DNA from: Stieleria varia
GTDB taxonomy: Bacteria > Planctomycetota > Planctomycetia > Pirellulales > Pirellulaceae
Direction of reading: 5' to 3'
Assembly (NCBI RefSeq): GCF_038443385.1
Contig: NZ_CP151726.1
Location: 4,464,001 to 4,528,000 of the forward strand
DNA: 64,000 nt
Of the stretch, positions 1 through 64,000 are shown in pieces. The position numbers and the translations under genes were made by a program. The notes under the pieces are model-generated. The model saw only the letters and a list, made by a program, of their open reading frames with translations. It was not told the origin of the DNA and searched no databases. The number at the start of each line of letters is the position of its first letter. The stretch's first letter is position 1.

Positions 1-622
1 GCTTCGCAGACGCTTGGTCATGAGCATCAATTGGCTCATAGTGTCGCTGCGTGGCTGTCGCGGCTCGCGCGGACGCGTTGCCGCCAGCGGAGAAACCGAG
101 CACGCCGATGCGTTTGGGCTGGAACCCATCGATCGCACCGCTTCTCAGCAAGCTGACGCTGCGTTGGATGTCCTGCACGGGCGGCAACCAGTTCTTTTCT
201 TCGTTTCGCGTCGGCACGCGGTATTTGAGGACCACTGCACTGACGCCGATGCTTTGCAGCCACTGGGCGATCTCGGTTCCTTCCAGATCCCACGCCAAGA
301 TGGAGTAGCCACCGCCGGGGTTGACGATCACAGTGTTTTCGCTGCCGGGAAAGGGATACAGGTGCAACTCTGGTTTGCTGACGTTTCCCAATCGAATCAC
401 GGATTTCCCCGCAACATCTCGACCGTTGGGCCCACTCGTGTCTTGCTCGGGCTCTGTAGGTGCAGTCCAAGCAGGCATGTTGCCCGACCACACGGGAACG
501 GTCTTGACGGCAGGGGCGGCTTCTTGTGCCAAGGCACCGTCACTGTGAAGAAGAACAACGGCGAGGATCAAAAGCCACTTGGTGCTGGAAATTGCTTTAC
601 GACGGAACGCGCTACGAGACAT
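1..622 (-). CDS. Alpha/beta hydrolase (esterase/lipase-like), 3' end cut by window edge
   Basis: The minus-strand frame from the ATG at 622 stays open to base 1, giving about 207 residues without the C-terminus. Residues 1-33 form a Sec signal peptide: a basic start, a hydrophobic stretch (WLLILAVVLL) and an ALA-Q cleavage site. The region NPGGGYSILAWDLEG carries the GGG oxyanion-hole motif of BD-FAE/hormone-sensitive-lipase-type esterases. VLGFSAGGN is the GxSxGG nucleophile elbow with the catalytic Ser. The catalytic Asp and His would lie beyond the edge. Planctomycetes often encode such exported esterases, probably for deacetylating or demethylating polysaccharides; the substrate here is unknown. 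The plus-strand frames over it are shadows. Confidence 0.85.
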   Translation of the reverse strand, partial: MSRSAFRRKAISSTKWLLILAVVLLHSDGALAQEAAPAVKTVPVWSGNMPAWTAPTEPEQDTSGPNGRDVAGKSVIRLGNVSKPELHLYPFPGSENTVIVNPGGGYSILAWDLEGTEIAQWLQSIGVSAVVLKYRVPTRNEEKNWLPPVQDIQRSVSLLRSGAIDGFQPKRIGVLGFSAGGNASARAATATQRHYEPIDAHDQASAK

Positions 623-687
623 CACGGTGCAACTCATCTGTTTGGAGGGAGATTGTCAGGGAAGGCCACCATGATAGCCGAAGTTTC

Positions 688-820
688 GGTAGGTCATGCT
701 GTGCATGACGCGATCCGTGCAACGCAGCCCAGCCACGTTGGGCGTCACCAGAAGTTTTCCCCGAATCCAGGAACCGGTCGTGAAGGCGGGCGTGCCGTAT
801 TTCGTCATCGGAGCATGACC
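688..820. repeat. Two copies of a short REP-like hairpin (GGTCATGCnnnGCATGAC)
   Basis: The stretches at 688-710 and 803-820 contain an inverted repeat centred on GTCATG/CATGAC. Copies occur at 7877-7898 (TCATGCGGAGCATGA) and, with altered arms, at 46828-46853 (GCATCACG/CGTGATGC). All lie between genes. They look like dispersed short palindromes, not operators of a single regulon. Confidence 0.5.
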
Positions 821-877
821 TGATGTAATATCCGCGATATTGGTCTGGGAAAGCTAGAAGATAGGGTTTGTCGTGGT

Positions 878-963
878 GGATCTTGCAAAAGATCCCACCG
901 CTATAGGATCTTTAACAAGATCCACTACCCTGAAGATAAGCTACAGGATCTTTAACAAGATCC
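878..963. repeat. Three 18-bp palindromes GGATCTT-N4-AAGATCC
   Basis: Perfect 7-bp inverted repeats with a 4-nt spacer lie at 878-895, 906-923 and 946-963. The second and third share flanks and are spaced exactly 40 bp apart. They sit between the divergent esterase and efflux genes but are more than 600 bp from the efflux start, so a repeat family is more likely than an operator. Confidence 0.6.
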
Positions 964-999
964 ACTACCCTAAAGATAAGTTGTCCCAGACCACGAGCC

Positions 1000-1170
1000 C
1001 GGATGATTCACGCGAGTCACTACAGTCTTCGCAACATGTTTGCGTGAAACGGCCTACGCGGATTGGCACGAAAACAGTCTGCACATATCAGCCGCCAGGC
1101 GATAGAGAGCGTCCCGCTTAGAAAGTAATCGGGAACCGGACGCTATCGCGTTCCGGCTGATGTATCAAAC
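1000..1170. repeat. About 170-bp dispersed repeat, copy 1
   Basis: This stretch aligns by eye with 13420-13590. Both hold GCGGATTGGCACGAAAACAG, then a CAGCCGCCA block and an inverted pair around GCGTCC/GGACGC (the CCGGACGCTATC motif). Partial relatives of its last third lie at 50246-50290 and, as two tandem copies, at 59757-59834. The remainder of the 623-1601 gap shows no credible gene. Confidence 0.55.
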
Positions 1171-1601
1171 GGCAACGTCCTACTTTCAACTCAAACCAAG
1201 TCTCTACTATCACTTGCGTCGTAGTGACAGACGCCCATGCAATCTCCGCGTCTAGCGTCAGTGGATCAATAGCTAGCGTTCCCGGCAGGCGAGAGTTTGG
1301 GCAAACTCGCGACAGCCTATGGGTGGCGGGTGAAAATAGAAAGCATGAGGGCTGTGATGGTCGAAGTTGGAAAGAGTAGCGACTCAATCGCTTTGCCCTT
1401 TATTTCACGCAGCCCTTCTGTCGCGTTGCCCATCTTTCGCGATGCACCCCAGAGAAGTCGTCGCCCATCCTTGAACTCGCCTCCATGCGTTATTCCAGCT
1501 CGCCAGTTTGTCATCCAATGCAATCGCGAAACAGCGAGAGTGGCTGTCATTGCGGCGAAACGGCTGGTTTGCAACTGAGTGGACGCGTCAATCACCGGAA
1601 A

Positions 1602-3179
1602 ATGGGTTGGCTGCGAATGATAGCCTTGGTGGTTTTCAGCGGCTTCGCGGGCTGTGCGAGCAAGGGTCCGATGCCGAGCTACTCGACGAGTTCTCTGCCG
1701 CCGATGTCGGAAAGCGGCCAAACGGAATCGCCTGATCGCTGGTGGACCACATTCAACGATCGTGAATTGGATAGTCAAGTCAACCGGGCATTGGGTGAGA
1801 ACCTTGACTTGGCGATCGCGTTGCAGCGGTTGCGTGCGGCGCAAGCCGTCACGCGTCGCGAAGCATCCGACTTGTACCCGGACCTGAATGGATTCTTTGT
1901 CAATCAGAATTCCTTTGGTCCTGGCCCGACCGATTCGCGAATCGATTGGGGGTTGGACGCGGCCTACCAAGTAGACCTGTGGGGCCGCAATCGTACTCGA
2001 GTGGCTGCAGAGCAATTGCGTACGGAAGCGACCCGAGCGGATTATCACGCGGTGGCGCTGACGTTGTCGGCGGAGATAGCGCGGAATTGGTTTGCGTTGA
2101 TCGAGGCGTCGGCTCAAATCGAACTGTTAGAAGAGCAGGTCGAAACAAACGTCAAGGGATTGAAGGCTGTTGAGCTGCGATACGCTGAGATCGGAGAGGG
2201 CGGCAGTCCCAACGTACTGCGTCAAAGGGGATTGGTGCAATCGACGCTTGAGCAGATCATTGTGGTGAAAGCTGACATGGAAGTACTGGAGCATCGTCTA
2301 TCAGTGTTGACAGGTCAGCCGCCGCAGACGGCCAGTTATATCACGGGTAGCGACTTTCCAGAACTTCCACCGCTTCCCTACACGGGCTTGCCATCGGAGT
2401 TGCTGAGCCGAAGGCCGGATGTGCGGGCGGCATACCTAGCTTTGGAGGCGGCAGATCGCGACGTTGCTGTTGCGGTGCGAGATCAATATCCGCGGTTGGA
2501 TCTGTCGGCTTCTTTAGTCAACTCGGCAGAGAATCCAGAGACATTGTTTCGCGACTGGTTTTTGTCGATTGGTGGGCAATTGTTGGGACCGATTCTGGAC
2601 GGTGGTCAGCGGCGAGCGGAAGTCGATCGACGCAAAGCGTTGGTGTGCGAGCGTTTTGCGGCGTACCGGCAAGCGATCTTGATTGCTTTGCAGGAAGTCG
2701 AAGACGGCTTGGCCTTGGAACGCTACCAGATTGAGCGCATTGAAAAACTTGAAACCCAAGTGCAGCTGGCCCAGCTCGCATCCGAACAGCTCTTGCAGTT
2801 TTTCATCACGGGCGAAGCGACCTATCTGGACGTGTTGAGTTCCAACCAGACAGAGCAGCGTTTGCAGCGTTCGCTTCTGTCGGCCCGGCTGGACCTCATC
2901 CTAAACCGTATCCGATTGTATTTGGCTCTGGCTGGAGACTTCGACACGCGACCGGATCCAAGTCTTATTCTGCCGCCCAGTGGCCCACAGAATCTTTCCG
3001 AGATTACCATCGATGTCCCACCCCAGGAGCTTGACGCCGAGGGAGCTGGTTTGCAGGATGATACACTTGATCGGAGCGAGCCAGGAATAGACAGTCCCGA
3101 ACCAGAATTGCCCTCGACTTTCAGGAGCGTGTTCAGCGAGTTCCAGTCCGGTTCCGAACAGAACATTTTCAGCCCTTGA
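1602..3179 (+). CDS. Efflux RND outer-membrane factor lipoprotein (TolC/NodT family)
   Basis: The protein forms the outer-membrane channel of a tripartite efflux pump. The frame opens at 1485, but the ATG at 1602 puts a lipoprotein signal at the N-terminus (MGWLRMIALVVFSGFAGC, lipobox Cys18), so that start is chosen. The remaining 525 residues contain the two OEP repeats typical of the family, including WWTTFNDRELD, the helical segment LDLAIALQRLRAAQA, and LLSRRPDVRAAYLALEAAD opening the second repeat. The C-terminal 70 residues are an acidic, Pro-rich extension with no counterpart in TolC. The adaptor follows after 112 bp and the pump after that. Substrates cannot be inferred. Confidence 0.92.
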   Translation: MGWLRMIALVVFSGFAGCASKGPMPSYSTSSLPPMSESGQTESPDRWWTTFNDRELDSQVNRALGENLDLAIALQRLRAAQAVTRREASDLYPDLNGFFVNQNSFGPGPTDSRIDWGLDAAYQVDLWGRNRTRVAAEQLRTEATRADYHAVALTLSAEIARNWFALIEASAQIELLEEQVETNVKGLKAVELRYAEIGEGGSPNVLRQRGLVQSTLEQIIVVKADMEVLEHRLSVLTGQPPQTASYITGSDFPELPPLPYTGLPSELLSRRPDVRAAYLALEAADRDVAVAVRDQYPRLDLSASLVNSAENPETLFRDWFLSIGGQLLGPILDGGQRRAEVDRRKALVCERFAAYRQAILIALQEVEDGLALERYQIERIEKLETQVQLAQLASEQLLQFFITGEATYLDVLSSNQTEQRLQRSLLSARLDLILNRIRLYLALAGDFDTRPDPSLILPPSGPQNLSEITIDVPPQELDAEGAGLQDDTLDRSEPGIDSPEPELPSTFRSVFSEFQSGSEQNIFSP

Positions 3180-3291
3180 TCCTGGTGGGTAGAGGCTGCG
3201 TGATTCATCGGGGCAATCAGCATGTGGTGGGGGATGTAACTGAGTAGGTTCTCGGTTCGATGCGCACCCTTCGAGAAAGAATTTGACATCC

Positions 3292-4638
3292 ATGACTGAT
3301 AGCGGGACCGAAAGGCCACGTCGACGCTGGTTGAGCGTCGTTTTGAACGCGATCATTTGCCTTTCAATTCTCGGCGGTTCCGTCGCTGGCGTATGGCTCA
3401 TCTACAGGACGGGGCCGACTGCAAAGCAGATTGAAACCAAACGGAGGTCCGCCGCATTGGTCGAAACCATCACGGTTCGACGCGATGATTACGCTCCGCA
3501 GTTGTCGGTCTTGGGAACCGTGCAGCCGGCACAGGACATTGTGCTCAGTCCGCGAGTTCGAGGCGAAATCATCAAGATATCCCCTTCGTTCGTTCCAGGC
3601 GGAATGGTCCGAGAGGGCGAGATGCTGTTGCAGATTGATCCGGCTGATTTTGAGAATACCGTGTCTGTTCGTCAGAGCGAGTTGGAACAGGTCGAAGCCG
3701 ACTGGGAGATCGAAGTCGGTCGTCGCAAGCTTGCCGAGCAAGAGCTGGAGTTGTTGGGAGACTCCATCAGCGGTATCAACCGTGCTCTCGTTTTGCGAGA
3801 GCCGCAGTCGGCATCGCTCAAGAGCCAATTGAGTGCGGCGAAGGCAGCTTTGGAGCGAGCGAAGTTGGATTTGGAACGAACAAAGTTGATCGCCCCCTTT
3901 GACGCCCAGGTCCTCAGGCAAGCGGTCAACGTGGGGTCGCAAGTCGGACCGGGCGATGATCTTGGGCAACTTGTGGGTATCGATGAATACTGGGTGCTTG
4001 CCGCCGTTCCCCTGCGGAGTTTGAGGTGGATCAAATTTCCCACGGACGATCAATCCGGTTCCGTCGTGACTTTGCACCACACAAATGCTTGGGCGCCCGA
4101 CGTCACGCGCACTGGCTACGTTGCTCGGATGATCGGTGCCGTGGATCAGCAAACACGTTTGGCGCGTGTGCTGGTCACAGTCGATGATCCACTCGGCAAG
4201 AAATCCAACTCGCCACCGCTCATTCTGGACACGCTCATTGAGGCTCGCATCGAGGGCACCGAGATTCCCGATGTTGTGCGATTGAATCGAGAGCACGTCC
4301 ACGATGGCGATACATTATGGGCTATGAAGGATGAGAAGTTAGAGATCCGCGTAGCCGATATTGTTTTTCAGGATCCTCAGTTCGCTTATATCCGCAGCGG
4401 TCTTGAAGATGGCGATCAAGTTGTCACCACAACGCTGGCGACCGTTGCCGAAGGGGTTCGATTGCGCAAGATCGATAGCCCGGACGAGGTGGAGACACCT
4501 GACGAAGTGAACGAGGGCTCGCCTGAAGAGCAGGCAGAGCCGCAGACGCCGGCTAAGTCCCGCCTGAGCTGGACCAGTGATCAAGATGCCCGTGGAGATC
4601 GGGTGATTACGGCGCAGTCCGCGGAGAATGGCAAGTGA
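3292..4638 (+). CDS. Efflux RND periplasmic adaptor (HlyD/MFP family)
   Basis: This 448-residue membrane-fusion protein links the inner-membrane pump to the outer-membrane factor. An N-terminal membrane anchor (about residues 20-40, [19 protein letters not shown]) is followed by the lipoyl/barrel-sandwich half-motif [15 protein letters not shown]...[16 protein letters not shown] helical hairpin spans roughly residues 120-200, and the second lipoyl half is [20 protein letters not shown]. The C-terminal 60 residues are acidic and disordered. The ATG at 3292 has GAGAAAG about 13 bases upstream; an in-frame TTG at 3283 is less likely. The stop overlaps the pump start by 4 bp, which implies translational coupling. 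Confidence 0.92.
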
Positions 4639-7600
4639 GCAAGCCGCCGGAAGAACAGAATTCTCAGCACGACTTGAATGTTCAAGAGGCAGGAGAATCT
4701 CAATCGGAGCAGACAGCACAGCAGCAGGCCGAAACTCCGCCGACGTTCGGGCCCATTGCCTGGATGGCTCGCAACACCATCGCGGCCAACTTGTTGATGT
4801 TCATTCTGCTCGGTGGAGGCCTGTGGTCTGCTGCAGCGATTCAAAAGGAGGTCTTTCCCGAATCACAGCTTGATATCGTCGAAGTGAGTGTGGGTTACCC
4901 GGGTGCTTCGCCAGAGGAAGTCGAGCAGGGCATATTGCGGCCAATCGAAGGCGCCGTGCGCAGTGTTGACGGTATCCAGCGCCTCGATAGTGCAGCCCGC
5001 GAGTCGAGTGGTACCGTGACGATCGAACTGGTGGCCGGTCAGAATCGCATGAAGGCGTTCCAGGATATTGACCAGGCCGTCAGCCGCATTCGCACGTTTC
5101 CAGAGCAGATTGAACAGCCCGAAGTGCGTTTGCAGTCCGAGCAACGCGAAGTCATGCGTGTGGTGATCTACGGTGACATCGACGTGTGGGCATTACGCAA
5201 GCTGGCTGAACAGTTGCGAGATACGTTGCTGTCGACTGAAGAGATCACGCAGGTCGAATTGCGACGGGTGCCACAGTATGTCACGCACATCGAGATCCCG
5301 CGTCAACAACTACGCGAATACGGGCTGACGCTACCGGATGTGGCCGACATCATTCGGACCGCCAGTCAAGACGTTGCGGCGGGTTCAGTGCAAACCAGTG
5401 CCGGTGAAATTCTGTTGCGGGTCAAGGCTCGCAAACAGTGGGCGGATGAGTTTGCCAAGATTGAAATTGTGTCTGGACGTGAAGGGCCGAGTGTGACGTT
5501 GGGTGACTTGGCCACGATTTGCGACGGATTCGAGGAAGTCGGATTTCATTCCCAGTTCAGCCAAACTCCCTCGGTCGAGCTGGACATCTTTCGGGTCGGT
5601 TCCCAGTCGCCGATCGACATAGCAGCGGTCGTCGAAAAGACCATGAGTGAATTTGAGAGCGTGATGCCGCCCGGAGTGGATTGGCGGATTGACCGCAACA
5701 ATGCGGAAGAGTTTCGGCGGCGCCTGAATTTGGTTTTGGAAAACGCCGGCATGGCCGTCGTGATCGTGTTGGTCATCCTGGCGATATTCTTGGAATTCCG
5801 GTTGGCGTTCTGGGTGATGATGGGAATGGTCGTCTCATTTGTCGCGGGCATTCTGTTCTTGCCTCTGTTCGGCGTCAGCATCAACATGATCTCGCTATTC
5901 GGCTTTCTCGTCGTCTTGGGGATCGTGGTCGATGATGCGGTCGTGGTGGGAGAAAATGTCTATGAGAAACGCCAAACCGATGCCAATCATGAGGATGCCT
6001 CGATTGCGGGTACGCGAGAAGTCGCATCACCGGTCGTCTTTAGCGTGCTGACCAACATTGTCGCGTTTGTGCCTCTGTTGTTCATTCCCGGGGAGACCGG
6101 AAAGTTTTGGGGGCCGCTGCCGGTGGTCGTGATCATTGTGCTGACCCTGTCTCTGTTCGAATCCCTGTTCATTCTGCCTGCCCACTTGGCTCATGCACGC
6201 GAGGTGGTGCACCGTCGCGGACTGTGGGCGTTGCCGCACCGAGCACAACAAGGTTTTGGTCGCGGTTTCAGTCGCTTGGTCGACATTCTGTATCGACCGA
6301 TTTTGTTGTTCTGCCTGAAGTATCGCTACGTCGTTGCAAGTGTCGCGCTGGCCCTGTTTTTGCTGGTCGGAGGCTACGCGACAAGTGCGCATATGGGCAT
6401 GATTCTGATGCCGGAGGTCTCCGCAGATGAGATCGAGGCAGGCGTGAGAATGCCGGTCGGGACAACACAGGATCAGTCCGCGGAGATTGCCCGAGTGGTG
6501 ACCGAAGCCAGTTTGCGAATGTTCGACGAACACAATTTGTATGAAGTCGCCGAGGGGATCAAAACCAATGTTCGTGGTCAGGACTTCATCGATGTTGAAA
6601 TCGTGATGAAGCCACCGGATCAACGTGATATGACGGCAAATGAAGTCATCGAATTGTGGCGAGAATCGATCGGCGACTTACCGGGCGTGGATCAAGTCAC
6701 GTTTGAAGCCGAACGCGGTCCGGGCGGTGGTGGGCGACGCGACATTAGCGTCGCACTGAGTCACTCCAACATTGAGGTGCTGGATAAAGCGGCCCGTGAT
6801 TTTGTCGCACGTGTGGAACAATACGCGAACGTCCGCGATGTTAGTGACAACTACAACAAAGGCAAATCGCAGTACGATTTTCGGTTGCTGCCGGAGGGAC
6901 GCGCCTTGGGCTTGACTGACGAAGGCCTGGGGCAGCAACTGCGCGGAGCATTCTTCGGCTCGCTCGCTCTCCGGTTGCTGCGCGGCACCAATGAAGTGGA
7001 AGTGCGAGTGAAATTGCCCAAAGATCAACGCGAAGATATCCATCACTTAGAGGACTTGGTCATTCGCACGCCCAGCGGAGCTGAAGTGCCGTTGATGGAT
7101 GTTGCAGAGTTAAAGAAAAACGTGGCTTTTTCACGCATCAATCGGCGTGATGGTCGTCGCGCAATCAGTGTGTCGATGGACGTCGAACCCAAACGAGCCA
7201 TTACACAAGTCATCTCTGCGATGGAAAAGGATGCCTTACCTGCGCTACGTCGCGATTACCCAGGGATCACTTGGACGTTTGACGGGAGTAATGCGGAGAT
7301 GCGTCGGGCAACGTCCGCCCTGTGGGGATATTTTGGGCTGGCCCTGGCGGTGATTTACTCTCTGCTGGCCATCGCCTTTCGTGGCTACGTGCAACCATTG
7401 ATTGTTTTGGTCGCGATACCCTTTGGCATTGTTGGTGCGGTACTGGGACACATTTGGCTCGGCTACGACATTTCGCTGGTAAGTCTGATGGGCGTGATTG
7501 CGTTGTCTGGCGTGGTGATCAACGACTCACTCATCATGATCGACTACGCCAACCGCCGCCGGCAAAACGATGTCGACTGCAACGCGTTCGACGCGATCTC

Positions 7601-7832
7601 GCAAGCGGGTGTTCGACGTTTCCGGCCGATTCTGCTCACCACGTTGACCACTTTTGGCGGGCTGGTGCCTTTGATTTTCGAAAGATCTCTGCAAGCACAG
7701 TACATCATTCCGATGGCCATTTCCCTCGGCTTTGGCATCGTGTTCTCGACGGCTATCATTTTGGTGCTGATTCCGTGTCTCTATCTGATACTGGAAGACC
7801 TCATAGCAGTCTTTACGCCCAAGTCTGATTGA
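4635..7832 (+). CDS. RND efflux pump inner-membrane transporter (AcrB/HAE1-like)
   Basis: This is a 1065-residue proton-driven exporter, the usual length for the family. It starts at a GTG that overlaps the adaptor stop (GTGA). After about 35 disordered residues comes TM1 ([20 protein letters not shown]), then the porter loop opening [24 protein letters not shown]. The TM4 segment [20 protein letters not shown] carries the Asp pair that relays protons in AcrB. The second half repeats the fold, with a second set of TM segments around residues 900-1060 ([21 protein letters not shown]). Together with the two upstream genes it forms a complete tripartite operon. Drug, metal or lipid specificity cannot be read from the sequence. 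Confidence 0.95.
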
Positions 7833-7894
7833 TGGCAGGGGGCAGTCAGCGGGCGAGACGGTGGGTGTACCCTATTCGTCATGCGGAGCATGAC

Positions 7895-9088
7895 CTACGT
7901 ATTTCGGATGGCGTTTGCCGATTCGGTGAGGTCGATGCCGACGGGGCACCAGGTGATGCAGCGGCCGCAGCCGGTGCAGCCGGAGGTGCCGAATTGGTCG
8001 TGCCATGTCGCCAGCTTATGCGTCAACCACTGGCGATAGCGACTGCGGATGTCCGGTCTCGCCGTCTCACTCGACATTCGGCTCATCGCGATGTCGAAAC
8101 ACGAGTCCCACTTGCGAACCCGCTGCACGTTCGTCTCGTGCAAATCGCTGACTTCCTCCACACTGGAACAGAAACACGTCGGACACACCATCGTGCAGTT
8201 GGTACACGATAGGCATTTCTCCGCAACGCTTTGCCATGCCGGATGATCCAACGCACCCATCAAAGTTTCTCGGATGCCATCGGCGTCGAAGTGCTTGGTG
8301 ATCGATGCTGCCGTCGTTTCGGTTTGCAAGTTGGCTTGACGCAAGATGTCGTCGCTGGCAAGAGTCGTGGGCAACTCGGCGAGGATTGCTGCTCCCTGCT
8401 CCGAACCTGCTTCGATCACGTATCCGGTCTCCAGCTCCGTCATGACGAGGTCAAAGCCGCCGGTGCATTGCGGTCCGGTTCCCATCGAACTGCAGAAGCA
8501 TGTCGATGAACTTTTGGAGCAGTTCACAGCGATGATCAAAGCGAGCTGGCGGATCTGATGATACATCGGGTCCACGTATTGTCCTTGATCGAATACTCGA
8601 TCTTGGATCGCGATCGCCGCGAGGTCGCAGGCGCGGACACCCAAGAAAGCGTATTGCGGCGGCTCAAACTCGGCTTGCTGAAAATGCCAACCGTCATCGT
8701 CCAAGCTTGCGCCGCCGATCGATGCCGTGGGGGGAAAGAGATAGCGTTTCCAGGAATCAGGTCCGACGTTGAAATGAAATCGACGCGGTGGGGGTGATGC
8801 GTCCTGGGAATCCGCGGTCGATTGTTCAGCGGTGTAGGTGATTTGGTACACGGCCGGCGATTGGTTGTCCGTCCATCCGGCCGGCAACTCCTCCACCTGA
8901 TCGATGCGACGCAAAACGATTGCGTTCTGTTGGATCGTCGGGCCGATGACGTCATAGCCTTTTCTGCGCAGCAGGTCGATCAGAGATTGCAACGCACCGG
9001 TGTGGAGAAAACGTGCTTGCTGGGACGATGTGTGCGTCGGCACTACCATTTCAGAGAACTCGCTTGCGTTGTCTGCAATCTGCAGCAT
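7895..9088 (-). CDS. 4Fe-4S protein resembling sulfhydrogenase/Ni-Fe hydrogenase beta subunit or sulfite reductase subunit A
   Basis: This 397-residue cytoplasmic electron-transfer protein carries two ferredoxin-like clusters near its C-terminus: [16 protein letters not shown] and [16 protein letters not shown], about 80 residues apart. The N-terminal two thirds match the family that includes the HydB/AsrA subunits, with [19 protein letters not shown] and a further Cys set [20 protein letters not shown]. In hydrogenase or sulfite-reductase operons it passes electrons between an NAD(P)H-binding flavoprotein and the catalytic subunit. Here no partner is adjacent: the RND pump ends convergently on one side and a repeat array lies on the other. 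It may serve another reductase elsewhere in the genome. The family is well supported; the electron partner is unknown. Confidence 0.82.
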
Positions 9089-9170
9089 TCGTCATGCTGT
9101 CGTTGCGTGATTCGCTGATTGTAGCGTATCGGCGGCGAGTGAGCGCGATTGTGAGTTGGGCAACGCTGGG

Positions 9171-9910
9171 CTGTTCAAAATTTGACGTTGACATTGTTTT
9201 CTCAGTCCATGATTTCGTTCCATGCATCGCAATCAAAGTGAGCCTCAGGCGCTAGCCGTGGGCCGGCACCACAATCCGCCTCAGGCCCACGGCTAGCGCC
9301 TGAGGCTCACTGGGGTCACCAGCTGCGCCGGCAGTAGGGACAAAAACTCGCGCAAACTCAAAAAGACACAACACCAAACTTTGAGCAGTTCAGTCCATGA
9401 TTTCGTTCCATGCATCGCAATCAAAGTGAGCCTCAGGCGCTAGCCGTGGGCCGGCACCACAATCCGCCACAGGCCCACGGCTAGCGCCTGAGGCTCACTG
9501 GGGTCACCAGCTGCGCCGGCAGTAGGGACAAAGACTCGCGCAAACTCAAAAAGACACAACACCAAACTTTGAGCAGTCCAGTCCATGATTTCGTTCCGTG
9601 CATCGCAATCAAAGTGAGCCTCAGGCGCTAGCCGTGGGCCGGCACCACAAACAGCCTCAGGCCCACGGCTAGCGCCTGAGGCTCACTGGGGGGCAAACAG
9701 CCTCAGGCCCACGGCTAGCGCCTGAGGCTCACTGGGGGGCAAACAGCCTCAGGCCCACGGCTAGCGCCTGAGGCTCACTGGGGGGCAAACAGCCTCAGAG
9801 GCCCACGGCTAGCGCCTGAGGCTCACTGGGGAGCAAACAGCCTCAGAGGCCCACGGCTAGCGCCTGAGGCTCACTGGGGGGCCCAGCTGCGTCGGCAGTA
9901 GGGACATAGA
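9171..9910. repeat. Palindromic MITE-like repeat array, period 188 bp then about 46-48 bp
   Basis: The array starts with an outer arm CTGTTCAAAATTTGACGTTG (9171-9190). The 188-bp unit recurs, with CAGTCCATGATTTCG at 9203, 9391 and 9579. Each unit contains a large palindrome built from GTGAGCCTCAGGCGCTAGCC and its complement, and ends in ACACCAAACTTTGAGCAG, an imperfect inverted copy of the first arm. The third unit collapses into five head-to-tail half-palindromes (about 9649-9870), each ending GGCTCACTGGGG. Related single copies are at 13293-13418 and, inverted, at 29764-30013. There is no coding gene in the array. Confidence 0.85.
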
Positions 9911-9917
9911 CTGGATT

Positions 9918-10080
9918 ATTCATAACCCGACGCGTAAGCGAGGGATACTCGGTAAATCCCGCGCTTACGCGTCGGGTTATGAAAAACAATCTGCATTTCC
10001 CAACGATGTCACAACTCATTGGCAAGAATCTGTTTGCGCTTAAATCAATCATCCGCATGAATCATCCGCGCCTAGCCCGG
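9918..10080. repeat. About 150-bp dispersed repeat, copy A
   Basis: It aligns with 13600-13760. Both begin with an inverted pair (GACGCGTAAGCGAGG and its near complement, with ATACTCGGTAAATCCC between), continue through CAATCTGCATTTCCCA and end at AAATCAATCATCCGCATGAA. Differences are scattered substitutions, so the copies are old. Confidence 0.6.
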
Positions 10081-10187
10081 ATGATGAACGCAGACTGTTT
10101 TCGTGGCAGGTCGCGCTATCGACTTAGGCAGTCGAAGGACGGGTTGCTGAACGTATTGCGGATTACGAGTGTCAGTCTTGAGAAAGT

Positions 10188-10247
10188 GTCAGCCTAGAAA
10201 GGCTGACGTACGGGTTGCTGACGTACGGGTTGCTGATGTACGGGTGG
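10188..10247 (-). terminator. Candidate 3' processing/termination hairpin with CCCGTACGTCAGC repeats
   Basis: Directly after the TAA of the gene ending at 10248, reading the gene strand, come three near-copies of ACCCGTACGTCAGCA. They are followed by the perfect hairpin GTCAGCC-TTTCTA-GGCTGAC (10188-10207). The same arrangement follows the tatC stop at 33444-33486. There is no U-run, so a Rho-independent terminator is not certain. Confidence 0.5.
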
Positions 10248-12005
10248 TTACCGGAGGCGGTCGAGGGCGTTTTTTAGGCCGCCGATGTAGACGTTGTTGT
10301 CACCGACGTCTGCCACGACCTTTTTGAGGACTTCTTGGGCCAGCGTGTCGGCTTTCGCCACCATGTCACGTGCTTCGCTCTGTTGTTGAGCGAACCATTC
10401 CCGCAGTGCTTTGGTTTGCTCGTTGTGTACCGATTCCACTTTGTCGACCACTGCTCGTCGCGTCGCCGCGATTTGATCGTTGACCGCATCGTTGGCTGCA
10501 CGGTTCAGGACACCGCCCAAGTTGGTGTGCATCTTCAGTTCCATGTCCGACCATGTTCCTCCGAAGCCGGCTTCGATGGTCACTTGATCGATCTCAGCCA
10601 AAGAGCGTTGGATGGACTTGGTCGCGGCCAAGTTCGCGTATTTGGAGTCGACCGTCATGTCGACGTGGACATCGGTTTGTTTGCTCTGCATGCGTCCGGC
10701 GACGTTCTCGCCTTCGATCTTGAGTTGAACCCAAAGGTCGCGTTTGCCGCCGTCGATGGTGATTGCTGCGTCACCGTTGCCGCCCAGTTTCATCGTGCGG
10801 GCGTCGGCCGCCGGCCAGTGAAGCGTCACCAAGTCGACATCGCCGCCGTTGCGTCGGTCTCGCATGTAGCTGACTTCCAGCAACTCGGGGCCATCGAGCA
10901 CCAGTTGTGCGGTCAGTGGGTCGTCCGACCATTGTGGCGTCGGCGTGATGTCCTTGATCGTTCCTTTGACTTGGTACGGGTTTCCGTCGACTCGCATCAA
11001 ACCTGAGACGGAGCATTCGCGGATCAACAGACTTGGTTTTCGGTTGGCGCCCAGGAAATCAAAGTCCTCGCCGCGAATCCGTTCTGTTTCGGGAGCAACG
11101 ACGGTGTAGTTGGCGATGCTGCGTCCGTTCTCATAGATTTCGCGGACGCGGTTGATTTGATCTTTGACCGCATTGGTGACGAGATCGACGCCGAAGTTTT
11201 TGGAATCCGAAAGGTTTCCAGGCACGTACTCATCGACTTTCGCCAAATCGATCCGCTTGGCTTCGTCCAGCGACGCAAAATCCAACTGCAACTGTTCGGG
11301 CAGCATATCGATCTGCTGTCGGACAACGACCAACTCGCGTCGTGCCTCTTCCATCTTTGCGATCGTGCGTTGGACTTCCAAGTAGTCACGCAGCGGATTG
11401 TCGATGCCTTTGGCTTGATCGCTGATCTCGCGAATTTGTTCCTTCAAGCGTTTCGCGCGTGCGACGGATTGAGCGTAATGGTTTTCCCATCGCGTGCGGA
11501 TCTCACGGCTACGTTTGACGGTTTCCAGATCTTTGCCGATCGATTCTGCTTGATCGCTCACGTCGTCGCCCAGTCCTCTCAGGAGCTGCGACAGCATCCC
11601 GGGGCCAGCAGGCACATCGCTCGCGGACTCGGGTTCTTCCGTGTCGAATTGGCCACTCGTTTCACGTTTCGCGCCGACTTGCAGTCCGGTGATGCGTCCG
11701 GTGCGTGCGACCCAACGGCGACGCAGCAGTGCGTTTCCGTCGATTTCCAGTTCGACTGATTCGGCGCGGACGATGTCCTGCATTTCTTTGCCGTCGCGTG
11801 GATCGGCAAGCCGCAGATCGGTGTAGGTCACCGACGGCGGAAACAGGCCGATACGCGTGTTTTCGATGCTCACCTTGGCACCGGTTGCGCTCTGCAGTGA
11901 CTGGACGGTGGCGAAGTGGGCAACGGGCCCCAGGCCAAGTGCCAGCAAGGTCAGCACGGCTACGACGATCACAACACGTGTGATGAGAAATCTCCAGCGA
12001 ATCAT
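10248..12005 (-). CDS. TIGR03545-like envelope protein (second gene of a two-gene pair)
   Basis: This 585-residue protein has one N-terminal membrane anchor (about residues 8-28, ITRVVIVVAVLTLLALGLGP) followed by an AsmA-like start: VSIENTRIGLFPPSVTYTDLRLADPRD. The middle (about 150-260) is predicted long helix or coiled coil rich in Lys, Glu and Arg. The C-terminal half resembles a lipid-binding beta-groove domain, then another helix ending DVGDNNVYIGGLKNALDRLR. It most resembles family TIGR03545, known from diderm bacteria as half of a conserved gene pair with TIGR03546. Its ATG overlaps the upstream partner's stop by 4 bp, which fits that pairing. A role in envelope lipid handling is inference; no function is established. 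Confidence 0.75.
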   Translation of the reverse strand: MIRWRFLITRVVIVVAVLTLLALGLGPVAHFATVQSLQSATGAKVSIENTRIGLFPPSVTYTDLRLADPRDGKEMQDIVRAESVELEIDGNALLRRRWVARTGRITGLQVGAKRETSGQFDTEEPESASDVPAGPGMLSQLLRGLGDDVSDQAESIGKDLETVKRSREIRTRWENHYAQSVARAKRLKEQIREISDQAKGIDNPLRDYLEVQRTIAKMEEARRELVVVRQQIDMLPEQLQLDFASLDEAKRIDLAKVDEYVPGNLSDSKNFGVDLVTNAVKDQINRVREIYENGRSIANYTVVAPETERIRGEDFDFLGANRKPSLLIRECSVSGLMRVDGNPYQVKGTIKDITPTPQWSDDPLTAQLVLDGPELLEVSYMRDRRNGGDVDLVTLHWPAADARTMKLGGNGDAAITIDGGKRDLWVQLKIEGENVAGRMQSKQTDVHVDMTVDSKYANLAATKSIQRSLAEIDQVTIEAGFGGTWSDMELKMHTNLGGVLNRAANDAVNDQIAATRRAVVDKVESVHNEQTKALREWFAQQQSEARDMVAKADTLAQEVLKKVVADVGDNNVYIGGLKNALDRLR

Positions 12006-13027
12006 CCTGCGGCTTTCCTTTGCTGGGAGTTGCGCAATTGGCGAAGCAAGTAGTTGAGGGCTTCGTCCATGGGCTGTACAGGCTGTACGGCTTGTGCGGG
12101 GGTATCTGAATGGGTTGTCTTGGTTGCATCCGCGTCGTTGTTGTTTTCATTCACGCGGATGATGTCGATACGGGTATCGACGGAGACCATTTTTTCGTCG
12201 TCGTCAGCGGATGTCGCGCCGTCGCTATGCAGAATGTCGAACGGGATCGCAGCGAGAGCGGAGTCTTGTGCGGCGAGATCTGAGACGCGGCTGGTTGCGT
12301 TGCTGCTGCCTGGTTCACGAGAGGCGAATCGCGGCGGTAGTGCTTCCGCGTGTGCTTGATGGACCAATCGCACCGAGTGTCTGGACGGGTCGGTTTCCGC
12401 CGACGGATCGCCGGTGTTATCAAGTGGTTCAAAGGGGATCGGCGCCAGGGCGGACGTAGCGATCGCGGGTTGAGGACTTGTGGTTTCGGAGTCGTGGCCC
12501 GCTTGTTTTTTCTTGCCCCCGGTCGCTTTCGTATTCGACCTTTCGGCCGTTGTCTTGGCCGCAGCGATGGCTTCCTCAGATTTCGGGTCCAACTCTTTCG
12601 GTTTAAAGAACTTGAACACCGGCAGGGTCAGCAGAAACACGGGCAGGGTCCCGGTCACGCCGATCAGGAAGCTGCCCATCACGATCGTGTTGTTCAGATC
12701 GGTCCACGGGACGAAGGGCATCATCCACGCCTTGGTCATCAGCGGTTGAACGTTCTGGTTGGACAAGACGAACTGACCGACGATGTGCGAGTACGGATCC
12801 AGCTTCGTCGCCACCAGAGTGATGCCGATACCGACGAGCGTCGCCATCGCATGGTTGATGTTGCAGCAGAGCGCAAAGAACACCAGGACGACCGCGAGTA
12901 GATTTCCGTGAGGAATGATGCCGCACAGAAAACCCAAGGCGACTGCGCCGGCAAGTTGATGGGGATACTTTCGCCCGGCAACCGCCTTGCGAAAGTTCTT
13001 TAGCATCTTGAGCGTAAAAACGATCAT
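12002..13027 (-). CDS. TIGR03546-like membrane protein (first gene of the pair)
   Basis: The protein has 341 residues. The start at 13027 is chosen because GGAGG lies 9 bases upstream; a longer frame to 13057 would use GTG. Residues 1-165 form a DUF2062-like membrane region with several helices: YPHQLAGAVALGFLCGIIPHGN, LLAVVLVFFALCCNINHAMA and SFLIGVTGTLPVFLLTLPVF. The last 170 residues are polar, low in complexity and probably disordered in the cytoplasm, a long extension for this family. It is translationally coupled to the downstream TIGR03545-like gene. The conserved pair suggests a joint envelope function, still uncharacterised. Confidence 0.75.
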   Translation of the reverse strand: MIVFTLKMLKNFRKAVAGRKYPHQLAGAVALGFLCGIIPHGNLLAVVLVFFALCCNINHAMATLVGIGITLVATKLDPYSHIVGQFVLSNQNVQPLMTKAWMMPFVPWTDLNNTIVMGSFLIGVTGTLPVFLLTLPVFKFFKPKELDPKSEEAIAAAKTTAERSNTKATGGKKKQAGHDSETTSPQPAIATSALAPIPFEPLDNTGDPSAETDPSRHSVRLVHQAHAEALPPRFASREPGSSNATSRVSDLAAQDSALAAIPFDILHSDGATSADDDEKMVSVDTRIDIIRVNENNNDADATKTTHSDTPAQAVQPVQPMDEALNYLLRQLRNSQQRKAAG

Positions 13028-13292
13028 CTTGGTGCGCCTCCATGCGCACGAATTCACAACGGATCAACCTTCCTCAGGGTTATCGGCACATTGGGCCTGG
13101 ATCATCCAATACAACCCGCACAAATTCACACGCTAGAGCAGTTGGCGGGGAAGCTGGTTTGCTAGCGATTGGCGTGCCCCGTCAACTGATGTGAAGACCA
13201 CCGTATGGCTGGGGTGATTAAAATTTGGCGTGGACATCAATTTCCATTGGCCGGTTTTGTTCCTCCCTTTGGAAGATACGCCTTCGGCTGGG

Positions 13293-13418
13293 CTGCTCAA
13301 AGTTTGGGGTTGACATTGTTTTTTCAGTCCATGTTTTCGTTCCATGCATCGCAATCAAAGTGAGCCTCAGGCGCTGCCGTGGGCCGGCACCACAATCCGC
13401 CTCAGGCCCACGGCTAGC
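13293..13418. repeat. Truncated copy of the 9.2-kb palindromic element
   Basis: It begins with the arm CTGCTCAAAGTTTGGGGTTG, then the ATGCATCGCAATCAAAGTGA block and most of the GGCGCTxGCC palindrome. It breaks off inside the second half-palindrome at CACGGCTAGCCC, where the next repeat begins. A related arm (ATTAAAATTTGGCGTGGACA) precedes it near 13212. The 13028-14087 gap otherwise holds the two repeats listed next and no credible gene. Confidence 0.7.
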
Positions 13419-13419
13419 C

Positions 13420-13590
13420 CAGATTATTCACGCGACTTAATACGGTCATCGCAATACGGTTGCACGAAACGACTTGCGCGGATTGGCACGAAAACAGTCT
13501 GCGCATGTCAGCCGCCACGCGATAGCGTCCGGTTCTCACGCCTGTAATCGGGAACCGGACGCTATCACGTGCCGGCTGATGAATCATCCG
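13420..13590. repeat. About 170-bp dispersed repeat, copy 2
   Basis: This is a homologue of 1000-1170. Shared blocks are GCGGATTGGCACGAAAACAG, the CAGCCGCCA block, and the inverted pair GATAGCGTCCGGTT / AACCGGACGCTATC, which is more symmetrical here than in copy 1. Confidence 0.55.
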
Positions 13591-13599
13591 GGTTAGCCC

Positions 13600-13760
13600 G
13601 GATGATTCATAAACCGACGCGTAAGCGAGGAATACTCGGTAAATCCCTCGCTTTCGCGTCGGGTTATGAAAAGCAATCTGCATTTCCCAGCGGTGACGTA
13701 ACTCGTTGTCGAGAATCTGCTTGCGCTGAAATCAATCATCCGCATGAATAATCCGGACTA
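13600..13760. repeat. About 150-bp dispersed repeat, copy B
   Basis: This is a homologue of 9918-10080 in the same orientation. It directly abuts the 170-bp repeat, so the gap is a mosaic of three repeat families end to end. Confidence 0.6.
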
Positions 13761-14087
13761 GCGAGTGAGACGCCAAATTCACTCGCTTGCGCTTCGTGCT
13801 GGTATTTGGGGCTGTCGTCTCCAAAAACCGCCCGTTCCTGGCGTTTTCAGCCGAATTTGCGGGGGAAACTCCGCGTGACTTCGAGGTTCTGCTCGTTTCT
13901 CGGCCGGTTTCGCCGGATTTTGACATGGGCAGATACGTCCTCGCTAATCGAATATACTGGCGTCCGTTGATACTGGCGGCCGGTGTAATCTGCCCAAGCC
14001 GTACAGGCGTTGTCAACGGCCAACAAACGGGTTCCTGCGTCGGTCTCTTATCGTGTCTTCTCTACTCTGCATTGAATTTGGGCGACC

Positions 14088-17000
14088 ATGGGTTCCAAGC
14101 GAAACCACTCGATTCATCGTCTGTTCTCATCCGTGTCCTCAAGCGAGTCGAAGCGACGCAGCAGGTCGCAAAATCGAAACCGACGTCGTCGGCTTGCTGC
14201 TTCGTTTGAGTCCCTGGAAGCGAGGAACTTGCTGACGTTTGCGATCGATCTGTTTGCGGACATCAATCAGTTCGGGCAGTCGTCGTTTGCGAGCGACATG
14301 GTCGAGTTGAATGGTGACATCTATTTTGCGGCGGACGATGGGATCTCGGGGACTGAGTTGTGGAGAAGCGATGGAACGGCCGAAGGCACGGTTCGCATCG
14401 TCGACATTCTGCCTGGGCTGGATGGGTCCGCTCCGTCGGAGTTGACCGTTGTCGGCAACGAAGTGTTCTTTACCGCGTTGGACGAACTGGACGAAGTCGA
14501 CCTGTGGAAAACGGACGGGACAGAGTCGGGGACGGTCAAGGTTTACGATGCAAACGAAGACGGGACGTACTTTCTGGAGAATTTGACCGAGTCGGGTGGA
14601 AAGCTTTTCTTCACCGCGTATCAAGAAGCAACGTCGTATGAACTGTGGGTCAGCGATGGGACGGCCGCCGGCACGGTCTTGGTCAAGGACATCAATTCCG
14701 ATGCATACGCATTCGAGGGACCGCGTGAGTTGACCGATGTCAATGGTGTGCTGTTCTTCACCAGCTACGACAACTCTGGGGACAACCGCGAGCTTTGGAA
14801 AAGCGACGGGACGTTTGCCGGTACGGTGATGGTCAAGGAGATTGGGATCGATCTCGGCGATCCGCTTGATCCATTGGACGATGATCCGACGCTCGGCAGT
14901 GATCCCAATCAGTTGACCAACATCAACGGCGTGCTTTATTTCTCAGCCGACAATGGCCAGAACGGTCAAGAGTTGTTCCGAAGCGGAGGTGATGCGGCCA
15001 GCACGGTGATGGTCGCCGACTTGAATCCACTTGGCGACTCCTATCCACACGAGTTGACCGCATTCAACGGAAAGGTTTTCTTCGTCGCAGATGATGGAGT
15101 GACAGGGAACCAGTTGTTTTCGAGCGATGGCAACACCATTGAGTTGGTCGCCAACACGGCGGGTGGAAGTAGCGAGTCGAATCCATCGGGGTTGACCGTT
15201 GTCGGGTCCGAGTTGTTCTTTGCCGCGGAAGGATTAGTGCCGGCCAAGTCATTGACGGCCGTTGCGCCCGCGCTCACATCGTCAAACTCTCGCGTTGGCA
15301 GTTCCCGCGCGGGCATCGTGAATTCGGTTGCGCTGCCGAACTCCGGCGTCCTGCTGGCGGCAACCAGTTCCGCTGCGTTCACGACCACGACTCAGCAAGG
15401 CACCAATGACGGGCCTGGATGGGTGTCCGCGACCGCGACGGTTGGGACACAAGATCCGGTCAATGGAGACGTCCAATTGACGACGATCGGAAAGAACGAT
15501 CTCTACATCCAGGACATCGATCCGGGGGATTTGTCCGTTGACGCGTGGGAGTGGACGCTCAGTGATCCGGGCGGATTGCACGATATCAGTTTCACCGGGT
15601 TTGCATCGGGCAACGAGTTTAACGACGCGGCGGACGGGATTTTGTTCGAGTTGTTTGTCAACGGATCGGCGACTCGCAGCGGGTTCACGGAAGTATTTGG
15701 TGATGAACTGGACAACTGGTTCGGAACCCGCGATTCAGGCAACATCGACCTGTTCTTTACCGGCGGGGCGTCGATCACGACCGCGACGGTGCGGATGACG
15801 CTTAGGCGAGACGGGGGTGCGGAAGTCTTTGCCGCGAATTCGAACGAAGCCATCTTGGTCAACGCGATGTTGACGGCGGATCTTCATTCAGCGACACCCA
15901 CGTTGGTTCCGTCGGGACCCGAGTTGCACAAAACGAATGGGACCGCGTTGGGGACCGTGATGGTCAAAGACATCGCGGCGGATGTCGGTTCGTTTCCATC
16001 GCAACTGACTGAGTCCGGCGGACTGCTGTATTTCTCCGCCGACGATGTGATCACCGGTGGCCGTGAACTGTGGGTCAGCGACGGGACGTTGGTGGGTACG
16101 AATATGGTTTTGGATTCTCGGCCTGGCGTGGATGATCAGGGGGCACCACTCGACGGAGATCCTGAGCAACTGATCGACATCGCGGGAACCTTGTTCTTTA
16201 CGACCGAAGACCAATGGCGGGATCGTGAGCTGTGGTCCAACAGCGGCGGCACATTTGATTTGGTCAAAGACATCAACCCGACAACCGCTAGTGCAAACGT
16301 GAACAGTTTGATCCCTGTGGGGAACTTGATCTACTTTGCCGCCAATGACGGGATACACGGCGAAGCACTTTGGGTGGCCGACACGGTCGCGGAGACGGTG
16401 CAAATGGTCGCCGATGTCACGGACTCGCCCATGGACAACATCAGCGGGTTGATGGAGTTCAACGGAAAGATCGTGTTCTTTAATGACTCCGCCGGAATGA
16501 ACGGCGGAGTGTACATCGCCAGCGTGGCGGATCCGGCGCAGCGGATCTCGACTGCGACGCCGATCGAATTCAATGCACGGGGTGACTTGTTCGCGGAGTC
16601 CAACGGTTTCATTTATTTCGTCGCTGATCATGCGACGGCGGGTGAAGAAATCTGGCGAACCGACGGGGTGGCTGACGCCGTGATGCAGGTGGACGTGTAC
16701 TCCGGTGCGACAAGCAGCAGCCCGCGTGAGCTGATTGATTTTAACAACCGCTTGTATTTCACCTCCGATGATCCGTTGACGGGTGTCGAGGTTCGCAGCA
16801 CCGATGGCACGTTCGTCAGTTCCTTTGACGTCAATGGACAATCTGGGATGGGAGGACCGCCAAGCAATTCGTCCGACCCGACCGAGTTGACCGTCAGTGG
16901 CGGCGTTCTGTATTTCACTGCAGATGACGGCCTGGAGGGGCGAGAGTTGTGGCGGGTGAATAGCCCGTCGTTCTTTTCTAAAGTGGCAGACTTGCGAGCC

Positions 17001-18143
17001 GGTTCGGGCTCCAATCCGTCGGGGCTGACGGATGTCGGTGGCACGTTGTATTTCGCTGCGGACAATGGAACAGACGGCGTCGAGCCTTATTCGACCACCG
17101 GATCGACGGCGTCAACGGCGCAAGTCAGGAATATCGCATCGGGCGTGGCGAGTTCCAATCCATCGGGATTCTTTGGGTTTGGCGGCAACGTGTATTTCGC
17201 GGCTGACAATGGAGTGGACGGGACGGAATTATGGGCAACAGATGCAACACCCGCGGGAGCCAACCAAGTCGCCGATGTTCAAATGGGGGCAATCGGCAGC
17301 AATCCTGAACCGATGATCGCGACCGCACAGCGACTGTTGTTTGCCGCTAACGGGAATGCAGGTTTCGATCGAGAGATTTGGGCAACGGACGGAACGGCTG
17401 CCAAGACGATCTTGGTCGAAGATCTGAACCCGGGTGTGTACGCCGGCAGCACCCCGGTGGAGACAATAGAGGTCAACGGGCAAGTATTCTTCGTTGCCGA
17501 CAACGGTCTCAGCGGACGGGAGCTGTTTCGATTGACCGAGCAAGCACCGGTGGCGACCACGATCGCGGTTTCGGCGGTTGATGGCGTCTTTCCGGTCGTC
17601 GGTGCGACGCAGCGTTCGCAGGTAGACAAAGTGTCGTTGGTGTTCGATTCCGTAGTGGATATCGATCCCGCGTCGATCAGTTTGCGGAACCGCAATACGG
17701 ATACTGTTGTGACGTCAGTGCAAGTCAACCAGTCAGTTCAAGACGGGCAAACGATTTTGGAACTGACATTTGGCGCAGGTCCCTCCGTGAATCAACGCGA
17801 CGTGCTCGGTACAACGGGGCTGAAAAATTCGCTTGCGGACGGCAACTATGAGTTGATCATTCTGGCCACCGGAGTTTCGTCGATCGAAAGCGGTCGACAG
17901 ATGGCGGTCGACTTGGTCCACGGTGATTCGGATGACGATTGGTTCTATCGGCACTTCGGTGATTTTGACGGTGATCGCGACACCGACATCCAGGACTACA
18001 CACGATTCCTGTCGACGTTCCGACAGACTTCAATGGGACCGAACTACATCGCCGTGTTTGATTTCGAAGGCGACGGGGACACCGACATCCAGGACTTCAC
18101 GCAACTGCTGGGTCGCTTCCGAATTCGCCGGAATTTCATCTGA
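14088..18143 (+). CDS. Giant secreted ELWxxDGT-repeat protein with dockerin-like C-terminus
   Basis: The protein has 1351 residues. The basic N-terminus with RLAASFESLEARNLLTF resembles the planctomycete LEPR-xLL export/sorting motif. From about residue 60 to 1150 there are roughly 17 repeats of about 50-60 residues of the ELWxxDGT type (GTELWRSDGTAEGTV, RELWKSDGTFAGTVMV, REIWATDGTAAKTILV), which likely form beta-propellers. Residues about 385-605 are an unrelated inserted beta-rich domain that splits one repeat. Then come an Ig-like region (about 1150-1280) and a dockerin-type end with two Ca-binding loops, DFDGDRDTDIQDY and DFEGDGDTDIQDF. It is probably extracellular, perhaps part of a cell-surface or adhesion complex. 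It is monocistronic. Confidence 0.88.
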   Translation: MGSKRNHSIHRLFSSVSSSESKRRSRSQNRNRRRRLAASFESLEARNLLTFAIDLFADINQFGQSSFASDMVELNGDIYFAADDGISGTELWRSDGTAEGTVRIVDILPGLDGSAPSELTVVGNEVFFTALDELDEVDLWKTDGTESGTVKVYDANEDGTYFLENLTESGGKLFFTAYQEATSYELWVSDGTAAGTVLVKDINSDAYAFEGPRELTDVNGVLFFTSYDNSGDNRELWKSDGTFAGTVMVKEIGIDLGDPLDPLDDDPTLGSDPNQLTNINGVLYFSADNGQNGQELFRSGGDAASTVMVADLNPLGDSYPHELTAFNGKVFFVADDGVTGNQLFSSDGNTIELVANTAGGSSESNPSGLTVVGSELFFAAEGLVPAKSLTAVAPALTSSNSRVGSSRAGIVNSVALPNSGVLLAATSSAAFTTTTQQGTNDGPGWVSATATVGTQDPVNGDVQLTTIGKNDLYIQDIDPGDLSVDAWEWTLSDPGGLHDISFTGFASGNEFNDAADGILFELFVNGSATRSGFTEVFGDELDNWFGTRDSGNIDLFFTGGASITTATVRMTLRRDGGAEVFAANSNEAILVNAMLTADLHSATPTLVPSGPELHKTNGTALGTVMVKDIAADVGSFPSQLTESGGLLYFSADDVITGGRELWVSDGTLVGTNMVLDSRPGVDDQGAPLDGDPEQLIDIAGTLFFTTEDQWRDRELWSNSGGTFDLVKDINPTTASANVNSLIPVGNLIYFAANDGIHGEALWVADTVAETVQMVADVTDSPMDNISGLMEFNGKIVFFNDSAGMNGGVYIASVADPAQRISTATPIEFNARGDLFAESNGFIYFVADHATAGEEIWRTDGVADAVMQVDVYSGATSSSPRELIDFNNRLYFTSDDPLTGVEVRSTDGTFVSSFDVNGQSGMGGPPSNSSDPTELTVSGGVLYFTADDGLEGRELWRVNSPSFFSKVADLRAGSGSNPSGLTDVGGTLYFAADNGTDGVEPYSTTGSTASTAQVRNIASGVASSNPSGFFGFGGNVYFAADNGVDGTELWATDATPAGANQVADVQMGAIGSNPEPMIATAQRLLFAANGNAGFDREIWATDGTAAKTILVEDLNPGVYAGSTPVETIEVNGQVFFVADNGLSGRELFRLTEQAPVATTIAVSAVDGVFPVVGATQRSQVDKVSLVFDSVVDIDPASISLRNRNTDTVVTSVQVNQSVQDGQTILELTFGAGPSVNQRDVLGTTGLKNSLADGNYELIILATGVSSIESGRQMAVDLVHGDSDDDWFYRHFGDFDGDRDTDIQDYTRFLSTFRQTSMGPNYIAVFDFEGDGDTDIQDFTQLLGRFRIRRNFI

Positions 18144-18191
18144 GCGGGGGTAACCGCAATGCGTCACGGCGGTTCTGGGGAATGTTTTTTT

Positions 18192-18397
18192 ACACTTCTC
18201 GCTGATCGCCACCCCACTGAACGCTCGTTTCCAGGCTCACGTCTGGGAACGCACTGCCATGGAGGCTCTGCCTGGCGAAAATCAGCGTGGCCTGGAAATT
18301 GTCAGCAGATCGGCAGGCAGGAGCCTGCTAAACATTGGGTTCCCAGGCAGGAGCCTGGGAACCAGTGGTGCCTGTGGTGGCGATCAGCGAGAAGTGT
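18192..18397. mobile_element. 206-bp MITE-like element with perfect 22-bp terminal inverted repeats
   Basis: The left end, 18192-18213 (ACACTTCTCGCTGATCGC followed by CACC), is the exact reverse complement of 18376-18397. Inside is a second palindrome, GTTCCCAGGC-nnnn-GCCTGGGAAC (18339-18362), preceded by a related AGGCAGGAGCCTGCT. No reading frame or clear target duplication is visible. It fills most of the 18144-18482 gap. Confidence 0.7.
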
Positions 18398-18482
18398 CTG
18401 TTTTCGGATAGATCACGTGTCGCTAACCGTGTGCTATCTTTCGATAGAGCGTTTTGTGTCCACCTGGTTGGCTTGATCTGTC

Positions 18483-18971
18483 ATGTTTCTGTTTCCATCG
18501 GTTACCGATCTGCAATCTGCGACCGCCGAGATTCGTCGGTGGCGTTGTGGGCGGATTGTCATGCAAGCGGGCAAGTTGGTTCGGGTTCAGCGACAACTTT
18601 GGTGCGGCAGCGTCTCGATGGCTCAAGTCTGGTGGCAGTCGCGTCATGGTCGACCCGACGATGACATTTGCTGGTTGGATTATCACCAGCCTCGTGGCAT
18701 GCCCGGCTTTCTGACGCTCGATTACATTCGTTCGGGATCGTCCGCCGGATACAAAACCTTTCTCGGTGCCTGTCATGTGCTGGACGAGATCGCGCGTATC
18801 CGGGGCGCGCAAGCGATCGTGGCGCACGTCTCAACGGCGGCCATTTCCGATCGTTTGCTGGAGCGGCTTGGCTGGGAGCGCCATTTGGAGCATTGGTCCG
18901 GTCGGCATTGGATCCGACGCTTCTACGACGGCTACCCCGAATCCTGTTTGCAACGCTATCTGGCAACCTGA
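18483..18971 (+). CDS. Hypothetical protein, GNAT acetyltransferase-like
   Basis: This is a 162-residue cytoplasmic protein with no signal or membrane segment. The C-terminal 60 residues, AIVAHVSTAAISDRLLERLGWERHLEHWSGRHWIRRFYDGYPE, look like the last strands and helix of a GNAT fold, where an LxRLGW motif precedes the final strand pair. The classical Q/RxxGxG/A acetyl-CoA loop is not clear, so activity is uncertain. The ATG at 18483 comes soon after the repeat element. The base composition is like that of neighbouring genes. Planctomycete-specific family likely. Confidence 0.65.
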   Translation: MFLFPSVTDLQSATAEIRRWRCGRIVMQAGKLVRVQRQLWCGSVSMAQVWWQSRHGRPDDDICWLDYHQPRGMPGFLTLDYIRSGSSAGYKTFLGACHVLDEIARIRGAQAIVAHVSTAAISDRLLERLGWERHLEHWSGRHWIRRFYDGYPESCLQRYLAT

Positions 18972-19018
18972 TTTGGTTCTTTAAGGAACGGCGATCCATT
19001 GACTGACGCACTTGGTTG

Positions 19019-19141
19019 TGGAATTCGCCAGAATTCCTTTCACACCGAGATTCTCACACAGGAACTCTGACGAATCCCACTACGATGTGTCGTTGTGATC
19101 GTATGGCGTTGGCGGTTGGAATTCTGGCGAATCCCATTACG
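19019..19141. repeat. Copies of the GGAATTCTGGCGAATCCC intergenic repeat
   Basis: An inverted pair lies at 19019-19085 (GGAATTCGCCAGAATTCC, then GGAACTCTGACGAATCCC) and a single copy at 19118-19141 ending CATTACG. The pair has the same layout as 63208-63257. Single copies are listed at 20746, 31183, 49277 and 60385; a degenerate one is at 34662-34686. Confidence 0.75.
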
Positions 19142-19249
19142 GGTTGGCGGCGATCGTATGGATGATCCTTTCGTGCCGCTGGCCGGATGCGGGGCGATTG
19201 TCTACAGTCAGGCATCACTCATTTTGTCGTTGTTGGATGCTGACTGCCT

Positions 19250-19891
19250 GTGCCTGATCTGATACTCGTTCCGACGCCGATGGAGCTGCAGCGTTTGCGT
19301 GAACGTTCGACGCTGCAGGCGACGCAATGGGTTGTTGAACTTTGCGGCTGGGGGCCGGTTGCCGCAGCTGCGCACTGCATGCAGCATCTGCAGACTCATC
19401 GCCCGATGCGAGTTGTATTGGCCGGGATCGCTGGGACCTATGATGCAGAGTGTTTGGCGATCGGACAGGCTAGCTGGTGCTCCGTCGTTCACTTGGACGG
19501 CGTGGGAGCCGGTTTGGGGCAGCGGCATCGCTCCGCAGTTGAGTTGGGATGGCCACCGTCCTTGGCGAACTTGAGTGATGACCACGCGATTGAATTGACG
19601 GTGCCGGGGAGCGAATCGGATCGGGCTTATGGATTGCTGACCGTGTGTAGTGCCAGCGGTGATCCGACGGAAGTTGCCATGCGACGAGAACGATTTCCCA
19701 GTGCGTTGCTGGAGGACATGGAAGGCTACGCGGTCGCCGTTGCTTGCGGGATTTCTGGCGTTCCCCTTTCTATTTTACGGGGAGTGTCGAACGTTGCCGG
19801 TGAGCGTGATCACACGCATTGGCAGATCGATGCGGCGATGGACTCGGTTGCACGAGAGATTCAAGCGTTCTTGTCAGGGAGTTTCGAATGA
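19250..19891 (+). CDS. mqnB: Futalosine hydrolase
   Basis: This nucleoside hydrolase of the futalosine menaquinone pathway cleaves futalosine to dehypoxanthine futalosine and hypoxanthine. It has 213 residues from a GTG start (MPDLILVPTPMELQRL). The fold is that of the PNP/MTAN family: VVLAGIAGTYD near residue 65, ALLEDMEGYAVAVACGISGVPLSILRGVSNVAGERD near 160-195 with the MEG(Y/F) and nucleobase-binding motifs, then the conserved helix IDAAMDSVAREIQAFL. Its TGA overlaps the ATG of mqnD by 4 bp, and this pairing makes the assignment firm compared with a generic MTA/SAH nucleosidase. Confidence 0.9.
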   Translation: MPDLILVPTPMELQRLRERSTLQATQWVVELCGWGPVAAAAHCMQHLQTHRPMRVVLAGIAGTYDAECLAIGQASWCSVVHLDGVGAGLGQRHRSAVELGWPPSLANLSDDHAIELTVPGSESDRAYGLLTVCSASGDPTEVAMRRERFPSALLEDMEGYAVAVACGISGVPLSILRGVSNVAGERDHTHWQIDAAMDSVAREIQAFLSGSFE

Positions 19892-20730
19892 AATCAACGA
19901 TCCGACTAGGCATTTCGACCTGCCCCAACGACACCTTTACCTTTCACGCGTTGATGCATCGTTTGGTGGACTGGCGTGGCTTGGATTTTCAGGTCGAGCT
20001 GCTGGACATCCAACAGCTCAACGATCGGTTGTTCGCAGATGCGTTTGATGTTGCCAAATGCAGTTTTCATGCCGCATTGTTGTTGGCTGATCGAACCATC
20101 GTGCTGCCGAGCGGTTCGGCGTTGGGCTACGGTGTCGGTCCGCTGTTGTTGTCCGCCGACGTTGGGGCGGTTCCAGAACGCTCCGAGCAACTGACGCTGT
20201 GTCCCGGGCAGCACACGACCGCTGCGATGTTGTTTCGATTGTTTTACCCGGCGACAACTTCGATCCGCCACGTGGTTTTCAGCGACATCATGCCTCGGTT
20301 GCAGGATCACGAAGCTGATTTTGGGGTCTGCATTCACGAGGGCCGCTTCACGTGGCAGGATCAAGGACTTGGGATGGTCGCCGACTTGGGGACACGTTGG
20401 GAGTCGGAACACAACTGTCCGTTGCCCTTGGGAGGACTGGTTGCGTCACGCCGTCTGGACGATGAGACCATTGCTGGGGTGTCACGAGTCATCCTAGATT
20501 CGCTGCAGTACTCGCTTTCGGATCCGGCTGCTGCGTTGCCCACGATGCGGCAGTATGCACAGGAGTTCAACGACGATGTCTTGCGGCAACACGTTGACTT
20601 GTACGTCAACGACTGGACTGTCGACTTGGGAAAGGTCGGGCGCGGTGCACTGGAAACGCTTTCGGCTGCGGCAAAGTCCGTCGGGCTGGTTGGAGATGAA
20701 GCGGCGGGGATAGAAGTTTTCGAGATGTGA
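19888..20730 (+). CDS. mqnD: 1,4-dihydroxy-6-naphthoate synthase
   Basis: MqnD converts cyclic dehypoxanthine futalosine to 1,4-dihydroxy-6-naphthoate in menaquinone biosynthesis. It has 280 residues and resembles periplasmic-binding proteins in fold but lacks a signal peptide, as expected for a cytoplasmic enzyme. The N-terminus IRLGISTCPNDTFTFHAL is the family signature (CPNDTF). Further conserved stretches are DVAKCSFHAALL, ALGYGVGPLLLS, PGQHTTAAMLFRLFYP and DFGVCIHEGRFTW, which contains the catalytic-region His. The ATG overlaps the mqnB stop. Menaquinone supports anaerobic or microaerobic respiration. mqnA, mqnC and mqnE are not in the window. Confidence 0.93.
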   Translation: MKSTIRLGISTCPNDTFTFHALMHRLVDWRGLDFQVELLDIQQLNDRLFADAFDVAKCSFHAALLLADRTIVLPSGSALGYGVGPLLLSADVGAVPERSEQLTLCPGQHTTAAMLFRLFYPATTSIRHVVFSDIMPRLQDHEADFGVCIHEGRFTWQDQGLGMVADLGTRWESEHNCPLPLGGLVASRRLDDETIAGVSRVILDSLQYSLSDPAAALPTMRQYAQEFNDDVLRQHVDLYVNDWTVDLGKVGRGALETLSAAAKSVGLVGDEAAGIEVFEM

Positions 20731-20745
20731 AATAGAGTGGCGACG

Positions 20746-20769
20746 GGAATTCTGGCGAATCCCGTTACG
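20746..20769. repeat. Copy of the GGAATTCTGGCGAATCCC intergenic repeat
   Basis: A single copy ending CGTTACG lies in the 80-bp gap between mqnD and the IMPase-family gene. Confidence 0.75.
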
Positions 20770-20810
20770 AATAGAACTGAGAACAAGTCCAGAAGGGCTG
20801 TGCATAGAAC

Positions 20811-21617
20811 ATGTCTTACGATCTCGATGAATTGCTACGAGTTGCCAAAGAAGCCGCGGTGTCGGGCGGTGACGTGCTGATGCGTTACTGGCGTGACGGA
20901 GTCCAAATGCGCAACAAATCAGACTCTGGTGGCAAGGCGTATGATTTGGTCAGCGACGCTGACATTGAAAGCGAGCATGCGGTGGCGGCGACGCTGCGTG
21001 CCGCTTTTCCAAGTCATGAGTTGATGGGCGAAGAGAACTTGGTCGCCGACGCGGACGCGGAGCATTTGTGGATCATCGACCCTTTGGATGGGACCAACAA
21101 CTACGCGCATCGCGTCCCGCACTTTGCCGTCTCCATCGCCTACTACCATCTCGGCCGGCCGGTCGTCGGGGTCGTATTGAACCCGGTGCGACAGGAGTGT
21201 TACACGGCGGTTCGCGGCGGCGGTGCTTTCTTGGACGGGCGGCCGATCGTGGTCAGTGAGATCGACACGTTGTCGGGGGCACTGATCGGTTGCGGTTTTT
21301 ACTACGATCGCGGCGAGATGATGCGACGGACGTTGCGGGCCATCGAAGCGTTGTTTGAGCAGCAGATTCACGGCATCCGGCGGATGGGGACGGCTTCGTT
21401 GGATCTGTGCCAAGTCGCCTCGGGGATGTTCGGCGGTTTCTTGGAGTACAAGCTCTCGCCGTGGGATTTTGCCGCCGGGCGGTTGATTTTGGAGGAAGCT
21501 GGGGGACGGATTAGCGATGCCGACGGCGGGGAATTGCCGCTACAGTCGACCAGCGTGGTCGCCAGCAACGGACGATTGCATGATGCGATTCTGGAGATCA
21601 GCAGCAAGCAGAACTGA
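20811..21617 (+). CDS. Inositol monophosphatase family protein
   Basis: This 268-residue Mg-dependent, Li-sensitive-type sugar phosphatase is of usual family length. Metal-binding motifs are all present: GEEN (Glu74), DPLDGTNNYAH (Asp90, Asp93) and the C-terminal SPWDFAAG. The N-terminal half also has KAYDLVSDADIESE, the conserved (V)T/S-D-x-D region. Members hydrolyse inositol-1-phosphate, histidinol phosphate, fructose-1,6-bisphosphate or PAP, and the sequence alone does not decide between them. It starts 80 bp after mqnD and could be read through from it. The inositol oxygenase at 49.3 kb gives weak support for a role in inositol metabolism. Confidence 0.88.
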   Translation: MSYDLDELLRVAKEAAVSGGDVLMRYWRDGVQMRNKSDSGGKAYDLVSDADIESEHAVAATLRAAFPSHELMGEENLVADADAEHLWIIDPLDGTNNYAHRVPHFAVSIAYYHLGRPVVGVVLNPVRQECYTAVRGGGAFLDGRPIVVSEIDTLSGALIGCGFYYDRGEMMRRTLRAIEALFEQQIHGIRRMGTASLDLCQVASGMFGGFLEYKLSPWDFAAGRLILEEAGGRISDADGGELPLQSTSVVASNGRLHDAILEISSKQN

Positions 21618-21937
21618 TCTTAGGTCGGTCACTCCTGGCCGACATCGGTCATCCGGACAGGCGAGAGTTTTCGTCCTGGGGCCATTGGGTGACCTTTCCG
21701 GCCGTGTCAGCGACCGTATTTTTGCTGGTTTTGGCTGTGTTAACTGGGCTTGGTTTGCCGTTTCAGCTTGGCGAAAGGGTTCGTTGCTGCCATAATGCGT
21801 GTTCGGCCCCCAACGAGCGTGGATCCTGTGTGAATTTTGGATCTCGACCATCGGGCTTTCCCCTCAATGTCTCGGAGATTCACGGGACGTTGATTCACAC
21901 CCACCGTATTTTCGTATCGTTCCTGTGATGAGGGGCG
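21618..21937. other. Gap of 320 bp without recognisable gene
   Basis: The short frames here lack conserved features. The stretch just before the DoxX gene is AT-richer than its surroundings and probably carries that operon's promoter. No listed repeat family is seen. Confidence 0.4.
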
Positions 21938-22933
21938 ATGCCTTTCCGATCTGGAGCAAACCTTTTCGTGAGAAATATTTTCCTGGCGCCACTCAGGTTG
22001 GCGATCGGCTGGGGGCTTTCGCCACGGCTGCTTGGTCTCATCGGCATCACGATGCTCGTGTTGCTACGGATTTCAATCGGCTGGCATTTCCACAGCGAGG
22101 GTGCGGCGAAGTACCGTCAAGGAGACTGGGACGCTGCGCCATTCTTTTCGAATGCCAAAGGCCCGCTGGCGGACCATTTCCGCAGCAAGGTATGGGACTA
22201 CCAAGGAAAGTTTCGGCGTGACGCATCCTTGACCCAGTGGTGGTTCGGCCAGTTCGTCGATGAAGCTGCCTACTATTACAGTTTCACCGATCAGCAAAAG
22301 CAGGCCGCCGCCGATGCGTTGACGCACGCGATGGAAAATCACGAGCTGATCCTTGATGACTACGCCGACGACTTGGAGGAGTACGAATTGGGTCTGAAGC
22401 GTTTGGAGTCGTACAAGGACAAGCCGGAGCGTTCGGGCGTGGAGAGCCTTTCTGAACAAGTCGAAACGGTTCGGAAAGAGAACGATGCGAAGCTGAAGCC
22501 AGCTTTGAGGGAGTTTGATCAGCTGTGGAGTAGCTTTGAAGCACAGATCAATGGAATTGGTTTGCAGCCCTATCAGCCCCATGAACGCCCCGCACCTGTT
22601 CCGATGGGCAAACCGCTTGGTGACGAAGGAATGGATACGAGCGTGATCAACAAGATCGTGCCGTACTTTGATTTGACGATCGGCTGGTGCTTGATCCTTG
22701 GCTTCTTTACCCCGGTTGCCGCGTTAGCAGCAGCGTTTTTTCTCGGTTCAGTGTTCATGAGCCAGTACCCGCCGGCGACGGGACCGACGTCGAGTTACTA
22801 CCAACTGGTCGAATGCATGGCCTGTTTGGTGCTGGCCGGTACCGGCGCAGGACGATTCGCAGGATTGGACTTTTTCCTGCAGTTGATCATCCGACGCTCG
22901 GAAGCCAAAGGCGATAAGAAACCGGCAGCCTGA
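21938..22933 (+). CDS. DoxX-family membrane protein
   Basis: The 331-residue inner-membrane protein has a membrane segment near residues 25-50 (LGLIGITMLVLLRISIGWHF), an extended extracytoplasmic region (about 55-220, Glu/Lys-rich helix), then segments at about 245-275 (LTIGWCLILGFFTPVAALAAAFFLGS) and 285-315. The RISIGWHFHSEGAAK and GFFTPVAALAAA patterns are those of DoxX-like proteins, which normally have four helices in about 140 residues. This protein therefore has a large periplasmic insertion after the first helix. It lies 89 bp before a Tat-exported oxidoreductase and is probably co-transcribed. The ATG is preceded very closely by AGGGG, so a GTG at 21968 is an alternative start. Confidence 0.78.
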   Translation: MPFRSGANLFVRNIFLAPLRLAIGWGLSPRLLGLIGITMLVLLRISIGWHFHSEGAAKYRQGDWDAAPFFSNAKGPLADHFRSKVWDYQGKFRRDASLTQWWFGQFVDEAAYYYSFTDQQKQAAADALTHAMENHELILDDYADDLEEYELGLKRLESYKDKPERSGVESLSEQVETVRKENDAKLKPALREFDQLWSSFEAQINGIGLQPYQPHERPAPVPMGKPLGDEGMDTSVINKIVPYFDLTIGWCLILGFFTPVAALAAAFFLGSVFMSQYPPATGPTSSYYQLVECMACLVLAGTGAGRFAGLDFFLQLIIRRSEAKGDKKPAA

Positions 22934-23022
22934 TCGCTGTCCACTGATAACCATCCGCGACCGCTTTGACGAGCGGCCCGCCACATCCCAACAAAAACAC
23001 CCTTTCCAATTAGGACATAGCC

Positions 23023-24861
23023 ATGGTCGATAAACTTTCCAGCGACGAACGCGAAGTCGGCAAGAGCAACTATTACGAAGCCATCGGTAGCTATTACGAT
23101 ATCAACCGCCGCGATTTCTTGCGTGGAATCGTCGGTGCGGGAGCCATTTCCGGTGCCGGGTTGGGCGCCGCCTATTTCGGCTACGGAGCGGTCGATGATC
23201 CGGTGCGGATCGCAGTGATCGGCACGGGCGACGAAGGCAACGTGTTGATCGGGGGTTGCAATCCAAAGTACGTCAAGGTGGAGGCGATCTGTGACATCCG
23301 ACCCTTCAGCCAACACCGGGCTTTCCACGGTGACTGCAGTAGCCCGTCGGCATTGGTTCGTCGTCCCGGTTTGATCAGCGTTGCTGGTTACAAAGACGAA
23401 GCGGAAGCGCGTCGTAACGTGACGGTGTACGACGGCACCACGACCGGCGGCATCATGGAATGCTTGGACCACAAAGGAATCGAAGCAGTCATCATCGCGC
23501 TGCCGCTGTGGTTGCACGCACCGGTTGCCGCCCAAGCGATGAAACGTGGGTTGCACGTGTTGACGGAAAAGCTGATGGCGCACAACGTCGCACAGTGCAA
23601 AGTCATGTCGCGAATGGCCGCATCGATGAAGGACAAGGACGGTAATCCGCTGCACTTAGCCACCGGTCACCAGCGTCACTACAACGTCAAGTACGACAAT
23701 GCGGTGAATTTGATCAAGTGGGGATTGCTGGGGCAATTGCACCACATCCGAGCCCAATGGCACCGCAGCAACTTGCCCGGAAAGGACAGCTGGTCGATGC
23801 CGATCCCCGGCGGCGAAAAAACCGCCGATGGCAAGATGTTTGACCGCATCAAGAAAGACCTGGAGTATCGGCAAAATAAGCTTAACGACAAGGACAACCC
23901 GCCGTCCGCCGCAGACATCGAGCGACTGGAAGCCGAGATCGCGCAGTGGGCTGCGTGGGACGCGGACAAGAACATCGATCCAAAGAAGTTCGGTTACGAA
24001 GACTTCACGATCCAAGACAAGATCTTTACCGCCGAAGAAGAGCTGCATCGATGGCGTCTGTTTGACCGAACCGGTGCGGGTCTGATGGCCGAATTGGGCA
24101 GCCACCAACTCGACGCCGTCAGCATTTTCCTCAGCTCGCTGCGAGACGACGGCAAGAAAGTGCACCCGCTGGCCGTTCACGCCGTCGGGGGACGCCACAT
24201 CATGCCGCTGGATCGAGAGTGCGGCGACCACGTCTACTGCACCTTCGAATTCCCTGGTCCGGAGTACCCGGAATCCTTCGACGTCGGTTACGACGACCGC
24301 GTCAACGGCTATCCCAGCGGCGCGGTTCCAGGATACGAGTCGGACCCGAACAAGAAGGTGGTCGTGACTTACTCGTCGATCAACGGCAACGGGTTCGGCG
24401 GTTGGGGCGAAGTCGTCATGGGTACCAAGGGCACGCTGATCTTGGACAAGGAAACCGACGTTCTGCTGTATCGCGACAGCGACACGAGCAGCAAAGTCGG
24501 CGTCAAGGCCTCCGGCGGCGGGTATGCGTTGGACACCAGCGCCAGTGGCGATTTTGCAGCACCGGTTGCTCAAGCCGCATCGTCCGGTCCCGTCAGCCGC
24601 GGTTATCGCGAAGAGATCGAGCACTGGGCGTACTGCATTCGTAACCCGGCTCCAGAAAACCGTCCTCGCTGCTATCCCGCCGTCGCCATGGGCGACGCGG
24701 TGATCGCGTTGGGTGCCAATGTTGCACTGAAGAACGCAGCGGCTGGCAAGGGCGGATACCTGAAATATGAAGAGTCCTGGTTCGACATCGACGATGATGC
24801 GACACCGGACGGCAGCACCATCCAAGCGGAAACCGAATACATGGACAAACCCGTCGCCTGA
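23023..24861 (+). CDS. Tat-exported Gfo/Idh/MocA family oxidoreductase
   Basis: This 612-residue protein has a twin-arginine signal starting unusually far in: Arg29-Arg30 in NRRDFLRGIVGAGAISGAGLGAAYF. The Rossmann motif is RIAVIGTGDEGN (about 65-75). The usual EKP catalytic motif appears as HVLTEKLMAHNVAQCK, keeping the Lys. A highly charged insertion (about 260-340) and the motif TGAGLMAELGSHQLDAVS follow. Members oxidise or rearrange sugars with bound NAD(P). Planctomycetes hold many exported paralogues of unknown substrate. It follows the DoxX gene and ends at a strong terminator, so the two form an operon. Confidence 0.88.
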   Translation: MVDKLSSDEREVGKSNYYEAIGSYYDINRRDFLRGIVGAGAISGAGLGAAYFGYGAVDDPVRIAVIGTGDEGNVLIGGCNPKYVKVEAICDIRPFSQHRAFHGDCSSPSALVRRPGLISVAGYKDEAEARRNVTVYDGTTTGGIMECLDHKGIEAVIIALPLWLHAPVAAQAMKRGLHVLTEKLMAHNVAQCKVMSRMAASMKDKDGNPLHLATGHQRHYNVKYDNAVNLIKWGLLGQLHHIRAQWHRSNLPGKDSWSMPIPGGEKTADGKMFDRIKKDLEYRQNKLNDKDNPPSAADIERLEAEIAQWAAWDADKNIDPKKFGYEDFTIQDKIFTAEEELHRWRLFDRTGAGLMAELGSHQLDAVSIFLSSLRDDGKKVHPLAVHAVGGRHIMPLDRECGDHVYCTFEFPGPEYPESFDVGYDDRVNGYPSGAVPGYESDPNKKVVVTYSSINGNGFGGWGEVVMGTKGTLILDKETDVLLYRDSDTSSKVGVKASGGGYALDTSASGDFAAPVAQAASSGPVSRGYREEIEHWAYCIRNPAPENRPRCYPAVAMGDAVIALGANVALKNAAAGKGGYLKYEESWFDIDDDATPDGSTIQAETEYMDKPVA

Positions 24862-24894
24862 TCGGGCGAGGTTTGAGAGCGATCAGCCACGAAA

Positions 24895-24924
24895 CGGCGG
24901 CGTCACAAGACGCCGCCGTTTTTT
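24895..24924 (+). terminator. Rho-independent terminator
   Basis: A 10-bp perfect stem, CGGCGGCGTC / GACGCCGCCG, with loop ACAA (24905-24908) is followed by six T. It lies 33 bp after the oxidoreductase stop and is the clearest intrinsic terminator in the window. Confidence 0.9.
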
Positions 24925-25344
24925 CGTTCCTTGCCCACCTCCAACGCTGGAATAACCCGGACGCGATTCGTGAGTGATTCTCTGAAACTTTCCCATTGCT
25001 TCCTGGGTAAAGACAATAATGGGAGATTGTGAGCGAATGGCTGGCTAAAGAGGTTTCGTCCAACATCGCCAGCGCCGCTTTGAAGGCCATAGAACACATT
25101 TTGCTAAACACTCGCGCAGCGTGAGCGGCAAGTGGATGGCAGGCTGTTCAAGTTTTGAGGTGTGCAGTAACTGTTCCTTGCTTCCGCCGGGCTTGCCCCG
25201 GATCGGAGCAACAACTGTCGGCTACGTGCAAGTGCAATGGGTAGCCGCCACTTGTTTCCTCCGCCGAGACAAGCTCAACGGAAGGAGCTTTGCGGATATT
25301 TGTCGACACAAGACCAAGTTTTGTCCAACCCCAAGGGGACCCAA
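24925..25344. other. Intergenic region with a solo repeat arm
   Basis: Between the terminator and the next gene no conserved frame is seen. A lone arm of the palindromic element family, CTGTTCAAGTTTTGAGGTGT, is at 25144. The promoter of the next operon probably lies here. Confidence 0.45.
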
Positions 25345-27132
25345 ATGATGCAGAGTTCAGTTTTCTCGACGACAGGGAATGGCTTGTCGTGGTCGCAGAA
25401 ATGGATCCCCGCCACGATCGCGTTCTGCGTCACAGTTTGCAGCGGTAGCGGAACAACGTATTCCGCTGAACCAACAGCGGCACATTTGTTGCCCAAAGGC
25501 ACGGTCGTCTATGCAGAACTCTCCGACCCGAAGCAGTTGATTGCGACGATCTGGGATCATCCGCTTCGCACGCGGATCCAGGAGTTGCCACCGATTGAGC
25601 AACTGCTGGTCTCGGAGGACTTTGCTAAGTTCACCTTTGGTCGTGAGTTGATTGAAAGTCACTTTGCCATGTCGTGGCGTGAACTGCTGGAGACCGCTGC
25701 GGCGCAAGGAGTCGCAGCGGCGTTTGATCCTGAGAGTCAGGGAGTTGCCTTGATCGTTCGTGGTCGTGACGCCGATTCGATGTCGATGCTGATGGACAAG
25801 GCGGTGTTGTTGGCTCAAATGGGAGCGAACGGCAAGGACTTGCAGAAAGCCGAGTATCGAGACGTCAAAGCGTATCGGCTCAATGAGTTACGATTCGCCG
25901 TTCACAGTGACACTTTCATCCTCACCAACCAGTCGGAACTCGGCAAAACGATCCTCGACAACTTGATCGATGGGGCCAAGGAATCATTGCTCGATAACCC
26001 GCGTTTTCAATCCGCGTTGGCCACTCGAGATGATCAGACGAGCGGATGGGCGTTTGCGGATGTTGAAGTCATTCGCGAGTCCGGCGTTGCAGACAATGTC
26101 TACGAGGATCAGATCAACAATCCGGTGCTGGAGTTGCTTGTTGGTGGGATTCAAAGCACTTTACAGCACACTCCGCTGGCAGCATTTTCGATGTTGGTTG
26201 AATCCAATGGCGTGCAAGCGCGGCTGGCGATGCCTCTGGAGAATGAGTGGATTCCGGAGCAGCGCGAGTATTACTTTGGCGCGGACGGCAAAGGGCACGG
26301 GCCGAATTTGGTGTCGGTTCCCGGCACCGTGATGACGCTCAGCACGCACCGTGATTTTGCACAGATGTGGCTGCGGGCAGGGGACTTGTTTGACGATCGC
26401 GTCAACGACGAATTCGCCAAGGCCGACGCGACCCTGACGACGATTTTTGCAGGTCGAGATTTCGGCGAAGACATTCTGGGGGCGATCAATCCGGAAGTCG
26501 GACTCGTCGTCGCCCGCCAGGATTTTGGAGATCGCTTGCCGCGTCCTGCGATCAAAATCCCGGAGTTCGCGTTGGTCGCGACGTTGCGGGAACCGGAAAT
26601 CATGACGAGAGATTTGCGACGGACATTTCAGACGCTGATCGGATTCTTCAATGTTGTGGGCGCGATGAACGGGCAGACACAATTGGAATTGGGGATGGAG
26701 GATCTCGGTGAAGGAGCCCAGTTGGTGACGTCGCAGTACGTTCCCGAACCCGGTGACGAGAACTCCGATGCGGCGAAGATCCTGTTCAACTTTTCGCCCA
26801 CAGTCGGATTCAACGGCGAGCGTTTCGTCCTGGCCAGTACGATGGGACTCGCCCGGCGACTGACGACAGCGGCAACTCCAGATCCCGCCACCTTGGATGC
26901 CAATTCAGCGATGACCGTTTCGGCCAGCGGTCTGCAGTCGGCACTGCAAGACAACCGCGAACAGTTGATCGCACAGAACATGCTAGAGGAAGGAAACGGT
27001 CGCGATGAAGCCGAAGCTGCGATCGATTTGCTGTTGACCGTTGTCGGCTTTTTGGAATCGTCTTCGTTGCAACTGAAAGCCGACGATGCTGAACTGGCTG
27101 TCGAGTTTGACTTGAAAGTGGGAGCAGAATGA
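25345..27132 (+). CDS. Secreted hypothetical protein (DUF3352-like)
   Basis: The protein has 595 residues from the ATG at 25345, with AGGGGA five bases upstream; a second ATG follows at 25348. A Sec signal is visible: IPATIAFCVTVCSGSGTTYSAEP. The mature start, LLPKGTVVYAELSDPKQLIATIWDHPLRTRI, resembles DUF3352-type proteins that begin with a conserved YxxLxDP-like strand and helix. The rest is alternating strand and helix with no catalytic motif recognised. It is one base from DUF1800 and forms an operon with DUF1800 and DUF1501. Its role may be as an exported partner of that pair, but this is inference. Confidence 0.72.
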   Translation: MMQSSVFSTTGNGLSWSQKWIPATIAFCVTVCSGSGTTYSAEPTAAHLLPKGTVVYAELSDPKQLIATIWDHPLRTRIQELPPIEQLLVSEDFAKFTFGRELIESHFAMSWRELLETAAAQGVAAAFDPESQGVALIVRGRDADSMSMLMDKAVLLAQMGANGKDLQKAEYRDVKAYRLNELRFAVHSDTFILTNQSELGKTILDNLIDGAKESLLDNPRFQSALATRDDQTSGWAFADVEVIRESGVADNVYEDQINNPVLELLVGGIQSTLQHTPLAAFSMLVESNGVQARLAMPLENEWIPEQREYYFGADGKGHGPNLVSVPGTVMTLSTHRDFAQMWLRAGDLFDDRVNDEFAKADATLTTIFAGRDFGEDILGAINPEVGLVVARQDFGDRLPRPAIKIPEFALVATLREPEIMTRDLRRTFQTLIGFFNVVGAMNGQTQLELGMEDLGEGAQLVTSQYVPEPGDENSDAAKILFNFSPTVGFNGERFVLASTMGLARRLTTAATPDPATLDANSAMTVSASGLQSALQDNREQLIAQNMLEEGNGRDEAEAAIDLLLTVVGFLESSSLQLKADDAELAVEFDLKVGAE

Positions 27133-27133
27133 G

Positions 27134-28483
27134 ATGAACATCGACCCCGATTGGGCTTGGTCGCTTTTCCAGCCAAGTCCGTCACAGCCTTGGGATCATC
27201 GTACCGCAGCGCACTTGTTCCGTCGCGCCGGATTCAATGCCAATTCTCAGGAATTGAACGCTGCGGTCGGCGACGGCTTTGCGATTTCATTAGACCGAGT
27301 CATGGGTGCGGGCGTCGAACCGGACGATTTTCGCAATCAGATCGATCCGCTGGTTCGTGCGGGGCTTGCTAGTGGTAGTGTGCCTCAATTGGCCGCCCAA
27401 TGGGTGTATCGTATGTTGGCAACTCCGGCGACGTTGCTGGAAAAGACAACCCTGTTCTGGCATGGTCACTTCGCCACAGGGGCAGACAAGGTCGACGATG
27501 CGGAGTTGATGCAAACACAGAATGATCTGTTGCGGCAACATGCGTTGGGGGATTTTTCGGAGCTGCTGTTGGAGATCTCGCGTGATCCGGCCATGCTGAT
27601 CTATCTTGACTCGGTCAGCAACCGTAAGTCACACCCGAACGAAAACTACGCGCGAGAGATCATGGAGTTGTTCTGTCTCGGGGAAGGCAATTACACCGAG
27701 AGCGATATCCGCGAGTTGGCCAGATGTTTCACGGGATGGGAGATCAAACGCAAACGGTATCGATTCAACCGTTATCAACACGATTCGGAATCAAAAACGA
27801 TTCTCGGTCAGACGGGAGAGTTTGGTGGTGAAGACGGCGTGCGGATCGTTGTTTCGCAAGACGCAGCACCTCGGTTCATCGTCACCAAGTTGATCCGTTT
27901 TTTTGTCGCCGACGAATTGCCCATTGACGATGCTTTGATTGCACCGCTGGCCAGGGAGATGCGTGACAACGGCATGCAAATCGGGCCGACCGTTCGCAGA
28001 ATCTTGGGCAGTCAGTTGTTCTACTCGTCGCATGCGATCGCCAGAAAGGTACGCTCGCCGGTGGAGTTGGCGGTCGGTTTCTTGCGGGCGTTGGACGGCT
28101 CGACCGACAACTATCGCGTCGCAACGGGAATCGCTGAACTGGGGCAATCACTCTACTATCCGCCCAGCGTCAAGGGCTGGGACGGCGGTCGAACATGGAT
28201 CAATAGTTCGACACTACTCGGTCGATCGAACCTGATCCGCGAAATCCTCGATAGCGGAAAGACGCGGTTCGGCAAGACGACATTGTCCGAGTACTTGGAC
28301 GGCCACGGCGTTGGAACGATGGCACGGTTGGTTGATTTCATCGAGCCGCTGTTGTTTGCGGTTCCGATATCGCCCAACGCCCGCGAGCGTGTGCTGGCGT
28401 TACAGAATGCGGGCAGTAAAGGCTCGGCAATGGCCGATGCGATCCACCTGTTATGTACTTTACCGGAGTTTCAGTTGGCATGA
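27134..28483 (+). CDS. DUF1800 family protein
   Basis: This 449-residue protein carries the DUF1800 features in order: HLFRRAGFNA near the N-terminus, KTTLFWHGHFATGADKV (about 115-130), the strongly conserved SHPNENYAREIMELFCLGEGNYTESDIRELARCFTGW (about 165-205), and the C-terminal LYYPPSVKGWDGGRTWINSSTLL. No export signal is evident. DUF1800 is almost always encoded with a DUF1501 protein, and here the stop overlaps the DUF1501 start by 4 bp. Their biochemical role is not established. Expression is likely driven from upstream of the DUF3352-like gene. Confidence 0.93.
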   Translation: MNIDPDWAWSLFQPSPSQPWDHRTAAHLFRRAGFNANSQELNAAVGDGFAISLDRVMGAGVEPDDFRNQIDPLVRAGLASGSVPQLAAQWVYRMLATPATLLEKTTLFWHGHFATGADKVDDAELMQTQNDLLRQHALGDFSELLLEISRDPAMLIYLDSVSNRKSHPNENYAREIMELFCLGEGNYTESDIRELARCFTGWEIKRKRYRFNRYQHDSESKTILGQTGEFGGEDGVRIVVSQDAAPRFIVTKLIRFFVADELPIDDALIAPLAREMRDNGMQIGPTVRRILGSQLFYSSHAIARKVRSPVELAVGFLRALDGSTDNYRVATGIAELGQSLYYPPSVKGWDGGRTWINSSTLLGRSNLIREILDSGKTRFGKTTLSEYLDGHGVGTMARLVDFIEPLLFAVPISPNARERVLALQNAGSKGSAMADAIHLLCTLPEFQLA

Positions 28484-29718
28484 ACCATTCATTCAAACGT
28501 CGCCGGTTTATCAAGGATGCTTTGGCGGGCAGCATCGCTGCGACATCGCTCTGGGCGATCGACTCGGTTGCTCCTGACGTTTTGTGCCAAGCAGCGATGG
28601 CGGCTCGCTCGGATCACAATGTCTTGGTCGTCGTCGAGATGGCCGGTGGCAATGACGGGCTGAACACAATCGTTCCCCACTCGCACGACGAATACAAGAA
28701 ATCGCGTCCGAAGCTGGCGATTGCGAAAGCAGACGTGTTATCGATCGATGGCGAATTGGGGATGCACCCATCGATGACCGGTTTTGCTCAATTGCTGGAA
28801 CGGGGTGCGTTTGCGGTGGTTCAGGGTGTTGGGTACCCCGATCCCAACCGATCCCACTTTGAATCGATGGACATCTGGCATTCCTGTCGTCGAAAGACAG
28901 AGAGTCGCGAGAACGGATGGCTGGGTCGGTACCTTGAATCCGCGCGGGACGCAGCGGGTGGCGACCCGCCGGCGATTCATTTTGGTAGCGAGAAGCAGCC
29001 GTTTGCACTGATGTCACGCGACGTGCGAGTCCCGTCCATTCAGTCGTTGGCGCAGTTTCGCTTGAGAGGCAATGACAGCGTCGACTTGCCGGAAACGCTG
29101 GAGTCGTTGTCTCAGGCCGACGCGGCAGATCCCTCCGATTTGCTTGGGTTCATCCAAACCAGCACGTCGTCAGCGATCGCGGCGAGCAAACGCATGGAGT
29201 CGTCGCGCGGCGGCTCCAAGACAGCCGAGACGTTTCCCCAAACGGGACTGGGTCAAAAATTGGGGACGGTTGCGGAATTGATCGCCAGTGGTATCCAGTC
29301 ACATGTTTACTACGTTCGCATCGACGGTTTTGATACACATGCCAACCAGCCCGATGCTCATACGGCTTTGTTACGTGAAGTCAGTGATGCGGTCACGGCG
29401 TTTACCAACGAGATGATTGCACAGGGCAACGGTGAGCGTGTGTTGACGATGTGTTTCAGCGAGTTTGGTCGCCGAGTTGCAGAGAATGCGAGCGACGGAA
29501 CGGATCATGGAACGGCAGGTCCGATTTTCTTCGCCGGTCAGCGAGTTCGCAGCGGAACGATTGGCCATTTGCCAAGTTTGACTGATTTGGACAACGGCGA
29601 TCTCAAGTTCCACACGGATTTTCGTCAGGTCTATGCAACCGTCTTGCGGCAATGGCTGCAATGCGATCCCCAACCGATCTTGGGCGGCAAATACGCCAAA
29701 ATCGAATTGTTCAGCTAG
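28480..29718 (+). CDS. DUF1501 family protein, Tat signal
   Basis: The 412-residue protein starts at the ATG overlapping the DUF1800 stop. The N-terminus KRRRFIKDALAGSIAATSLWA is a twin-arginine-like signal. DUF1501 belongs to the alkaline-phosphatase/sulfatase superfamily by fold. Seen here are VLVVVEMAGGNDGLNTIVPH, GVGYPDPNRSHFESMDIWHS, YVRIDGFDTHANQ and MCFSEFGRRVAENASDGTDHGTAGPIFFAG, which together hold the metal-ligand Asp and His positions of the family. It is last in the three-gene operon. A repeat element begins 46 bp after its stop. Confidence 0.93.
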   Translation: MNHSFKRRRFIKDALAGSIAATSLWAIDSVAPDVLCQAAMAARSDHNVLVVVEMAGGNDGLNTIVPHSHDEYKKSRPKLAIAKADVLSIDGELGMHPSMTGFAQLLERGAFAVVQGVGYPDPNRSHFESMDIWHSCRRKTESRENGWLGRYLESARDAAGGDPPAIHFGSEKQPFALMSRDVRVPSIQSLAQFRLRGNDSVDLPETLESLSQADAADPSDLLGFIQTSTSSAIAASKRMESSRGGSKTAETFPQTGLGQKLGTVAELIASGIQSHVYYVRIDGFDTHANQPDAHTALLREVSDAVTAFTNEMIAQGNGERVLTMCFSEFGRRVAENASDGTDHGTAGPIFFAGQRVRSGTIGHLPSLTDLDNGDLKFHTDFRQVYATVLRQWLQCDPQPILGGKYAKIELFS

Positions 29719-29763
29719 TGCATCGACGTGAAGCGTGGAGTGGTTTGCGGTACGCAGGCTGGG

Positions 29764-30013
29764 CTGATCAAATTTGGGGTTGTGTCTTTTTGGGTTTGCG
29801 CAAGTTTATGTCCCTACTGCCGCGCAACTGGTGGGCCCCAGTGAGCCTCAGACACTAGCCGTGGGCCTGAGGCTGCCCCGCGCAACTGGTGGGCCCCAGT
29901 GAGCCTCAGGCGCTAGCCGTGGGCCTGAGGCGGATTGTGGTGCCGGCCCACGGCTAGCGCCTGAGGCTCACTTTGATTGCGATGCATGGACCAAAAACAT
30001 GGACTGAGAAAAC
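29764..30013. repeat. Inverted copy of the 9.2-kb palindromic element
   Basis: Reading the plus strand, it starts CTGATCAAATTTGGGGTTGT, passes through two half-palindromes of the GTGAGCCTCAG-GCGCTAGCC type (the first with ACACTAGCC), and ends near GCATGGACCAAAAACATGGA. This is the complement of the order at 9171-9390. The 29719-30086 gap contains nothing else of note. Confidence 0.75.
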
Positions 30014-30086
30014 CGAAATGACCGCGGTCCTAAACTTTCTGTAACGACAGAACACGCTCTCGATGCAAGCCGTCGAGAGACCGTCG

Positions 30087-31007
30087 TTATCCTTCCCGAC
30101 GCAGGCGATTTCGACGGTTGATGATCCAGCCCAATCCGCACATTCCCAGCAGAGCGGGTGTGATGCTCAGCAGGTGTCCAAAGCGGAACCCGGGCGTCTT
30201 TCCGTGTGCAGCAGCGACGGGTGCGATGACGTCTTTGTTCTCCATGGTGCCACGCATTTCGATGCGGTGCAGCAATAGGTTTCCATCGACCAGCCCCGCG
30301 GCTTTTTCAACTTCGCAGAAACGTCGTGCGATATCCTTTGATCGCACGAACCCTGTGGCGGAATCCTTGACGCGGTGGTTCACGTATTTGCCGACGACTT
30401 TGTCGAATTCAGCATTTTGCAGATACAACGTGTGATCAAAGTGCTCGCGGCGGTGGACTTCGCCATCGTGGATATGCACCGTGGGAAAGAAGATTTCGTT
30501 CTTCATCCGCGTCTCAAACTCAAACGCCATCGGATGCGGTTTGCCTTTGAGATCCTTCAGTTGAAAGACGGCGAAACCGTAGTCCGCGTACTGGGGAATC
30601 TTGTCCCACGAGGACTTGGGGATAACGAATCTCGGATCGAGCCTGCCAAAGTCGTTCATCGTTGGAACAAACGATGCGACAAAATCGCCGACATCGTGAA
30701 CGACCAGCGGAGAGTCAATCGCCGAGGCAGCCGCTGAGAGAGGCACGCCGTAACCCCTGCTCGGCGGTTTGATCACGGGGAAAGCTCGGTCCATGTCGTC
30801 AAAAAGAGAATCGTATTCTTTGAGCGAAATGAACTGCAGGGAGTCTTCGCGTGCCGGAGTCGCCACCGGCAGCGGTAGGATCATCGCGTTCTCTTTCTCG
30901 GTTTCAAACTTCATCTGGTAGGCCAGCAACTGAGTCCCGTTTCCCGAAAGCCTGGCGAACAGATTGGTGTCCGTGACTGATTTGACTGGTCCGGCAAAGC
31001 AACACAT
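30087..31007 (-). CDS. Hypothetical protein with C-terminal membrane anchor
   Basis: This 306-residue protein belongs to no family I recognise. The start at 31007 (MCCFAGPVKSVTDTNLFARL) has GGAG seven bases upstream; the frame extends further but without a signal. Residues 1-270 are a mixed alpha/beta soluble region with GNGTQLLAYQMKF, the Pro-rich MILPLPVATP, and VHIHDGEVHRREHFDHTLYLQN, a His-rich stretch near residue 195. The C-terminus has one membrane helix (LLSITPALLGMCGLGWII) followed by NRRNRLRREG, which fits a single-pass anchor with a basic cytoplasmic tail. It is convergent with the DUF1501 gene and downstream of manA on the same strand, 243 bp away. Confidence 0.65.
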   Translation of the reverse strand: MCCFAGPVKSVTDTNLFARLSGNGTQLLAYQMKFETEKENAMILPLPVATPAREDSLQFISLKEYDSLFDDMDRAFPVIKPPSRGYGVPLSAAASAIDSPLVVHDVGDFVASFVPTMNDFGRLDPRFVIPKSSWDKIPQYADYGFAVFQLKDLKGKPHPMAFEFETRMKNEIFFPTVHIHDGEVHRREHFDHTLYLQNAEFDKVVGKYVNHRVKDSATGFVRSKDIARRFCEVEKAAGLVDGNLLLHRIEMRGTMENKDVIAPVAAAHGKTPGFRFGHLLSITPALLGMCGLGWIINRRNRLRREG

Positions 31008-31182
31008 TATTAGACTCCTGCGGCGAGTGGGTGGACGACTTAATGGTACCACGGATGCCGAGGCGATTTCTTAGGCCGCTGGGGATGTTTTTTGTCGGGA
31101 AGATAACGGCGAAGGCCCCGGCGGTCAGTAACGCATCATCATCAAGTGGCGTAGTGGATTTCGCCTGAAATCTCATGCGAAT

Positions 31183-31206
31183 GGAATTCTGGAGAATCCC
31201 ATTACG
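31183..31206. repeat. Copy of the GGAATTCTGGCGAATCCC repeat
   Basis: It reads GGAATTCTGGAGAATCCC, then ATTACG, and lies between manA and the downstream hypothetical gene. Confidence 0.7.
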
Positions 31207-31249
31207 ATGTGGGCTAGTAAATGTGTCGTTATTCTGTAGCCGTCGTGGT

Positions 31250-32248
31250 TCACGGCGTGTTGAGCTGCATTTGGAGTACCGTGGAGTCCCTTTCGACGCA
31301 GAGCTCACACTCGGGACTGGCGGCGGGCAGCAGGATGGATTCGCCGGTAAGGATGACGTGGGTTTCGTCGCCACAGGTCAACGTCGCATTACCGCGGGGA
31401 ACGGTCAGGATATGGAACTGATCGTCGCCGCCAAGTGATTGCGATCCGGTTTCCAACGACTGCAAAAGGAACTTGTCGCAGCGGACCAAGTCCTGCCAAC
31501 CGTCTCGTGCTCGATCACTGCGTGTTGCTGAAACCGGACCGCTGGAGTAGTCGGAGACGTCCAGTGATTCACGGATATGCAGGGGACGGGGTTTGCCATC
31601 GGTACCCATTCGATTCCAGTCGAACAGTCGGAACGTGGTGTCACTGGATTGCTGGATTTCAGCGACCAGCAATCCGGCTCCCAACGCGTGGACGGTGCCC
31701 GCCGGGATAAAAATGCAGTCGCCCGGCTGGGGATGAAAGGAGTGCAGGACCGACTCGGTTTCTCCGGCTTGGATCGCATCCGCCAGGGCTTGTCGATCGA
31801 CACCGGGTTTCAGCCCGGCATAGACAAGGCTATCCGGCAGGGATGCCACGATGTACCAGGCCTCCGTCTTTCCTTTGTCGGGCACCGGCATGGTCGCTCC
31901 GTAATCGTCGTCCGGATGGACTTGGACCGACAGAACTCGATTGCAGTCGAGGTACTTCAGCAGCAGTGGAAACGCTAGGCCGGGTGAACGGTCGTTCGGA
32001 CCACCGTTTCGGGTGCCCAGCAACCACGCGGCGTGCGATTGGGCCAAATCGCTCAAGGACGCACCGGCGAGTTGGCCATGACTGACGACACTTTGGTCCA
32101 CGCCGTGGTCGACGATTTCCCAGCTTTCGGCGTAATCGGACGCCGTCCCGATCGGCTTGTTGAGCGAGGTCCCCAGCCGCCTGCCGCCCCAAATGGTCTG
32201 CTTGAAAAGCGGGTGAAAACGTAGGACGTTTTGGGTGGGGGTTGGCAT
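31250..32248 (-). CDS. manA: Mannose-6-phosphate isomerase, class I
   Basis: This 332-residue cytoplasmic Zn enzyme interconverts mannose-6-phosphate and fructose-6-phosphate, feeding GDP-mannose and polysaccharide synthesis. The N-terminus FHPLFKQTIWGGRRLGTSL is typical of the short bacterial class. Metal-ligand motifs are present: LSVQVHPDDDYG (Gln and His) and KTEAWYIV (Glu), followed by the cupin PGDCIFIPAGTVHALGAGLLVAEIQQSSDTTFRLFDW with the last His. The protein is of usual length for the Bacillus-type family. It is divergent from tatC with 130 bp between the starts. Confidence 0.93.
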   Translation of the reverse strand: MPTPTQNVLRFHPLFKQTIWGGRRLGTSLNKPIGTASDYAESWEIVDHGVDQSVVSHGQLAGASLSDLAQSHAAWLLGTRNGGPNDRSPGLAFPLLLKYLDCNRVLSVQVHPDDDYGATMPVPDKGKTEAWYIVASLPDSLVYAGLKPGVDRQALADAIQAGETESVLHSFHPQPGDCIFIPAGTVHALGAGLLVAEIQQSSDTTFRLFDWNRMGTDGKPRPLHIRESLDVSDYSSGPVSATRSDRARDGWQDLVRCDKFLLQSLETGSQSLGGDDQFHILTVPRGNATLTCGDETHVILTGESILLPAASPECELCVERDSTVLQMQLNTP

Positions 32249-32378
32249 CGTACCGGTTTTTCTGGTGACAGCCGGCTGAGCGGCGCGTTTCTAACAACAG
32301 GGTGAATTCGAAAATGATCGTGTTTGTTACACTAGTGGCAGTCTATCACACAGTTTCCTTCCCTTTGACACCCGTACG

Positions 32379-33443
32379 GTGAATCACGTGGCTCGCCCCA
32401 AAGACGACTTGTTTGACAGTTCGACCATGACGTTCGGCGAACACCTTGAGGAACTCAGGTTCTGCTTGGTGCGAGCGATCATCGCGTTGGGGATTGGGCT
32501 CGCGATCGGATTGTTCTTTGCCAACGATGTTGTGCGTTTCGTTGCCACGCCGCTCAAGAGTGCGATTCAGGAATTCAATGCCTCCAAGGACTTGGCGTTG
32601 TTGGGCTACGAAGATACGACCACGGACGAGTACAAGACCATGCACCGGTTCTTGAAAACGAACGGCTTGATATGGCAGGTCGTTTTTGATGTTCCTGATG
32701 AGCTGCAGAACTTGACGATGGATTCGTTGGAGGCTGCCAGCAAGGAGAAAAGCGATGTCGACGTGCGAGTAGAAGCCAGCCAGATGGCGGACATTTTGAA
32801 AGCGCTGCCCGACCCCAGCGAGTTGAAACCTCGCGTGCAGATGGTGCGAGACACCAAGGGTCTGAGTAGCTTCAAAATGGAAGAGACCTTCATGATCTGG
32901 GTCAAAGCCGGATTGATCGTCGGCGCCGTGATCGCTTCGCCCGCGATCTTTTACTATCTGTGGACGTTTGTTGCCGCGGGTCTGCATTCCCACGAACGAC
33001 GCTATGTCTACATTTACCTGCCCGTCAGCGTGACGCTGTTTGTTTCCGGCGTGATCCTGGCGTTCTTTCTCGTGTTGCACTACGTGTTGAATTTCTTGCT
33101 GACATTTAACGGCGGGATGGACGTGACGATCGAGCCGCGACTGACGTACTACATTAATTTTGTGTTGTTGTTGCCATTGGGGTTTGGCATCGCGTTCCAA
33201 CTGCCGCTGGTGATGCTGTTCTTGAACCGAATCGGTTTGATTGAAACTCAGTCGTACATCGCCAGTTGGCGCGTCGCGATCCTGGTCATCTTTGTGATGT
33301 CGATGTTGCTGACGCCAGCGGACGTAACCAGCATGTTCGCTTTGGCGGTCCCGCTGATGGTGCTTTATTTCGTCGGTATCGGAATGTGCCAGTTCATTCC
33401 TCGCGGACCTGGTCTGGGCAGCGCCGCGTACGACCCTGCATGA
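32379..33443 (+). CDS. tatC: Twin-arginine translocase subunit TatC, with enlarged first periplasmic loop
   Basis: TatC recognises RR signal peptides in the inner membrane. The protein has 354 residues, against about 240-260 usually. The signature MTFGEHLEELRFCLVRAIIALGIG is at residues 10-33. TM1 is followed by about 110 extra residues (roughly 65-165), Lys/Glu/Asp-rich, before KAGLIVGAVIASPAIFYYLWTFVAAGL (the TM2 region with the conserved P...F.YYLW pattern). TM3-TM6 follow, with FGIAFQLPLVMLFLNRIGLI and LLTPADVTSMFALAVPLMVLY. The start is uncertain: GTG at 32379 or GTG at 32388. tatA is not adjacent. Several RR-signal substrates are encoded nearby. Confidence 0.93.
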   Translation: MNHVARPKDDLFDSSTMTFGEHLEELRFCLVRAIIALGIGLAIGLFFANDVVRFVATPLKSAIQEFNASKDLALLGYEDTTTDEYKTMHRFLKTNGLIWQVVFDVPDELQNLTMDSLEAASKEKSDVDVRVEASQMADILKALPDPSELKPRVQMVRDTKGLSSFKMEETFMIWVKAGLIVGAVIASPAIFYYLWTFVAAGLHSHERRYVYIYLPVSVTLFVSGVILAFFLVLHYVLNFLLTFNGGMDVTIEPRLTYYINFVLLLPLGFGIAFQLPLVMLFLNRIGLIETQSYIASWRVAILVIFVMSMLLTPADVTSMFALAVPLMVLYFVGIGMCQFIPRGPGLGSAAYDPA

Positions 33444-33486
33444 CCCGTACGTCAGCCACCCGTTCGTCAGCCTTTCTAGGCTGACA
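33444..33486 (+). terminator. Candidate 3' hairpin shared with the 10.2-kb gene end
   Basis: Immediately after the tatC TGA come CCCGTACGTCAGCCA and CCCGTTCGTCAGC. The hairpin GTCAGCC-TTTCTA-GGCTGAC is at 33466-33485, identical to that at 10188-10207. There is no T-run. Confidence 0.5.
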
Positions 33487-33617
33487 TCCCCCTCAACGAT
33501 TCCCCGAAAACGGTTCGCATCCTTCATACGCCCTGGACTGTTCAAATTGTTGTATTGACTCGATGTCTTGGCGTTATTCGTCGAGCCGTTTCTTGTCTCC
33601 CCTAGGGAGCTCTTTTG

Positions 33618-34406
33618 ATTTAGCGGTGCGATCCGGTTGGTGGTGGCGATGACGCCTGCGGCTAGTCGTTAAACGACGCGCACGGTCACCTCCCCCAAGG
33701 AACTTGGGGGAGGTCGAGCAGAGCCGTTCAGGCGAATGCGAGGGAGGGGGCATTGCGGAAGTAAGCGTTTGGAATTGGTAGAACGTTTTCTGGGGCGCGC
33801 TATCGACTTGGAAAGTCGAGCGGCGATTGTCGTTCGACTCTCCGAGTCGAAAACGAACACCATCATGCGCTCAAACACAAACCATACGGCCTCCACAACC
33901 GTTTGACCCGTAGCCGAAGGCGTAGGGGGATGTGGCAATTGATTTAGCGGTGCGATCCGGTTGGTGGTGGCGATGACGCCTGCGGCTAGTCGTTAAACGA
34001 CGCGCACGGTCACCTCCCCCAAGGAACTTGGGGGAGGTCGAGCAGAGCCGTTCAGGCAAATGCGAGGGAGGGGGCGTCTGCGGAAGTAAGCGTTTGGAAT
34101 TGGTAGAACGTTTTCCGGGGCGCGCCATCGACTTGGAAAGTCGAGCGGCGATTGTCGTTCGACTCTCCGAGTCGAAAACGAACACCATCATGCGCTCAAA
34201 CACAAACCATACGGCCTCCACAACCGTTTGACCCGTAGCCGAAGGCGTAGGGGGATGTGGCGATTGATTTAGCGGTGCGATCCGGTTGGTGGTGGCGATG
34301 ACGCCTGCGGCTAGTCGTTAAACGACGCGCATGGTCACCTCCCCCAAGGAACTTGGGGGAGGTCGAGCAGAGCCGTTCAGGCGAATGCGAGGGAGGGGGC
34401 ATTGCG
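33618..34406. repeat. Tandem repeat, period about 322-325 bp, 2.4 copies
   Basis: Units begin TGATTTAGCGGTGCGATCCG at 33618, 33940 and 34265; the third stops near 34406. Each unit contains CGTTAAACGACG, a hairpin of CCTCCCCCAAG and CTTGGGGGAGG arms, a CGACTTGGAAAGTCG hairpin, a CGACTCTCCGAGTCG hairpin, and CGTTTGACCCGTAGCC. Units are nearly identical, which implies recent duplication. Frames across them are repeat shadows. Confidence 0.88.
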
Positions 34407-34852
34407 CGCCGGTTGGGCATTTCAACGCGGTTTGCGCAGTGTAGCCCCCTCCCGGATCTTGCTTCGCTCGATCCGACCTCCCTCAGCTGCGCCGGGAGAG
34501 GTGACAGAAACTTGTGCAGCGTCGCGGTGCCACAAACCCGAATTTGAACAGCCCAGGGTTAGCGTGGGCTGTGTCTCGGAAACCGTGGCTATCGCCAAGA
34601 CGGCTCATTCACCGAACTCATGTTCTAAGACTGTTCTGTGCCGTCATGTCCCGCGTTTCAGGGAATGCTGGCGAATCCCATATCGGGATGGGGAGGTTGG
34701 GCGGAATCTAGAGATTGGGTGGGGGGCGGACTACGATGTCTGAGCCAATCCATTTTTGCGATCCCAGTCCGTCCGTCTGCTGCACGCTTGTGTGACGAAA
34801 CCGCGTGACATTCGGGCCTCCTCCACCCTTCCGATAGATAGTATCAAGACCG
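34407..34852. other. Intergenic remnant of the CCTCCCCCAAG element plus solo arms
   Basis: The right half of the element described at 61641-61838 (CCCCCTCCCGGATCTTGCTT onward) is at about 34446-34501. A degenerate GAATGCTGGCGAATCCC copy is at 34662-34686. AATTTGAACAGCCCAGGG (about 34542) is an inverted solo arm. No gene is seen. Confidence 0.45.
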
Positions 34853-37800
34853 ATGATTTCATCCAGACGATGGTTGTCCCGACCGTTTGTTGGTGCTCGC
34901 CAGCCATTCCGCTTGCGGACGAGTGAACTGGAACGCCGGCTATTGCTGGCGGCAGACATTTCGACGCCGGTCGTCACCTCACCGACACCGGCGGCGGGTA
35001 CGCTGCCGGCTGAGTCGGTCGTAGCAGCGGCAAACATCGTGTTCATCGATCAAGCGGTTGAGTCCATCGATCAATTGAGCGATGCGGTCTTGTCCGACAG
35101 CGAGATCGTGTTGCTGCGTGCGGATCAAGACGGTGTGGATCAGATCAGCAAGTATCTTGCAGGTCGCTCCGACGTGCATTCGGTGCACTTGGTTGCTCAC
35201 GGTGCCGCAGGCCGCCTGCAGCTTGGTAACTCGGTGGTGGACATCAACACCTTGGAACAACGCAGTGAACAAATTCGAGCGTGGTCGAAATCGCTGGCAA
35301 GTGACGCTGACGTCCTGCTGTATGGTTGCGACACCGGACAAGGTGTTCGCGGGCAGGAGTTTCTGGCCACCTTGGCAGAGCTGACGGGAGCCGACATCGC
35401 GGCTTCGATTGATACGACGGGGCAAGGCGGCGACTGGGAATTGGAACGCGAGATCGGTGTGATCCAAGCGAGCTTGGCGTTTGATGCGACGAAGCTGTCG
35501 CGATATCGAGCCCACTTACCCATCACGATCTCCGCGGCGGGCGCCGAGAACACCGAGCAAATGCAATTGCTGATCGACAACAACGTCGTACAGACTTGGG
35601 ACAACATCGGTGGCGATGCCGGTGAACGGATCTACCAAGATTATACGTACAACGTGGATGGTATCTCGGTCGATCGAGTTCGAGTTGCTTTCACGAACGA
35701 TTTCTTGGATGAATCCAATGGCATCGATCGCAATCTGCGTGTCGACAAGATCACCGTCGACGGCGTCGAGTATCAAACGGAAGCCCCGACGGTCTTTTCC
35801 ACCGGCACGTGGTTGCCGGCTGACGGGATCCAGCCTGGATATCGGCAGAGTGAATACTTGCACACGGATGGCTACTTACAGTATGCCGAGTCGAGTGCTA
35901 ATGGTTCGTTGATCCAGGTCACGGCTTCCGGTGACACCGGTGACGAGTCGATGGAGTTGCTGATCGATGGGGAAAGGGTCGCCGCATGGGACGACGTCAG
36001 CACCAACGAGCAGACATACACCTATCAAGCGAGCGAAACGATCACGCCGGATCGAGTTCGAGTCGCGTTCACGAACGATTTGTACGATGAGGCAGCCGGC
36101 ATTGACCGCAATTTGAACGTCGACAAGATTCAGATCGACGGGACGACGTTTGAGTCAGAAGGGCCGAACGTGTTCTCCACCGGCAGTTGGCTCCCCGGGG
36201 ACGGCATCACGCCTGGATTTGGGCGAAGCGACACCTTGAATTCGGACGGCTATTTCCAATACGGCAACGTCGATCTGGATCCGAGTCCTGATCCCGGATC
36301 GATCGTGATCTTTGCCGCGGGGACGACGGGCACGGAAACACTGGAGCTACAGATCGACGGCACCACGGTCGCCACGTTCGAGTCCATCGGCGGGGATGAA
36401 GACAGCGGTTCATTCCAACGTCTGGATTATCAGGCCGCGGGTGCGATCAGCGCATCACAAGTACGCGTGGTGTTCGTGAATGATTTGTACGACGAAGCGG
36501 CCGGCGTGGACCGCAATTTGGTCGTTGACAAGATTGCGATCGACGGCGTGGAGTACGAAACGGAAGCTCCCGATGTCTTTTCCACCGGGACTTGGCTGCC
36601 AGCGGACGGGATCGTACCAGGGTTTCGTCAATCTGAGACGCTGCACAGCAACGGGTACTTTCAGTACGCCGGCGACACTTTGCAGCGCGGATTCATCGGG
36701 TTGGGTGGAACTCAATTCACGGTCGACGAGACTGACGGTTTCGTGGAGATCCCGTTGATTCGATACGAAGGCAGTGAAGGTGCGGCGACGGTTTTCTTGC
36801 AGAGCTTGGCCGTCTCGGCAACCGATGGAGAAGATTTCATCGGCACAGATTCTTTGCGAGTCGACTTTGCCGATGGGCAGACGGTCGCGACCGCGGTGCT
36901 GAATCTGTTGGATGACGGCGATGCCGAGTCGATTGAGACGTTCAGTGTGTCTCTGTTTCGCGCCGAAGCAGCGGAGTTGGGCGTGCCAAGGACCGCGATC
37001 GTGACCATCGTAGATGACGAGTCGGGGGCGGATTTGGTGGGCCGATGGCGATTGGACGAAAACTCTCTCGCAGTGCCCGTTGCGGATTCATCGGCCAGCG
37101 GCAACGCAGGCGTATTCCGAAACTTTGGTTCAGGCAGCGGCCCGCAGTCCGATGCGCCGAATGTTGACTCGCTCAATTCTGGTAGTGTCCGATTTGACGG
37201 CGTCAACGACTACATCGCCGTTGCCAGCGATCCGTCGTTGAATCTCAGCGGTGGTGCTTTCACGCAATCGGTATGGATCAATCCGAGCGGAGGAGCGTCG
37301 GGATATCAAGGAGTGCTTGGTTACCAAGGTGGACTGGCGACCAACCAACGCTATCCCGGCATTTGGGTTTACCAAGGTGACCGGATTCACGCCGGATTTG
37401 GTGATGGAGCGAACTGGAATAGTTTTCTCACCGGCAGCGTGCTGACTCAAGGAGAGTGGAATCACTTGGCGACCACGTTTGACGGCACCACCTATCGTGC
37501 CTTTGTGAACGGTTCTCAGGTGTTTGCGACGGATGCGTTTGCGGGGCGGACGCCGACCAACACGCAGCAATTGGATATCGGTCGCGTCGACAACTATTTC
37601 TCGGGCGGCATCGATGATGTTCAGATCTACTCGCGTGCTTTGACGCCGTCGGAGATCGGCGTCTTGATCGACGGCGCGGACTTGCCCAGTCTGCCGGTCG
37701 ACGGTGAGTTCATTGCACAATCGTTGTACTCTGGATTTGATACTCCGTTGGCGGTGGATTGGTTGCCCGGTGGTGATATGTTGGTCGCCGAGCAAGCCGG

Positions 37801-38956
37801 GCGAGTGATCCGGATTGCGGCGGATGGAACGCGTCAGTCGACGCCCCTGCTGGACATCACCGATCGTGTGAACTCGGGGACCAAGGACCGAGGCATGCTT
37901 GGCTTTGCCGTCCATCCGGACTTTGACAACAATCCGTACATCTATGTTTCGTACACCTACGATCCGCCGGAGGTCTATCAGCACTCAGGTCTGGGAGGCC
38001 CCGACGGCAATGGTGCCCGTGTGGCGAGAATCTCGCGGTTTACCGTCGACGCATCGGGAACCTTTGCGAACCCCGACAGCGAGTTTGTGTTGGTCGGCAA
38101 TAACAGTATCTACGACAACATTGGCAATCCGGACATTCGCCCCGGACTCGATGACCCACATTCCTGTTTTGACGCCAACGGTAATCCACTGGAGGATTGT
38201 ATCGCGGCCGATGAAACCAGCCATACGATCGGCGACTTGGAATTCGGGCCGGATGGTTCCTTGTACGCGTCCAGCGGCGACGGAGGTTCATTCGGCAGAG
38301 TCGATCCCGTCAACCTTCGCGCGTTGGACTTGGACTCTTTGTCAGGAAAGGTCTTGCGTATCAATCCGATCACCGGCCAAGGTTACACGGACAATCCGTT
38401 CTACGATGGCGATTTGGATTCCAATCAGTCCAAGGTCTATCAATACGGTTTGCGAAATCCATTCCGTCTGGCTGTGAATCAGCAAACAGGGGACGTCTAC
38501 AGTGGCGATGTGGGGTGGACTCAATGGGAAGAAATCAACGTCGGCCGAGGTGCCAATTTCGGATGGCCGGCGTTTGAGGGAGGAATCAATGGTTCGTTGC
38601 GAACGAACGGCTATCGTGATTTGGCAGAGGTCCAAGCGTACTACGCAACCAATCCGGATGTCACGGCGCCTGCCTGGGCTCGCTTGCACAGCGACGGTGC
38701 GAGGGCGATCGTCATGGGCGACTTCATCAGCGGTGCCGTCTATCCCACACAGTACCAAGACGCGTTGCTGTTCACGGACATCGGCGACCAAGTGCTACGC
38801 GTGGCGACCTTTGATTCCAGTGGCAACATCGACAATGTTCAAGTGGTCTCATCGAACCTAGGGTTCCTGGTCGACGTGCAACTTGCCGCCGACGGATTTC
38901 TGTACTACGTCGACATCACGGGCAGCGTGGGACGTTTGAACTTTCAGTTGGCCTAG
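34853..38956 (+). CDS. Giant modular exported protein: DUF4347, three CBM-like domains, Calx-beta, LamG and PQQ-type sugar dehydrogenase
   Basis: The protein has 1367 residues. The N-terminal RTSELERRLLLAADIS is the planctomycete LEPR-xLL-like sorting motif. DUF4347 (about 60-220) has a His in VHLVAHGAAG (His116) and a Cys in DVLLYGCDTG (Cys159). Three repeats of about 125 residues (starting about 224, 353 and 483) share ADRVRVAFTND-type and NLxVDKIxIDG motifs and resemble Ca-dependent xylan-binding CBM36/60. A Calx-beta domain (about 620-725) and a LamG/concanavalin domain (about 727-945) follow. The C-terminal 410 residues are a glucose/sorbosone dehydrogenase propeller (MLVAEQAGRVIRI, RGMLGFAVHPDFDNN). 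It probably acts at the cell surface on polysaccharides. Confidence 0.87.
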   Translation: MISSRRWLSRPFVGARQPFRLRTSELERRLLLAADISTPVVTSPTPAAGTLPAESVVAAANIVFIDQAVESIDQLSDAVLSDSEIVLLRADQDGVDQISKYLAGRSDVHSVHLVAHGAAGRLQLGNSVVDINTLEQRSEQIRAWSKSLASDADVLLYGCDTGQGVRGQEFLATLAELTGADIAASIDTTGQGGDWELEREIGVIQASLAFDATKLSRYRAHLPITISAAGAENTEQMQLLIDNNVVQTWDNIGGDAGERIYQDYTYNVDGISVDRVRVAFTNDFLDESNGIDRNLRVDKITVDGVEYQTEAPTVFSTGTWLPADGIQPGYRQSEYLHTDGYLQYAESSANGSLIQVTASGDTGDESMELLIDGERVAAWDDVSTNEQTYTYQASETITPDRVRVAFTNDLYDEAAGIDRNLNVDKIQIDGTTFESEGPNVFSTGSWLPGDGITPGFGRSDTLNSDGYFQYGNVDLDPSPDPGSIVIFAAGTTGTETLELQIDGTTVATFESIGGDEDSGSFQRLDYQAAGAISASQVRVVFVNDLYDEAAGVDRNLVVDKIAIDGVEYETEAPDVFSTGTWLPADGIVPGFRQSETLHSNGYFQYAGDTLQRGFIGLGGTQFTVDETDGFVEIPLIRYEGSEGAATVFLQSLAVSATDGEDFIGTDSLRVDFADGQTVATAVLNLLDDGDAESIETFSVSLFRAEAAELGVPRTAIVTIVDDESGADLVGRWRLDENSLAVPVADSSASGNAGVFRNFGSGSGPQSDAPNVDSLNSGSVRFDGVNDYIAVASDPSLNLSGGAFTQSVWINPSGGASGYQGVLGYQGGLATNQRYPGIWVYQGDRIHAGFGDGANWNSFLTGSVLTQGEWNHLATTFDGTTYRAFVNGSQVFATDAFAGRTPTNTQQLDIGRVDNYFSGGIDDVQIYSRALTPSEIGVLIDGADLPSLPVDGEFIAQSLYSGFDTPLAVDWLPGGDMLVAEQAGRVIRIAADGTRQSTPLLDITDRVNSGTKDRGMLGFAVHPDFDNNPYIYVSYTYDPPEVYQHSGLGGPDGNGARVARISRFTVDASGTFANPDSEFVLVGNNSIYDNIGNPDIRPGLDDPHSCFDANGNPLEDCIAADETSHTIGDLEFGPDGSLYASSGDGGSFGRVDPVNLRALDLDSLSGKVLRINPITGQGYTDNPFYDGDLDSNQSKVYQYGLRNPFRLAVNQQTGDVYSGDVGWTQWEEINVGRGANFGWPAFEGGINGSLRTNGYRDLAEVQAYYATNPDVTAPAWARLHSDGARAIVMGDFISGAVYPTQYQDALLFTDIGDQVLRVATFDSSGNIDNVQVVSSNLGFLVDVQLAADGFLYYVDITGSVGRLNFQLA

Positions 38957-39076
38957 TGTGGGCTTTTAGAAAGTTGGAGTTTTCGGTTTGCGAGGGTTTC
39001 TGTCACTTTTCCCAGCGCGGCAAGATCCGAGAGACGGCATGCGCTGCGCAAATCGTTACTGCGCTGAGCATCAGTT

Positions 39077-39567
39077 CGTTTGACCCGCAGCCGAAGGCGC
39101 AGGAGACACGACCAACCGGATTGCACCGCAGTGCCAAACGCCGCTTCCCTCCTGCGCCGTTGGCTACGGGTCAAACGGGTCGTTGGGGTAATCCTGCTGG
39201 ATCGTTTGGCCGGCAGCCGAAGGCGTAGGAGACACGACCAAGCGGATTGCACCGCAGTGCCAAACGCCGCTTCCCTCCTGCGCCGTTGGCTACGGTTCAA
39301 ACGGGGCGTTGGGGTAATCCTGCTGGATCGTTTGACCCGCAGCCGAAGGCGCAGGAGACACGACCAAGCGGATTGCACCGCAGTGCCAAACGCCGCTTCT
39401 CTCCTGCGCCGTTGTCTACGGGTCAAACGGGTCGTTGGGGTAATACTGCTGGATCGTTTGGCCGGCAGCCGAAGGCGCAGGAGACACGACCAAGCGGATT
39501 GCACCGCAGTGCCAAACGCCGCTTCCCGCCTGCGCCGTTGGCTACGGGTCAAACGGGGCTTGAGGGA
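39077..39567. repeat. Tandem repeat, exact period 126 bp, four copies
   Basis: Units start at 39077, 39203, 39329 and 39455. Each begins CGTTTGACCCGCAGCCGAAG (or TTTGGCCGGCAG) and contains CTCCTGCGCCGTTGGCTACG and GGTCAAACGG, the near-complement of its own start, so each unit folds on itself. The period is a multiple of three, so long frames stay open on both strands; these are artefacts. Single relatives lie at 33900, 55180 and 59615-59720. The array fills most of the 38957-39584 gap. Confidence 0.9.
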
Positions 39568-39584
39568 GATGACGGTGGCAGAGA

Positions 39585-41741
39585 CTAGTCTTTGGAATTG
39601 CTGCGACGTCGACCGCCGCCTCCACCGCTGCGTCCGCTACTGCGACTCTTTTGTTGGGGCGATTTCTTGTGGTTTTGGATGTTGCTTTCGACCAACAAGT
39701 CGATCAACTCCAACCAAGTCGGCACGGGCTTTCGTCGGGCCGAATCGTCACGGTCTGTGTCGCTATCTGCAGCTGGTTCTGTCGAACGTGTTTGACGACC
39801 ACGGGGAGCATCGGGATCTCGATCGCTGGTGGTCGAGTCGCCATCCTCGCGTTTGTTGTCGCGACCACGCCCCCGACCGCCACGTCGTCGCCTTCCGCGA
39901 CGCATGACTTCGACTTCCTCGGCGTCTTCGTGATCGTCGTCAAAGGCCGAAACCGGTTCGTCGTCGTCATCGACATCCGACCAGCCGATTTCGTCGACCA
40001 ACGGCATGTCGTCTACTTCGGCATCCGTGGCCGAGCTGGTTTCAGATTTTCGGCCACGCCCGCCACGTCCTCGACGTCCGCGCTTGCGACGTCGTTTTCG
40101 TGGTTCTCCGGACTCGTCGTCGTCGTCGGAATCTGATTTCTCCGCTGACGTCTCCAGGAGATCATCGTCGTCGTCATCGTCAAAGGGATCGATGTCCAAT
40201 CCGAAACCATCAAACTCATCCAGCGGCAGATCATCGTCTGGTCGCTCGGCACGTCCTCGGCTTCCGCGTTGCGGTTCGGATTTTGGTGCCGACGCAATGT
40301 CGGAGCGTTCGCTACTGCCGCGTGATCGACGTCGTCGGCTGCGAGGGCGGTCACCGTCGCCACGCACAGACTCGCCACGCACAGACTCGCCACGTTCTGA
40401 ATCGCTGCGGCCTAAATCGCTGCGACCTAACTCGCTGCGGCCTGACTCGCTGCGGCCTGACTCGCTGCGGCCTGACTCGCTGCGTTCTGCTGCGGGGCGA
40501 TCTGATGACACGCGATCTCGTCCGCCACGTGACTCTCGCTCACGACCAGCAGGTTCACGACCAGCAGGCTCACGTCTGGATTTCGGTTGCGTTTGCGTCT
40601 GGTCATCTTCGCCGACCGACTCGACGACTTCATCCAGATCGATCTGCTGTCGCACACCGCGACGACGTCGTCTGCGTGGCCCGCGATCGTCGCCTTCGAC
40701 GGTGTCTCTCTCTGTTCGGAACGAGTGTTCTTGATCGGGCTCGTTTCTTTTATCGCGTTGACGCTTTGCCGCACCACGCGGTGCAGAGACGCCCGTCCAT
40801 GCTTCACGCGGGACGACTTCGATGATCCCGATGTCATCGCCTGCGGGCGAGTGATCGTCATCGTCGTCTAAATCGGCGAAGGAGGAAAACGCAAGCGGGT
40901 CAACAATCTTTGGCTCGGATTGGGGGGCGGGTGCGGGAGACTTTGGTTCGTCATCGACCGCGAAGCGGTCACTCACTTCGCTCGCTTCGTCATCATCCAG
41001 GTCGTCAAAACCGACGAATCCAAGGTCGGTGCCCGGAGTTGACTGTACGATCGGCTTACTTGAGACTTCATCGAACTCAGATTCCGACTCCGGTTCGTCT
41101 GCCCCCAAGTCCAGACCGAGTCCGCTGCCAAAGCCAGATCCAGAACGCGGGGGAGCGGGCTTCTTGGTTTCGCTGACCTTGGATTCAAAAGTCTGTGGTT
41201 CACGATACGGTCGCGGTTCGTCGACGGCGTCGACTCCCAGTTCCCCCGCCAACTCGTTCCACGCGGAGACATCCACTGGACTTGATGGCTCGGCATCGGA
41301 GGCTTCGTCGATCTGACTGGTACTCGCTGTCAGCTCTGCCAATTCGTCTCTTTGGGCGAACAGGCTGTCAGCCGCTGTGCGTTCTTTCTTTCGATCCAGC
41401 AACTCTGAGACAACCGGCTGTTTCTCAGCCGGCGGTCCTGCTGCGGTCAGATCTTCCAGAGCCGGGTCAGAGTCCCGCACGCCAAATCCCGGCAGGGTCT
41501 CCGCAGGAACAGCGGCGGTTAAGGCGTCCAAGACATCGACTGACGATGGTGTGTCGCCGGATGAAGGCTGTGCGGCGGGAAAAGCTGGCTTAGATGCAGT
41601 TTCTGCGTCGGAATCGGGGTCTGTGGTCGGTTTCTCTTCAGCAGCCTGGGGCGCCGGATCGTCGTTTTTTTTCTTGGGCGGTTTTGCTGGTCCAGGGGTG
41701 CCAAGCAGGTTTGCCAGAAAATTCCAATGGTCAGATGACAT
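39585..41741 (-). CDS. Low-complexity acidic and Arg/Ser-rich protein of unknown function
   Basis: The protein has 718 residues. A short conserved-looking N-terminus (MSSDHWNFLANLLGTPGPAK) is followed by some 300 residues rich in Asp, Glu, Pro and Ala. Then comes an Arg-rich block containing the imperfect repeat SGRSESGRSESGRSELGRSD (about residues 425-465), then DDDDDDLLE-type acid runs alternating with KRRRKRGRRGRGGRGRK and MRRGRRRRGGRGRGR. The C-terminus PTWLELIDLLVESNIQNHKK is ordered-looking, then SGRSGGGGGRRRSNSKD. RGG and RS-like tracts suggest RNA or nucleic-acid binding, as in the tails of RNase E or DEAD-box helicases, but no catalytic domain is present. It is divergent from wecB. 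The function is unknown. Confidence 0.75.
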   Translation of the reverse strand: MSSDHWNFLANLLGTPGPAKPPKKKNDDPAPQAAEEKPTTDPDSDAETASKPAFPAAQPSSGDTPSSVDVLDALTAAVPAETLPGFGVRDSDPALEDLTAAGPPAEKQPVVSELLDRKKERTAADSLFAQRDELAELTASTSQIDEASDAEPSSPVDVSAWNELAGELGVDAVDEPRPYREPQTFESKVSETKKPAPPRSGSGFGSGLGLDLGADEPESESEFDEVSSKPIVQSTPGTDLGFVGFDDLDDDEASEVSDRFAVDDEPKSPAPAPQSEPKIVDPLAFSSFADLDDDDDHSPAGDDIGIIEVVPREAWTGVSAPRGAAKRQRDKRNEPDQEHSFRTERDTVEGDDRGPRRRRRRGVRQQIDLDEVVESVGEDDQTQTQPKSRREPAGREPAGRERESRGGRDRVSSDRPAAERSESGRSESGRSESGRSELGRSDLGRSDSERGESVRGESVRGDGDRPRSRRRRSRGSSERSDIASAPKSEPQRGSRGRAERPDDDLPLDEFDGFGLDIDPFDDDDDDDLLETSAEKSDSDDDDESGEPRKRRRKRGRRGRGGRGRKSETSSATDAEVDDMPLVDEIGWSDVDDDDEPVSAFDDDHEDAEEVEVMRRGRRRRGGRGRGRDNKREDGDSTTSDRDPDAPRGRQTRSTEPAADSDTDRDDSARRKPVPTWLELIDLLVESNIQNHKKSPQQKSRSSGRSGGGGGRRRSNSKD

Positions 41742-41994
41742 GAATGAACTAGTACTTTCGGTGGTGTAATCGCAATTTCGCGGCCGCTGTCTATCTTGGT
41801 CTCACGTGATCAAGGCGCCGCAGCGATAACGGGTACGACGCGGCGCGGCGACCGAAACTCAGGGTCGGCCCGCCAGCATTCCGCATCGGTACGTTTTCTT
41901 TGCATACTTATAGCCTTCCCAATGCACCCGCCCAAGGGCGACCGCAGGGAATCGCCCCGCATTCCACCGTGAATTACCCAACTATCCGCTCAAG

Positions 41995-43164
41995 ATGACC
42001 AAGTCCCCCGAAACCACCCAATTTTCCGCTATCCCCCGCCGATCCGGCGACCGACTCAGGCCGTTGATCGTTTTCGGTACTCGACCCGAGGCGATCAAGA
42101 TGTCGCCCCTGATCCTGGAATGCACCCGCCGCAGCGATGAAATCGACCCCCTGATTTGCAGCACCGGCCAGCACCGCGAGATGCTGGACCAAGTGCTCGG
42201 CTATTTTTCGATTCAGCCCACCATCGATTTGGGGCTGATGCAACCCGGCCAAACCCTGTCGGGGCTGACCGCGCGATGTCTGACTGCGGTGGACGCCGTG
42301 ATCCAAGAGCAGCAACCCGACTGCGTGGTCGTCCAGGGAGACACGACGACGGTGATGGTCTCTGCGATGGCGGCCTTTTACCATCGCCTGCCCGTGGTGC
42401 ACGTCGAAGCCGGATTGCGGACGGGCGACCTGTCCGCCCCCTGGCCAGAGGAGTTCAACCGCCGCGTCGCGGGAATTGTGACGCACATGCACTGCGCACC
42501 GACCCAGCGTTCCTGTGACGCGTTGTTGGCCGAAGGTGTTCCGCAGCAGAACATCCGGGTGACGGGCAATACGGTGATCGACGCGTTGCTAATCGCTGTC
42601 GAGAAAGAACGAGCGAACGCTGCCCGCTGGCAAGAAAAATATCCGCAAGCCATGGCGGAGAGTGTTGTCCTGATCACCGGACACCGACGCGAAAACTTCG
42701 GCGGCGGACTTGCCGAAATCTGCAGCGCTCTGGTCGAGTTGGCGACGTCCCATCCGGAAACCCAGTTCATTTACCCGGTTCACTTGAACCCCAACGTTCA
42801 AGGACCGGTGCACGAGCAATTGGGCAGCATCGCCAACATTCATCTTGTGCCGCCGGCCGACTATCCCGAGTTCGTGTGGCTGATGGACCGGGCGAACGTC
42901 GTCTTGACGGATTCAGGCGGCGTGCAAGAAGAAGCACCTTCGTTGGGCAGCGCGGTGCTGGTCACGCGAGAGAAGACCGAACGACCCGAAGCCGTCGACG
43001 CCGGATTGGCGGAATTGGTCGGCACCAATCGAGAACTGATCGTTCGACGGGTGAGTGAATTGTTGGCACAACATGCCGGAGGCACGGGGGCGAAGGTCAT
43101 CGAGAATCCGTACGGCGACGGTCACGCGGCCAAACGAATTGTCGACTGGATGGTTGGCGTCTGA
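41995..43164 (+). CDS. wecB: UDP-N-acetylglucosamine 2-epimerase (non-hydrolysing)
   Basis: This enzyme converts UDP-GlcNAc to UDP-ManNAc for surface polysaccharide synthesis. It has 389 residues, normal length with about 20 extra at the N-terminus before the family start PLIVFGTRPEAIKMSPLI. Signature motifs are VVVQGDTTTVMVSAMAAFY, PVVHVEAGLRTGD (catalytic Glu), VLITGHRRENFGGGL, and near the C-terminus VVLTDSGGVQEEAPSLG with VTREKTERPEAVDAG, the nucleotide-binding part of GT-B folds. It is monocistronic, divergent from the low-complexity gene with 253 bp between the starts. With manA it suggests capsule or S-layer-linked glycans. Confidence 0.94.
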   Translation: MTKSPETTQFSAIPRRSGDRLRPLIVFGTRPEAIKMSPLILECTRRSDEIDPLICSTGQHREMLDQVLGYFSIQPTIDLGLMQPGQTLSGLTARCLTAVDAVIQEQQPDCVVVQGDTTTVMVSAMAAFYHRLPVVHVEAGLRTGDLSAPWPEEFNRRVAGIVTHMHCAPTQRSCDALLAEGVPQQNIRVTGNTVIDALLIAVEKERANAARWQEKYPQAMAESVVLITGHRRENFGGGLAEICSALVELATSHPETQFIYPVHLNPNVQGPVHEQLGSIANIHLVPPADYPEFVWLMDRANVVLTDSGGVQEEAPSLGSAVLVTREKTERPEAVDAGLAELVGTNRELIVRRVSELLAQHAGGTGAKVIENPYGDGHAAKRIVDWMVGV

Positions 43165-43169
43165 GGAAA

Positions 43170-43436
43170 CATCGCTGGACCCCACGAGTCGAAAACAAAA
43201 TTGTCGTTCGACTTTCCAAGTCGAAAACGAAATTGTCGTTCGACTTTCCAAGTCGAAAACGCGAACGAAGGGTTCGGTGTGTCATCACCGAAGGCCCCTC
43301 CAACGTCATCCGCCAAGTTCCACCACGTCCACCAAGCGGGGTGACGGTATGTGATTGAAAATCATTTGGTGCCGTACGCTATCGACGTGGAACGTCGAGC
43401 GACAATCGCTCGACTCACCGAGCCCGATCACACGAC
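43170..43436. repeat. Short palindromes CGACTTTCCAAGTCGAAAAC in the gap after wecB
   Basis: Copies at about 43208-43228 and 43238-43258, 30 bp apart, are followed by a related CGACGTGGAACGTCGAGCGA at about 43384. The same motif family recurs inside the 33.6-kb and 54-kb arrays and at 50938, 59050 and 59955. Confidence 0.6.
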
Positions 43437-46400
43437 CTACGACTTAGGGTTCAGCACCACGGTCACATCGTTTTCCGTTCCGGTTGGTTTCAAGGTCACC
43501 GTTTGCTCAACGGGCTCATAGCCTGGATGATCGATCTTGATCCGCACGTCGCCCTGTTTGCCGTACAAGTACGAATACAAATGAAACGGTCGAAAGCGTA
43601 TTGATTCATCGTTTTCAAGATCTGGACTTATGATCTCGATAGCGACCGGCACGACGACACGGTTTTGATCAACGACGTTCACATTGACAAAACCGGGACG
43701 TTCATTATCCCTGGACGGTACAGTGAACTGCACCTCGACATCTTTGCCCCCGGCAACCTCCAATCGACCGATGATCGTGCTGTGTCGCATATTACCGCTG
43801 CGTAAGACGTAATTGCCATCGGGAACGCCGTTCACTTGAGCAAGTCCCGGTTCCTGTTTATCTTCTTGCAAGTAAAAGAGGATTCGAGAATCTTCGCTGA
43901 GCATCATGCCAAACTCGTTGCTTGGTTCGCCGTCAGCGTCACGCATGCGGATGGTGACGGTTGCCTCGCCGTGGGGAATCTCCAATGGCAACGTCGTGTT
44001 GACGAAATCATCCGTTGGCAACAATCGATGTTGGATCGAAAACGTACCTGCACCGGAACAAACCAGCTCCAAATCCCCCGGTGCCACTTGCTCGAACACA
44101 AAGGGCTCGTGTGGCTGAGTGCGGGGCAAGGCCACCGCGGCGTCGCGTCCGAAGTAATGGTCATCGCTGTAAGCACGCAGCTTGACGTAGAGACCTTCGG
44201 GCAGCTCGCCCTGTTCCATGCGTGGTCGCACCGTCAGGGTGCCCAGTTTGTGCTCGATGAGTCCAAGATCGACATCGCCGCTTCGCGGAATATCGACCTC
44301 TCGCACTTTTGCCCATTCGCTACGCTGCCCATCGAGTTCTCGGTAGAGTACCCACTGTCCTGGGGGCGGTCCGTGGAACGTGAAATTGCCTTGATCGTCC
44401 GTTGAGACGTACATTTTCATCGCCCCGAATGTCGAGTCGTGACCGCCGATTTGAAGCCTTGTGTTGGCAAGCGGCTCACCGTTGACCAAGTATCGACCGC
44501 GCATGCGTCGTTTACCGCCGAAGTTGACTTCATGGTCCATGCCATCCTGAGCGGTCACCGCATGCCTCACGACGCCGATGCCCTGCCATTCATCTTTGCG
44601 GCTGATGTATACCGGAGCCGACGGCATGCGGTCGATGCGATATCGTCCTTGGTCGTCCGTTGTGGTTTTCCCAAAGAAGCCTGCTTCGCGGTCACCGCCT
44701 CCGTAGGCATAATCGTCGTAAAACTGCAGCGTCTCATTGGGCTGTGGATTGCCATCAGCATCGAAGACTTGACCGTGAATCGTTGCTCCTTTGGAGAGCG
44801 TGACCGTCAAAGGTTTTGCTTCGAGGCTGACCACCTGCTGTGGCAATTCTGCGAAAACAAACTCAGGATGTTCCACGCGAATCGAAGTCCAACCGGCGGC
44901 CAGATTGTGAAGCGTGAACTTGCCATCGACGGTCTTGACCGCTCCTTTGTCTGTCACGAATCGACCTAACGTGCGAGGCATCGCGCCGCCAGCCAACTGC
45001 GACGCGCGTACGGTTGCCCCGTCAACGGGATTGCCATCCGGATCCAGCACCACGCCATGAAAGGGGACCTCTGGTTTTAACTTGATGGAGATCATTTCGT
45101 CGGGAGCTTCGTCTGTGTTCACCATTTCGCTGGTCGCAATCGCATATCCTTCGGCCAACACCGAAACGCTATAGATTCCAGGACCGATGACCTCCGTCTC
45201 GAACTCGCCCGCTGCGCTCTTGGCGACTTTCCAAGCGTCATCCTGCACGTAGTTGGGTCCACTGAGTGTTTGATGTTTGGCGACTCGAAACTGGTAGACC
45301 GAGATCGGTTTGCCGGTTGCTTCGTCTGTCACAATGCCTTGGACGTGCGGTTTACCCCGAGCCCTGAGTACGAGTTGCAAAGGCTCCTCGTTGGGAATGG
45401 CCACGTCATCCAAGTCGTCGAGATTCTTAATCTTCCTGAGGTTCATGACCTCCAGTTCTGGACTTTCGGGGCGAATCCTGTAGATGCCTTTCGGGATCGG
45501 TCCGATGCGTACTTCCTTTTCATTCGGACCCACGTGGTGACTGATATGATGCTGCGTTTGAGCACAGTAACCCGAAATGCTGAACCCTCGCTCCAGCGGC
45601 TTGCCGATCCAGCGGATTTGGCAAGTCAGATAGTTCATCGACTTGGGTGATGGATAATCCATCTTTCCTTGCACCGGCTGCTGCATCTCGGTCAATTTCT
45701 CCGCCGTCAAAATGTTCCGCGAAGTCGACATGCCGTCACCAAGTGGAATCGAGACAGACACGTTGTATTCACCGGGCCCGATGTGGGGCAACACAAACGA
45801 TCCGTCTTCGCCGATCTCGGTGCCGCGAGGATAGGAACCAAAATTCCACCAAGTGGGCAGAGCCAATACATTCCAGCCGGCAGGTGGCAGACCGTCTGAA
45901 CACACCGCGTTGCCTTTGATACTGACACCTGGCTCCAAAGTGATCTCAAATGCTGAAACCTTATCCGGATCGGTCACTTCCGCGTAAACATGATCCGGCG
46001 CGTGCGATTCGCTTCGCACGCCGATCAAGTACTTTGCATGTTGCGGCTTCAAGCCGCCGATGGTCAACTTGCCTTCTTTGTCGGTGGTATGACGATCGGT
46101 ATTGGAAAAATCGTCCCCATCGGTGGACTTGCAATACACCGCCGCGCGAATGGGATTGCCGTCTTTGTCGTGAACGAGAATCTCGATCTTGCACGCACGC
46201 GGCAAAGTGAAATCCTGCTGATGCTGCTTGTCCGGTTCCAACGTAATGCGTGGCAACTCGCGGTAATTGGTAAATCCGACCCAGCCTTTGGATTGGATGC
46301 GGATTCGGTATTCGCCCGGAGTGATCTTTTCCTCAAACACGTATCGACCATGCTCGTCACTGATGGTGCGAAAGTAGCTATCGCCCTGCAAGCTGATCTC

Positions 46401-46583
46401 GGCATCGGTCACTGGCTCGCCTTCTTTATCGATCAGGCGACCGAAGAGTGCTCCCTTCAATGGCGCTCCCTTCAATGGCTCCAGCTCATTCTTTGCGTTT
46501 GCATCCTGGCCATTTGCAGAACAGAGGTAGCCGATTGAGAGAATCGAAACGCAAAGCGTCCGAACGATCAATGCAGAACTCAT
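43437..46583 (-). CDS. Exported carboxypeptidase-regulatory-like (CarboxypepD_reg) repeat protein
   Basis: The protein has 1048 residues. The ATG at 46583 is preferred because GAAAGGG lies nine bases upstream and a Sec signal follows directly (MSSALIVRTLCVSILSIGYLC, then SANGQDA). The rest is a string of about ten Ig-like domains with the pattern GxVxDxxGxPVxxAxVxL: LFGRLIDKEGEPVTDAEISL, FHGVVLDPDGNPVDGATVRA and IHGQVFDADGNPQPNETLQF, each with a GxYRI/GxFTL strand. No protease or sigma/anti-sigma partner is adjacent. Such proteins are common in planctomycetes and may be structural or binding modules on the outside. The function is unassigned. Confidence 0.85.
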   Translation of the reverse strand: MSSALIVRTLCVSILSIGYLCSANGQDANAKNELEPLKGAPLKGALFGRLIDKEGEPVTDAEISLQGDSYFRTISDEHGRYVFEEKITPGEYRIRIQSKGWVGFTNYRELPRITLEPDKQHQQDFTLPRACKIEILVHDKDGNPIRAAVYCKSTDGDDFSNTDRHTTDKEGKLTIGGLKPQHAKYLIGVRSESHAPDHVYAEVTDPDKVSAFEITLEPGVSIKGNAVCSDGLPPAGWNVLALPTWWNFGSYPRGTEIGEDGSFVLPHIGPGEYNVSVSIPLGDGMSTSRNILTAEKLTEMQQPVQGKMDYPSPKSMNYLTCQIRWIGKPLERGFSISGYCAQTQHHISHHVGPNEKEVRIGPIPKGIYRIRPESPELEVMNLRKIKNLDDLDDVAIPNEEPLQLVLRARGKPHVQGIVTDEATGKPISVYQFRVAKHQTLSGPNYVQDDAWKVAKSAAGEFETEVIGPGIYSVSVLAEGYAIATSEMVNTDEAPDEMISIKLKPEVPFHGVVLDPDGNPVDGATVRASQLAGGAMPRTLGRFVTDKGAVKTVDGKFTLHNLAAGWTSIRVEHPEFVFAELPQQVVSLEAKPLTVTLSKGATIHGQVFDADGNPQPNETLQFYDDYAYGGGDREAGFFGKTTTDDQGRYRIDRMPSAPVYISRKDEWQGIGVVRHAVTAQDGMDHEVNFGGKRRMRGRYLVNGEPLANTRLQIGGHDSTFGAMKMYVSTDDQGNFTFHGPPPGQWVLYRELDGQRSEWAKVREVDIPRSGDVDLGLIEHKLGTLTVRPRMEQGELPEGLYVKLRAYSDDHYFGRDAAVALPRTQPHEPFVFEQVAPGDLELVCSGAGTFSIQHRLLPTDDFVNTTLPLEIPHGEATVTIRMRDADGEPSNEFGMMLSEDSRILFYLQEDKQEPGLAQVNGVPDGNYVLRSGNMRHSTIIGRLEVAGGKDVEVQFTVPSRDNERPGFVNVNVVDQNRVVVPVAIEIISPDLENDESIRFRPFHLYSYLYGKQGDVRIKIDHPGYEPVEQTVTLKPTGTENDVTVVLNPKS

Positions 46584-47484
46584 TCTGGGCATCCCTTTCA
46601 CAAATAGACAGTGAATCATCGCAACAACCGCGTGAGTAAACGAACTGTGTTTCAGACGATTCTAACCGATTTTGCATCGGGCTACTGATCGCCGGGCTAC
46701 GGCAAGAAAATCGTACGCCAGCCTTTCCAGGCTTGGGCTTTCAACATCTCTGTACTGAACGTTAAACCATGAAGAACACTGGATTTCCCCGTTGCAAAGG
46801 AGTTGCAGACATGTCATGGATGGCTATGTAGGCATCACGCTCCGCCGTGATGCGGTGCGACCAAGCGGTTTGTAACCCAGGTAACGTCGTCGGCCCTTGG
46901 GTGTCAAACGAAGCTACTACCGGCATCACCGACCCTCCAATCAACTGTTCGACATGTTCGACTGAGATTGCGAAATCAATCGTCGGGCATCATTCTGCGG
47001 GGGACGTGAAGTTTATTGCTGTCGTCTTTGATTACCCATCTGTATGGGGACTGAGTCGGGAAAGTGAAATTGGATCCCGCGAGGGATCGCAGAAGGTAGC
47101 CACGGGTCGCCGAAGGCGCACCCGCGGTATGCGACAACCATGCTGAATCGACCCCGAAGGGTGTCGCAGACTTCTCGGAATCGGGGCTGCGACCGCCTCC
47201 GGGGTCGGTTCTCGTCAGTCCGAATGAACCGGCGATGCTCGCTGCGCTCTATCGCCGGCTACCGTCTGAGACCGCTTCACGGTCATATGCAGCAACAATT
47301 CTTTCACGTCCCGAGCAGGATCGCTACGTAGATGTTAAAAGCTCTGGCCTTTCTCGGCTGACATACCCTGGGCGTGATCCTGCGACAATGACAGCCTGGG
47401 AAGGCTGTCGTACAATTCGATGACAGCCTGGAAAGGCTGTCGTACAATTCAGGCTTCAGATTCATCGCTCTATGGGACGAGACC
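46584..47484. repeat. Repeat-filled 900-bp gap
   Basis: No credible gene is present. It holds a GTACGCCAGCCTTTCCAGGC copy at 46712-46735, a GCATCACGCTCCGCCGTGAT hairpin near 46833, CGACCCCGAAGGGTGTCGCA at about 47150 with a partly complementary stretch near 47205, and two tandem copies (33-bp period) of GACAGCCTGGAAAGGCTGTC-GTAC at 47390-47413 and 47422-47444, with a weaker one at 47344-47364. The last group belongs to the family whose hairpin also follows two genes at 10.2 and 33.4 kb. Confidence 0.65.
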
Positions 47485-48099
47485 TTGGGATTCTTTCAGT
47501 CGCTCTTTGGTGCCAAGAAGTCACCGCGTGTGAACATCACACCTGATAACGTTTGGCTGACCACCGATTCAAAGTTCTCCGGATTGAGCAAGGAACTGCG
47601 ATCGCGATCACCCGAAGACACGATTGCGGTCCTGCTGGTGGCCCATTTCCCGGACGTACTGACGCGTTTAAAAAAGATCGCCGCAGAGAATCACTTGGTC
47701 CCGACGCTGGCCATCCCCGCCAGCCAAATCAAACCGGATATCGCTGCGGCGCTGCATCTGGACGAAAACGCCACGGTCGACATCATTGTCGCTGAACGGC
47801 ATCCGTTGCGTGAGATCGACGAACGCTTGAAGCAGTTTGCTGCCGAGTTGCCTTGTCGTTGCCGGATCACCCATCATCTTTCCATGGAGGATCCGTTGCT
47901 GCGGCTTTTCGTCAACGATCGCACACGAAAGTTGATGCAGCAGATCATGAGCGCGGGTGAGTCCATCCAGAGCAACATGGTTTCGCAGAGAATCAAAAGT
48001 GCCCAGGACCGGATCGAAGCATCGTGCCGATCACCCAGGGATGCCGACTCCGCGGAAAATTGGATCGAGCAGAATTGCCCCGATGCAAAGAGCGATTAG
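47485..48099 (+). CDS. Hypothetical cytoplasmic protein
   Basis: This 204-residue protein has no signal or membrane segment and belongs to no family I recognise. It starts at a TTG with GGGACGAG just upstream: MGFFQSLFGAKKSPRVNITPDNVWLT, where the LFG-K(K) start is typical of small cytoplasmic proteins. The middle has a Rossmann-like alternation (TIAVLLVAHFPDVLTRLKKIAAEN, VDIIVAERHPLREIDERLKQF), resembling the nucleotide-independent C-terminal halves of helicases or SecA-like proteins. The C-terminus is helical (SMEDPLLRLFVNDRTRKLMQQIMS...). It converges on the NPYAAP-type membrane protein with a gap of only 6 bp. Confidence 0.7.
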   Translation: MGFFQSLFGAKKSPRVNITPDNVWLTTDSKFSGLSKELRSRSPEDTIAVLLVAHFPDVLTRLKKIAAENHLVPTLAIPASQIKPDIAAALHLDENATVDIIVAERHPLREIDERLKQFAAELPCRCRITHHLSMEDPLLRLFVNDRTRKLMQQIMSAGESIQSNMVSQRIKSAQDRIEASCRSPRDADSAENWIEQNCPDAKSD

Positions 48100-48105
48100 A
48101 GACAG

Positions 48106-49206
48106 TCAGGCCATCTGACGCTTTGGCTCAAGGTAAGCCTTGAGTCGCGACCACTCATCGTCACTGGCGATATGGTCCCGCGCAAGAAAATAGTTTTGAT
48201 TGAGCTGAGTCGAAAGCACAAACATGGCTCCAATTTCCCTGTAGCTGACGATTCGATCAAGCGAAAACCTGACACCGCGGCCATTCTGAAAGAAGGCCAT
48301 TTCGGCGGCGCTGAGCCAACCGGATTGATTCCATGAAACGACGTTGACTCCACGCAAATAGCGTTTCCATTGAATGCCATTGGTCACGGCGGCAAAGCAT
48401 CCAAATGCGATCAACCCAACGCGAATCCAAAACGGGATCTGTGTGACCGCAATGCCCAAGATCAGTGAAGTGGTGGCAATGACGAAGTCGATGATCAGGC
48501 TTCGTCGTATCTGGGGAGTTCGCAGTGATTGTTCCAGTTTGACGAAACCTCGAAACGAAACTGAGTCCGTTGGAATGTCTCCCAGTTCTCGAATCCCCAC
48601 TTCATCTCCTTCGTCAACAGTCGCGCCACCTGTCTTTCTAGATTCACGCCACTTTCTTTGCAGACTTCGACAAACTTCTGAGTTGAAGCCATCAAACAGC
48701 CGGGAAGTGATGGCCAAGAATCGATATGTGTTTCCGTCGACTTGAATACGAACTCCAGTACGAGACACCTTTGCGTTTCGCAACGACTCTGGTGAGAACC
48801 AGTGCAGAAGCGCTCCGTCATGAAAGCGGACTCCCGATTCGTTGACGACTCCAGATGCGGGACCCAATAGATCGGGGGACAGTTTCAGCTTTCGTCTCGC
48901 ACGACTCAATGGTCGGTTGTACAAGTAGATGATCACGGCGCCTGCTATTATCGCAAACGTCACAGCGAAGACCGATACCAATCGATTTTCCCAGCCCCGC
49001 GTGATCAATCCCCATGTGATCATCACAAGAGACAGTGATGCCACGGCAGCCAAAATCAGCATCAATCCCAGGTAGATCTTTGACTCAAAATCTTTGATGG
49101 GCAGCAGCTCAGCGTAATCACGCTCCTCAATCTCACCGTTGAAATTCAAGCTTGTGCGGTCATCAATTGGGACGTCGGGGGCCGCGTAGGGATTGGTGTC
49201 AGGCAT
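48106..49206 (-). CDS. Membrane protein with planctomycete NPYAAP N-terminus
   Basis: The protein has 366 residues from the ATG at 49206 (MPDTNPYAAPDVPIDDRTS), preceded by GGGGCG about 10 bases upstream; the longer frame to 49296 is unlikely. NPYAAP at the extreme N-terminus is a hallmark of many planctomycete membrane proteins. Two membrane segments at about 53-75 (YLGLMLILAAVASLSLVMIT) and 80-105 precede a soluble PH-like region (VRFHDGALLHWFSPESLRNAKVSRTGVRIQVDG). Two more segments follow at about 235-290, then a second similar region (VSWNQSGWLSAAEMAFFQNG). The duplicated TM-pair plus domain layout suggests an internal repeat. The function is unknown. Confidence 0.78.
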   Translation of the reverse strand: MPDTNPYAAPDVPIDDRTSLNFNGEIEERDYAELLPIKDFESKIYLGLMLILAAVASLSLVMITWGLITRGWENRLVSVFAVTFAIIAGAVIIYLYNRPLSRARRKLKLSPDLLGPASGVVNESGVRFHDGALLHWFSPESLRNAKVSRTGVRIQVDGNTYRFLAITSRLFDGFNSEVCRSLQRKWRESRKTGGATVDEGDEVGIRELGDIPTDSVSFRGFVKLEQSLRTPQIRRSLIIDFVIATTSLILGIAVTQIPFWIRVGLIAFGCFAAVTNGIQWKRYLRGVNVVSWNQSGWLSAAEMAFFQNGRGVRFSLDRIVSYREIGAMFVLSTQLNQNYFLARDHIASDDEWSRLKAYLEPKRQMA

Positions 49207-49276
49207 TTGGTGGTCGCCCCTTCTTTGGTCTGTTGCCGTTGGCCATAGAGCCGTTGTGGTTCCAATTGACGGGATG

Positions 49277-49300
49277 TGAATTCTGGCGAATCCCACTACG
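49277..49300. repeat. Copy of the GGAATTCTGGCGAATCCC repeat
   Basis: It reads TGAATTCTGGCGAATCCC then ACTACGG, in the gap between the NPYAAP protein start and the inositol oxygenase stop. Confidence 0.75.
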
Positions 49301-49315
49301 GGGATGCCTCAGGCC

Positions 49316-50176
49316 TTACCAAGCCAATGTTCCAGGCAAGAATTCATCGATGAGCTCCTGGTAGAAGGGTCTCAGTGCTTCCACATCCGGACGCGTCGCA
49401 CTTTTGGTGTACAGGTCGTACGGATTGAAGAGACGTACCCAGTGGAACATCTCTTGATCGTGGTCGTTCATCAAATGGTCGTACGCGGATTCGCGGTGGC
49501 CCGCATAGAACGAGTGATACCGGATCATTGCAAGTGCCGGTTTGGGCAAATGATCTTTGACGACTTGGTACAAGTACTCGTCGTGACCCCACGACATCTG
49601 AATGTTGTCCAGTCCCGTGTTCGGTTCATAGATGCCATAGGGTGTGTTGTATCTCGCATCCGCCCAATCAGGGTTCTCCGCAAAGTACTCTGGAAACACG
49701 ATCCGATCGGAGAAGGCACAGCCAACAGGAAACGTGTCGCCGACAACCGCCCACTGTGGTTCACCAAACAAGCACAGGACCTTGCCCAAGTCATGGATCA
49801 GTCCGGTCAAAATCATCCAGCGAGGATGACCGTCCGCACGAATCGCTTCCGCAGTCTGCATCAGATGCTCGATCTGAGTCAGGTCCGTGTCCGGATCGCT
49901 GTCGTCGACCAAAGTGTTGAGAAACTCCATCGCCTCCCAGATGCTCATCGTTCTTTGCCGCAACGGTAAGAACTGTTCTCGCTTCTGACACACAAACTCG
50001 ACGCACTGGTAGCGATGATTCAAATGATAGAACTCGCGTACTCCAGGACGAGTGTCATCGCCGTAGTTGCGAAAGGCATCTGCCGGTTTGTCCGGTTCGG
50101 GATACCGGCGAACGAGGTCCGCTTCCCAGTCGTGCAAATCCGCTAAAGGATTCTCATTTTGAGACGGGTTTTGCAT
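49316..50176 (-). CDS. Inositol oxygenase (MIOX)
   Basis: MIOX is a di-iron enzyme that cleaves myo-inositol with O2 to D-glucuronate. The 286-residue protein matches the animal/plant enzyme length. All six iron ligands of the mouse enzyme have counterparts: His104 (EHLMQTAE), His128-Asp129 (GLIHDLGK), His198 (SWGHDEYLY), His221 ([10 protein letters not shown]) and Asp254 ([10 protein letters not shown]). Further family landmarks are FRNY (35-38), DDSDPD (91-96), [13 protein letters not shown] and [11 protein letters not shown]. No uronate genes are adjacent. It is last on the minus strand before the NPYAAP gene. Bacterial MIOX is uncommon, so this likely reflects ancient transfer or retention. 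Confidence 0.95.
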
Positions 50177-50245
50177 GGAGTTTTGTACGCTGTAGGGGAG
50201 TCGATTCAGTGGGAGTTTGAATCAGGATATTCTATCGACTCGTCC

Positions 50246-50665
50246 CTGGGGGCATATCAGCCGCCACGCTATTGAGAGCGTCCCGTGTAGGGTGAAAAGA
50301 CTACGTGCACTCGCGCATAAAAAAACCGCCGGCCAGAAGTTGTCACAATGGGGCAAATGCGACATCAACCAGCCGGCGGCATTAGCGATCTGTGATCGCG
50401 GGTCAAATCTTGAGTACCAAAAGATGGAACAGAGTTAAACCGAGAACGCGTCGTCATGCGAAAAATGACCGTGAACCCTCAAGAAAGGTTGCCGAGCCAC
50501 AGACGCGTCCCCCAGCTGCGCCGGTGGAGGTGACGCGCACGACACCTCCCCCAAGGAACTTGAGGGAGGGCGCTCGTGCGCCGGTTGAACGCATCCAAAC
50601 GGTTTGCTCCTCGTATTGCCCCCTCCCGGATCTTGCTTCGCTCGATCCGACCTCCCCCAGCTGCG
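50246..50665. repeat. Repeat-rich gap: CAGCCGCCACGC block and CCTCCCCCAAG element
   Basis: The stretch at 50246-50290 is a partial copy of the 170-bp repeat (CAGCCGCCACGCTATTGAGA). From about 50506 a copy of the about 200-bp CCTCCCCCAAG element runs to 50665, with a hairpin at 50545-50569 and the CCCCTCCCGGATCTTGCTTC arm. No gene is seen in 50177-50987. Confidence 0.6.
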
Positions 50666-50794
50666 GAGACTGCTGATTTAGTGAGCCGCAAGGCGCTAGC
50701 CGCGGGCCTAATGGTGTTGACGGAACCCTTCGAAGCCCGTGGCTAGCGCCATCGGCTCACAGACACAATGCAACACGACTAAATCAGCAGTCTC
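50666..50794. mobile_element. 129-bp MITE with perfect 17-bp TIRs and 5-bp target duplication
   Basis: The left end GAGACTGCTGATTTAGT (50666-50682) is the exact complement of 50778-50794. It is bordered on both sides by CTGCG (50661-50665 and 50795-50799). Removing the element and one CTGCG restores the uninterrupted host repeat AGCTGCGCCGG as seen at about 34488. Inside is a palindrome of GTGAGCC...GGCGCTAGCC type, related to the 9.2-kb array core. Confidence 0.85.
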
Positions 50795-50987
50795 CTGCGC
50801 CGGTGGAGGTGACGCGCATGACACCTCCCCCAAGGAACTTTGGGGAGGTCGAGCAGAGCCGTCTAGGCGAATGCGAGGGAGGGGGCGTCAGCGGAAACAG
50901 ACGGTCAGGATAAGCAAACCGATTTCCGTCTCTCGCTATCGACTTGGAAAGTCGAGCGAGTACGCCCTAGCGAGCAGCGGGATCATC
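50795..50987. repeat. Second CCTCCCCCAAG element half and CGACTTGGAAAGTCG hairpin
   Basis: A hairpin lies at 50824-50849 followed by GGCGAATGCGAGGGAGGGGG, then CGACTTGGAAAGTCGAGCGA near 50940. It continues the host element interrupted by the MITE and runs up to the bcp stop. Confidence 0.55.
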
Positions 50988-51458
50988 CTAGAGTTCTTTC
51001 AGAGCGTCGATGACTTGTTGGTCGTGCCCGTCGACTTGGACTCGTTTCCAGACCTTGGCGACTTTGCCGTCGGCGTCGATCAAGTACGTGCTGCGTTGGA
51101 TCCCCATGGATTTTTTGCCGTACATGTTTTTTTCCCGCCACGCGCCGTATTTCTCCAGCATCGTGTGCTTCTCGTCGGTGAGCAATGGGAACGGCAGGTC
51201 ATACTTTTCACGAAATTTGACGTGGCTTGTTGCGTCGTCGGCGCTGACGCCGAACAACTGGGCACCTACCTGTTGTAGCTCCGCGTAGCGATCACGGAAG
51301 GCGCAGGCCTCCTTGGTGCAGCCCGGGGTGTCATCGCGGGGATAGAAGTACAGCACGACCGGCTTGCCTTTCAGGTCGGCCAGTTTCACCTTGTTTCCTT
51401 GATCATCAGGCAGAGTGAATGCGGGAGCTTTCTTTCCAGGTTCCAACCAATCGGCCAT
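50988..51458 (-). CDS. bcp: Thioredoxin-dependent thiol peroxidase (Bcp/PrxQ)
   Basis: This 156-residue peroxiredoxin reduces hydrogen peroxide and organic hydroperoxides using thioredoxin. The start at 51458 ([18 protein letters not shown]) fits the family; the longer frame is noise. The active site [17 protein letters not shown] has peroxidatic Cys47 and resolving Cys52 five residues apart, the PrxQ arrangement. Also present are [28 protein letters not shown] and [15 protein letters not shown]. It is divergent from zwf with 226 bp between the starts, so the two may share a stress-responsive control region, though no operator is visible. Confidence 0.95.
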
Positions 51459-51684
51459 GACGTTTACGACTCCAAAGATGTGTGTGGGGAATACCGCTGG
51501 GCAGGTTGTAGCCAGTGTAGAGGACGGGCAACGCATGGTCACCTGCCAATGGTTTTCTTGGATTGCGATCCGCCAGCCCTGGTGACGCTCCTTGTCATCA
51601 TGGCGAGCAACCGATACGCTCCCGATTCGGCATTTTGCCGGACCGTCGCCGATTATTTACACGCTCGACAAGGACCGTTCTGCC

Positions 51685-53142
51685 ATGGCCTACACCGTCG
51701 TCATTTTTGGAGCGTCAGGCGACTTGACCAGTCGCAAACTCATCCCCGCGTTGTACAGCCAGTTCAAAAAGAACACGCTGAAGGAAAAGCTGCAGATCGT
51801 CGGGGTTTCGCGAAGCCAGTTTGAACACGATCAATGGCGTAATGCCTTGCGTGAGACGACGGCAAAATTCGCCAATGAGCACTTTGACGACGAATCGTGG
51901 GCCGAGTTTAGCCAAAACGTCTACTATCACGCCGGGGACATCAAAGAGACGCAGGATTTCCACGAACTCGCCGTGTTTCTGGAAAAGATCGAAGAAGGAA
52001 AGCCGTGCGGTCGGGTCTACTACCTGTCCACGATGCCACAACTGTATGAGGTCGCAATCCAGCAACTTGGGGCGGCCGGTTTGGCAGACGACAGCGTTGC
52101 CTTTCGCCGCGTGATCATCGAGAAGCCGTTCGGCACGGATCTGAAATCCGCCCAAGCCTTGAACGAATCGATCCACAAGGTGTTTCGTGAAGACCAGATT
52201 TATCGCATCGATCATTATCTGGGCAAGGAGACCGTTCAAAACATCTTTGCCTTGCGGTTTGCCAATTCGATCTTTGAACCGATTTGGAATCGCAACTACG
52301 TCGACCACATCCAGATCACCGTGGCCGAAAGCGTTGTCGTGGGACGCCGAGGCGGGTATTACGACGAAGCCGGCATTCTGAGGGACATGTTCCAGAATCA
52401 CTTGTTGCAGTTAATGATGATCACTGCGATGGAACCGCCGGCCCGGTACGACGCCGCGTTGGTTCGCGATGAAAAGGTCAAGGTTCTACACAGCGTACGC
52501 AAAATGAGCGGCGGTGATTTCGCTGCCAACACCGTTCGAGGACAGTACCTCGGCTACTTGGACGAAGAAGGCGTGCCGCCCAACAGTGTCACGGAGACCT
52601 ACGCCGTCCTGAAACTGTTTTGCGACAACTGGCGTTGGAAAGACGTCCCGTTTTACTTGCGGAGCGGGAAAGGCATGTCGTGCCGAACGACTCAGATCGT
52701 CATCCAATTCCGACAAGTCCCGCATATCCTATTCGGACAAAAGACGCGCATGCCCCTGGGCAATCGGTTGGTGATCCAAGTCCAGCCGGCCGAAGGAATC
52801 CAGTTGCACTTTGAAACCAAGGTGCCTGACAGCGAAATGAAAACCAGAACCAGCACGCTGGACTTTGATTTCAACGCGATGACTCACGGCAGCATTCCCG
52901 ACGCCTACCAACGTTTGTTGGTCGATTCGATTGTCGGCGACGCGAGCCTGTTCGCCCGCAGCGACGAAGTCGAGCTGGCGTGGAGCATCATCGATCCGAT
53001 CATCGCGGCATGGCGGAGTCCCGCGGCGCCGACGTTGTACCCCTACGAAACCGATTACTGGGGACCCACCGAAGCGACGCAGTGGATGGCAGACCAGCAC
53101 CGCGAATGGTTTGACTTTTGTCCCGTGATCACAAAGGAGTGA
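51685..53142 (+). CDS. zwf: Glucose-6-phosphate 1-dehydrogenase
   Basis: This enzyme is the first step of the oxidative pentose phosphate pathway, yielding 6-phosphogluconolactone and NAD(P)H. The start at 51685 (MAYTVVIFGASGDLTSRKLIPAL) has AAGGA ten bases upstream and begins at the dinucleotide-binding GASGDLT motif. The 485-residue length is typical. The active site RIDHYLGKETVQN contains Asp176, His177 and Lys181. Other landmarks are VIIEKPFGTDLKSA, IFEPIWNRNYVDHIQITVAE and FYLRSGKGM. A methyltransferase follows after 71 bp on the same strand. NADPH from this enzyme would support the thioredoxin system used by the divergent Bcp. Confidence 0.96.
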   Translation: MAYTVVIFGASGDLTSRKLIPALYSQFKKNTLKEKLQIVGVSRSQFEHDQWRNALRETTAKFANEHFDDESWAEFSQNVYYHAGDIKETQDFHELAVFLEKIEEGKPCGRVYYLSTMPQLYEVAIQQLGAAGLADDSVAFRRVIIEKPFGTDLKSAQALNESIHKVFREDQIYRIDHYLGKETVQNIFALRFANSIFEPIWNRNYVDHIQITVAESVVVGRRGGYYDEAGILRDMFQNHLLQLMMITAMEPPARYDAALVRDEKVKVLHSVRKMSGGDFAANTVRGQYLGYLDEEGVPPNSVTETYAVLKLFCDNWRWKDVPFYLRSGKGMSCRTTQIVIQFRQVPHILFGQKTRMPLGNRLVIQVQPAEGIQLHFETKVPDSEMKTRTSTLDFDFNAMTHGSIPDAYQRLLVDSIVGDASLFARSDEVELAWSIIDPIIAAWRSPAAPTLYPYETDYWGPTEATQWMADQHREWFDFCPVITKE

Positions 53143-53213
53143 TCACCAAAGAGTGATCCGCGCGACGACGTCAATTTTCAACTTGATTTTCCAACAGTGA
53201 CAAAGGATGCCCT

Positions 53214-53987
53214 GTGGCGACTTGGTACGACCATCCCGAATATTTTGACATGCTGTTCCGTGACGAAACGGAAGGCGAGGTCAAGTTCTTTGAAAAAGCG
53301 TTTGAACGTATCGCGAAACGCAAAGTGAAGCGAGTTCTGGAGCCCGGTTGTGGCAGCGGACGATTGGTCGTTGCCATGGCGGCCGAAGGATACGAGATGA
53401 CGGGCCTCGATTTGAGCGAGTCGATGTTGAATTATGTCAACAAACAGCTCAAGCGAAAGAAGCTGACGGCGGAGACTGTGATCGGCGACATGACGCAGAT
53501 GGATTTGCCACACAAATACGACGCGGCCTTTTGTACTTTCAATACGTTTCGGCATTTGTTGAGCGAAAAGGACGCCGAGGCGCACTTGCGATCCGTCGCG
53601 AACCATCTCAACAAAGGTGGCATCTACATCCTGGGTTTGCACTTGTTGCCGTTGGATGCGTTTGAACACGCGATCGAACGTTTCACAACCAACTACGGCG
53701 GGACGCGTGTCACCACCACGATCAAAGTGATCGAGTTTGATCGCCGAAAACGCATCGAAGTCTTGCGGGTGTTGGTCAAAGCGACGAAGCGCAGCGGGGT
53801 GATCGAGCGGGTCAAGAGCGAATTTCCGTTGCGTGTTTATACCTGTCGGCAACTCAAGAGCTTGTTCAAGAAAGTGGACGACGTGCTGGAACTCGCCGCG
53901 GTGCACGACTACGAGTACGACATCGACGAAACCGCGACCTTCGATGACGACTTGACCGAAGGCGTGTTTGTGCTGCGAAAGCGATAG
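53214..53987 (+). CDS. Class I SAM-dependent methyltransferase
   Basis: The 257-residue protein starts at a GTG with AAAGGA upstream (MATWYDHPEYFDMLFRDETEGE). The SAM-binding motif I is VLEPGCGSGRLVVAMA (about 43-58), followed by motif II YEMTGLDLSESMLNYVNKQL and TVIGDMTQMDL. Motif IV is KYDAAFCTFNTFRHLLSE. The family resembles methyltransferases of type 11/25; the substrate is unknown. The C-terminal half (about 165-257) is beta-rich, as in the YjhP-like or SgcR-like group. It is 71 bp after zwf. A 158-bp tandem array begins on the base after its stop. Confidence 0.88.
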   Translation: MATWYDHPEYFDMLFRDETEGEVKFFEKAFERIAKRKVKRVLEPGCGSGRLVVAMAAEGYEMTGLDLSESMLNYVNKQLKRKKLTAETVIGDMTQMDLPHKYDAAFCTFNTFRHLLSEKDAEAHLRSVANHLNKGGIYILGLHLLPLDAFEHAIERFTTNYGGTRVTTTIKVIEFDRRKRIEVLRVLVKATKRSGVIERVKSEFPLRVYTCRQLKSLFKKVDDVLELAAVHDYEYDIDETATFDDDLTEGVFVLRKR

Positions 53988-55176
53988 TCGCTCGACGTTC
54001 CACGTCGATGGCGTGCGGAACCGTACGACCGGCTATCGCCTTGCGATCCCACGCAGCAAGCCACGCGGAGTGTGTTGGCGGGCGTTTTGTTTAGAAGTCC
54101 GTCAGCTTCGTTCACGTTTTCGACTCGGAGAGTCGAACGACAATGTCGCTCGACGTTCCACGTCGATAGCGTGCGGAACCATACGTCCGGCTATCGCCTT
54201 GCGATCCCACGCAGCAAGCCACGCGGAATGTGTTGGCGGGCGTTTTTTTTAGAAGCCCGCCAGCTTCGTTCACGTTTTCGACTCGGAGAGTCGAACGACA
54301 ATGTCGCTCGACGTTCCACGTCGATAGCGTGCGGAACCATACGTCCGGCTATCGCCTTGCGATCCCACGCAGCAAGCCACGCGGAATGTGTTGGCGGGCG
54401 TTTTGTTTAGAAGCCCGCCAGCTTCGTTCACGTTTTCGACTCGGAGAGTCGAACGACAATGTCGCTCGACGTTCCACGTCGATAGCGTGCGGAACCATAC
54501 GTCCGGCTATCGCCTTGCGATCCCACGCAGCAAGCCACGCGGAATGTGTTGGCGGGCGTTTTGTTTAGAAGCCCGCCAGCTTCGTTCACGTTTTCGACTC
54601 GGAGAGTCGAACGACAATGTCGCTCGACGTTCCACGTCGATAGCGTGCGGAACCATACGTCCGGCTATCGCCTTGCGATCCCACGCAGCAAGCCACGCGG
54701 AATGTGTTGGCGGGCGTTTTTTATAGAAGCCCGCCAGCTTCGTTCACGTTTTCGACTCGGAGAGTCGAACGACAATGTCGCTCGACGTTCCACGTCGATA
54801 GCGTGCGGAACCGTACGACCGGCTATCGCCTTGCGATCCCACGCAGCAAGCCACGCGGAATGTGTTGGCGGGCGTTTTGTTTAGAAGCCCGCCAGCTTCG
54901 TTCACGTTTTCGACTCGGAGAGTCGAACGACAATGTCGCTCGACGTTCCACGTCGATAGTGTGCGGAACCATACGTCCGGCTATCGCCTTGCGATCCCAC
55001 GCAGCAAGCCACGCGGAATGTGTTGGCGGGCGTTTTGTTTAGAAGCCCGCCAGCTTCGTTCACGTTTTCGACTCGGAGAGTCGAACGACAATGTCGCTCG
55101 ACGTTCCACGTCGATGGCGTGCGGAACCATACGTCCGGCTATCGCCTTGCGATCCCACGCAGCAAGCCACGCGGAA
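53988..55176. repeat. Tandem repeat, exact period 158 bp, seven copies plus a partial
   Basis: Units begin TCGCTCGACGTTCCACGTCG at 53988, 54146, 54304, 54462, 54620, 54778, 54936 and 55094 (partial). Each has three hairpins: CGACGTTCCACGTCG, GGCGGGCGTTTTGTTTAGAA-GCCCGCC, and CGACTCGGAGAGTCG. Units differ by a few bases (units 1 and 6 share CCGTACGACCGG; the others have CCATACGTCCGG). The 112-residue frames repeating through it are artefacts. It fills the convergent gap between the methyltransferase and hemC. Confidence 0.93.
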
Positions 55177-55230
55177 CCAAACGCCGGTTCCGCCTGCGCC
55201 TTCGGCTGCGGGTCAAACTTGAGCGTGACG

Positions 55231-56166
55231 TTATCGGATCAGTTTCGCGGCTCCTTGTTCGATCAGCACGTCCGCCAGTTCATTGCCAGCGGCAATCGCG
55301 ACCGTTTCCCAAGTGTCCGAGTCGAGGTCGATTGATGTTTCGTTTTCTGCTTCACAAATCTGTTTGCCATCAGTCGACAGAACGCGCGCCGTCAATCGAA
55401 GGGTTCCGTTTTCGCAGACGCCGTGCGCGGCGATCGGGGCCAAGCATCCGCCGTGCAACTGCGACAACAACTTGCGTTCAGCCAAGACAGCTGCTGCGGA
55501 ACTTGGGTCGTTCGTGCGGCGAACGATTTCCAATGCCCGCGAGTCACTGCGGCGGACCTCGATCCCCAAAGCACCTTGTCCGGGGGCCGGAAGCATCGTT
55601 TCCAGGGGCATTTCCGTTCGGCTGACGTGGTCATATTGCAAACGCAGTAGACCTGCGTTGGCCAAAACGATCGCTTCGAAGTCGCCATCCGCCAGTTTTT
55701 GCAATCGCGTTTGGACGTTTCCGCGGATGGGCAAGACGTTCAAGTCGGGACGTTGGCGGCGGAGTTGTGCGGCCCGACGGGTGCTGCCTGTACCCACCCT
55801 GGCCTCCTGTGGCAATTCCGCCACCGTCCAGCGGCTTTCGCTGATCAGGCAATCAGCCACCGTTTCACGTGGGGGAACCGATGCGAGCACAAGTCGTTCA
55901 TCGACTTCCGTCGGCAGGTCTTTCAGCGAATGCACCGCCACATCGGCTTCGTCGTCCAACAACGCCTGTTGAATCCGCTTGGTAAAGACGCCAATTTGCC
56001 GTGTTCCGTCGATCGGCCGCATGTCCACATCACCTTTGCTGACCAAGGGAACCAGGACCGTTGGAACGCCGTGATCGGCCAACAGGGCGGCGAAATGTTC
56101 GGCTTGCCACATCGCCAGCGGGCTTTCTCGGGTCGCGATTCGCAGGGGGGGAGGCTCGGATGACAT
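55231..56166 (-). CDS. hemC: Hydroxymethylbilane synthase (porphobilinogen deaminase)
   Basis: HemC polymerises four porphobilinogens into hydroxymethylbilane for heme and other tetrapyrroles. It has 311 residues from the ATG at 56166 ([24 protein letters not shown]). Landmarks are [36 protein letters not shown] (with the catalytic Asp), [24 protein letters not shown], and [13 protein letters not shown] with the dipyrromethane-binding Cys241. All are intact. It is divergent from the kinase gene with 257 bp between the starts. No other hem gene is adjacent. Confidence 0.96.
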
Positions 56167-56423
56167 GACAATGCAACTCAGCGGTGGGAATCTGGGGGAT
56201 TTCGGTCTGGCTAGGTACCTTTTGAGCACTTCTCACGCCCTAGGTCCGTTCTAAATTAGAGCGTGGAACGACTTAGATGAAAGGGATGCGATCCCAGGCA
56301 GTGTAAACGTCCAATGGAATCGCGATACGTGCCGCAAAGTCGCCAGCCCTCCTTTTGGGGAGTTCACGCCGATTCTAGCAGCGTCACACACGCGTAATCA
56401 CTCTCACCCGCCCGTAGCCATTC

Positions 56424-59036
56424 GTGTCATCATCATCCGATTCGGACTTCCCGATCAACGACCAACCGACCCGCGATTTTGGCAGCGTGTCGTCGGATGA
56501 TGATTTGATCAGCGGGGAGATCGGTGACACCTCTTCCTTGCCCAGCAGCGAGCCGATTCCGTCGCGGATCGGAGACTATGAGATCCGGCACTTGATCGGT
56601 TCCGGAGGCATGGGCGAAGTTTACTTGGCCGAGCATGTCCGCATGCAGCGCAAGGTGGCTGTGAAGGTCTTGCGTAAGGACAAGATGCAGGAGCCTGCGG
56701 CGATTGAGCGGTTCTATGATGAAGTCCGCGTGGCGTCACGGTTGATGCACCCGAACATTGTCGCTGCGTTCGATGCCGGAGAGTTCGACGGCATTCATTA
56801 TCTGACGATGGAGTACGTGGATGGATTGAACCTGACGCGGCTGGTCAGCAAGAAGGGGCCGTTTCCTGTCGGGATGGCGGCCGCCGTGATTCGTCAAGCC
56901 GCGATGGGCTTATTGCACGCTCACCGAGCCGGGATCGTTCACCGAGACGTCAAACCGGGCAACTTGATGCAGGCCAGTGACGGCACGATCAAAGTGCTCG
57001 ACCTGGGACTTGCCCAAATCAACCAAATTCAATGGTCCGAGGACGGCCGTGAGTTGGGCTCCATCCCAGATCCTGATTCTCACCATAAACGCAAAGGCAA
57101 GCTCGTCGGCACACTCGCTTACATGGCTCCCGAGCAGTTGGAATCGCCCGACGATGCGGACCCACGTAGTGACATCTATTCGCTCGGCGCGGTGCTGTTT
57201 TTCTTGCTGACCGCTAGGCCTCCGTTCACCGGCGACTACTTGGAGCAAGTCTACGGGCATCGCCATGGCGCGATTCCGGACTTGATGCAAGAACGCGACG
57301 ACATCAGCTTGGGCTTTGCCAACATCTTTCGGCGGATGATGGCCAAGAAGGCGTCGCAGCGTTATGCATCGATGGATGAAGTCATAGAGGATTTGAGCGA
57401 ATACGCTGACGACACCTGCGCTCCGTCATGGATTACCGAGTTCCGATACCGACAAAACAAAGTCGATGTGTCGACGGCGTCCGGCGGCTCCACGGCAATC
57501 GCGAACATGCCGATCCTGGCGATCGACTTGGACATGTTCTACGCGACGGCGGCGGAAGCGGTCCCGGGCAGCGGCGTACGGTTGCTGAGCGCGGGAAACG
57601 ATGCCCAGCCGCTGTTTCGCATGGCGTTTGCAAGCGACAACGGACGACTGATTTGCGATTCGGACGCCATCGACATGCGTACCGATGACCCCAAACAAGT
57701 CGTCCACTGTTTGCCCATGTATATCGGCAAGGACGTGGTGGACCGCGAAGTCTGTGGGAGAAAGTGCCCGCCGGAGGTCTTGTTGGGACTGGCGATCCAA
57801 CGGGTGATTGCGAACGCATGGCCGGAACGCGCCATCCCGCGAATCGCCGCGATCGTTGTTCCCGCATGTTACGATCAGTTTCACCGACGCAGCATCGTAC
57901 AAGCCGCCCGGATCGCCGGATTGGAATCGATCCGATTGGTCGATCGATCCGTTGCATCGGTTCAGTCCACGATGCTGGATCCGGAGTTGGAATCGCTTAG
58001 CGATTCGTCAGTTGATGTTAAAGAAAAGGAACTGATCCTGTATTTGGGTTTGACAGGTCAAGCGACTGAGATCGCCTTGATTCGACGCGATGGAGTGCAA
58101 CTGACCCAGCTGGCGACAGCCGGTCACTGGCACACAGGCGGAACAGCGTGGCTGCATCGTTTGGTGGACTTGGCCGCAAAAGCCTTCGTCAAAGAACACA
58201 AGTTCGATCCGAAGAAAACGCTGAAGTATGCTTCGCGTCTGCAAATGGCGTGCGAGCGAGCGATCAATTCGATGTTGTTGTTGCCGGAAGTCATCATCGG
58301 GATTGATACGGATGAGAAATGTTTGACGGTGACGGTTTCTCGCGACGAGTGGCTTGAGCGAAGTGGTGATTTGATTTACCGCATGCGTCGCTGTATGCAC
58401 GAGGTTTGCACACAGGCGGGCGTCAGTCCCAAAAGTATCCAGACGTGCATCACCATGGGGCCGCTGTTGCACATGCGTGAGCTGCATGAACGCCTGCTGC
58501 ACAAGTTGTCGCCGACGATCCAACGAAAAGCATTGGATCGACCCGATGCCGCACGCGGCGCGGCTGCTTGTTTGGCAGCAGAGTTACCTGGGCGTTCCGA
58601 TTTGGCGCTGCCGCCTCAAACGGTGGCCAGTCAGTCGATCGGAATCGTCATCGCGGATAACCAAGGCCGACGTCGGATCTTGCCGATCATTCAGAAAGGC
58701 ACGCCGCTGCCTGCTCGCACGAACCGCAAGCTCTCGATCGCCAAAGATCGTCAGTCGATGACGTTGTCGATCGTTGAGACCTCTGGAGTGCACGGCAAGA
58801 GTTGGCATTCTCTGGGACGCTACGAGTTCGAAGTCGACAAGGATTCCGACAATCGTTTGAAGCGAACGCGAATGATCGGTTTCGAACTGAACGTGAACGG
58901 TTTGTTGACCGTCCGTGCCCAAACACCGGGAACTCCAGAGAGCACCAAGTTGTCGGATATCCCCATTTCGATGCTCAACGAGCGGGATGAACCCCAATGG
59001 CAACGCTGGATCAGCGACCTAGTGGACACCCGCTGA
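56424..59036 (+). CDS. Ser/Thr protein kinase fused to an Hsp70 (DnaK)-like domain
   Basis: The protein has 870 residues from a GTG. Residues about 50-330 are a Hanks-type kinase: G-loop GSGGMGEV (59-66), Lys81, Glu100, HRDVKPGN (Asp175, Asn180), DLG (193-195) and the APE-like MAPEQLESPDD. There is no transmembrane segment. From about 362 to 860 the sequence follows Hsp70 in order: AIDLD, IVVPACYDQFHRRSIVQAARIAGLE, LYLGLTGQATEIALI, GHWHTGGTAWLHRLVDL, TVSRDEWLERSGDLIYR, CITMGPLLHM, then a substrate-domain-like SIGIVIADN...LPARTNRKLSIA and LNVNGLLTVRAQ. The ATP-phosphate loops are degenerate (no GGGT, no GGSTR). It is likely a cytoplasmic kinase sensing unfolded protein or a client; that role is inference. 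Confidence 0.9.
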   Translation: MSSSSDSDFPINDQPTRDFGSVSSDDDLISGEIGDTSSLPSSEPIPSRIGDYEIRHLIGSGGMGEVYLAEHVRMQRKVAVKVLRKDKMQEPAAIERFYDEVRVASRLMHPNIVAAFDAGEFDGIHYLTMEYVDGLNLTRLVSKKGPFPVGMAAAVIRQAAMGLLHAHRAGIVHRDVKPGNLMQASDGTIKVLDLGLAQINQIQWSEDGRELGSIPDPDSHHKRKGKLVGTLAYMAPEQLESPDDADPRSDIYSLGAVLFFLLTARPPFTGDYLEQVYGHRHGAIPDLMQERDDISLGFANIFRRMMAKKASQRYASMDEVIEDLSEYADDTCAPSWITEFRYRQNKVDVSTASGGSTAIANMPILAIDLDMFYATAAEAVPGSGVRLLSAGNDAQPLFRMAFASDNGRLICDSDAIDMRTDDPKQVVHCLPMYIGKDVVDREVCGRKCPPEVLLGLAIQRVIANAWPERAIPRIAAIVVPACYDQFHRRSIVQAARIAGLESIRLVDRSVASVQSTMLDPELESLSDSSVDVKEKELILYLGLTGQATEIALIRRDGVQLTQLATAGHWHTGGTAWLHRLVDLAAKAFVKEHKFDPKKTLKYASRLQMACERAINSMLLLPEVIIGIDTDEKCLTVTVSRDEWLERSGDLIYRMRRCMHEVCTQAGVSPKSIQTCITMGPLLHMRELHERLLHKLSPTIQRKALDRPDAARGAAACLAAELPGRSDLALPPQTVASQSIGIVIADNQGRRRILPIIQKGTPLPARTNRKLSIAKDRQSMTLSIVETSGVHGKSWHSLGRYEFEVDKDSDNRLKRTRMIGFELNVNGLLTVRAQTPGTPESTKLSDIPISMLNERDEPQWQRWISDLVDTR

Positions 59037-59167
59037 TCGCTTCACCCTCGCTGGACTTTCCACGTCGATAGCGTGCAGCGACGTACGTTCGGATATTGTC
59101 GCGTGCTTGACTCGCTGGAGTTTGAGGTTGACAGTTTTTTTGCCGCAGCGTTTCGTTTCACATGTCA

Positions 59168-59192
59168 CCTCCCCCAAGGAAGTTGGGGGAGG
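59168..59192. repeat. CCTCCCCCAAG/CTTGGGGGAGG-type hairpin
   Basis: An isolated copy (AAGGAAGTT loop variant) with the TCGAGCTTAGCCGTTGAGGC tail lies after the kinase gene. A solo arm ACTGCTCAAAACTTGGTCTT follows at 59240. Confidence 0.6.
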
Positions 59193-59305
59193 TCGAGCTT
59201 AGCCGTTGAGGCGACCTTTGGCAGCACAGCTCTACGCTGGACTGCTCAAAACTTGGTCTTGACATGCAATTCCAACTGCCGGTTTTGTTCCTCCACTTGG
59301 AAGAT

Positions 59306-59557
59306 ACGCCGAAGGCGTTTAACAACATAGCCCAGGGTAAGGTTCCCGCGAGTGTGACGAGCGGGACCGCCACCCTGGGTTGAAAATGCGATCGACTCTC
59401 ACCTCACTCCCGCTCCGATTTTGGCGGCGAAGCCGCCAAAATCGGAGCGGGAGTGAGGTACTGGTGGGGACGTTGTCTGTACCCAGGGTTGCAGCGTCAT
59501 TCGCCAAGGCGAATGACGGCTTTAACCCTGGGCTATGCTGTTAAACGCCTTCGGCGT
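59306..59557. repeat. Nested inverted-repeat element with perfect 28-bp central hairpin
   Basis: Outer arms 59306-59337 and 59526-59557 (ACGCCGAAGGCGTTTAACA, then CATAGCCCAGGG) are complementary with one mismatch over 32 bp. Within them lie a left hairpin closed by CCCAGGGT / ACCCTGGG, a central perfect 28-bp stem (59401-59428 with 59432-59459, loop GAA, arms ACCTCACTCCCGCTCCGATT then TTGGCGGC), and a right hairpin ATTCGCCAAGGCGAAT inside ACCCAGGGTT/AACCCTGGG. The whole could fold as a three-armed structure. No reading frame fits. Confidence 0.85.
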
Positions 59558-59614
59558 AGGGAGAAAAGTTGCGCATGCCAATCCTGGCCAGTGGCTTGGA
59601 GCTCACCAAATCGA

Positions 59615-59834
59615 TGTTTGACCCGTAGCCGACAGGCGCAGGCGGAAGTGGCGTTTGGTTCTGCGGTGCAAGCCGGTTGATCGTGTCTCCTGCGCCTTCG
59701 GCTACGGGTCAAACGTTCGGAAGGTCTCTCGCGCTTGGTCAATGCGAAAACAGTCTGCATCTATCAGCCGCCACGCGATAGCGTCCGGTTCTTACTGCAT
59801 CTATCAGCCGCCACGCGATAGCGCCCGGTTCTTA
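59615..59834. repeat. GTTTGACCCGTAGCC inverted pair and CAGCCGCCACGCGATAGCG tandem
   Basis: GTTTGACCCGTAGCCGACAG (about 59617) and its near-complement CTTCGGCTACGGGTCAAAC (about 59697) face each other about 100 bp apart. From 59757 two 43-bp tandem copies of ATCAGCCGCCACGCGATAGC follow. They are relatives of the 39-kb array and the 170-bp repeat. The rest of 59037-59994 has no gene. Confidence 0.6.
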
Positions 59835-59994
59835 CACCTAAATACGAGAACCGCTCTCTATCTCGCTGCAACTGACGAATAATCCGGGCTAGCCATGCAG
59901 GCTTGAATGTGTTGATAGCCGTTCTGCTTGGAAGGCTTTTTTGGCTTCGATCTCGTTTTCGATTCGAAGAGTCAAATGACGCGGATTCAGCCAC

Positions 59995-60336
59995 CTACTC
60001 TTTGCCGTACTCCACCGTCACCGTTCGCCCATCTACTGCGGTGACCTTGCCGAAATCAATCTTCTCCGAGAACGCTTTCACGTCGGTCACCGGTGAGAGT
60101 TTGATCGTCATCGAACCATTCATGGAGGTGGAACTCATCGAGTGACTGTTGCCGTCCACATAATCCTTCAGCGACTCCGTCAGAGCGTCTCGATCAGACT
60201 CGTTGTCGACCCCGCTGACTTTGATCGTCACGGTGGTGGCCGGGTCTTGATTGAGGCTGAAAGAGCAGCCACTGGTGGTCACGAAAGTGGCAAGCAATAC
60301 GACGCCAGCCAGTCGAGCAATCGAGGCGGAAAACAT
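59995..60336 (-). CDS. Small putative lipoprotein
   Basis: This 113-residue protein has a lipoprotein signal: MFSASIARLAGVVLLATFVTTSGC, lipobox TSGC with Cys24. The mature part is rich in Ser, Thr, Asp and Lys, and the pattern TTVTIKVSGVDNESDRDALTESLKDYVDG then GKVTAVDGRTVTVEY suggests a small alpha/beta domain like the metal-associated (HMA-like) or BON-like folds, without their Cys residues. No homologous family is recognised. It is monocistronic, with a GGAATTCTGGCGAATCCC repeat about 50 bp upstream of the start. Confidence 0.75.
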   Translation of the reverse strand: MFSASIARLAGVVLLATFVTTSGCSFSLNQDPATTVTIKVSGVDNESDRDALTESLKDYVDGNSHSMSSTSMNGSMTIKLSPVTDVKAFSEKIDFGKVTAVDGRTVTVEYGKE

Positions 60337-60384
60337 TTGGGAACTCCAGGGTCAGGGACGTGTCGACGATCGTTGGTTGTGAGG

Positions 60385-60408
60385 GGAATTCTGGCGAATC
60401 CCATTACC
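60385..60408. repeat. Copy of the GGAATTCTGGCGAATCCC repeat
   Basis: An exact core followed by ATTACC lies between the lipoprotein start and the next gene's stop. Confidence 0.8.
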
Positions 60409-60462
60409 AATTGTAGGAATGAGGTGTTGGTGAAGGCATGATTTGCGAGAGGACGGGGCGCG

Positions 60463-61479
60463 TCAAAATGATTTCAGCAGTTCGTCGGCCGACTTTTCTG
60501 CCGCTGACATGACTTCGGCCAACGTTACCGCTTCTCCGCCGCGTTTCTTGCTCTCTGCTGCGGCTTCCATGAAAGCGTAGATTTCAAGCGTTTCTGCGGT
60601 TTCGATCGAGGGCTTGCCGGTGCGGAAAAAAGTAGCGATCTGGCGTAACAGGGGTTGGTAGCCCGAGTACGGACCGACTTGCAGGGAACCTTTGCTGCCG
60701 AACGCGGTGCCACCGTAACCAGACTTCACGGCTCGTAGACCGCGATAAGTCCCGATCCGATCGTTGGACCACGTGCCGACGACGACATCCATGCCCGCGT
60801 TGCCCGTGTGGGTCACCGACTGGCAGCCGGTGCCCAGGGCGGTGAACAGGGGCTCCACACCATGGATGCCGTACCAAAACAGATCGGTGTGCGATGGTTC
60901 CAATGAACACGGACTGAACGTGTCACACGCGACGACGTCACCGATCTCGCCAGACCGAGCGGCTTGAGCGCCTTCGGTGAAACGCAACGCGGAGCTGGAA
61001 AACATTGGCACGCCGTGCTTCGCGGCCGCGCGATAGATCGCAACGACTTCGGCCAGATTGGCTCCGACGGGTTTGTCGATAAACACCGGCTTGCCCGCTC
61101 GAAACACCCGCATCGCTTGTTCCAAGTGCGGCTTGCCATCGTTCGTCTCCAACAGCACCACGTCGACTTGGGCGAGCAAGTCTTCGATCGAATCAACGAT
61201 CTCAACTCCCACCGCTTTGACGTCCTCGGTGTATTTGGGGATTCGACTGTAACTGGACTCAATCGTTCGGCTGCCATGTGGATAGGCGGCCACGACGCGA
61301 CAATTCTGCATCGCGGGATCGGCAGGCTCCGCGTTGAACTGTTTTGCAAAGGCGGCCGCGTGCGAGGTATCCAATCCAATGATTCCGACTCGCAACAACT
61401 GATCGGTATCCGCGGCGTAAAGGTTTGTCATGACGCTGACCGCAATGAGTAACGATGTGATTTTGATGAAATAGGGCAT
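60463..61479 (-). CDS. Gfo/Idh/MocA family oxidoreductase, Sec-exported
   Basis: The protein has 338 residues from the ATG at 61479, chosen because a Sec signal follows (MPYFIKITSLLIAVSVMTNLYAAD); the frame runs upstream to 61677 without support. The Rossmann motif is RVGIIGLDTSHAAAF, which replaces the GxGxxG glycines with GLDTSH, a known variant in planctomycete paralogues. The catalytic-Lys motif is VFIDKPVGANLAEV. The Gfo C-terminal domain is short. The DTSH motif and exported location suggest a substrate-specific subfamily, but the substrate is unknown. Confidence 0.85.
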   Translation of the reverse strand: MPYFIKITSLLIAVSVMTNLYAADTDQLLRVGIIGLDTSHAAAFAKQFNAEPADPAMQNCRVVAAYPHGSRTIESSYSRIPKYTEDVKAVGVEIVDSIEDLLAQVDVVLLETNDGKPHLEQAMRVFRAGKPVFIDKPVGANLAEVVAIYRAAAKHGVPMFSSSALRFTEGAQAARSGEIGDVVACDTFSPCSLEPSHTDLFWYGIHGVEPLFTALGTGCQSVTHTGNAGMDVVVGTWSNDRIGTYRGLRAVKSGYGGTAFGSKGSLQVGPYSGYQPLLRQIATFFRTGKPSIETAETLEIYAFMEAAAESKKRGGEAVTLAEVMSAAEKSADELLKSF

Positions 61480-61640
61480 GATGGATTTCGGTGGAGGGAT
61501 GGAGGCAGGCATCTGGCGTCGGTTATACCAAACACTTGGTGCCGAATGAGTCCATGCGGTGCAACTTGGTTTGCGGCTGATTTGAGGCAGTATGTCGAGA
61601 GATTCAATCTCTTGTCGTCGACCGTTACCTCTCCCGGGCC

Positions 61641-61838
61641 GCACCGGTGGAGGTGACGCGCACGACACCTCCCCCAAGGAACTTGGGGGAGGTCGAGCAG
61701 AGCCGTTTAGGCGAATGCGAGGGAGGGGGCGTGCGTCGCGGTTGGTTTTCGTAACACGATTTGCGCTGCGTATGCCCCCTCCCGAATCTTGCTTCGCTCG
61801 ATTCGACCTCCCCCGGCTGCGCCGATGGAGGTGACGCG
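61641..61838. repeat. Complete CCTCCCCCAAG element (about 200 bp)
   Basis: It is bounded by near-direct copies of GCACCGGTGGAGGTGACGCG and GCGCCGATGGAGGTGACGCG. Inside are a hairpin at 61668-61692, GGCGAATGCGAGGGAGGGGG, and the complementary-type right part CCCCCTCCCGAATCTTGCTT then CGCTCGATTCGACCTCCCCC. This intact copy shows the structure of the broken copies at 34.4 and 50.5 kb. Confidence 0.75.
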
Positions 61839-61863
61839 CGCCAGGTGCTACGCCCTATGTGCT

Positions 61864-63162
61864 TCACACCGGCTCCCAGCCTGGTGCGTATTCTTTGGTC
61901 CAAAAGGCTTCGGCAGCCGGGTTGTTCAGGATGTGTCCGTTGTTGGGATCCAGTTTTAGATCAGACTGGGTGCGATAGGCGATGTTGCCGAGGTGACACA
62001 ACAGCGTGCTCTCGTGAGCTTTCTGGATGTCCGCGTTGGGGAGTCTGGCGGTGCGGACGGCATCGAGGAAATCGGCAAAGTGATCGGCGTCGCCTCCTCG
62101 ATCGTCGACGGTCTCAATCTCTTTGCCACGCATGTCCAATTCGACGTGTCCGTTTCCGCGAACCACAATCGAACCTTCGGTGCCGTGAAAGCTGATCCCA
62201 AAGCCGGTGTCGTGCGGTCCCAGGGGTGACCACGAGAGTCCTTCCCAAGTGATGGTTTTGCCGCCAGGGAAATCGTAGGTGACCATCATCGTGTCTGGCG
62301 TTTCTTGGTCGTCCTCATGACGGTACTTGCCACCGCCCGCGGTCACGCGTGTGGGATACTGAACTTGCATTCCCCATCGTGCGACATCCAAACCGTGAAC
62401 GCCGTTGTTGCCCAGTTCACCGTTGCCCCAGTGCCAATGCCAATGCCAGTTGTAGTGCAGCACGTTGTCCTTGAAGGGCTGACGAGTGCAAGGTCCTTGC
62501 CACAGCTCCCAGTCAAGCCACTGCGGAGGATCAGTTTGTTTACCGGTGCCGATCGGGCCGCGTCGGTTGTTGTACCAAGTACGAGCGTAGTGAACGGTAC
62601 CGATCTTGCCTTGATGGATCTTGTCGATCGCGCTGATGATCCCTCGCCAACTGCGGCGTTGGGTCCCCATTTGAACGATCTTGTTTGCTTTGCGTGCCGC
62701 TGCGACCGCCAATTCGCCTTCGTGAGGCGTGTGGCTGCACGGCTTTTCGACGTAGACATGTTTGTCCGCGGCGCAGCCCAAGATTGTGGCGGGTGCGTGC
62801 CAATGATTGGGGGCGCTGCACACGAACGCGTCAACACGTTTGTCGTCCAAGATCTTGCGAAAGTCGCCGACCAACTCGGGCGAGGGAGTCTGTCCGTCGC
62901 GAACAAACTCACCGACACGCCCCCGAGCACGCTCGTCGACGTCACAGATGTACGCGATTTCGACTTGGCCGGTCGCCAGCATGCCTTTTGCGATCGCGGC
63001 TCCGCGACCGTTGACGCCCATGATACCCAGCGTGATCTTATCGTTGGGTGCGACCGGTTTGGTGTCTTCTGCGGATGACGATTGGGCAGACGTGGCGAGG
63101 CCGAGAGACGACATCGCCACTCCGGCTTTGAGAAACAACCTGCGATCCAGTTCACGGTTCAT
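61864..63162 (-). CDS. Tat-exported Gfo/Idh/MocA family oxidoreductase
   Basis: The 432-residue protein starts at the ATG at 63162 (GGAG eight bases upstream) with a twin-arginine signal DRRLFLKAGVAMSSLGLATSA. Rossmann motif: KITLGIMGVNGRGAAIAKGML. Catalytic-Lys motif: HVYVEKPCSHTPHEGEL. C-terminal domain landmarks are GNGELGNNGVHGLDVARWGM and DFPGGKTITWEGLSW, typical of the large planctomycete exported subgroup in which the active site sits near a His-rich loop (HYNWHWHWHWGNG). It is upstream of the other Gfo gene on the same strand but separated from it by a repeat element. Confidence 0.92.
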   Translation of the reverse strand: MNRELDRRLFLKAGVAMSSLGLATSAQSSSAEDTKPVAPNDKITLGIMGVNGRGAAIAKGMLATGQVEIAYICDVDERARGRVGEFVRDGQTPSPELVGDFRKILDDKRVDAFVCSAPNHWHAPATILGCAADKHVYVEKPCSHTPHEGELAVAAARKANKIVQMGTQRRSWRGIISAIDKIHQGKIGTVHYARTWYNNRRGPIGTGKQTDPPQWLDWELWQGPCTRQPFKDNVLHYNWHWHWHWGNGELGNNGVHGLDVARWGMQVQYPTRVTAGGGKYRHEDDQETPDTMMVTYDFPGGKTITWEGLSWSPLGPHDTGFGISFHGTEGSIVVRGNGHVELDMRGKEIETVDDRGGDADHFADFLDAVRTARLPNADIQKAHESTLLCHLGNIAYRTQSDLKLDPNNGHILNNPAAEAFWTKEYAPGWEPV

Positions 63163-63207
63163 CAATACGTCTCCGGAGTAAAAAGGCGGGTAAAAAAATT
63201 CGTAATG

Positions 63208-63257
63208 AGATTCGCCAGAATTCCCTCACACAGGATTTCTGGCGAAATCCACGACGT
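63208..63257. repeat. Inverted pair of the GGAATTCTGGCGAATCCC repeat
   Basis: ATTCGCCAGAATTCCCTCAC is followed by CAGGATTTCTGGCGAAATCC, forming a hairpin like that at 19019-19085. It lies between the Gfo gene start and the DUF1501 stop. Confidence 0.75.
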
Positions 63258-63299
63258 GCATGACTGGCAAGCGTTTCACGTGCAGAAACGGCATTCCCA

Positions 63300-64000
63300 T
63301 CACGCGAGCAATGGCTTGACCACGTGACCGTGGACATCCGTCAGTCGAAAGTCTCGGCCTTGGAATCGATACGTCAGACGCTCGTGATCGAATCCCAATT
63401 GATGCAAGATGGTGGCTTGCAAGTCATGCACGTGGACCGGGTTCTCGGCGACGCCGAAGCCCAGTTCATCGGTCACTCCGTACTCGAATCCACCTTTCAT
63501 TCCGCCGCCCGCCATCCACATGGTGAAAGCGTCTGGGAAGTGGTCGCGGCCCAAGATCTTGCTCTTCGCTGTTCGGCCTTCGCGAAACGGCGTGCGTCCA
63601 AACTCGCCGCCCCAAATCACCAGCGTCTCGTCGAGCATGCCGCGTTGTTTCAAATCACGAATCAGCGCTGCAACGGGTTTGTCCATCGACGCGCACTTAT
63701 TGGTTAGTCCGTCGGTCAAACCCGTGTCGGCGCCCGTACCATGGAAATCCCATCCCCAATCGAACAGTTGGACGAAGCGAACGCCGGACTCGACCAACCG
63801 GCGAGCGAGCAAGCAGTTGTTGGCCAGCGAGGACTCGCCCGGTTGCGCGCCGTAGTCGGCTAAGGTCTCGGCTGATTCACGAGTGATGTCCATCACTTCG
63901 GGTACCGACATCTGCATGCGAAAGGCCAGCTCGTACTGCGCGATCCGCGTCATCGTTTCGGGGTGTCCCATCTCACCGGCTTGGATACGATTGAGGTCAC
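63300..64000 (-). CDS. DUF1501 family protein, N-terminal part beyond the window
   Basis: The frame is open to base 64000 and reads [19 protein letters not shown] where it enters, so the Met at 63971 is internal and the gene starts outside. About 233 residues of the C-terminal half are visible: [52 protein letters not shown], the metal-site region of the alkaline-phosphatase superfamily. It is of the longer planctomycete DUF1501 subgroup usually paired with a DUF1549/DUF1553 gene, which would lie beyond the edge. Confidence 0.9.

Follow-up and report, generated by a model that had tools for sequence, protein, structure and literature searches.

What does a chaperone fold do as part of a signalling enzyme? 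The question is raised by a gene of Stieleria varia, found in the 64,000-nucleotide stretch of DNA analysed here (the window) from a genome of 9.7 Mb, that joins a Ser/Thr kinase to an Hsp70-like module. The bare kinase-Hsp70 architecture is already known since 2005, when Krupa and Srinivasan, in the available text of PMC1262709, listed a Kinase+HSP70 protein in Pirellula, gi|32474490. This protein from Pirellula sp. (Rhodopirellula baltica SH1) has the same domain order and comes from the same bacterial group as the fusion in the window, and based on the Rhodopirellula loci L080 (R. baltica) and L097 (R. europaea) we infer that the two are orthologous. For gi|32474490, the available text of PMC1262709 does not mention ATPase residues, a lid, the distribution or hemC. 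A search of the open-licence literature, with supplements and subscription papers outside its scope, found no description of a lost ATPase, of clade-wide conservation or of a pairing with hemC. The available parts of PMC7159879 do not describe a kinase with an ATPase-dead Hsp70, and those of PMC11032199 describe no such fusion, the term 'hsp70' being absent from the main text.

Kinase and Hsp70 module in one reading frame

The fusion gene occupies 56424..59036 on the plus strand as one open frame of 870 amino acids, with a GTG start and the stop codon included, and it is a single frame in relatives too. A Pfam search of the protein placed Pkinase at residues 52-318 (E-value 5.7e-46; 157.5 bits, cut-off 31.7) and HSP70 (PF00012) at residues 475-844 (1.7e-28; 99.7 bits, cut-off 20.6). 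When the first 352 residues were deleted, the remainder matched Hsp70 at 4.2e-29 and Hsp70 chains of the PDB from 3.2e-19. Among the genus-mates the fusion lies in a single stop-free frame in 13 of 13 (the match in genome G008 begins at a contig end). At 34 of 35 named loci a common frame covers kinase and Hsp70; of these 34, three (L073, L090 and L095) end at a contig edge within the kinase. The fusion is therefore neither a chance event nor an assembly artefact, and the same 34 loci rule out two genes misread as one. Thus, the kinase followed by an Hsp70 module that had been proposed in a preliminary description is real, with one frame and both Pfam domains above their cut-offs. The exception among the named loci is L103 of Rhodopirellula maiorica SM1, where the fusion is broken by a frame change and appears at 5777-8549 as two frames of 613 and 339 codons, due to either a sequencing error or a real loss.

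The kinase domain (56577..57377, plus strand, residues 52-318) contains all catalytic residues tested, in line with the complete catalytic core first ascribed to it: the VAIK lysine K81, the alpha-C glutamate E100, the HRD aspartate D175, the DFG aspartate D193, in a motif that reads DLG, and the APE glutamate E237. All 30 aligned fusions keep D175, D193 and E237, each of the 28 left uncut at K81 and E100 has these two, and K81, E100, D175 and D193 are also kept in a second, overlapping set of 31 rows. Judged by these residues, the kinase half appears to be an intact-looking Ser/Thr kinase. It matches the PknB/Stk1 PASTA kinases (NF033483) over residues 52-331 (2e-78), with a score for the fusion protein of 264.8 bits, below the cut-off of 450. 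No PASTA repeats were found in the Pfam search, and no segment of the fusion protein was membrane-like when scanned for transmembrane segments in 19-residue windows (maximum KD 1.28). Kinase and module are joined by a low-confidence, poorly conserved linker (57411..57497, plus strand, residues 330-358), in which pLDDT fell below 50 at residues 335-357 and conservation was 2.18 as compared with 3.22 for the kinase.

The Hsp70 segment was modelled with AlphaFold2 from 35 sequences (residues 357-870; mean pLDDT 90.1, pTM 0.90), and the model was compared with the PDB by Foldseek. The 50 listed matches are Hsp70/Hsp110 structures, which rules out MreB, ParM and the other ASKHA families. Both a nucleotide-binding domain (NBD) and a beta-type substrate domain (SBD-beta) were found, the NBD fold covering residues 362-736 (57507..58631, plus strand) with its catalytic residues replaced. 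In the comparison with DnaK that the preliminary description had suggested, the module was placed with DnaK/BiP, in a docked shape. Neither of the two findings that it had held to speak against its reading, another ASKHA family or an intact ATPase geometry, was seen. The best matches are docked ATP-state structures of DnaK/BiP, e.g. 4jn4 (TM 0.85 on the query, rmsd 3.4 A), and the whole-length fit is worse to 7o6r (rmsd 13.8 A) and 2v7y (26.6 A), which we take to be undocked Hsp70 entries. AMPylated BiP crystals labelled apo/ADP give a fit comparable to that of the ATP ones (6eob, 4.2 A; 6eof, 4.0 A), and the docked, ATP-state-like shape is best regarded as a property of the prediction and no proof of the resting state. 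A model of the full-length protein reached a pLDDT of 80.4 and a pTM of 0.61, a value that leaves the arrangement of the kinase relative to the Hsp70 part open. Foldseek also finds Hsp70 first with this model, and 6sr6_C and 5mb9_A, from the complex of the yeast Hsp70 homologue Ssz1, are among its listed matches.

Replaced ATPase residues and a reduced substrate domain

Residues were mapped on the genome's own DnaK (L050) and are named here by what we take to be the E. coli DnaK numbering (K70, E171, D194, T199, D201 and so on). The changes in the phosphate loops that had been noted earlier hold: DLGGGTFD of DnaK, which contains D194, T199 and D201, aligns with GLTGQATE (residues 542-549; 58047..58070, plus strand), and VGGSTR aligns with MGPLLH, so that GPLLHM (residues 679-684; 58458..58475, plus strand) lies at the place of GGSTRV in the adenosine loop. 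The strongest losses had been missed. P431 (57714..57716, plus strand) occupies the place of K70, and R508 (57945..57947, plus strand) that of E171, a charge reversal seen as Arg or Lys in every degenerate row of two sets (24 of 24 and 31 of 31); D194 is replaced by G542, T199 by A547 and T11 by M371. At the place of GDTHLG the protein reads GHWHTG (residues 567-572; 58122..58139, plus strand).

The same replacements recur among relatives. In 24 degenerate fusions the K70 position is Pro in 19 and Gln in 5, E171 is Arg in 20 and Lys in 4, D194 is Gly in 17, Ser in 4, Met in 2 and Gln in 1, T199 is Ala in 21 and Gly in 3, and D201 is Glu in 23 and Asp in 1. All five residues are intact in four of four other kinase-Hsp70 fusions (L063, L064, L066 and L072) and in 12 of 12 Hsp70-like proteins without a kinase, a contrast with the 24 of 24 that partly restates the naming, as the label 'degenerate' was assigned after the motif alignment had been viewed. 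Because grouping by motif is circular in this way, less circular support comes from the single clade described below and from a set of 31 named degenerate rows, which overlaps the set of 24. There, K70 is Pro in 25, Gln in 4, Thr in 1 and Met in 1; E171 is Arg in 27 and Lys in 4; D194 is Gly in 22, Ser in 6, His in 2 and Thr in 1; T199 is Ala in 21, Gly in 9 and Ser in 1; and D201 is Glu in 26, Asp in 4 and Asn in 1. Two intermediate fusions, L018 and L019, have Lys at T199 and Ser at T11 and keep K70, E171, D194 and D201. E549 and W569, neither of them a DnaK residue, do not vary across the 18 rows of one alignment, and W569 is also constant in a 32-row alignment. The D8 position of the 24 degenerate fusions is Asp in 18 and Glu in 6, and since it is mostly kept, some ligand binding in the cleft could still be possible.

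The full Hsp70 order of motifs that the preliminary description had seen stands for the NBD followed by SBD-beta (58638..58958, plus strand, residues 739-845) and stops there. The alpha-helical lid is absent: DSSP on the AlphaFold2 models assigned after SBD-beta only a short, single C-terminal helix (58980..59027, plus strand, residues 853-868), where the lid would begin. The peptide pocket was compared in 23 rows at positions I401, T403, M404, F426, Q433, V436, I438, G443, E444 and I472, presumably those that line the pocket in Hsp70. All 23 rows have Ile, Leu or Val at I401, F426 and I438; at V436, 18 rows carry Met or Leu, four Pro and one Gln. Arg takes the place of I472 in 16 rows and Gly that of M404 in 17, and changes are also seen at T403, at Q433 and in the GE turn 443-444, suggesting that the hydrophobic pocket is kept only in part. 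With the hydrolysis residues replaced clade-wide, the lid absent and the module conserved, the sequence lends good support to the earlier proposal that the module would not act as an ATP-driven, cycling chaperone.

A known Hsp70 that does not hydrolyse ATP offers the closest working analogy. Ssz1 of the yeast ribosome-associated complex binds ATP, does not hydrolyse it and lacks the SBD-alpha lid, according to the available text of PMC7083937. By that description of Ssz1, the module in the window resembles it in that both a lid and the hydrolysis residues are missing. Ssz1, however, is a separate chain that acts with the J-protein Zuo1 and binds ATP, whereas the module is fused to a kinase, and homology between the two is claimed only at the level of Hsp70. 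Closer to hand are planctomycete kinase-free Hsp70-like proteins of about 520-540 amino acids, which are of similar length and belong to the module's closest relatives in the tree. Kinase-free proteins of this kind keep the catalytic residues in 12 tabulated rows, longer proteins included, and the module does not.

Spread, selection and history

A survey of genomes for the same fusion, as had been suggested, found relatives at E≤1e-82, beyond the best kinase-only match (1.1e-73), in 122 of 241 Pirellulaceae genomes, which belong to 21 of 68 genera; the 122 take in intermediate fusions and at least one that is intact (G205), the ATPase residues were checked in a subset only, and some rows cover part of the query (456-866 in G725, 21-615 in G608). 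All 14 genomes listed for the genus of the window match at this threshold. The best-matching named relatives are the planctomycetes Stieleria, Roseiconus, Rhodopirellula and Rubripirellula, and the named collection holds 35 fusion loci. A phylum search with an intact fusion as the query matched 43 of 392 genomes at E≤1e-90, and among the matches listed only G107 spans both domains.

Several related arrangements were met in these searches. G662 (C119) and G672 (C5) each carry two matching genes, and one gene of each pair lies in a longer frame, of 1185 and 1160 codons, respectively. A 935-residue frame at L131 (1486-4290, minus strand) has an N-terminal part of about 415 residues without a Pfam match (E≤0.01), followed by Hsp70. 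An adjacent pair of Hsp70-like genes, one of about 520-540 amino acids and the other longer, recurs in many listed planctomycete genomes (L035, L036, L038, L041, L109 and others).

Selection was assessed in six close pairs, where dN/dS was 0.025-0.117 in the pseudo-NBD, 0-0.108 in the beta domain and 0-0.046 in the kinase, values that are rough (Nei-Gojobori with Jukes-Cantor correction) and come from pairs with members in common. The pseudo-ATPase domain is under purifying selection. Mean conservation was 3.22 in the kinase, 2.87 in SBD-beta, the highest among the stretches cut from the Hsp70 part, 2.80 in the pseudo-active stretch 541-572 and 2.56 in the whole NBD.

In an Hsp70 tree of 60 hand-chosen rows, the 23 degenerate fusions group as a single clade (SH-aLRT 100), whose stem is long, at 1.57 changes per column, and which is placed within the planctomycete Hsp70-like group and apart from DnaK. 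They are again one clade in a kinase tree of 49 rows (SH-aLRT 99). A single kinase clade of all 29 fusions was rejected (p-AU 0.006), whereas one of 28 fusions without L072 was not (p-AU 0.118); the rejection is due to L072, which has a very long branch. A kinase clade of the degenerate and the two partly altered fusions was not rejected with L072 (p-AU 0.616) or without it (0.814). Long branches meet in the Hsp70 tree; when one intermediate at a time was left out together with L064, L018 joined the degenerate clade at 99.5, and L019 did so at only 34. Once L072 is removed, the data are compatible with a single joining of kinase and Hsp70 and with several. The intact-ATPase fusions L063, L064, L066 and L072 may or may not share an origin with the type in the window.

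Possible roles of the module and the neighbouring hemC gene

The reading that we favour, and to which we give about an even chance, is that the protein is a PknB-like Ser/Thr kinase of the cytosol with a regulatory part at its C-terminus, an ATPase-dead and lidless Hsp70 that binds a peptide or partner and switches or directs the kinase. The pseudo-Hsp70 would not cycle and would stay near the docked shape. Its conserved beta domain would bind an exposed peptide or a partner protein, and this binding could switch or direct the kinase. In that case the molecule bound by the module would be what the kinase signals or acts on. Such a design probably uses the old chaperone fold as the binding part of a signalling enzyme. 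Gating of the kinase by the Hsp70 part, as first proposed, is plausible; targeting or scaffolding is equally compatible with what was found.

It is possible, if on balance doubtful, that the pseudo-Hsp70 is a targeting scaffold, on which a fixed partner or client is docked and brought to a constitutively active kinase. The anatomy would be the same as for gating, conservation within the module is highest in SBD-beta, and the low-confidence, poorly conserved linker suits tethering better than tight allostery; yet the present data fit gating equally. In another reading, which we hold unlikely, the altered NBD cleft is a non-hydrolysing sensor of a nucleotide or other small molecule, and the beta domain does no more than relay its state. 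Conservation in the stretch 541-572 (2.80) nearly equals that of SBD-beta (2.87) and exceeds the NBD mean of 2.56, the new residues E549 and W569 are invariant in 18 rows (W569 also in 32), and D8 is largely kept. However, the replacement of K70 by Pro or Gln, the changed GG..R adenosine loop and the charge reversal at E171 make ordinary ATP-Mg binding unlikely.

A different kind of evidence comes from the neighbourhood. The divergent neighbour of the fusion gene is hemC (55231..56229, minus strand; Pfam PF01379, 2.2e-71), which encodes porphobilinogen deaminase of haem synthesis and gives the only match to hemC in this genome. The region between the two genes (56230..56423) measures 194 bp with the hemC start of the longest frame, and a later start would widen it. 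In named loci with enough upstream DNA, hemC is divergent and adjacent in 23 of 28, the seven others of the 35 (L073, L084, L087, L090, L094, L095 and L106) having less than 450 bp upstream and not being judged. It is absent beside the fusion at the remaining five (L098, L099, L104, L105 and L107) and at L016/L029, which are one locus. Among 20 further regions hemC was adjacent in 13 and absent in 7; their species overlap those of the 28 loci and the counts are not additive. The outer flanks were compared at 18 loci picked for having the hemC pair, 17 of them with enough DNA beyond the fusion gene. Beyond hemC, 33 of 153 locus pairs had coding sequence in common, among them none of the 17 pairs with the window; beyond the fusion gene it was 10 of 136, with none of the 16 pairs that include the window. 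As the outer flanks turn over while the pair stays, fusion and hemC form an island of kept order in the Rhodopirellula-Stieleria-Rubripirellula group. A search for a shared motif in the intergenic region gave nothing convincing, the best 8-mer, CTATAATA, occurring in 7 of 32 regions against a shuffled maximum of 5.

Repeats lie on both sides of the gene pair. A 158-bp tandem unit (7.5 copies, 98% match; window 53987-55176) stops 54 bases before the hemC frame. Searched with two such units, this genome showed 99 matches, often arrayed and many about 60 bp long; among the eight genus-mates in that search only G006 matched, with four weak, short matches. Downstream of the fusion gene, a 40-bp unit is present in two head-to-tail copies with 97% match (window 59755-59835).

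A link of the fusion to haem synthesis is treated as a lead. Taken further, the divergent pair could be a regulatory unit in which the fusion cooperates with HemC or with tetrapyrrole synthesis and the kinase acts on HemC or on haem demand. The kept adjacency and the rarely common outer flanks speak for such a unit, but the flank comparison used loci chosen for having hemC, adjacency may reflect a shared promoter region alone, and no clear common intergenic motif was found. The pairing is moreover absent at the five named loci, at 7 of the 20 regions and at L016/L029, on deeper branches where the fusion is kept, and we regard this explanation as distinctly improbable. A further, rather unlikely reading is a pseudo-chaperone receptor kinase, in which the ATPase-dead Hsp70 would serve a cytosolic kinase as its input domain and read the folding of a client, R/K508 and E549 would hold the docked state in place of nucleotide, and a connection to tetrapyrrole synthesis would run through the fixed divergent neighbour hemC in the Rhodopirellula-Stieleria-Rubripirellula group. 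That the Hsp70 half is a decaying relic and the kinase alone matters, as the long stem of the degenerate clade might suggest, is highly improbable and was rejected on the purifying selection in the NBD, with the conserved new residues and the single frame at 34 of 35 named loci also against it.

With a regulatory, ATPase-dead Hsp70 part as the favoured reading, the fusion is a natural case of an Hsp70 that is apparently without its motor and yet kept, inside a signalling enzyme. A comparison series is at hand, from intact fusions (L063, L064, L066 and L072) through the partly altered L018 and L019 to the fully altered clade, and the fusion could show what the Hsp70 fold senses without ATP hydrolysis.
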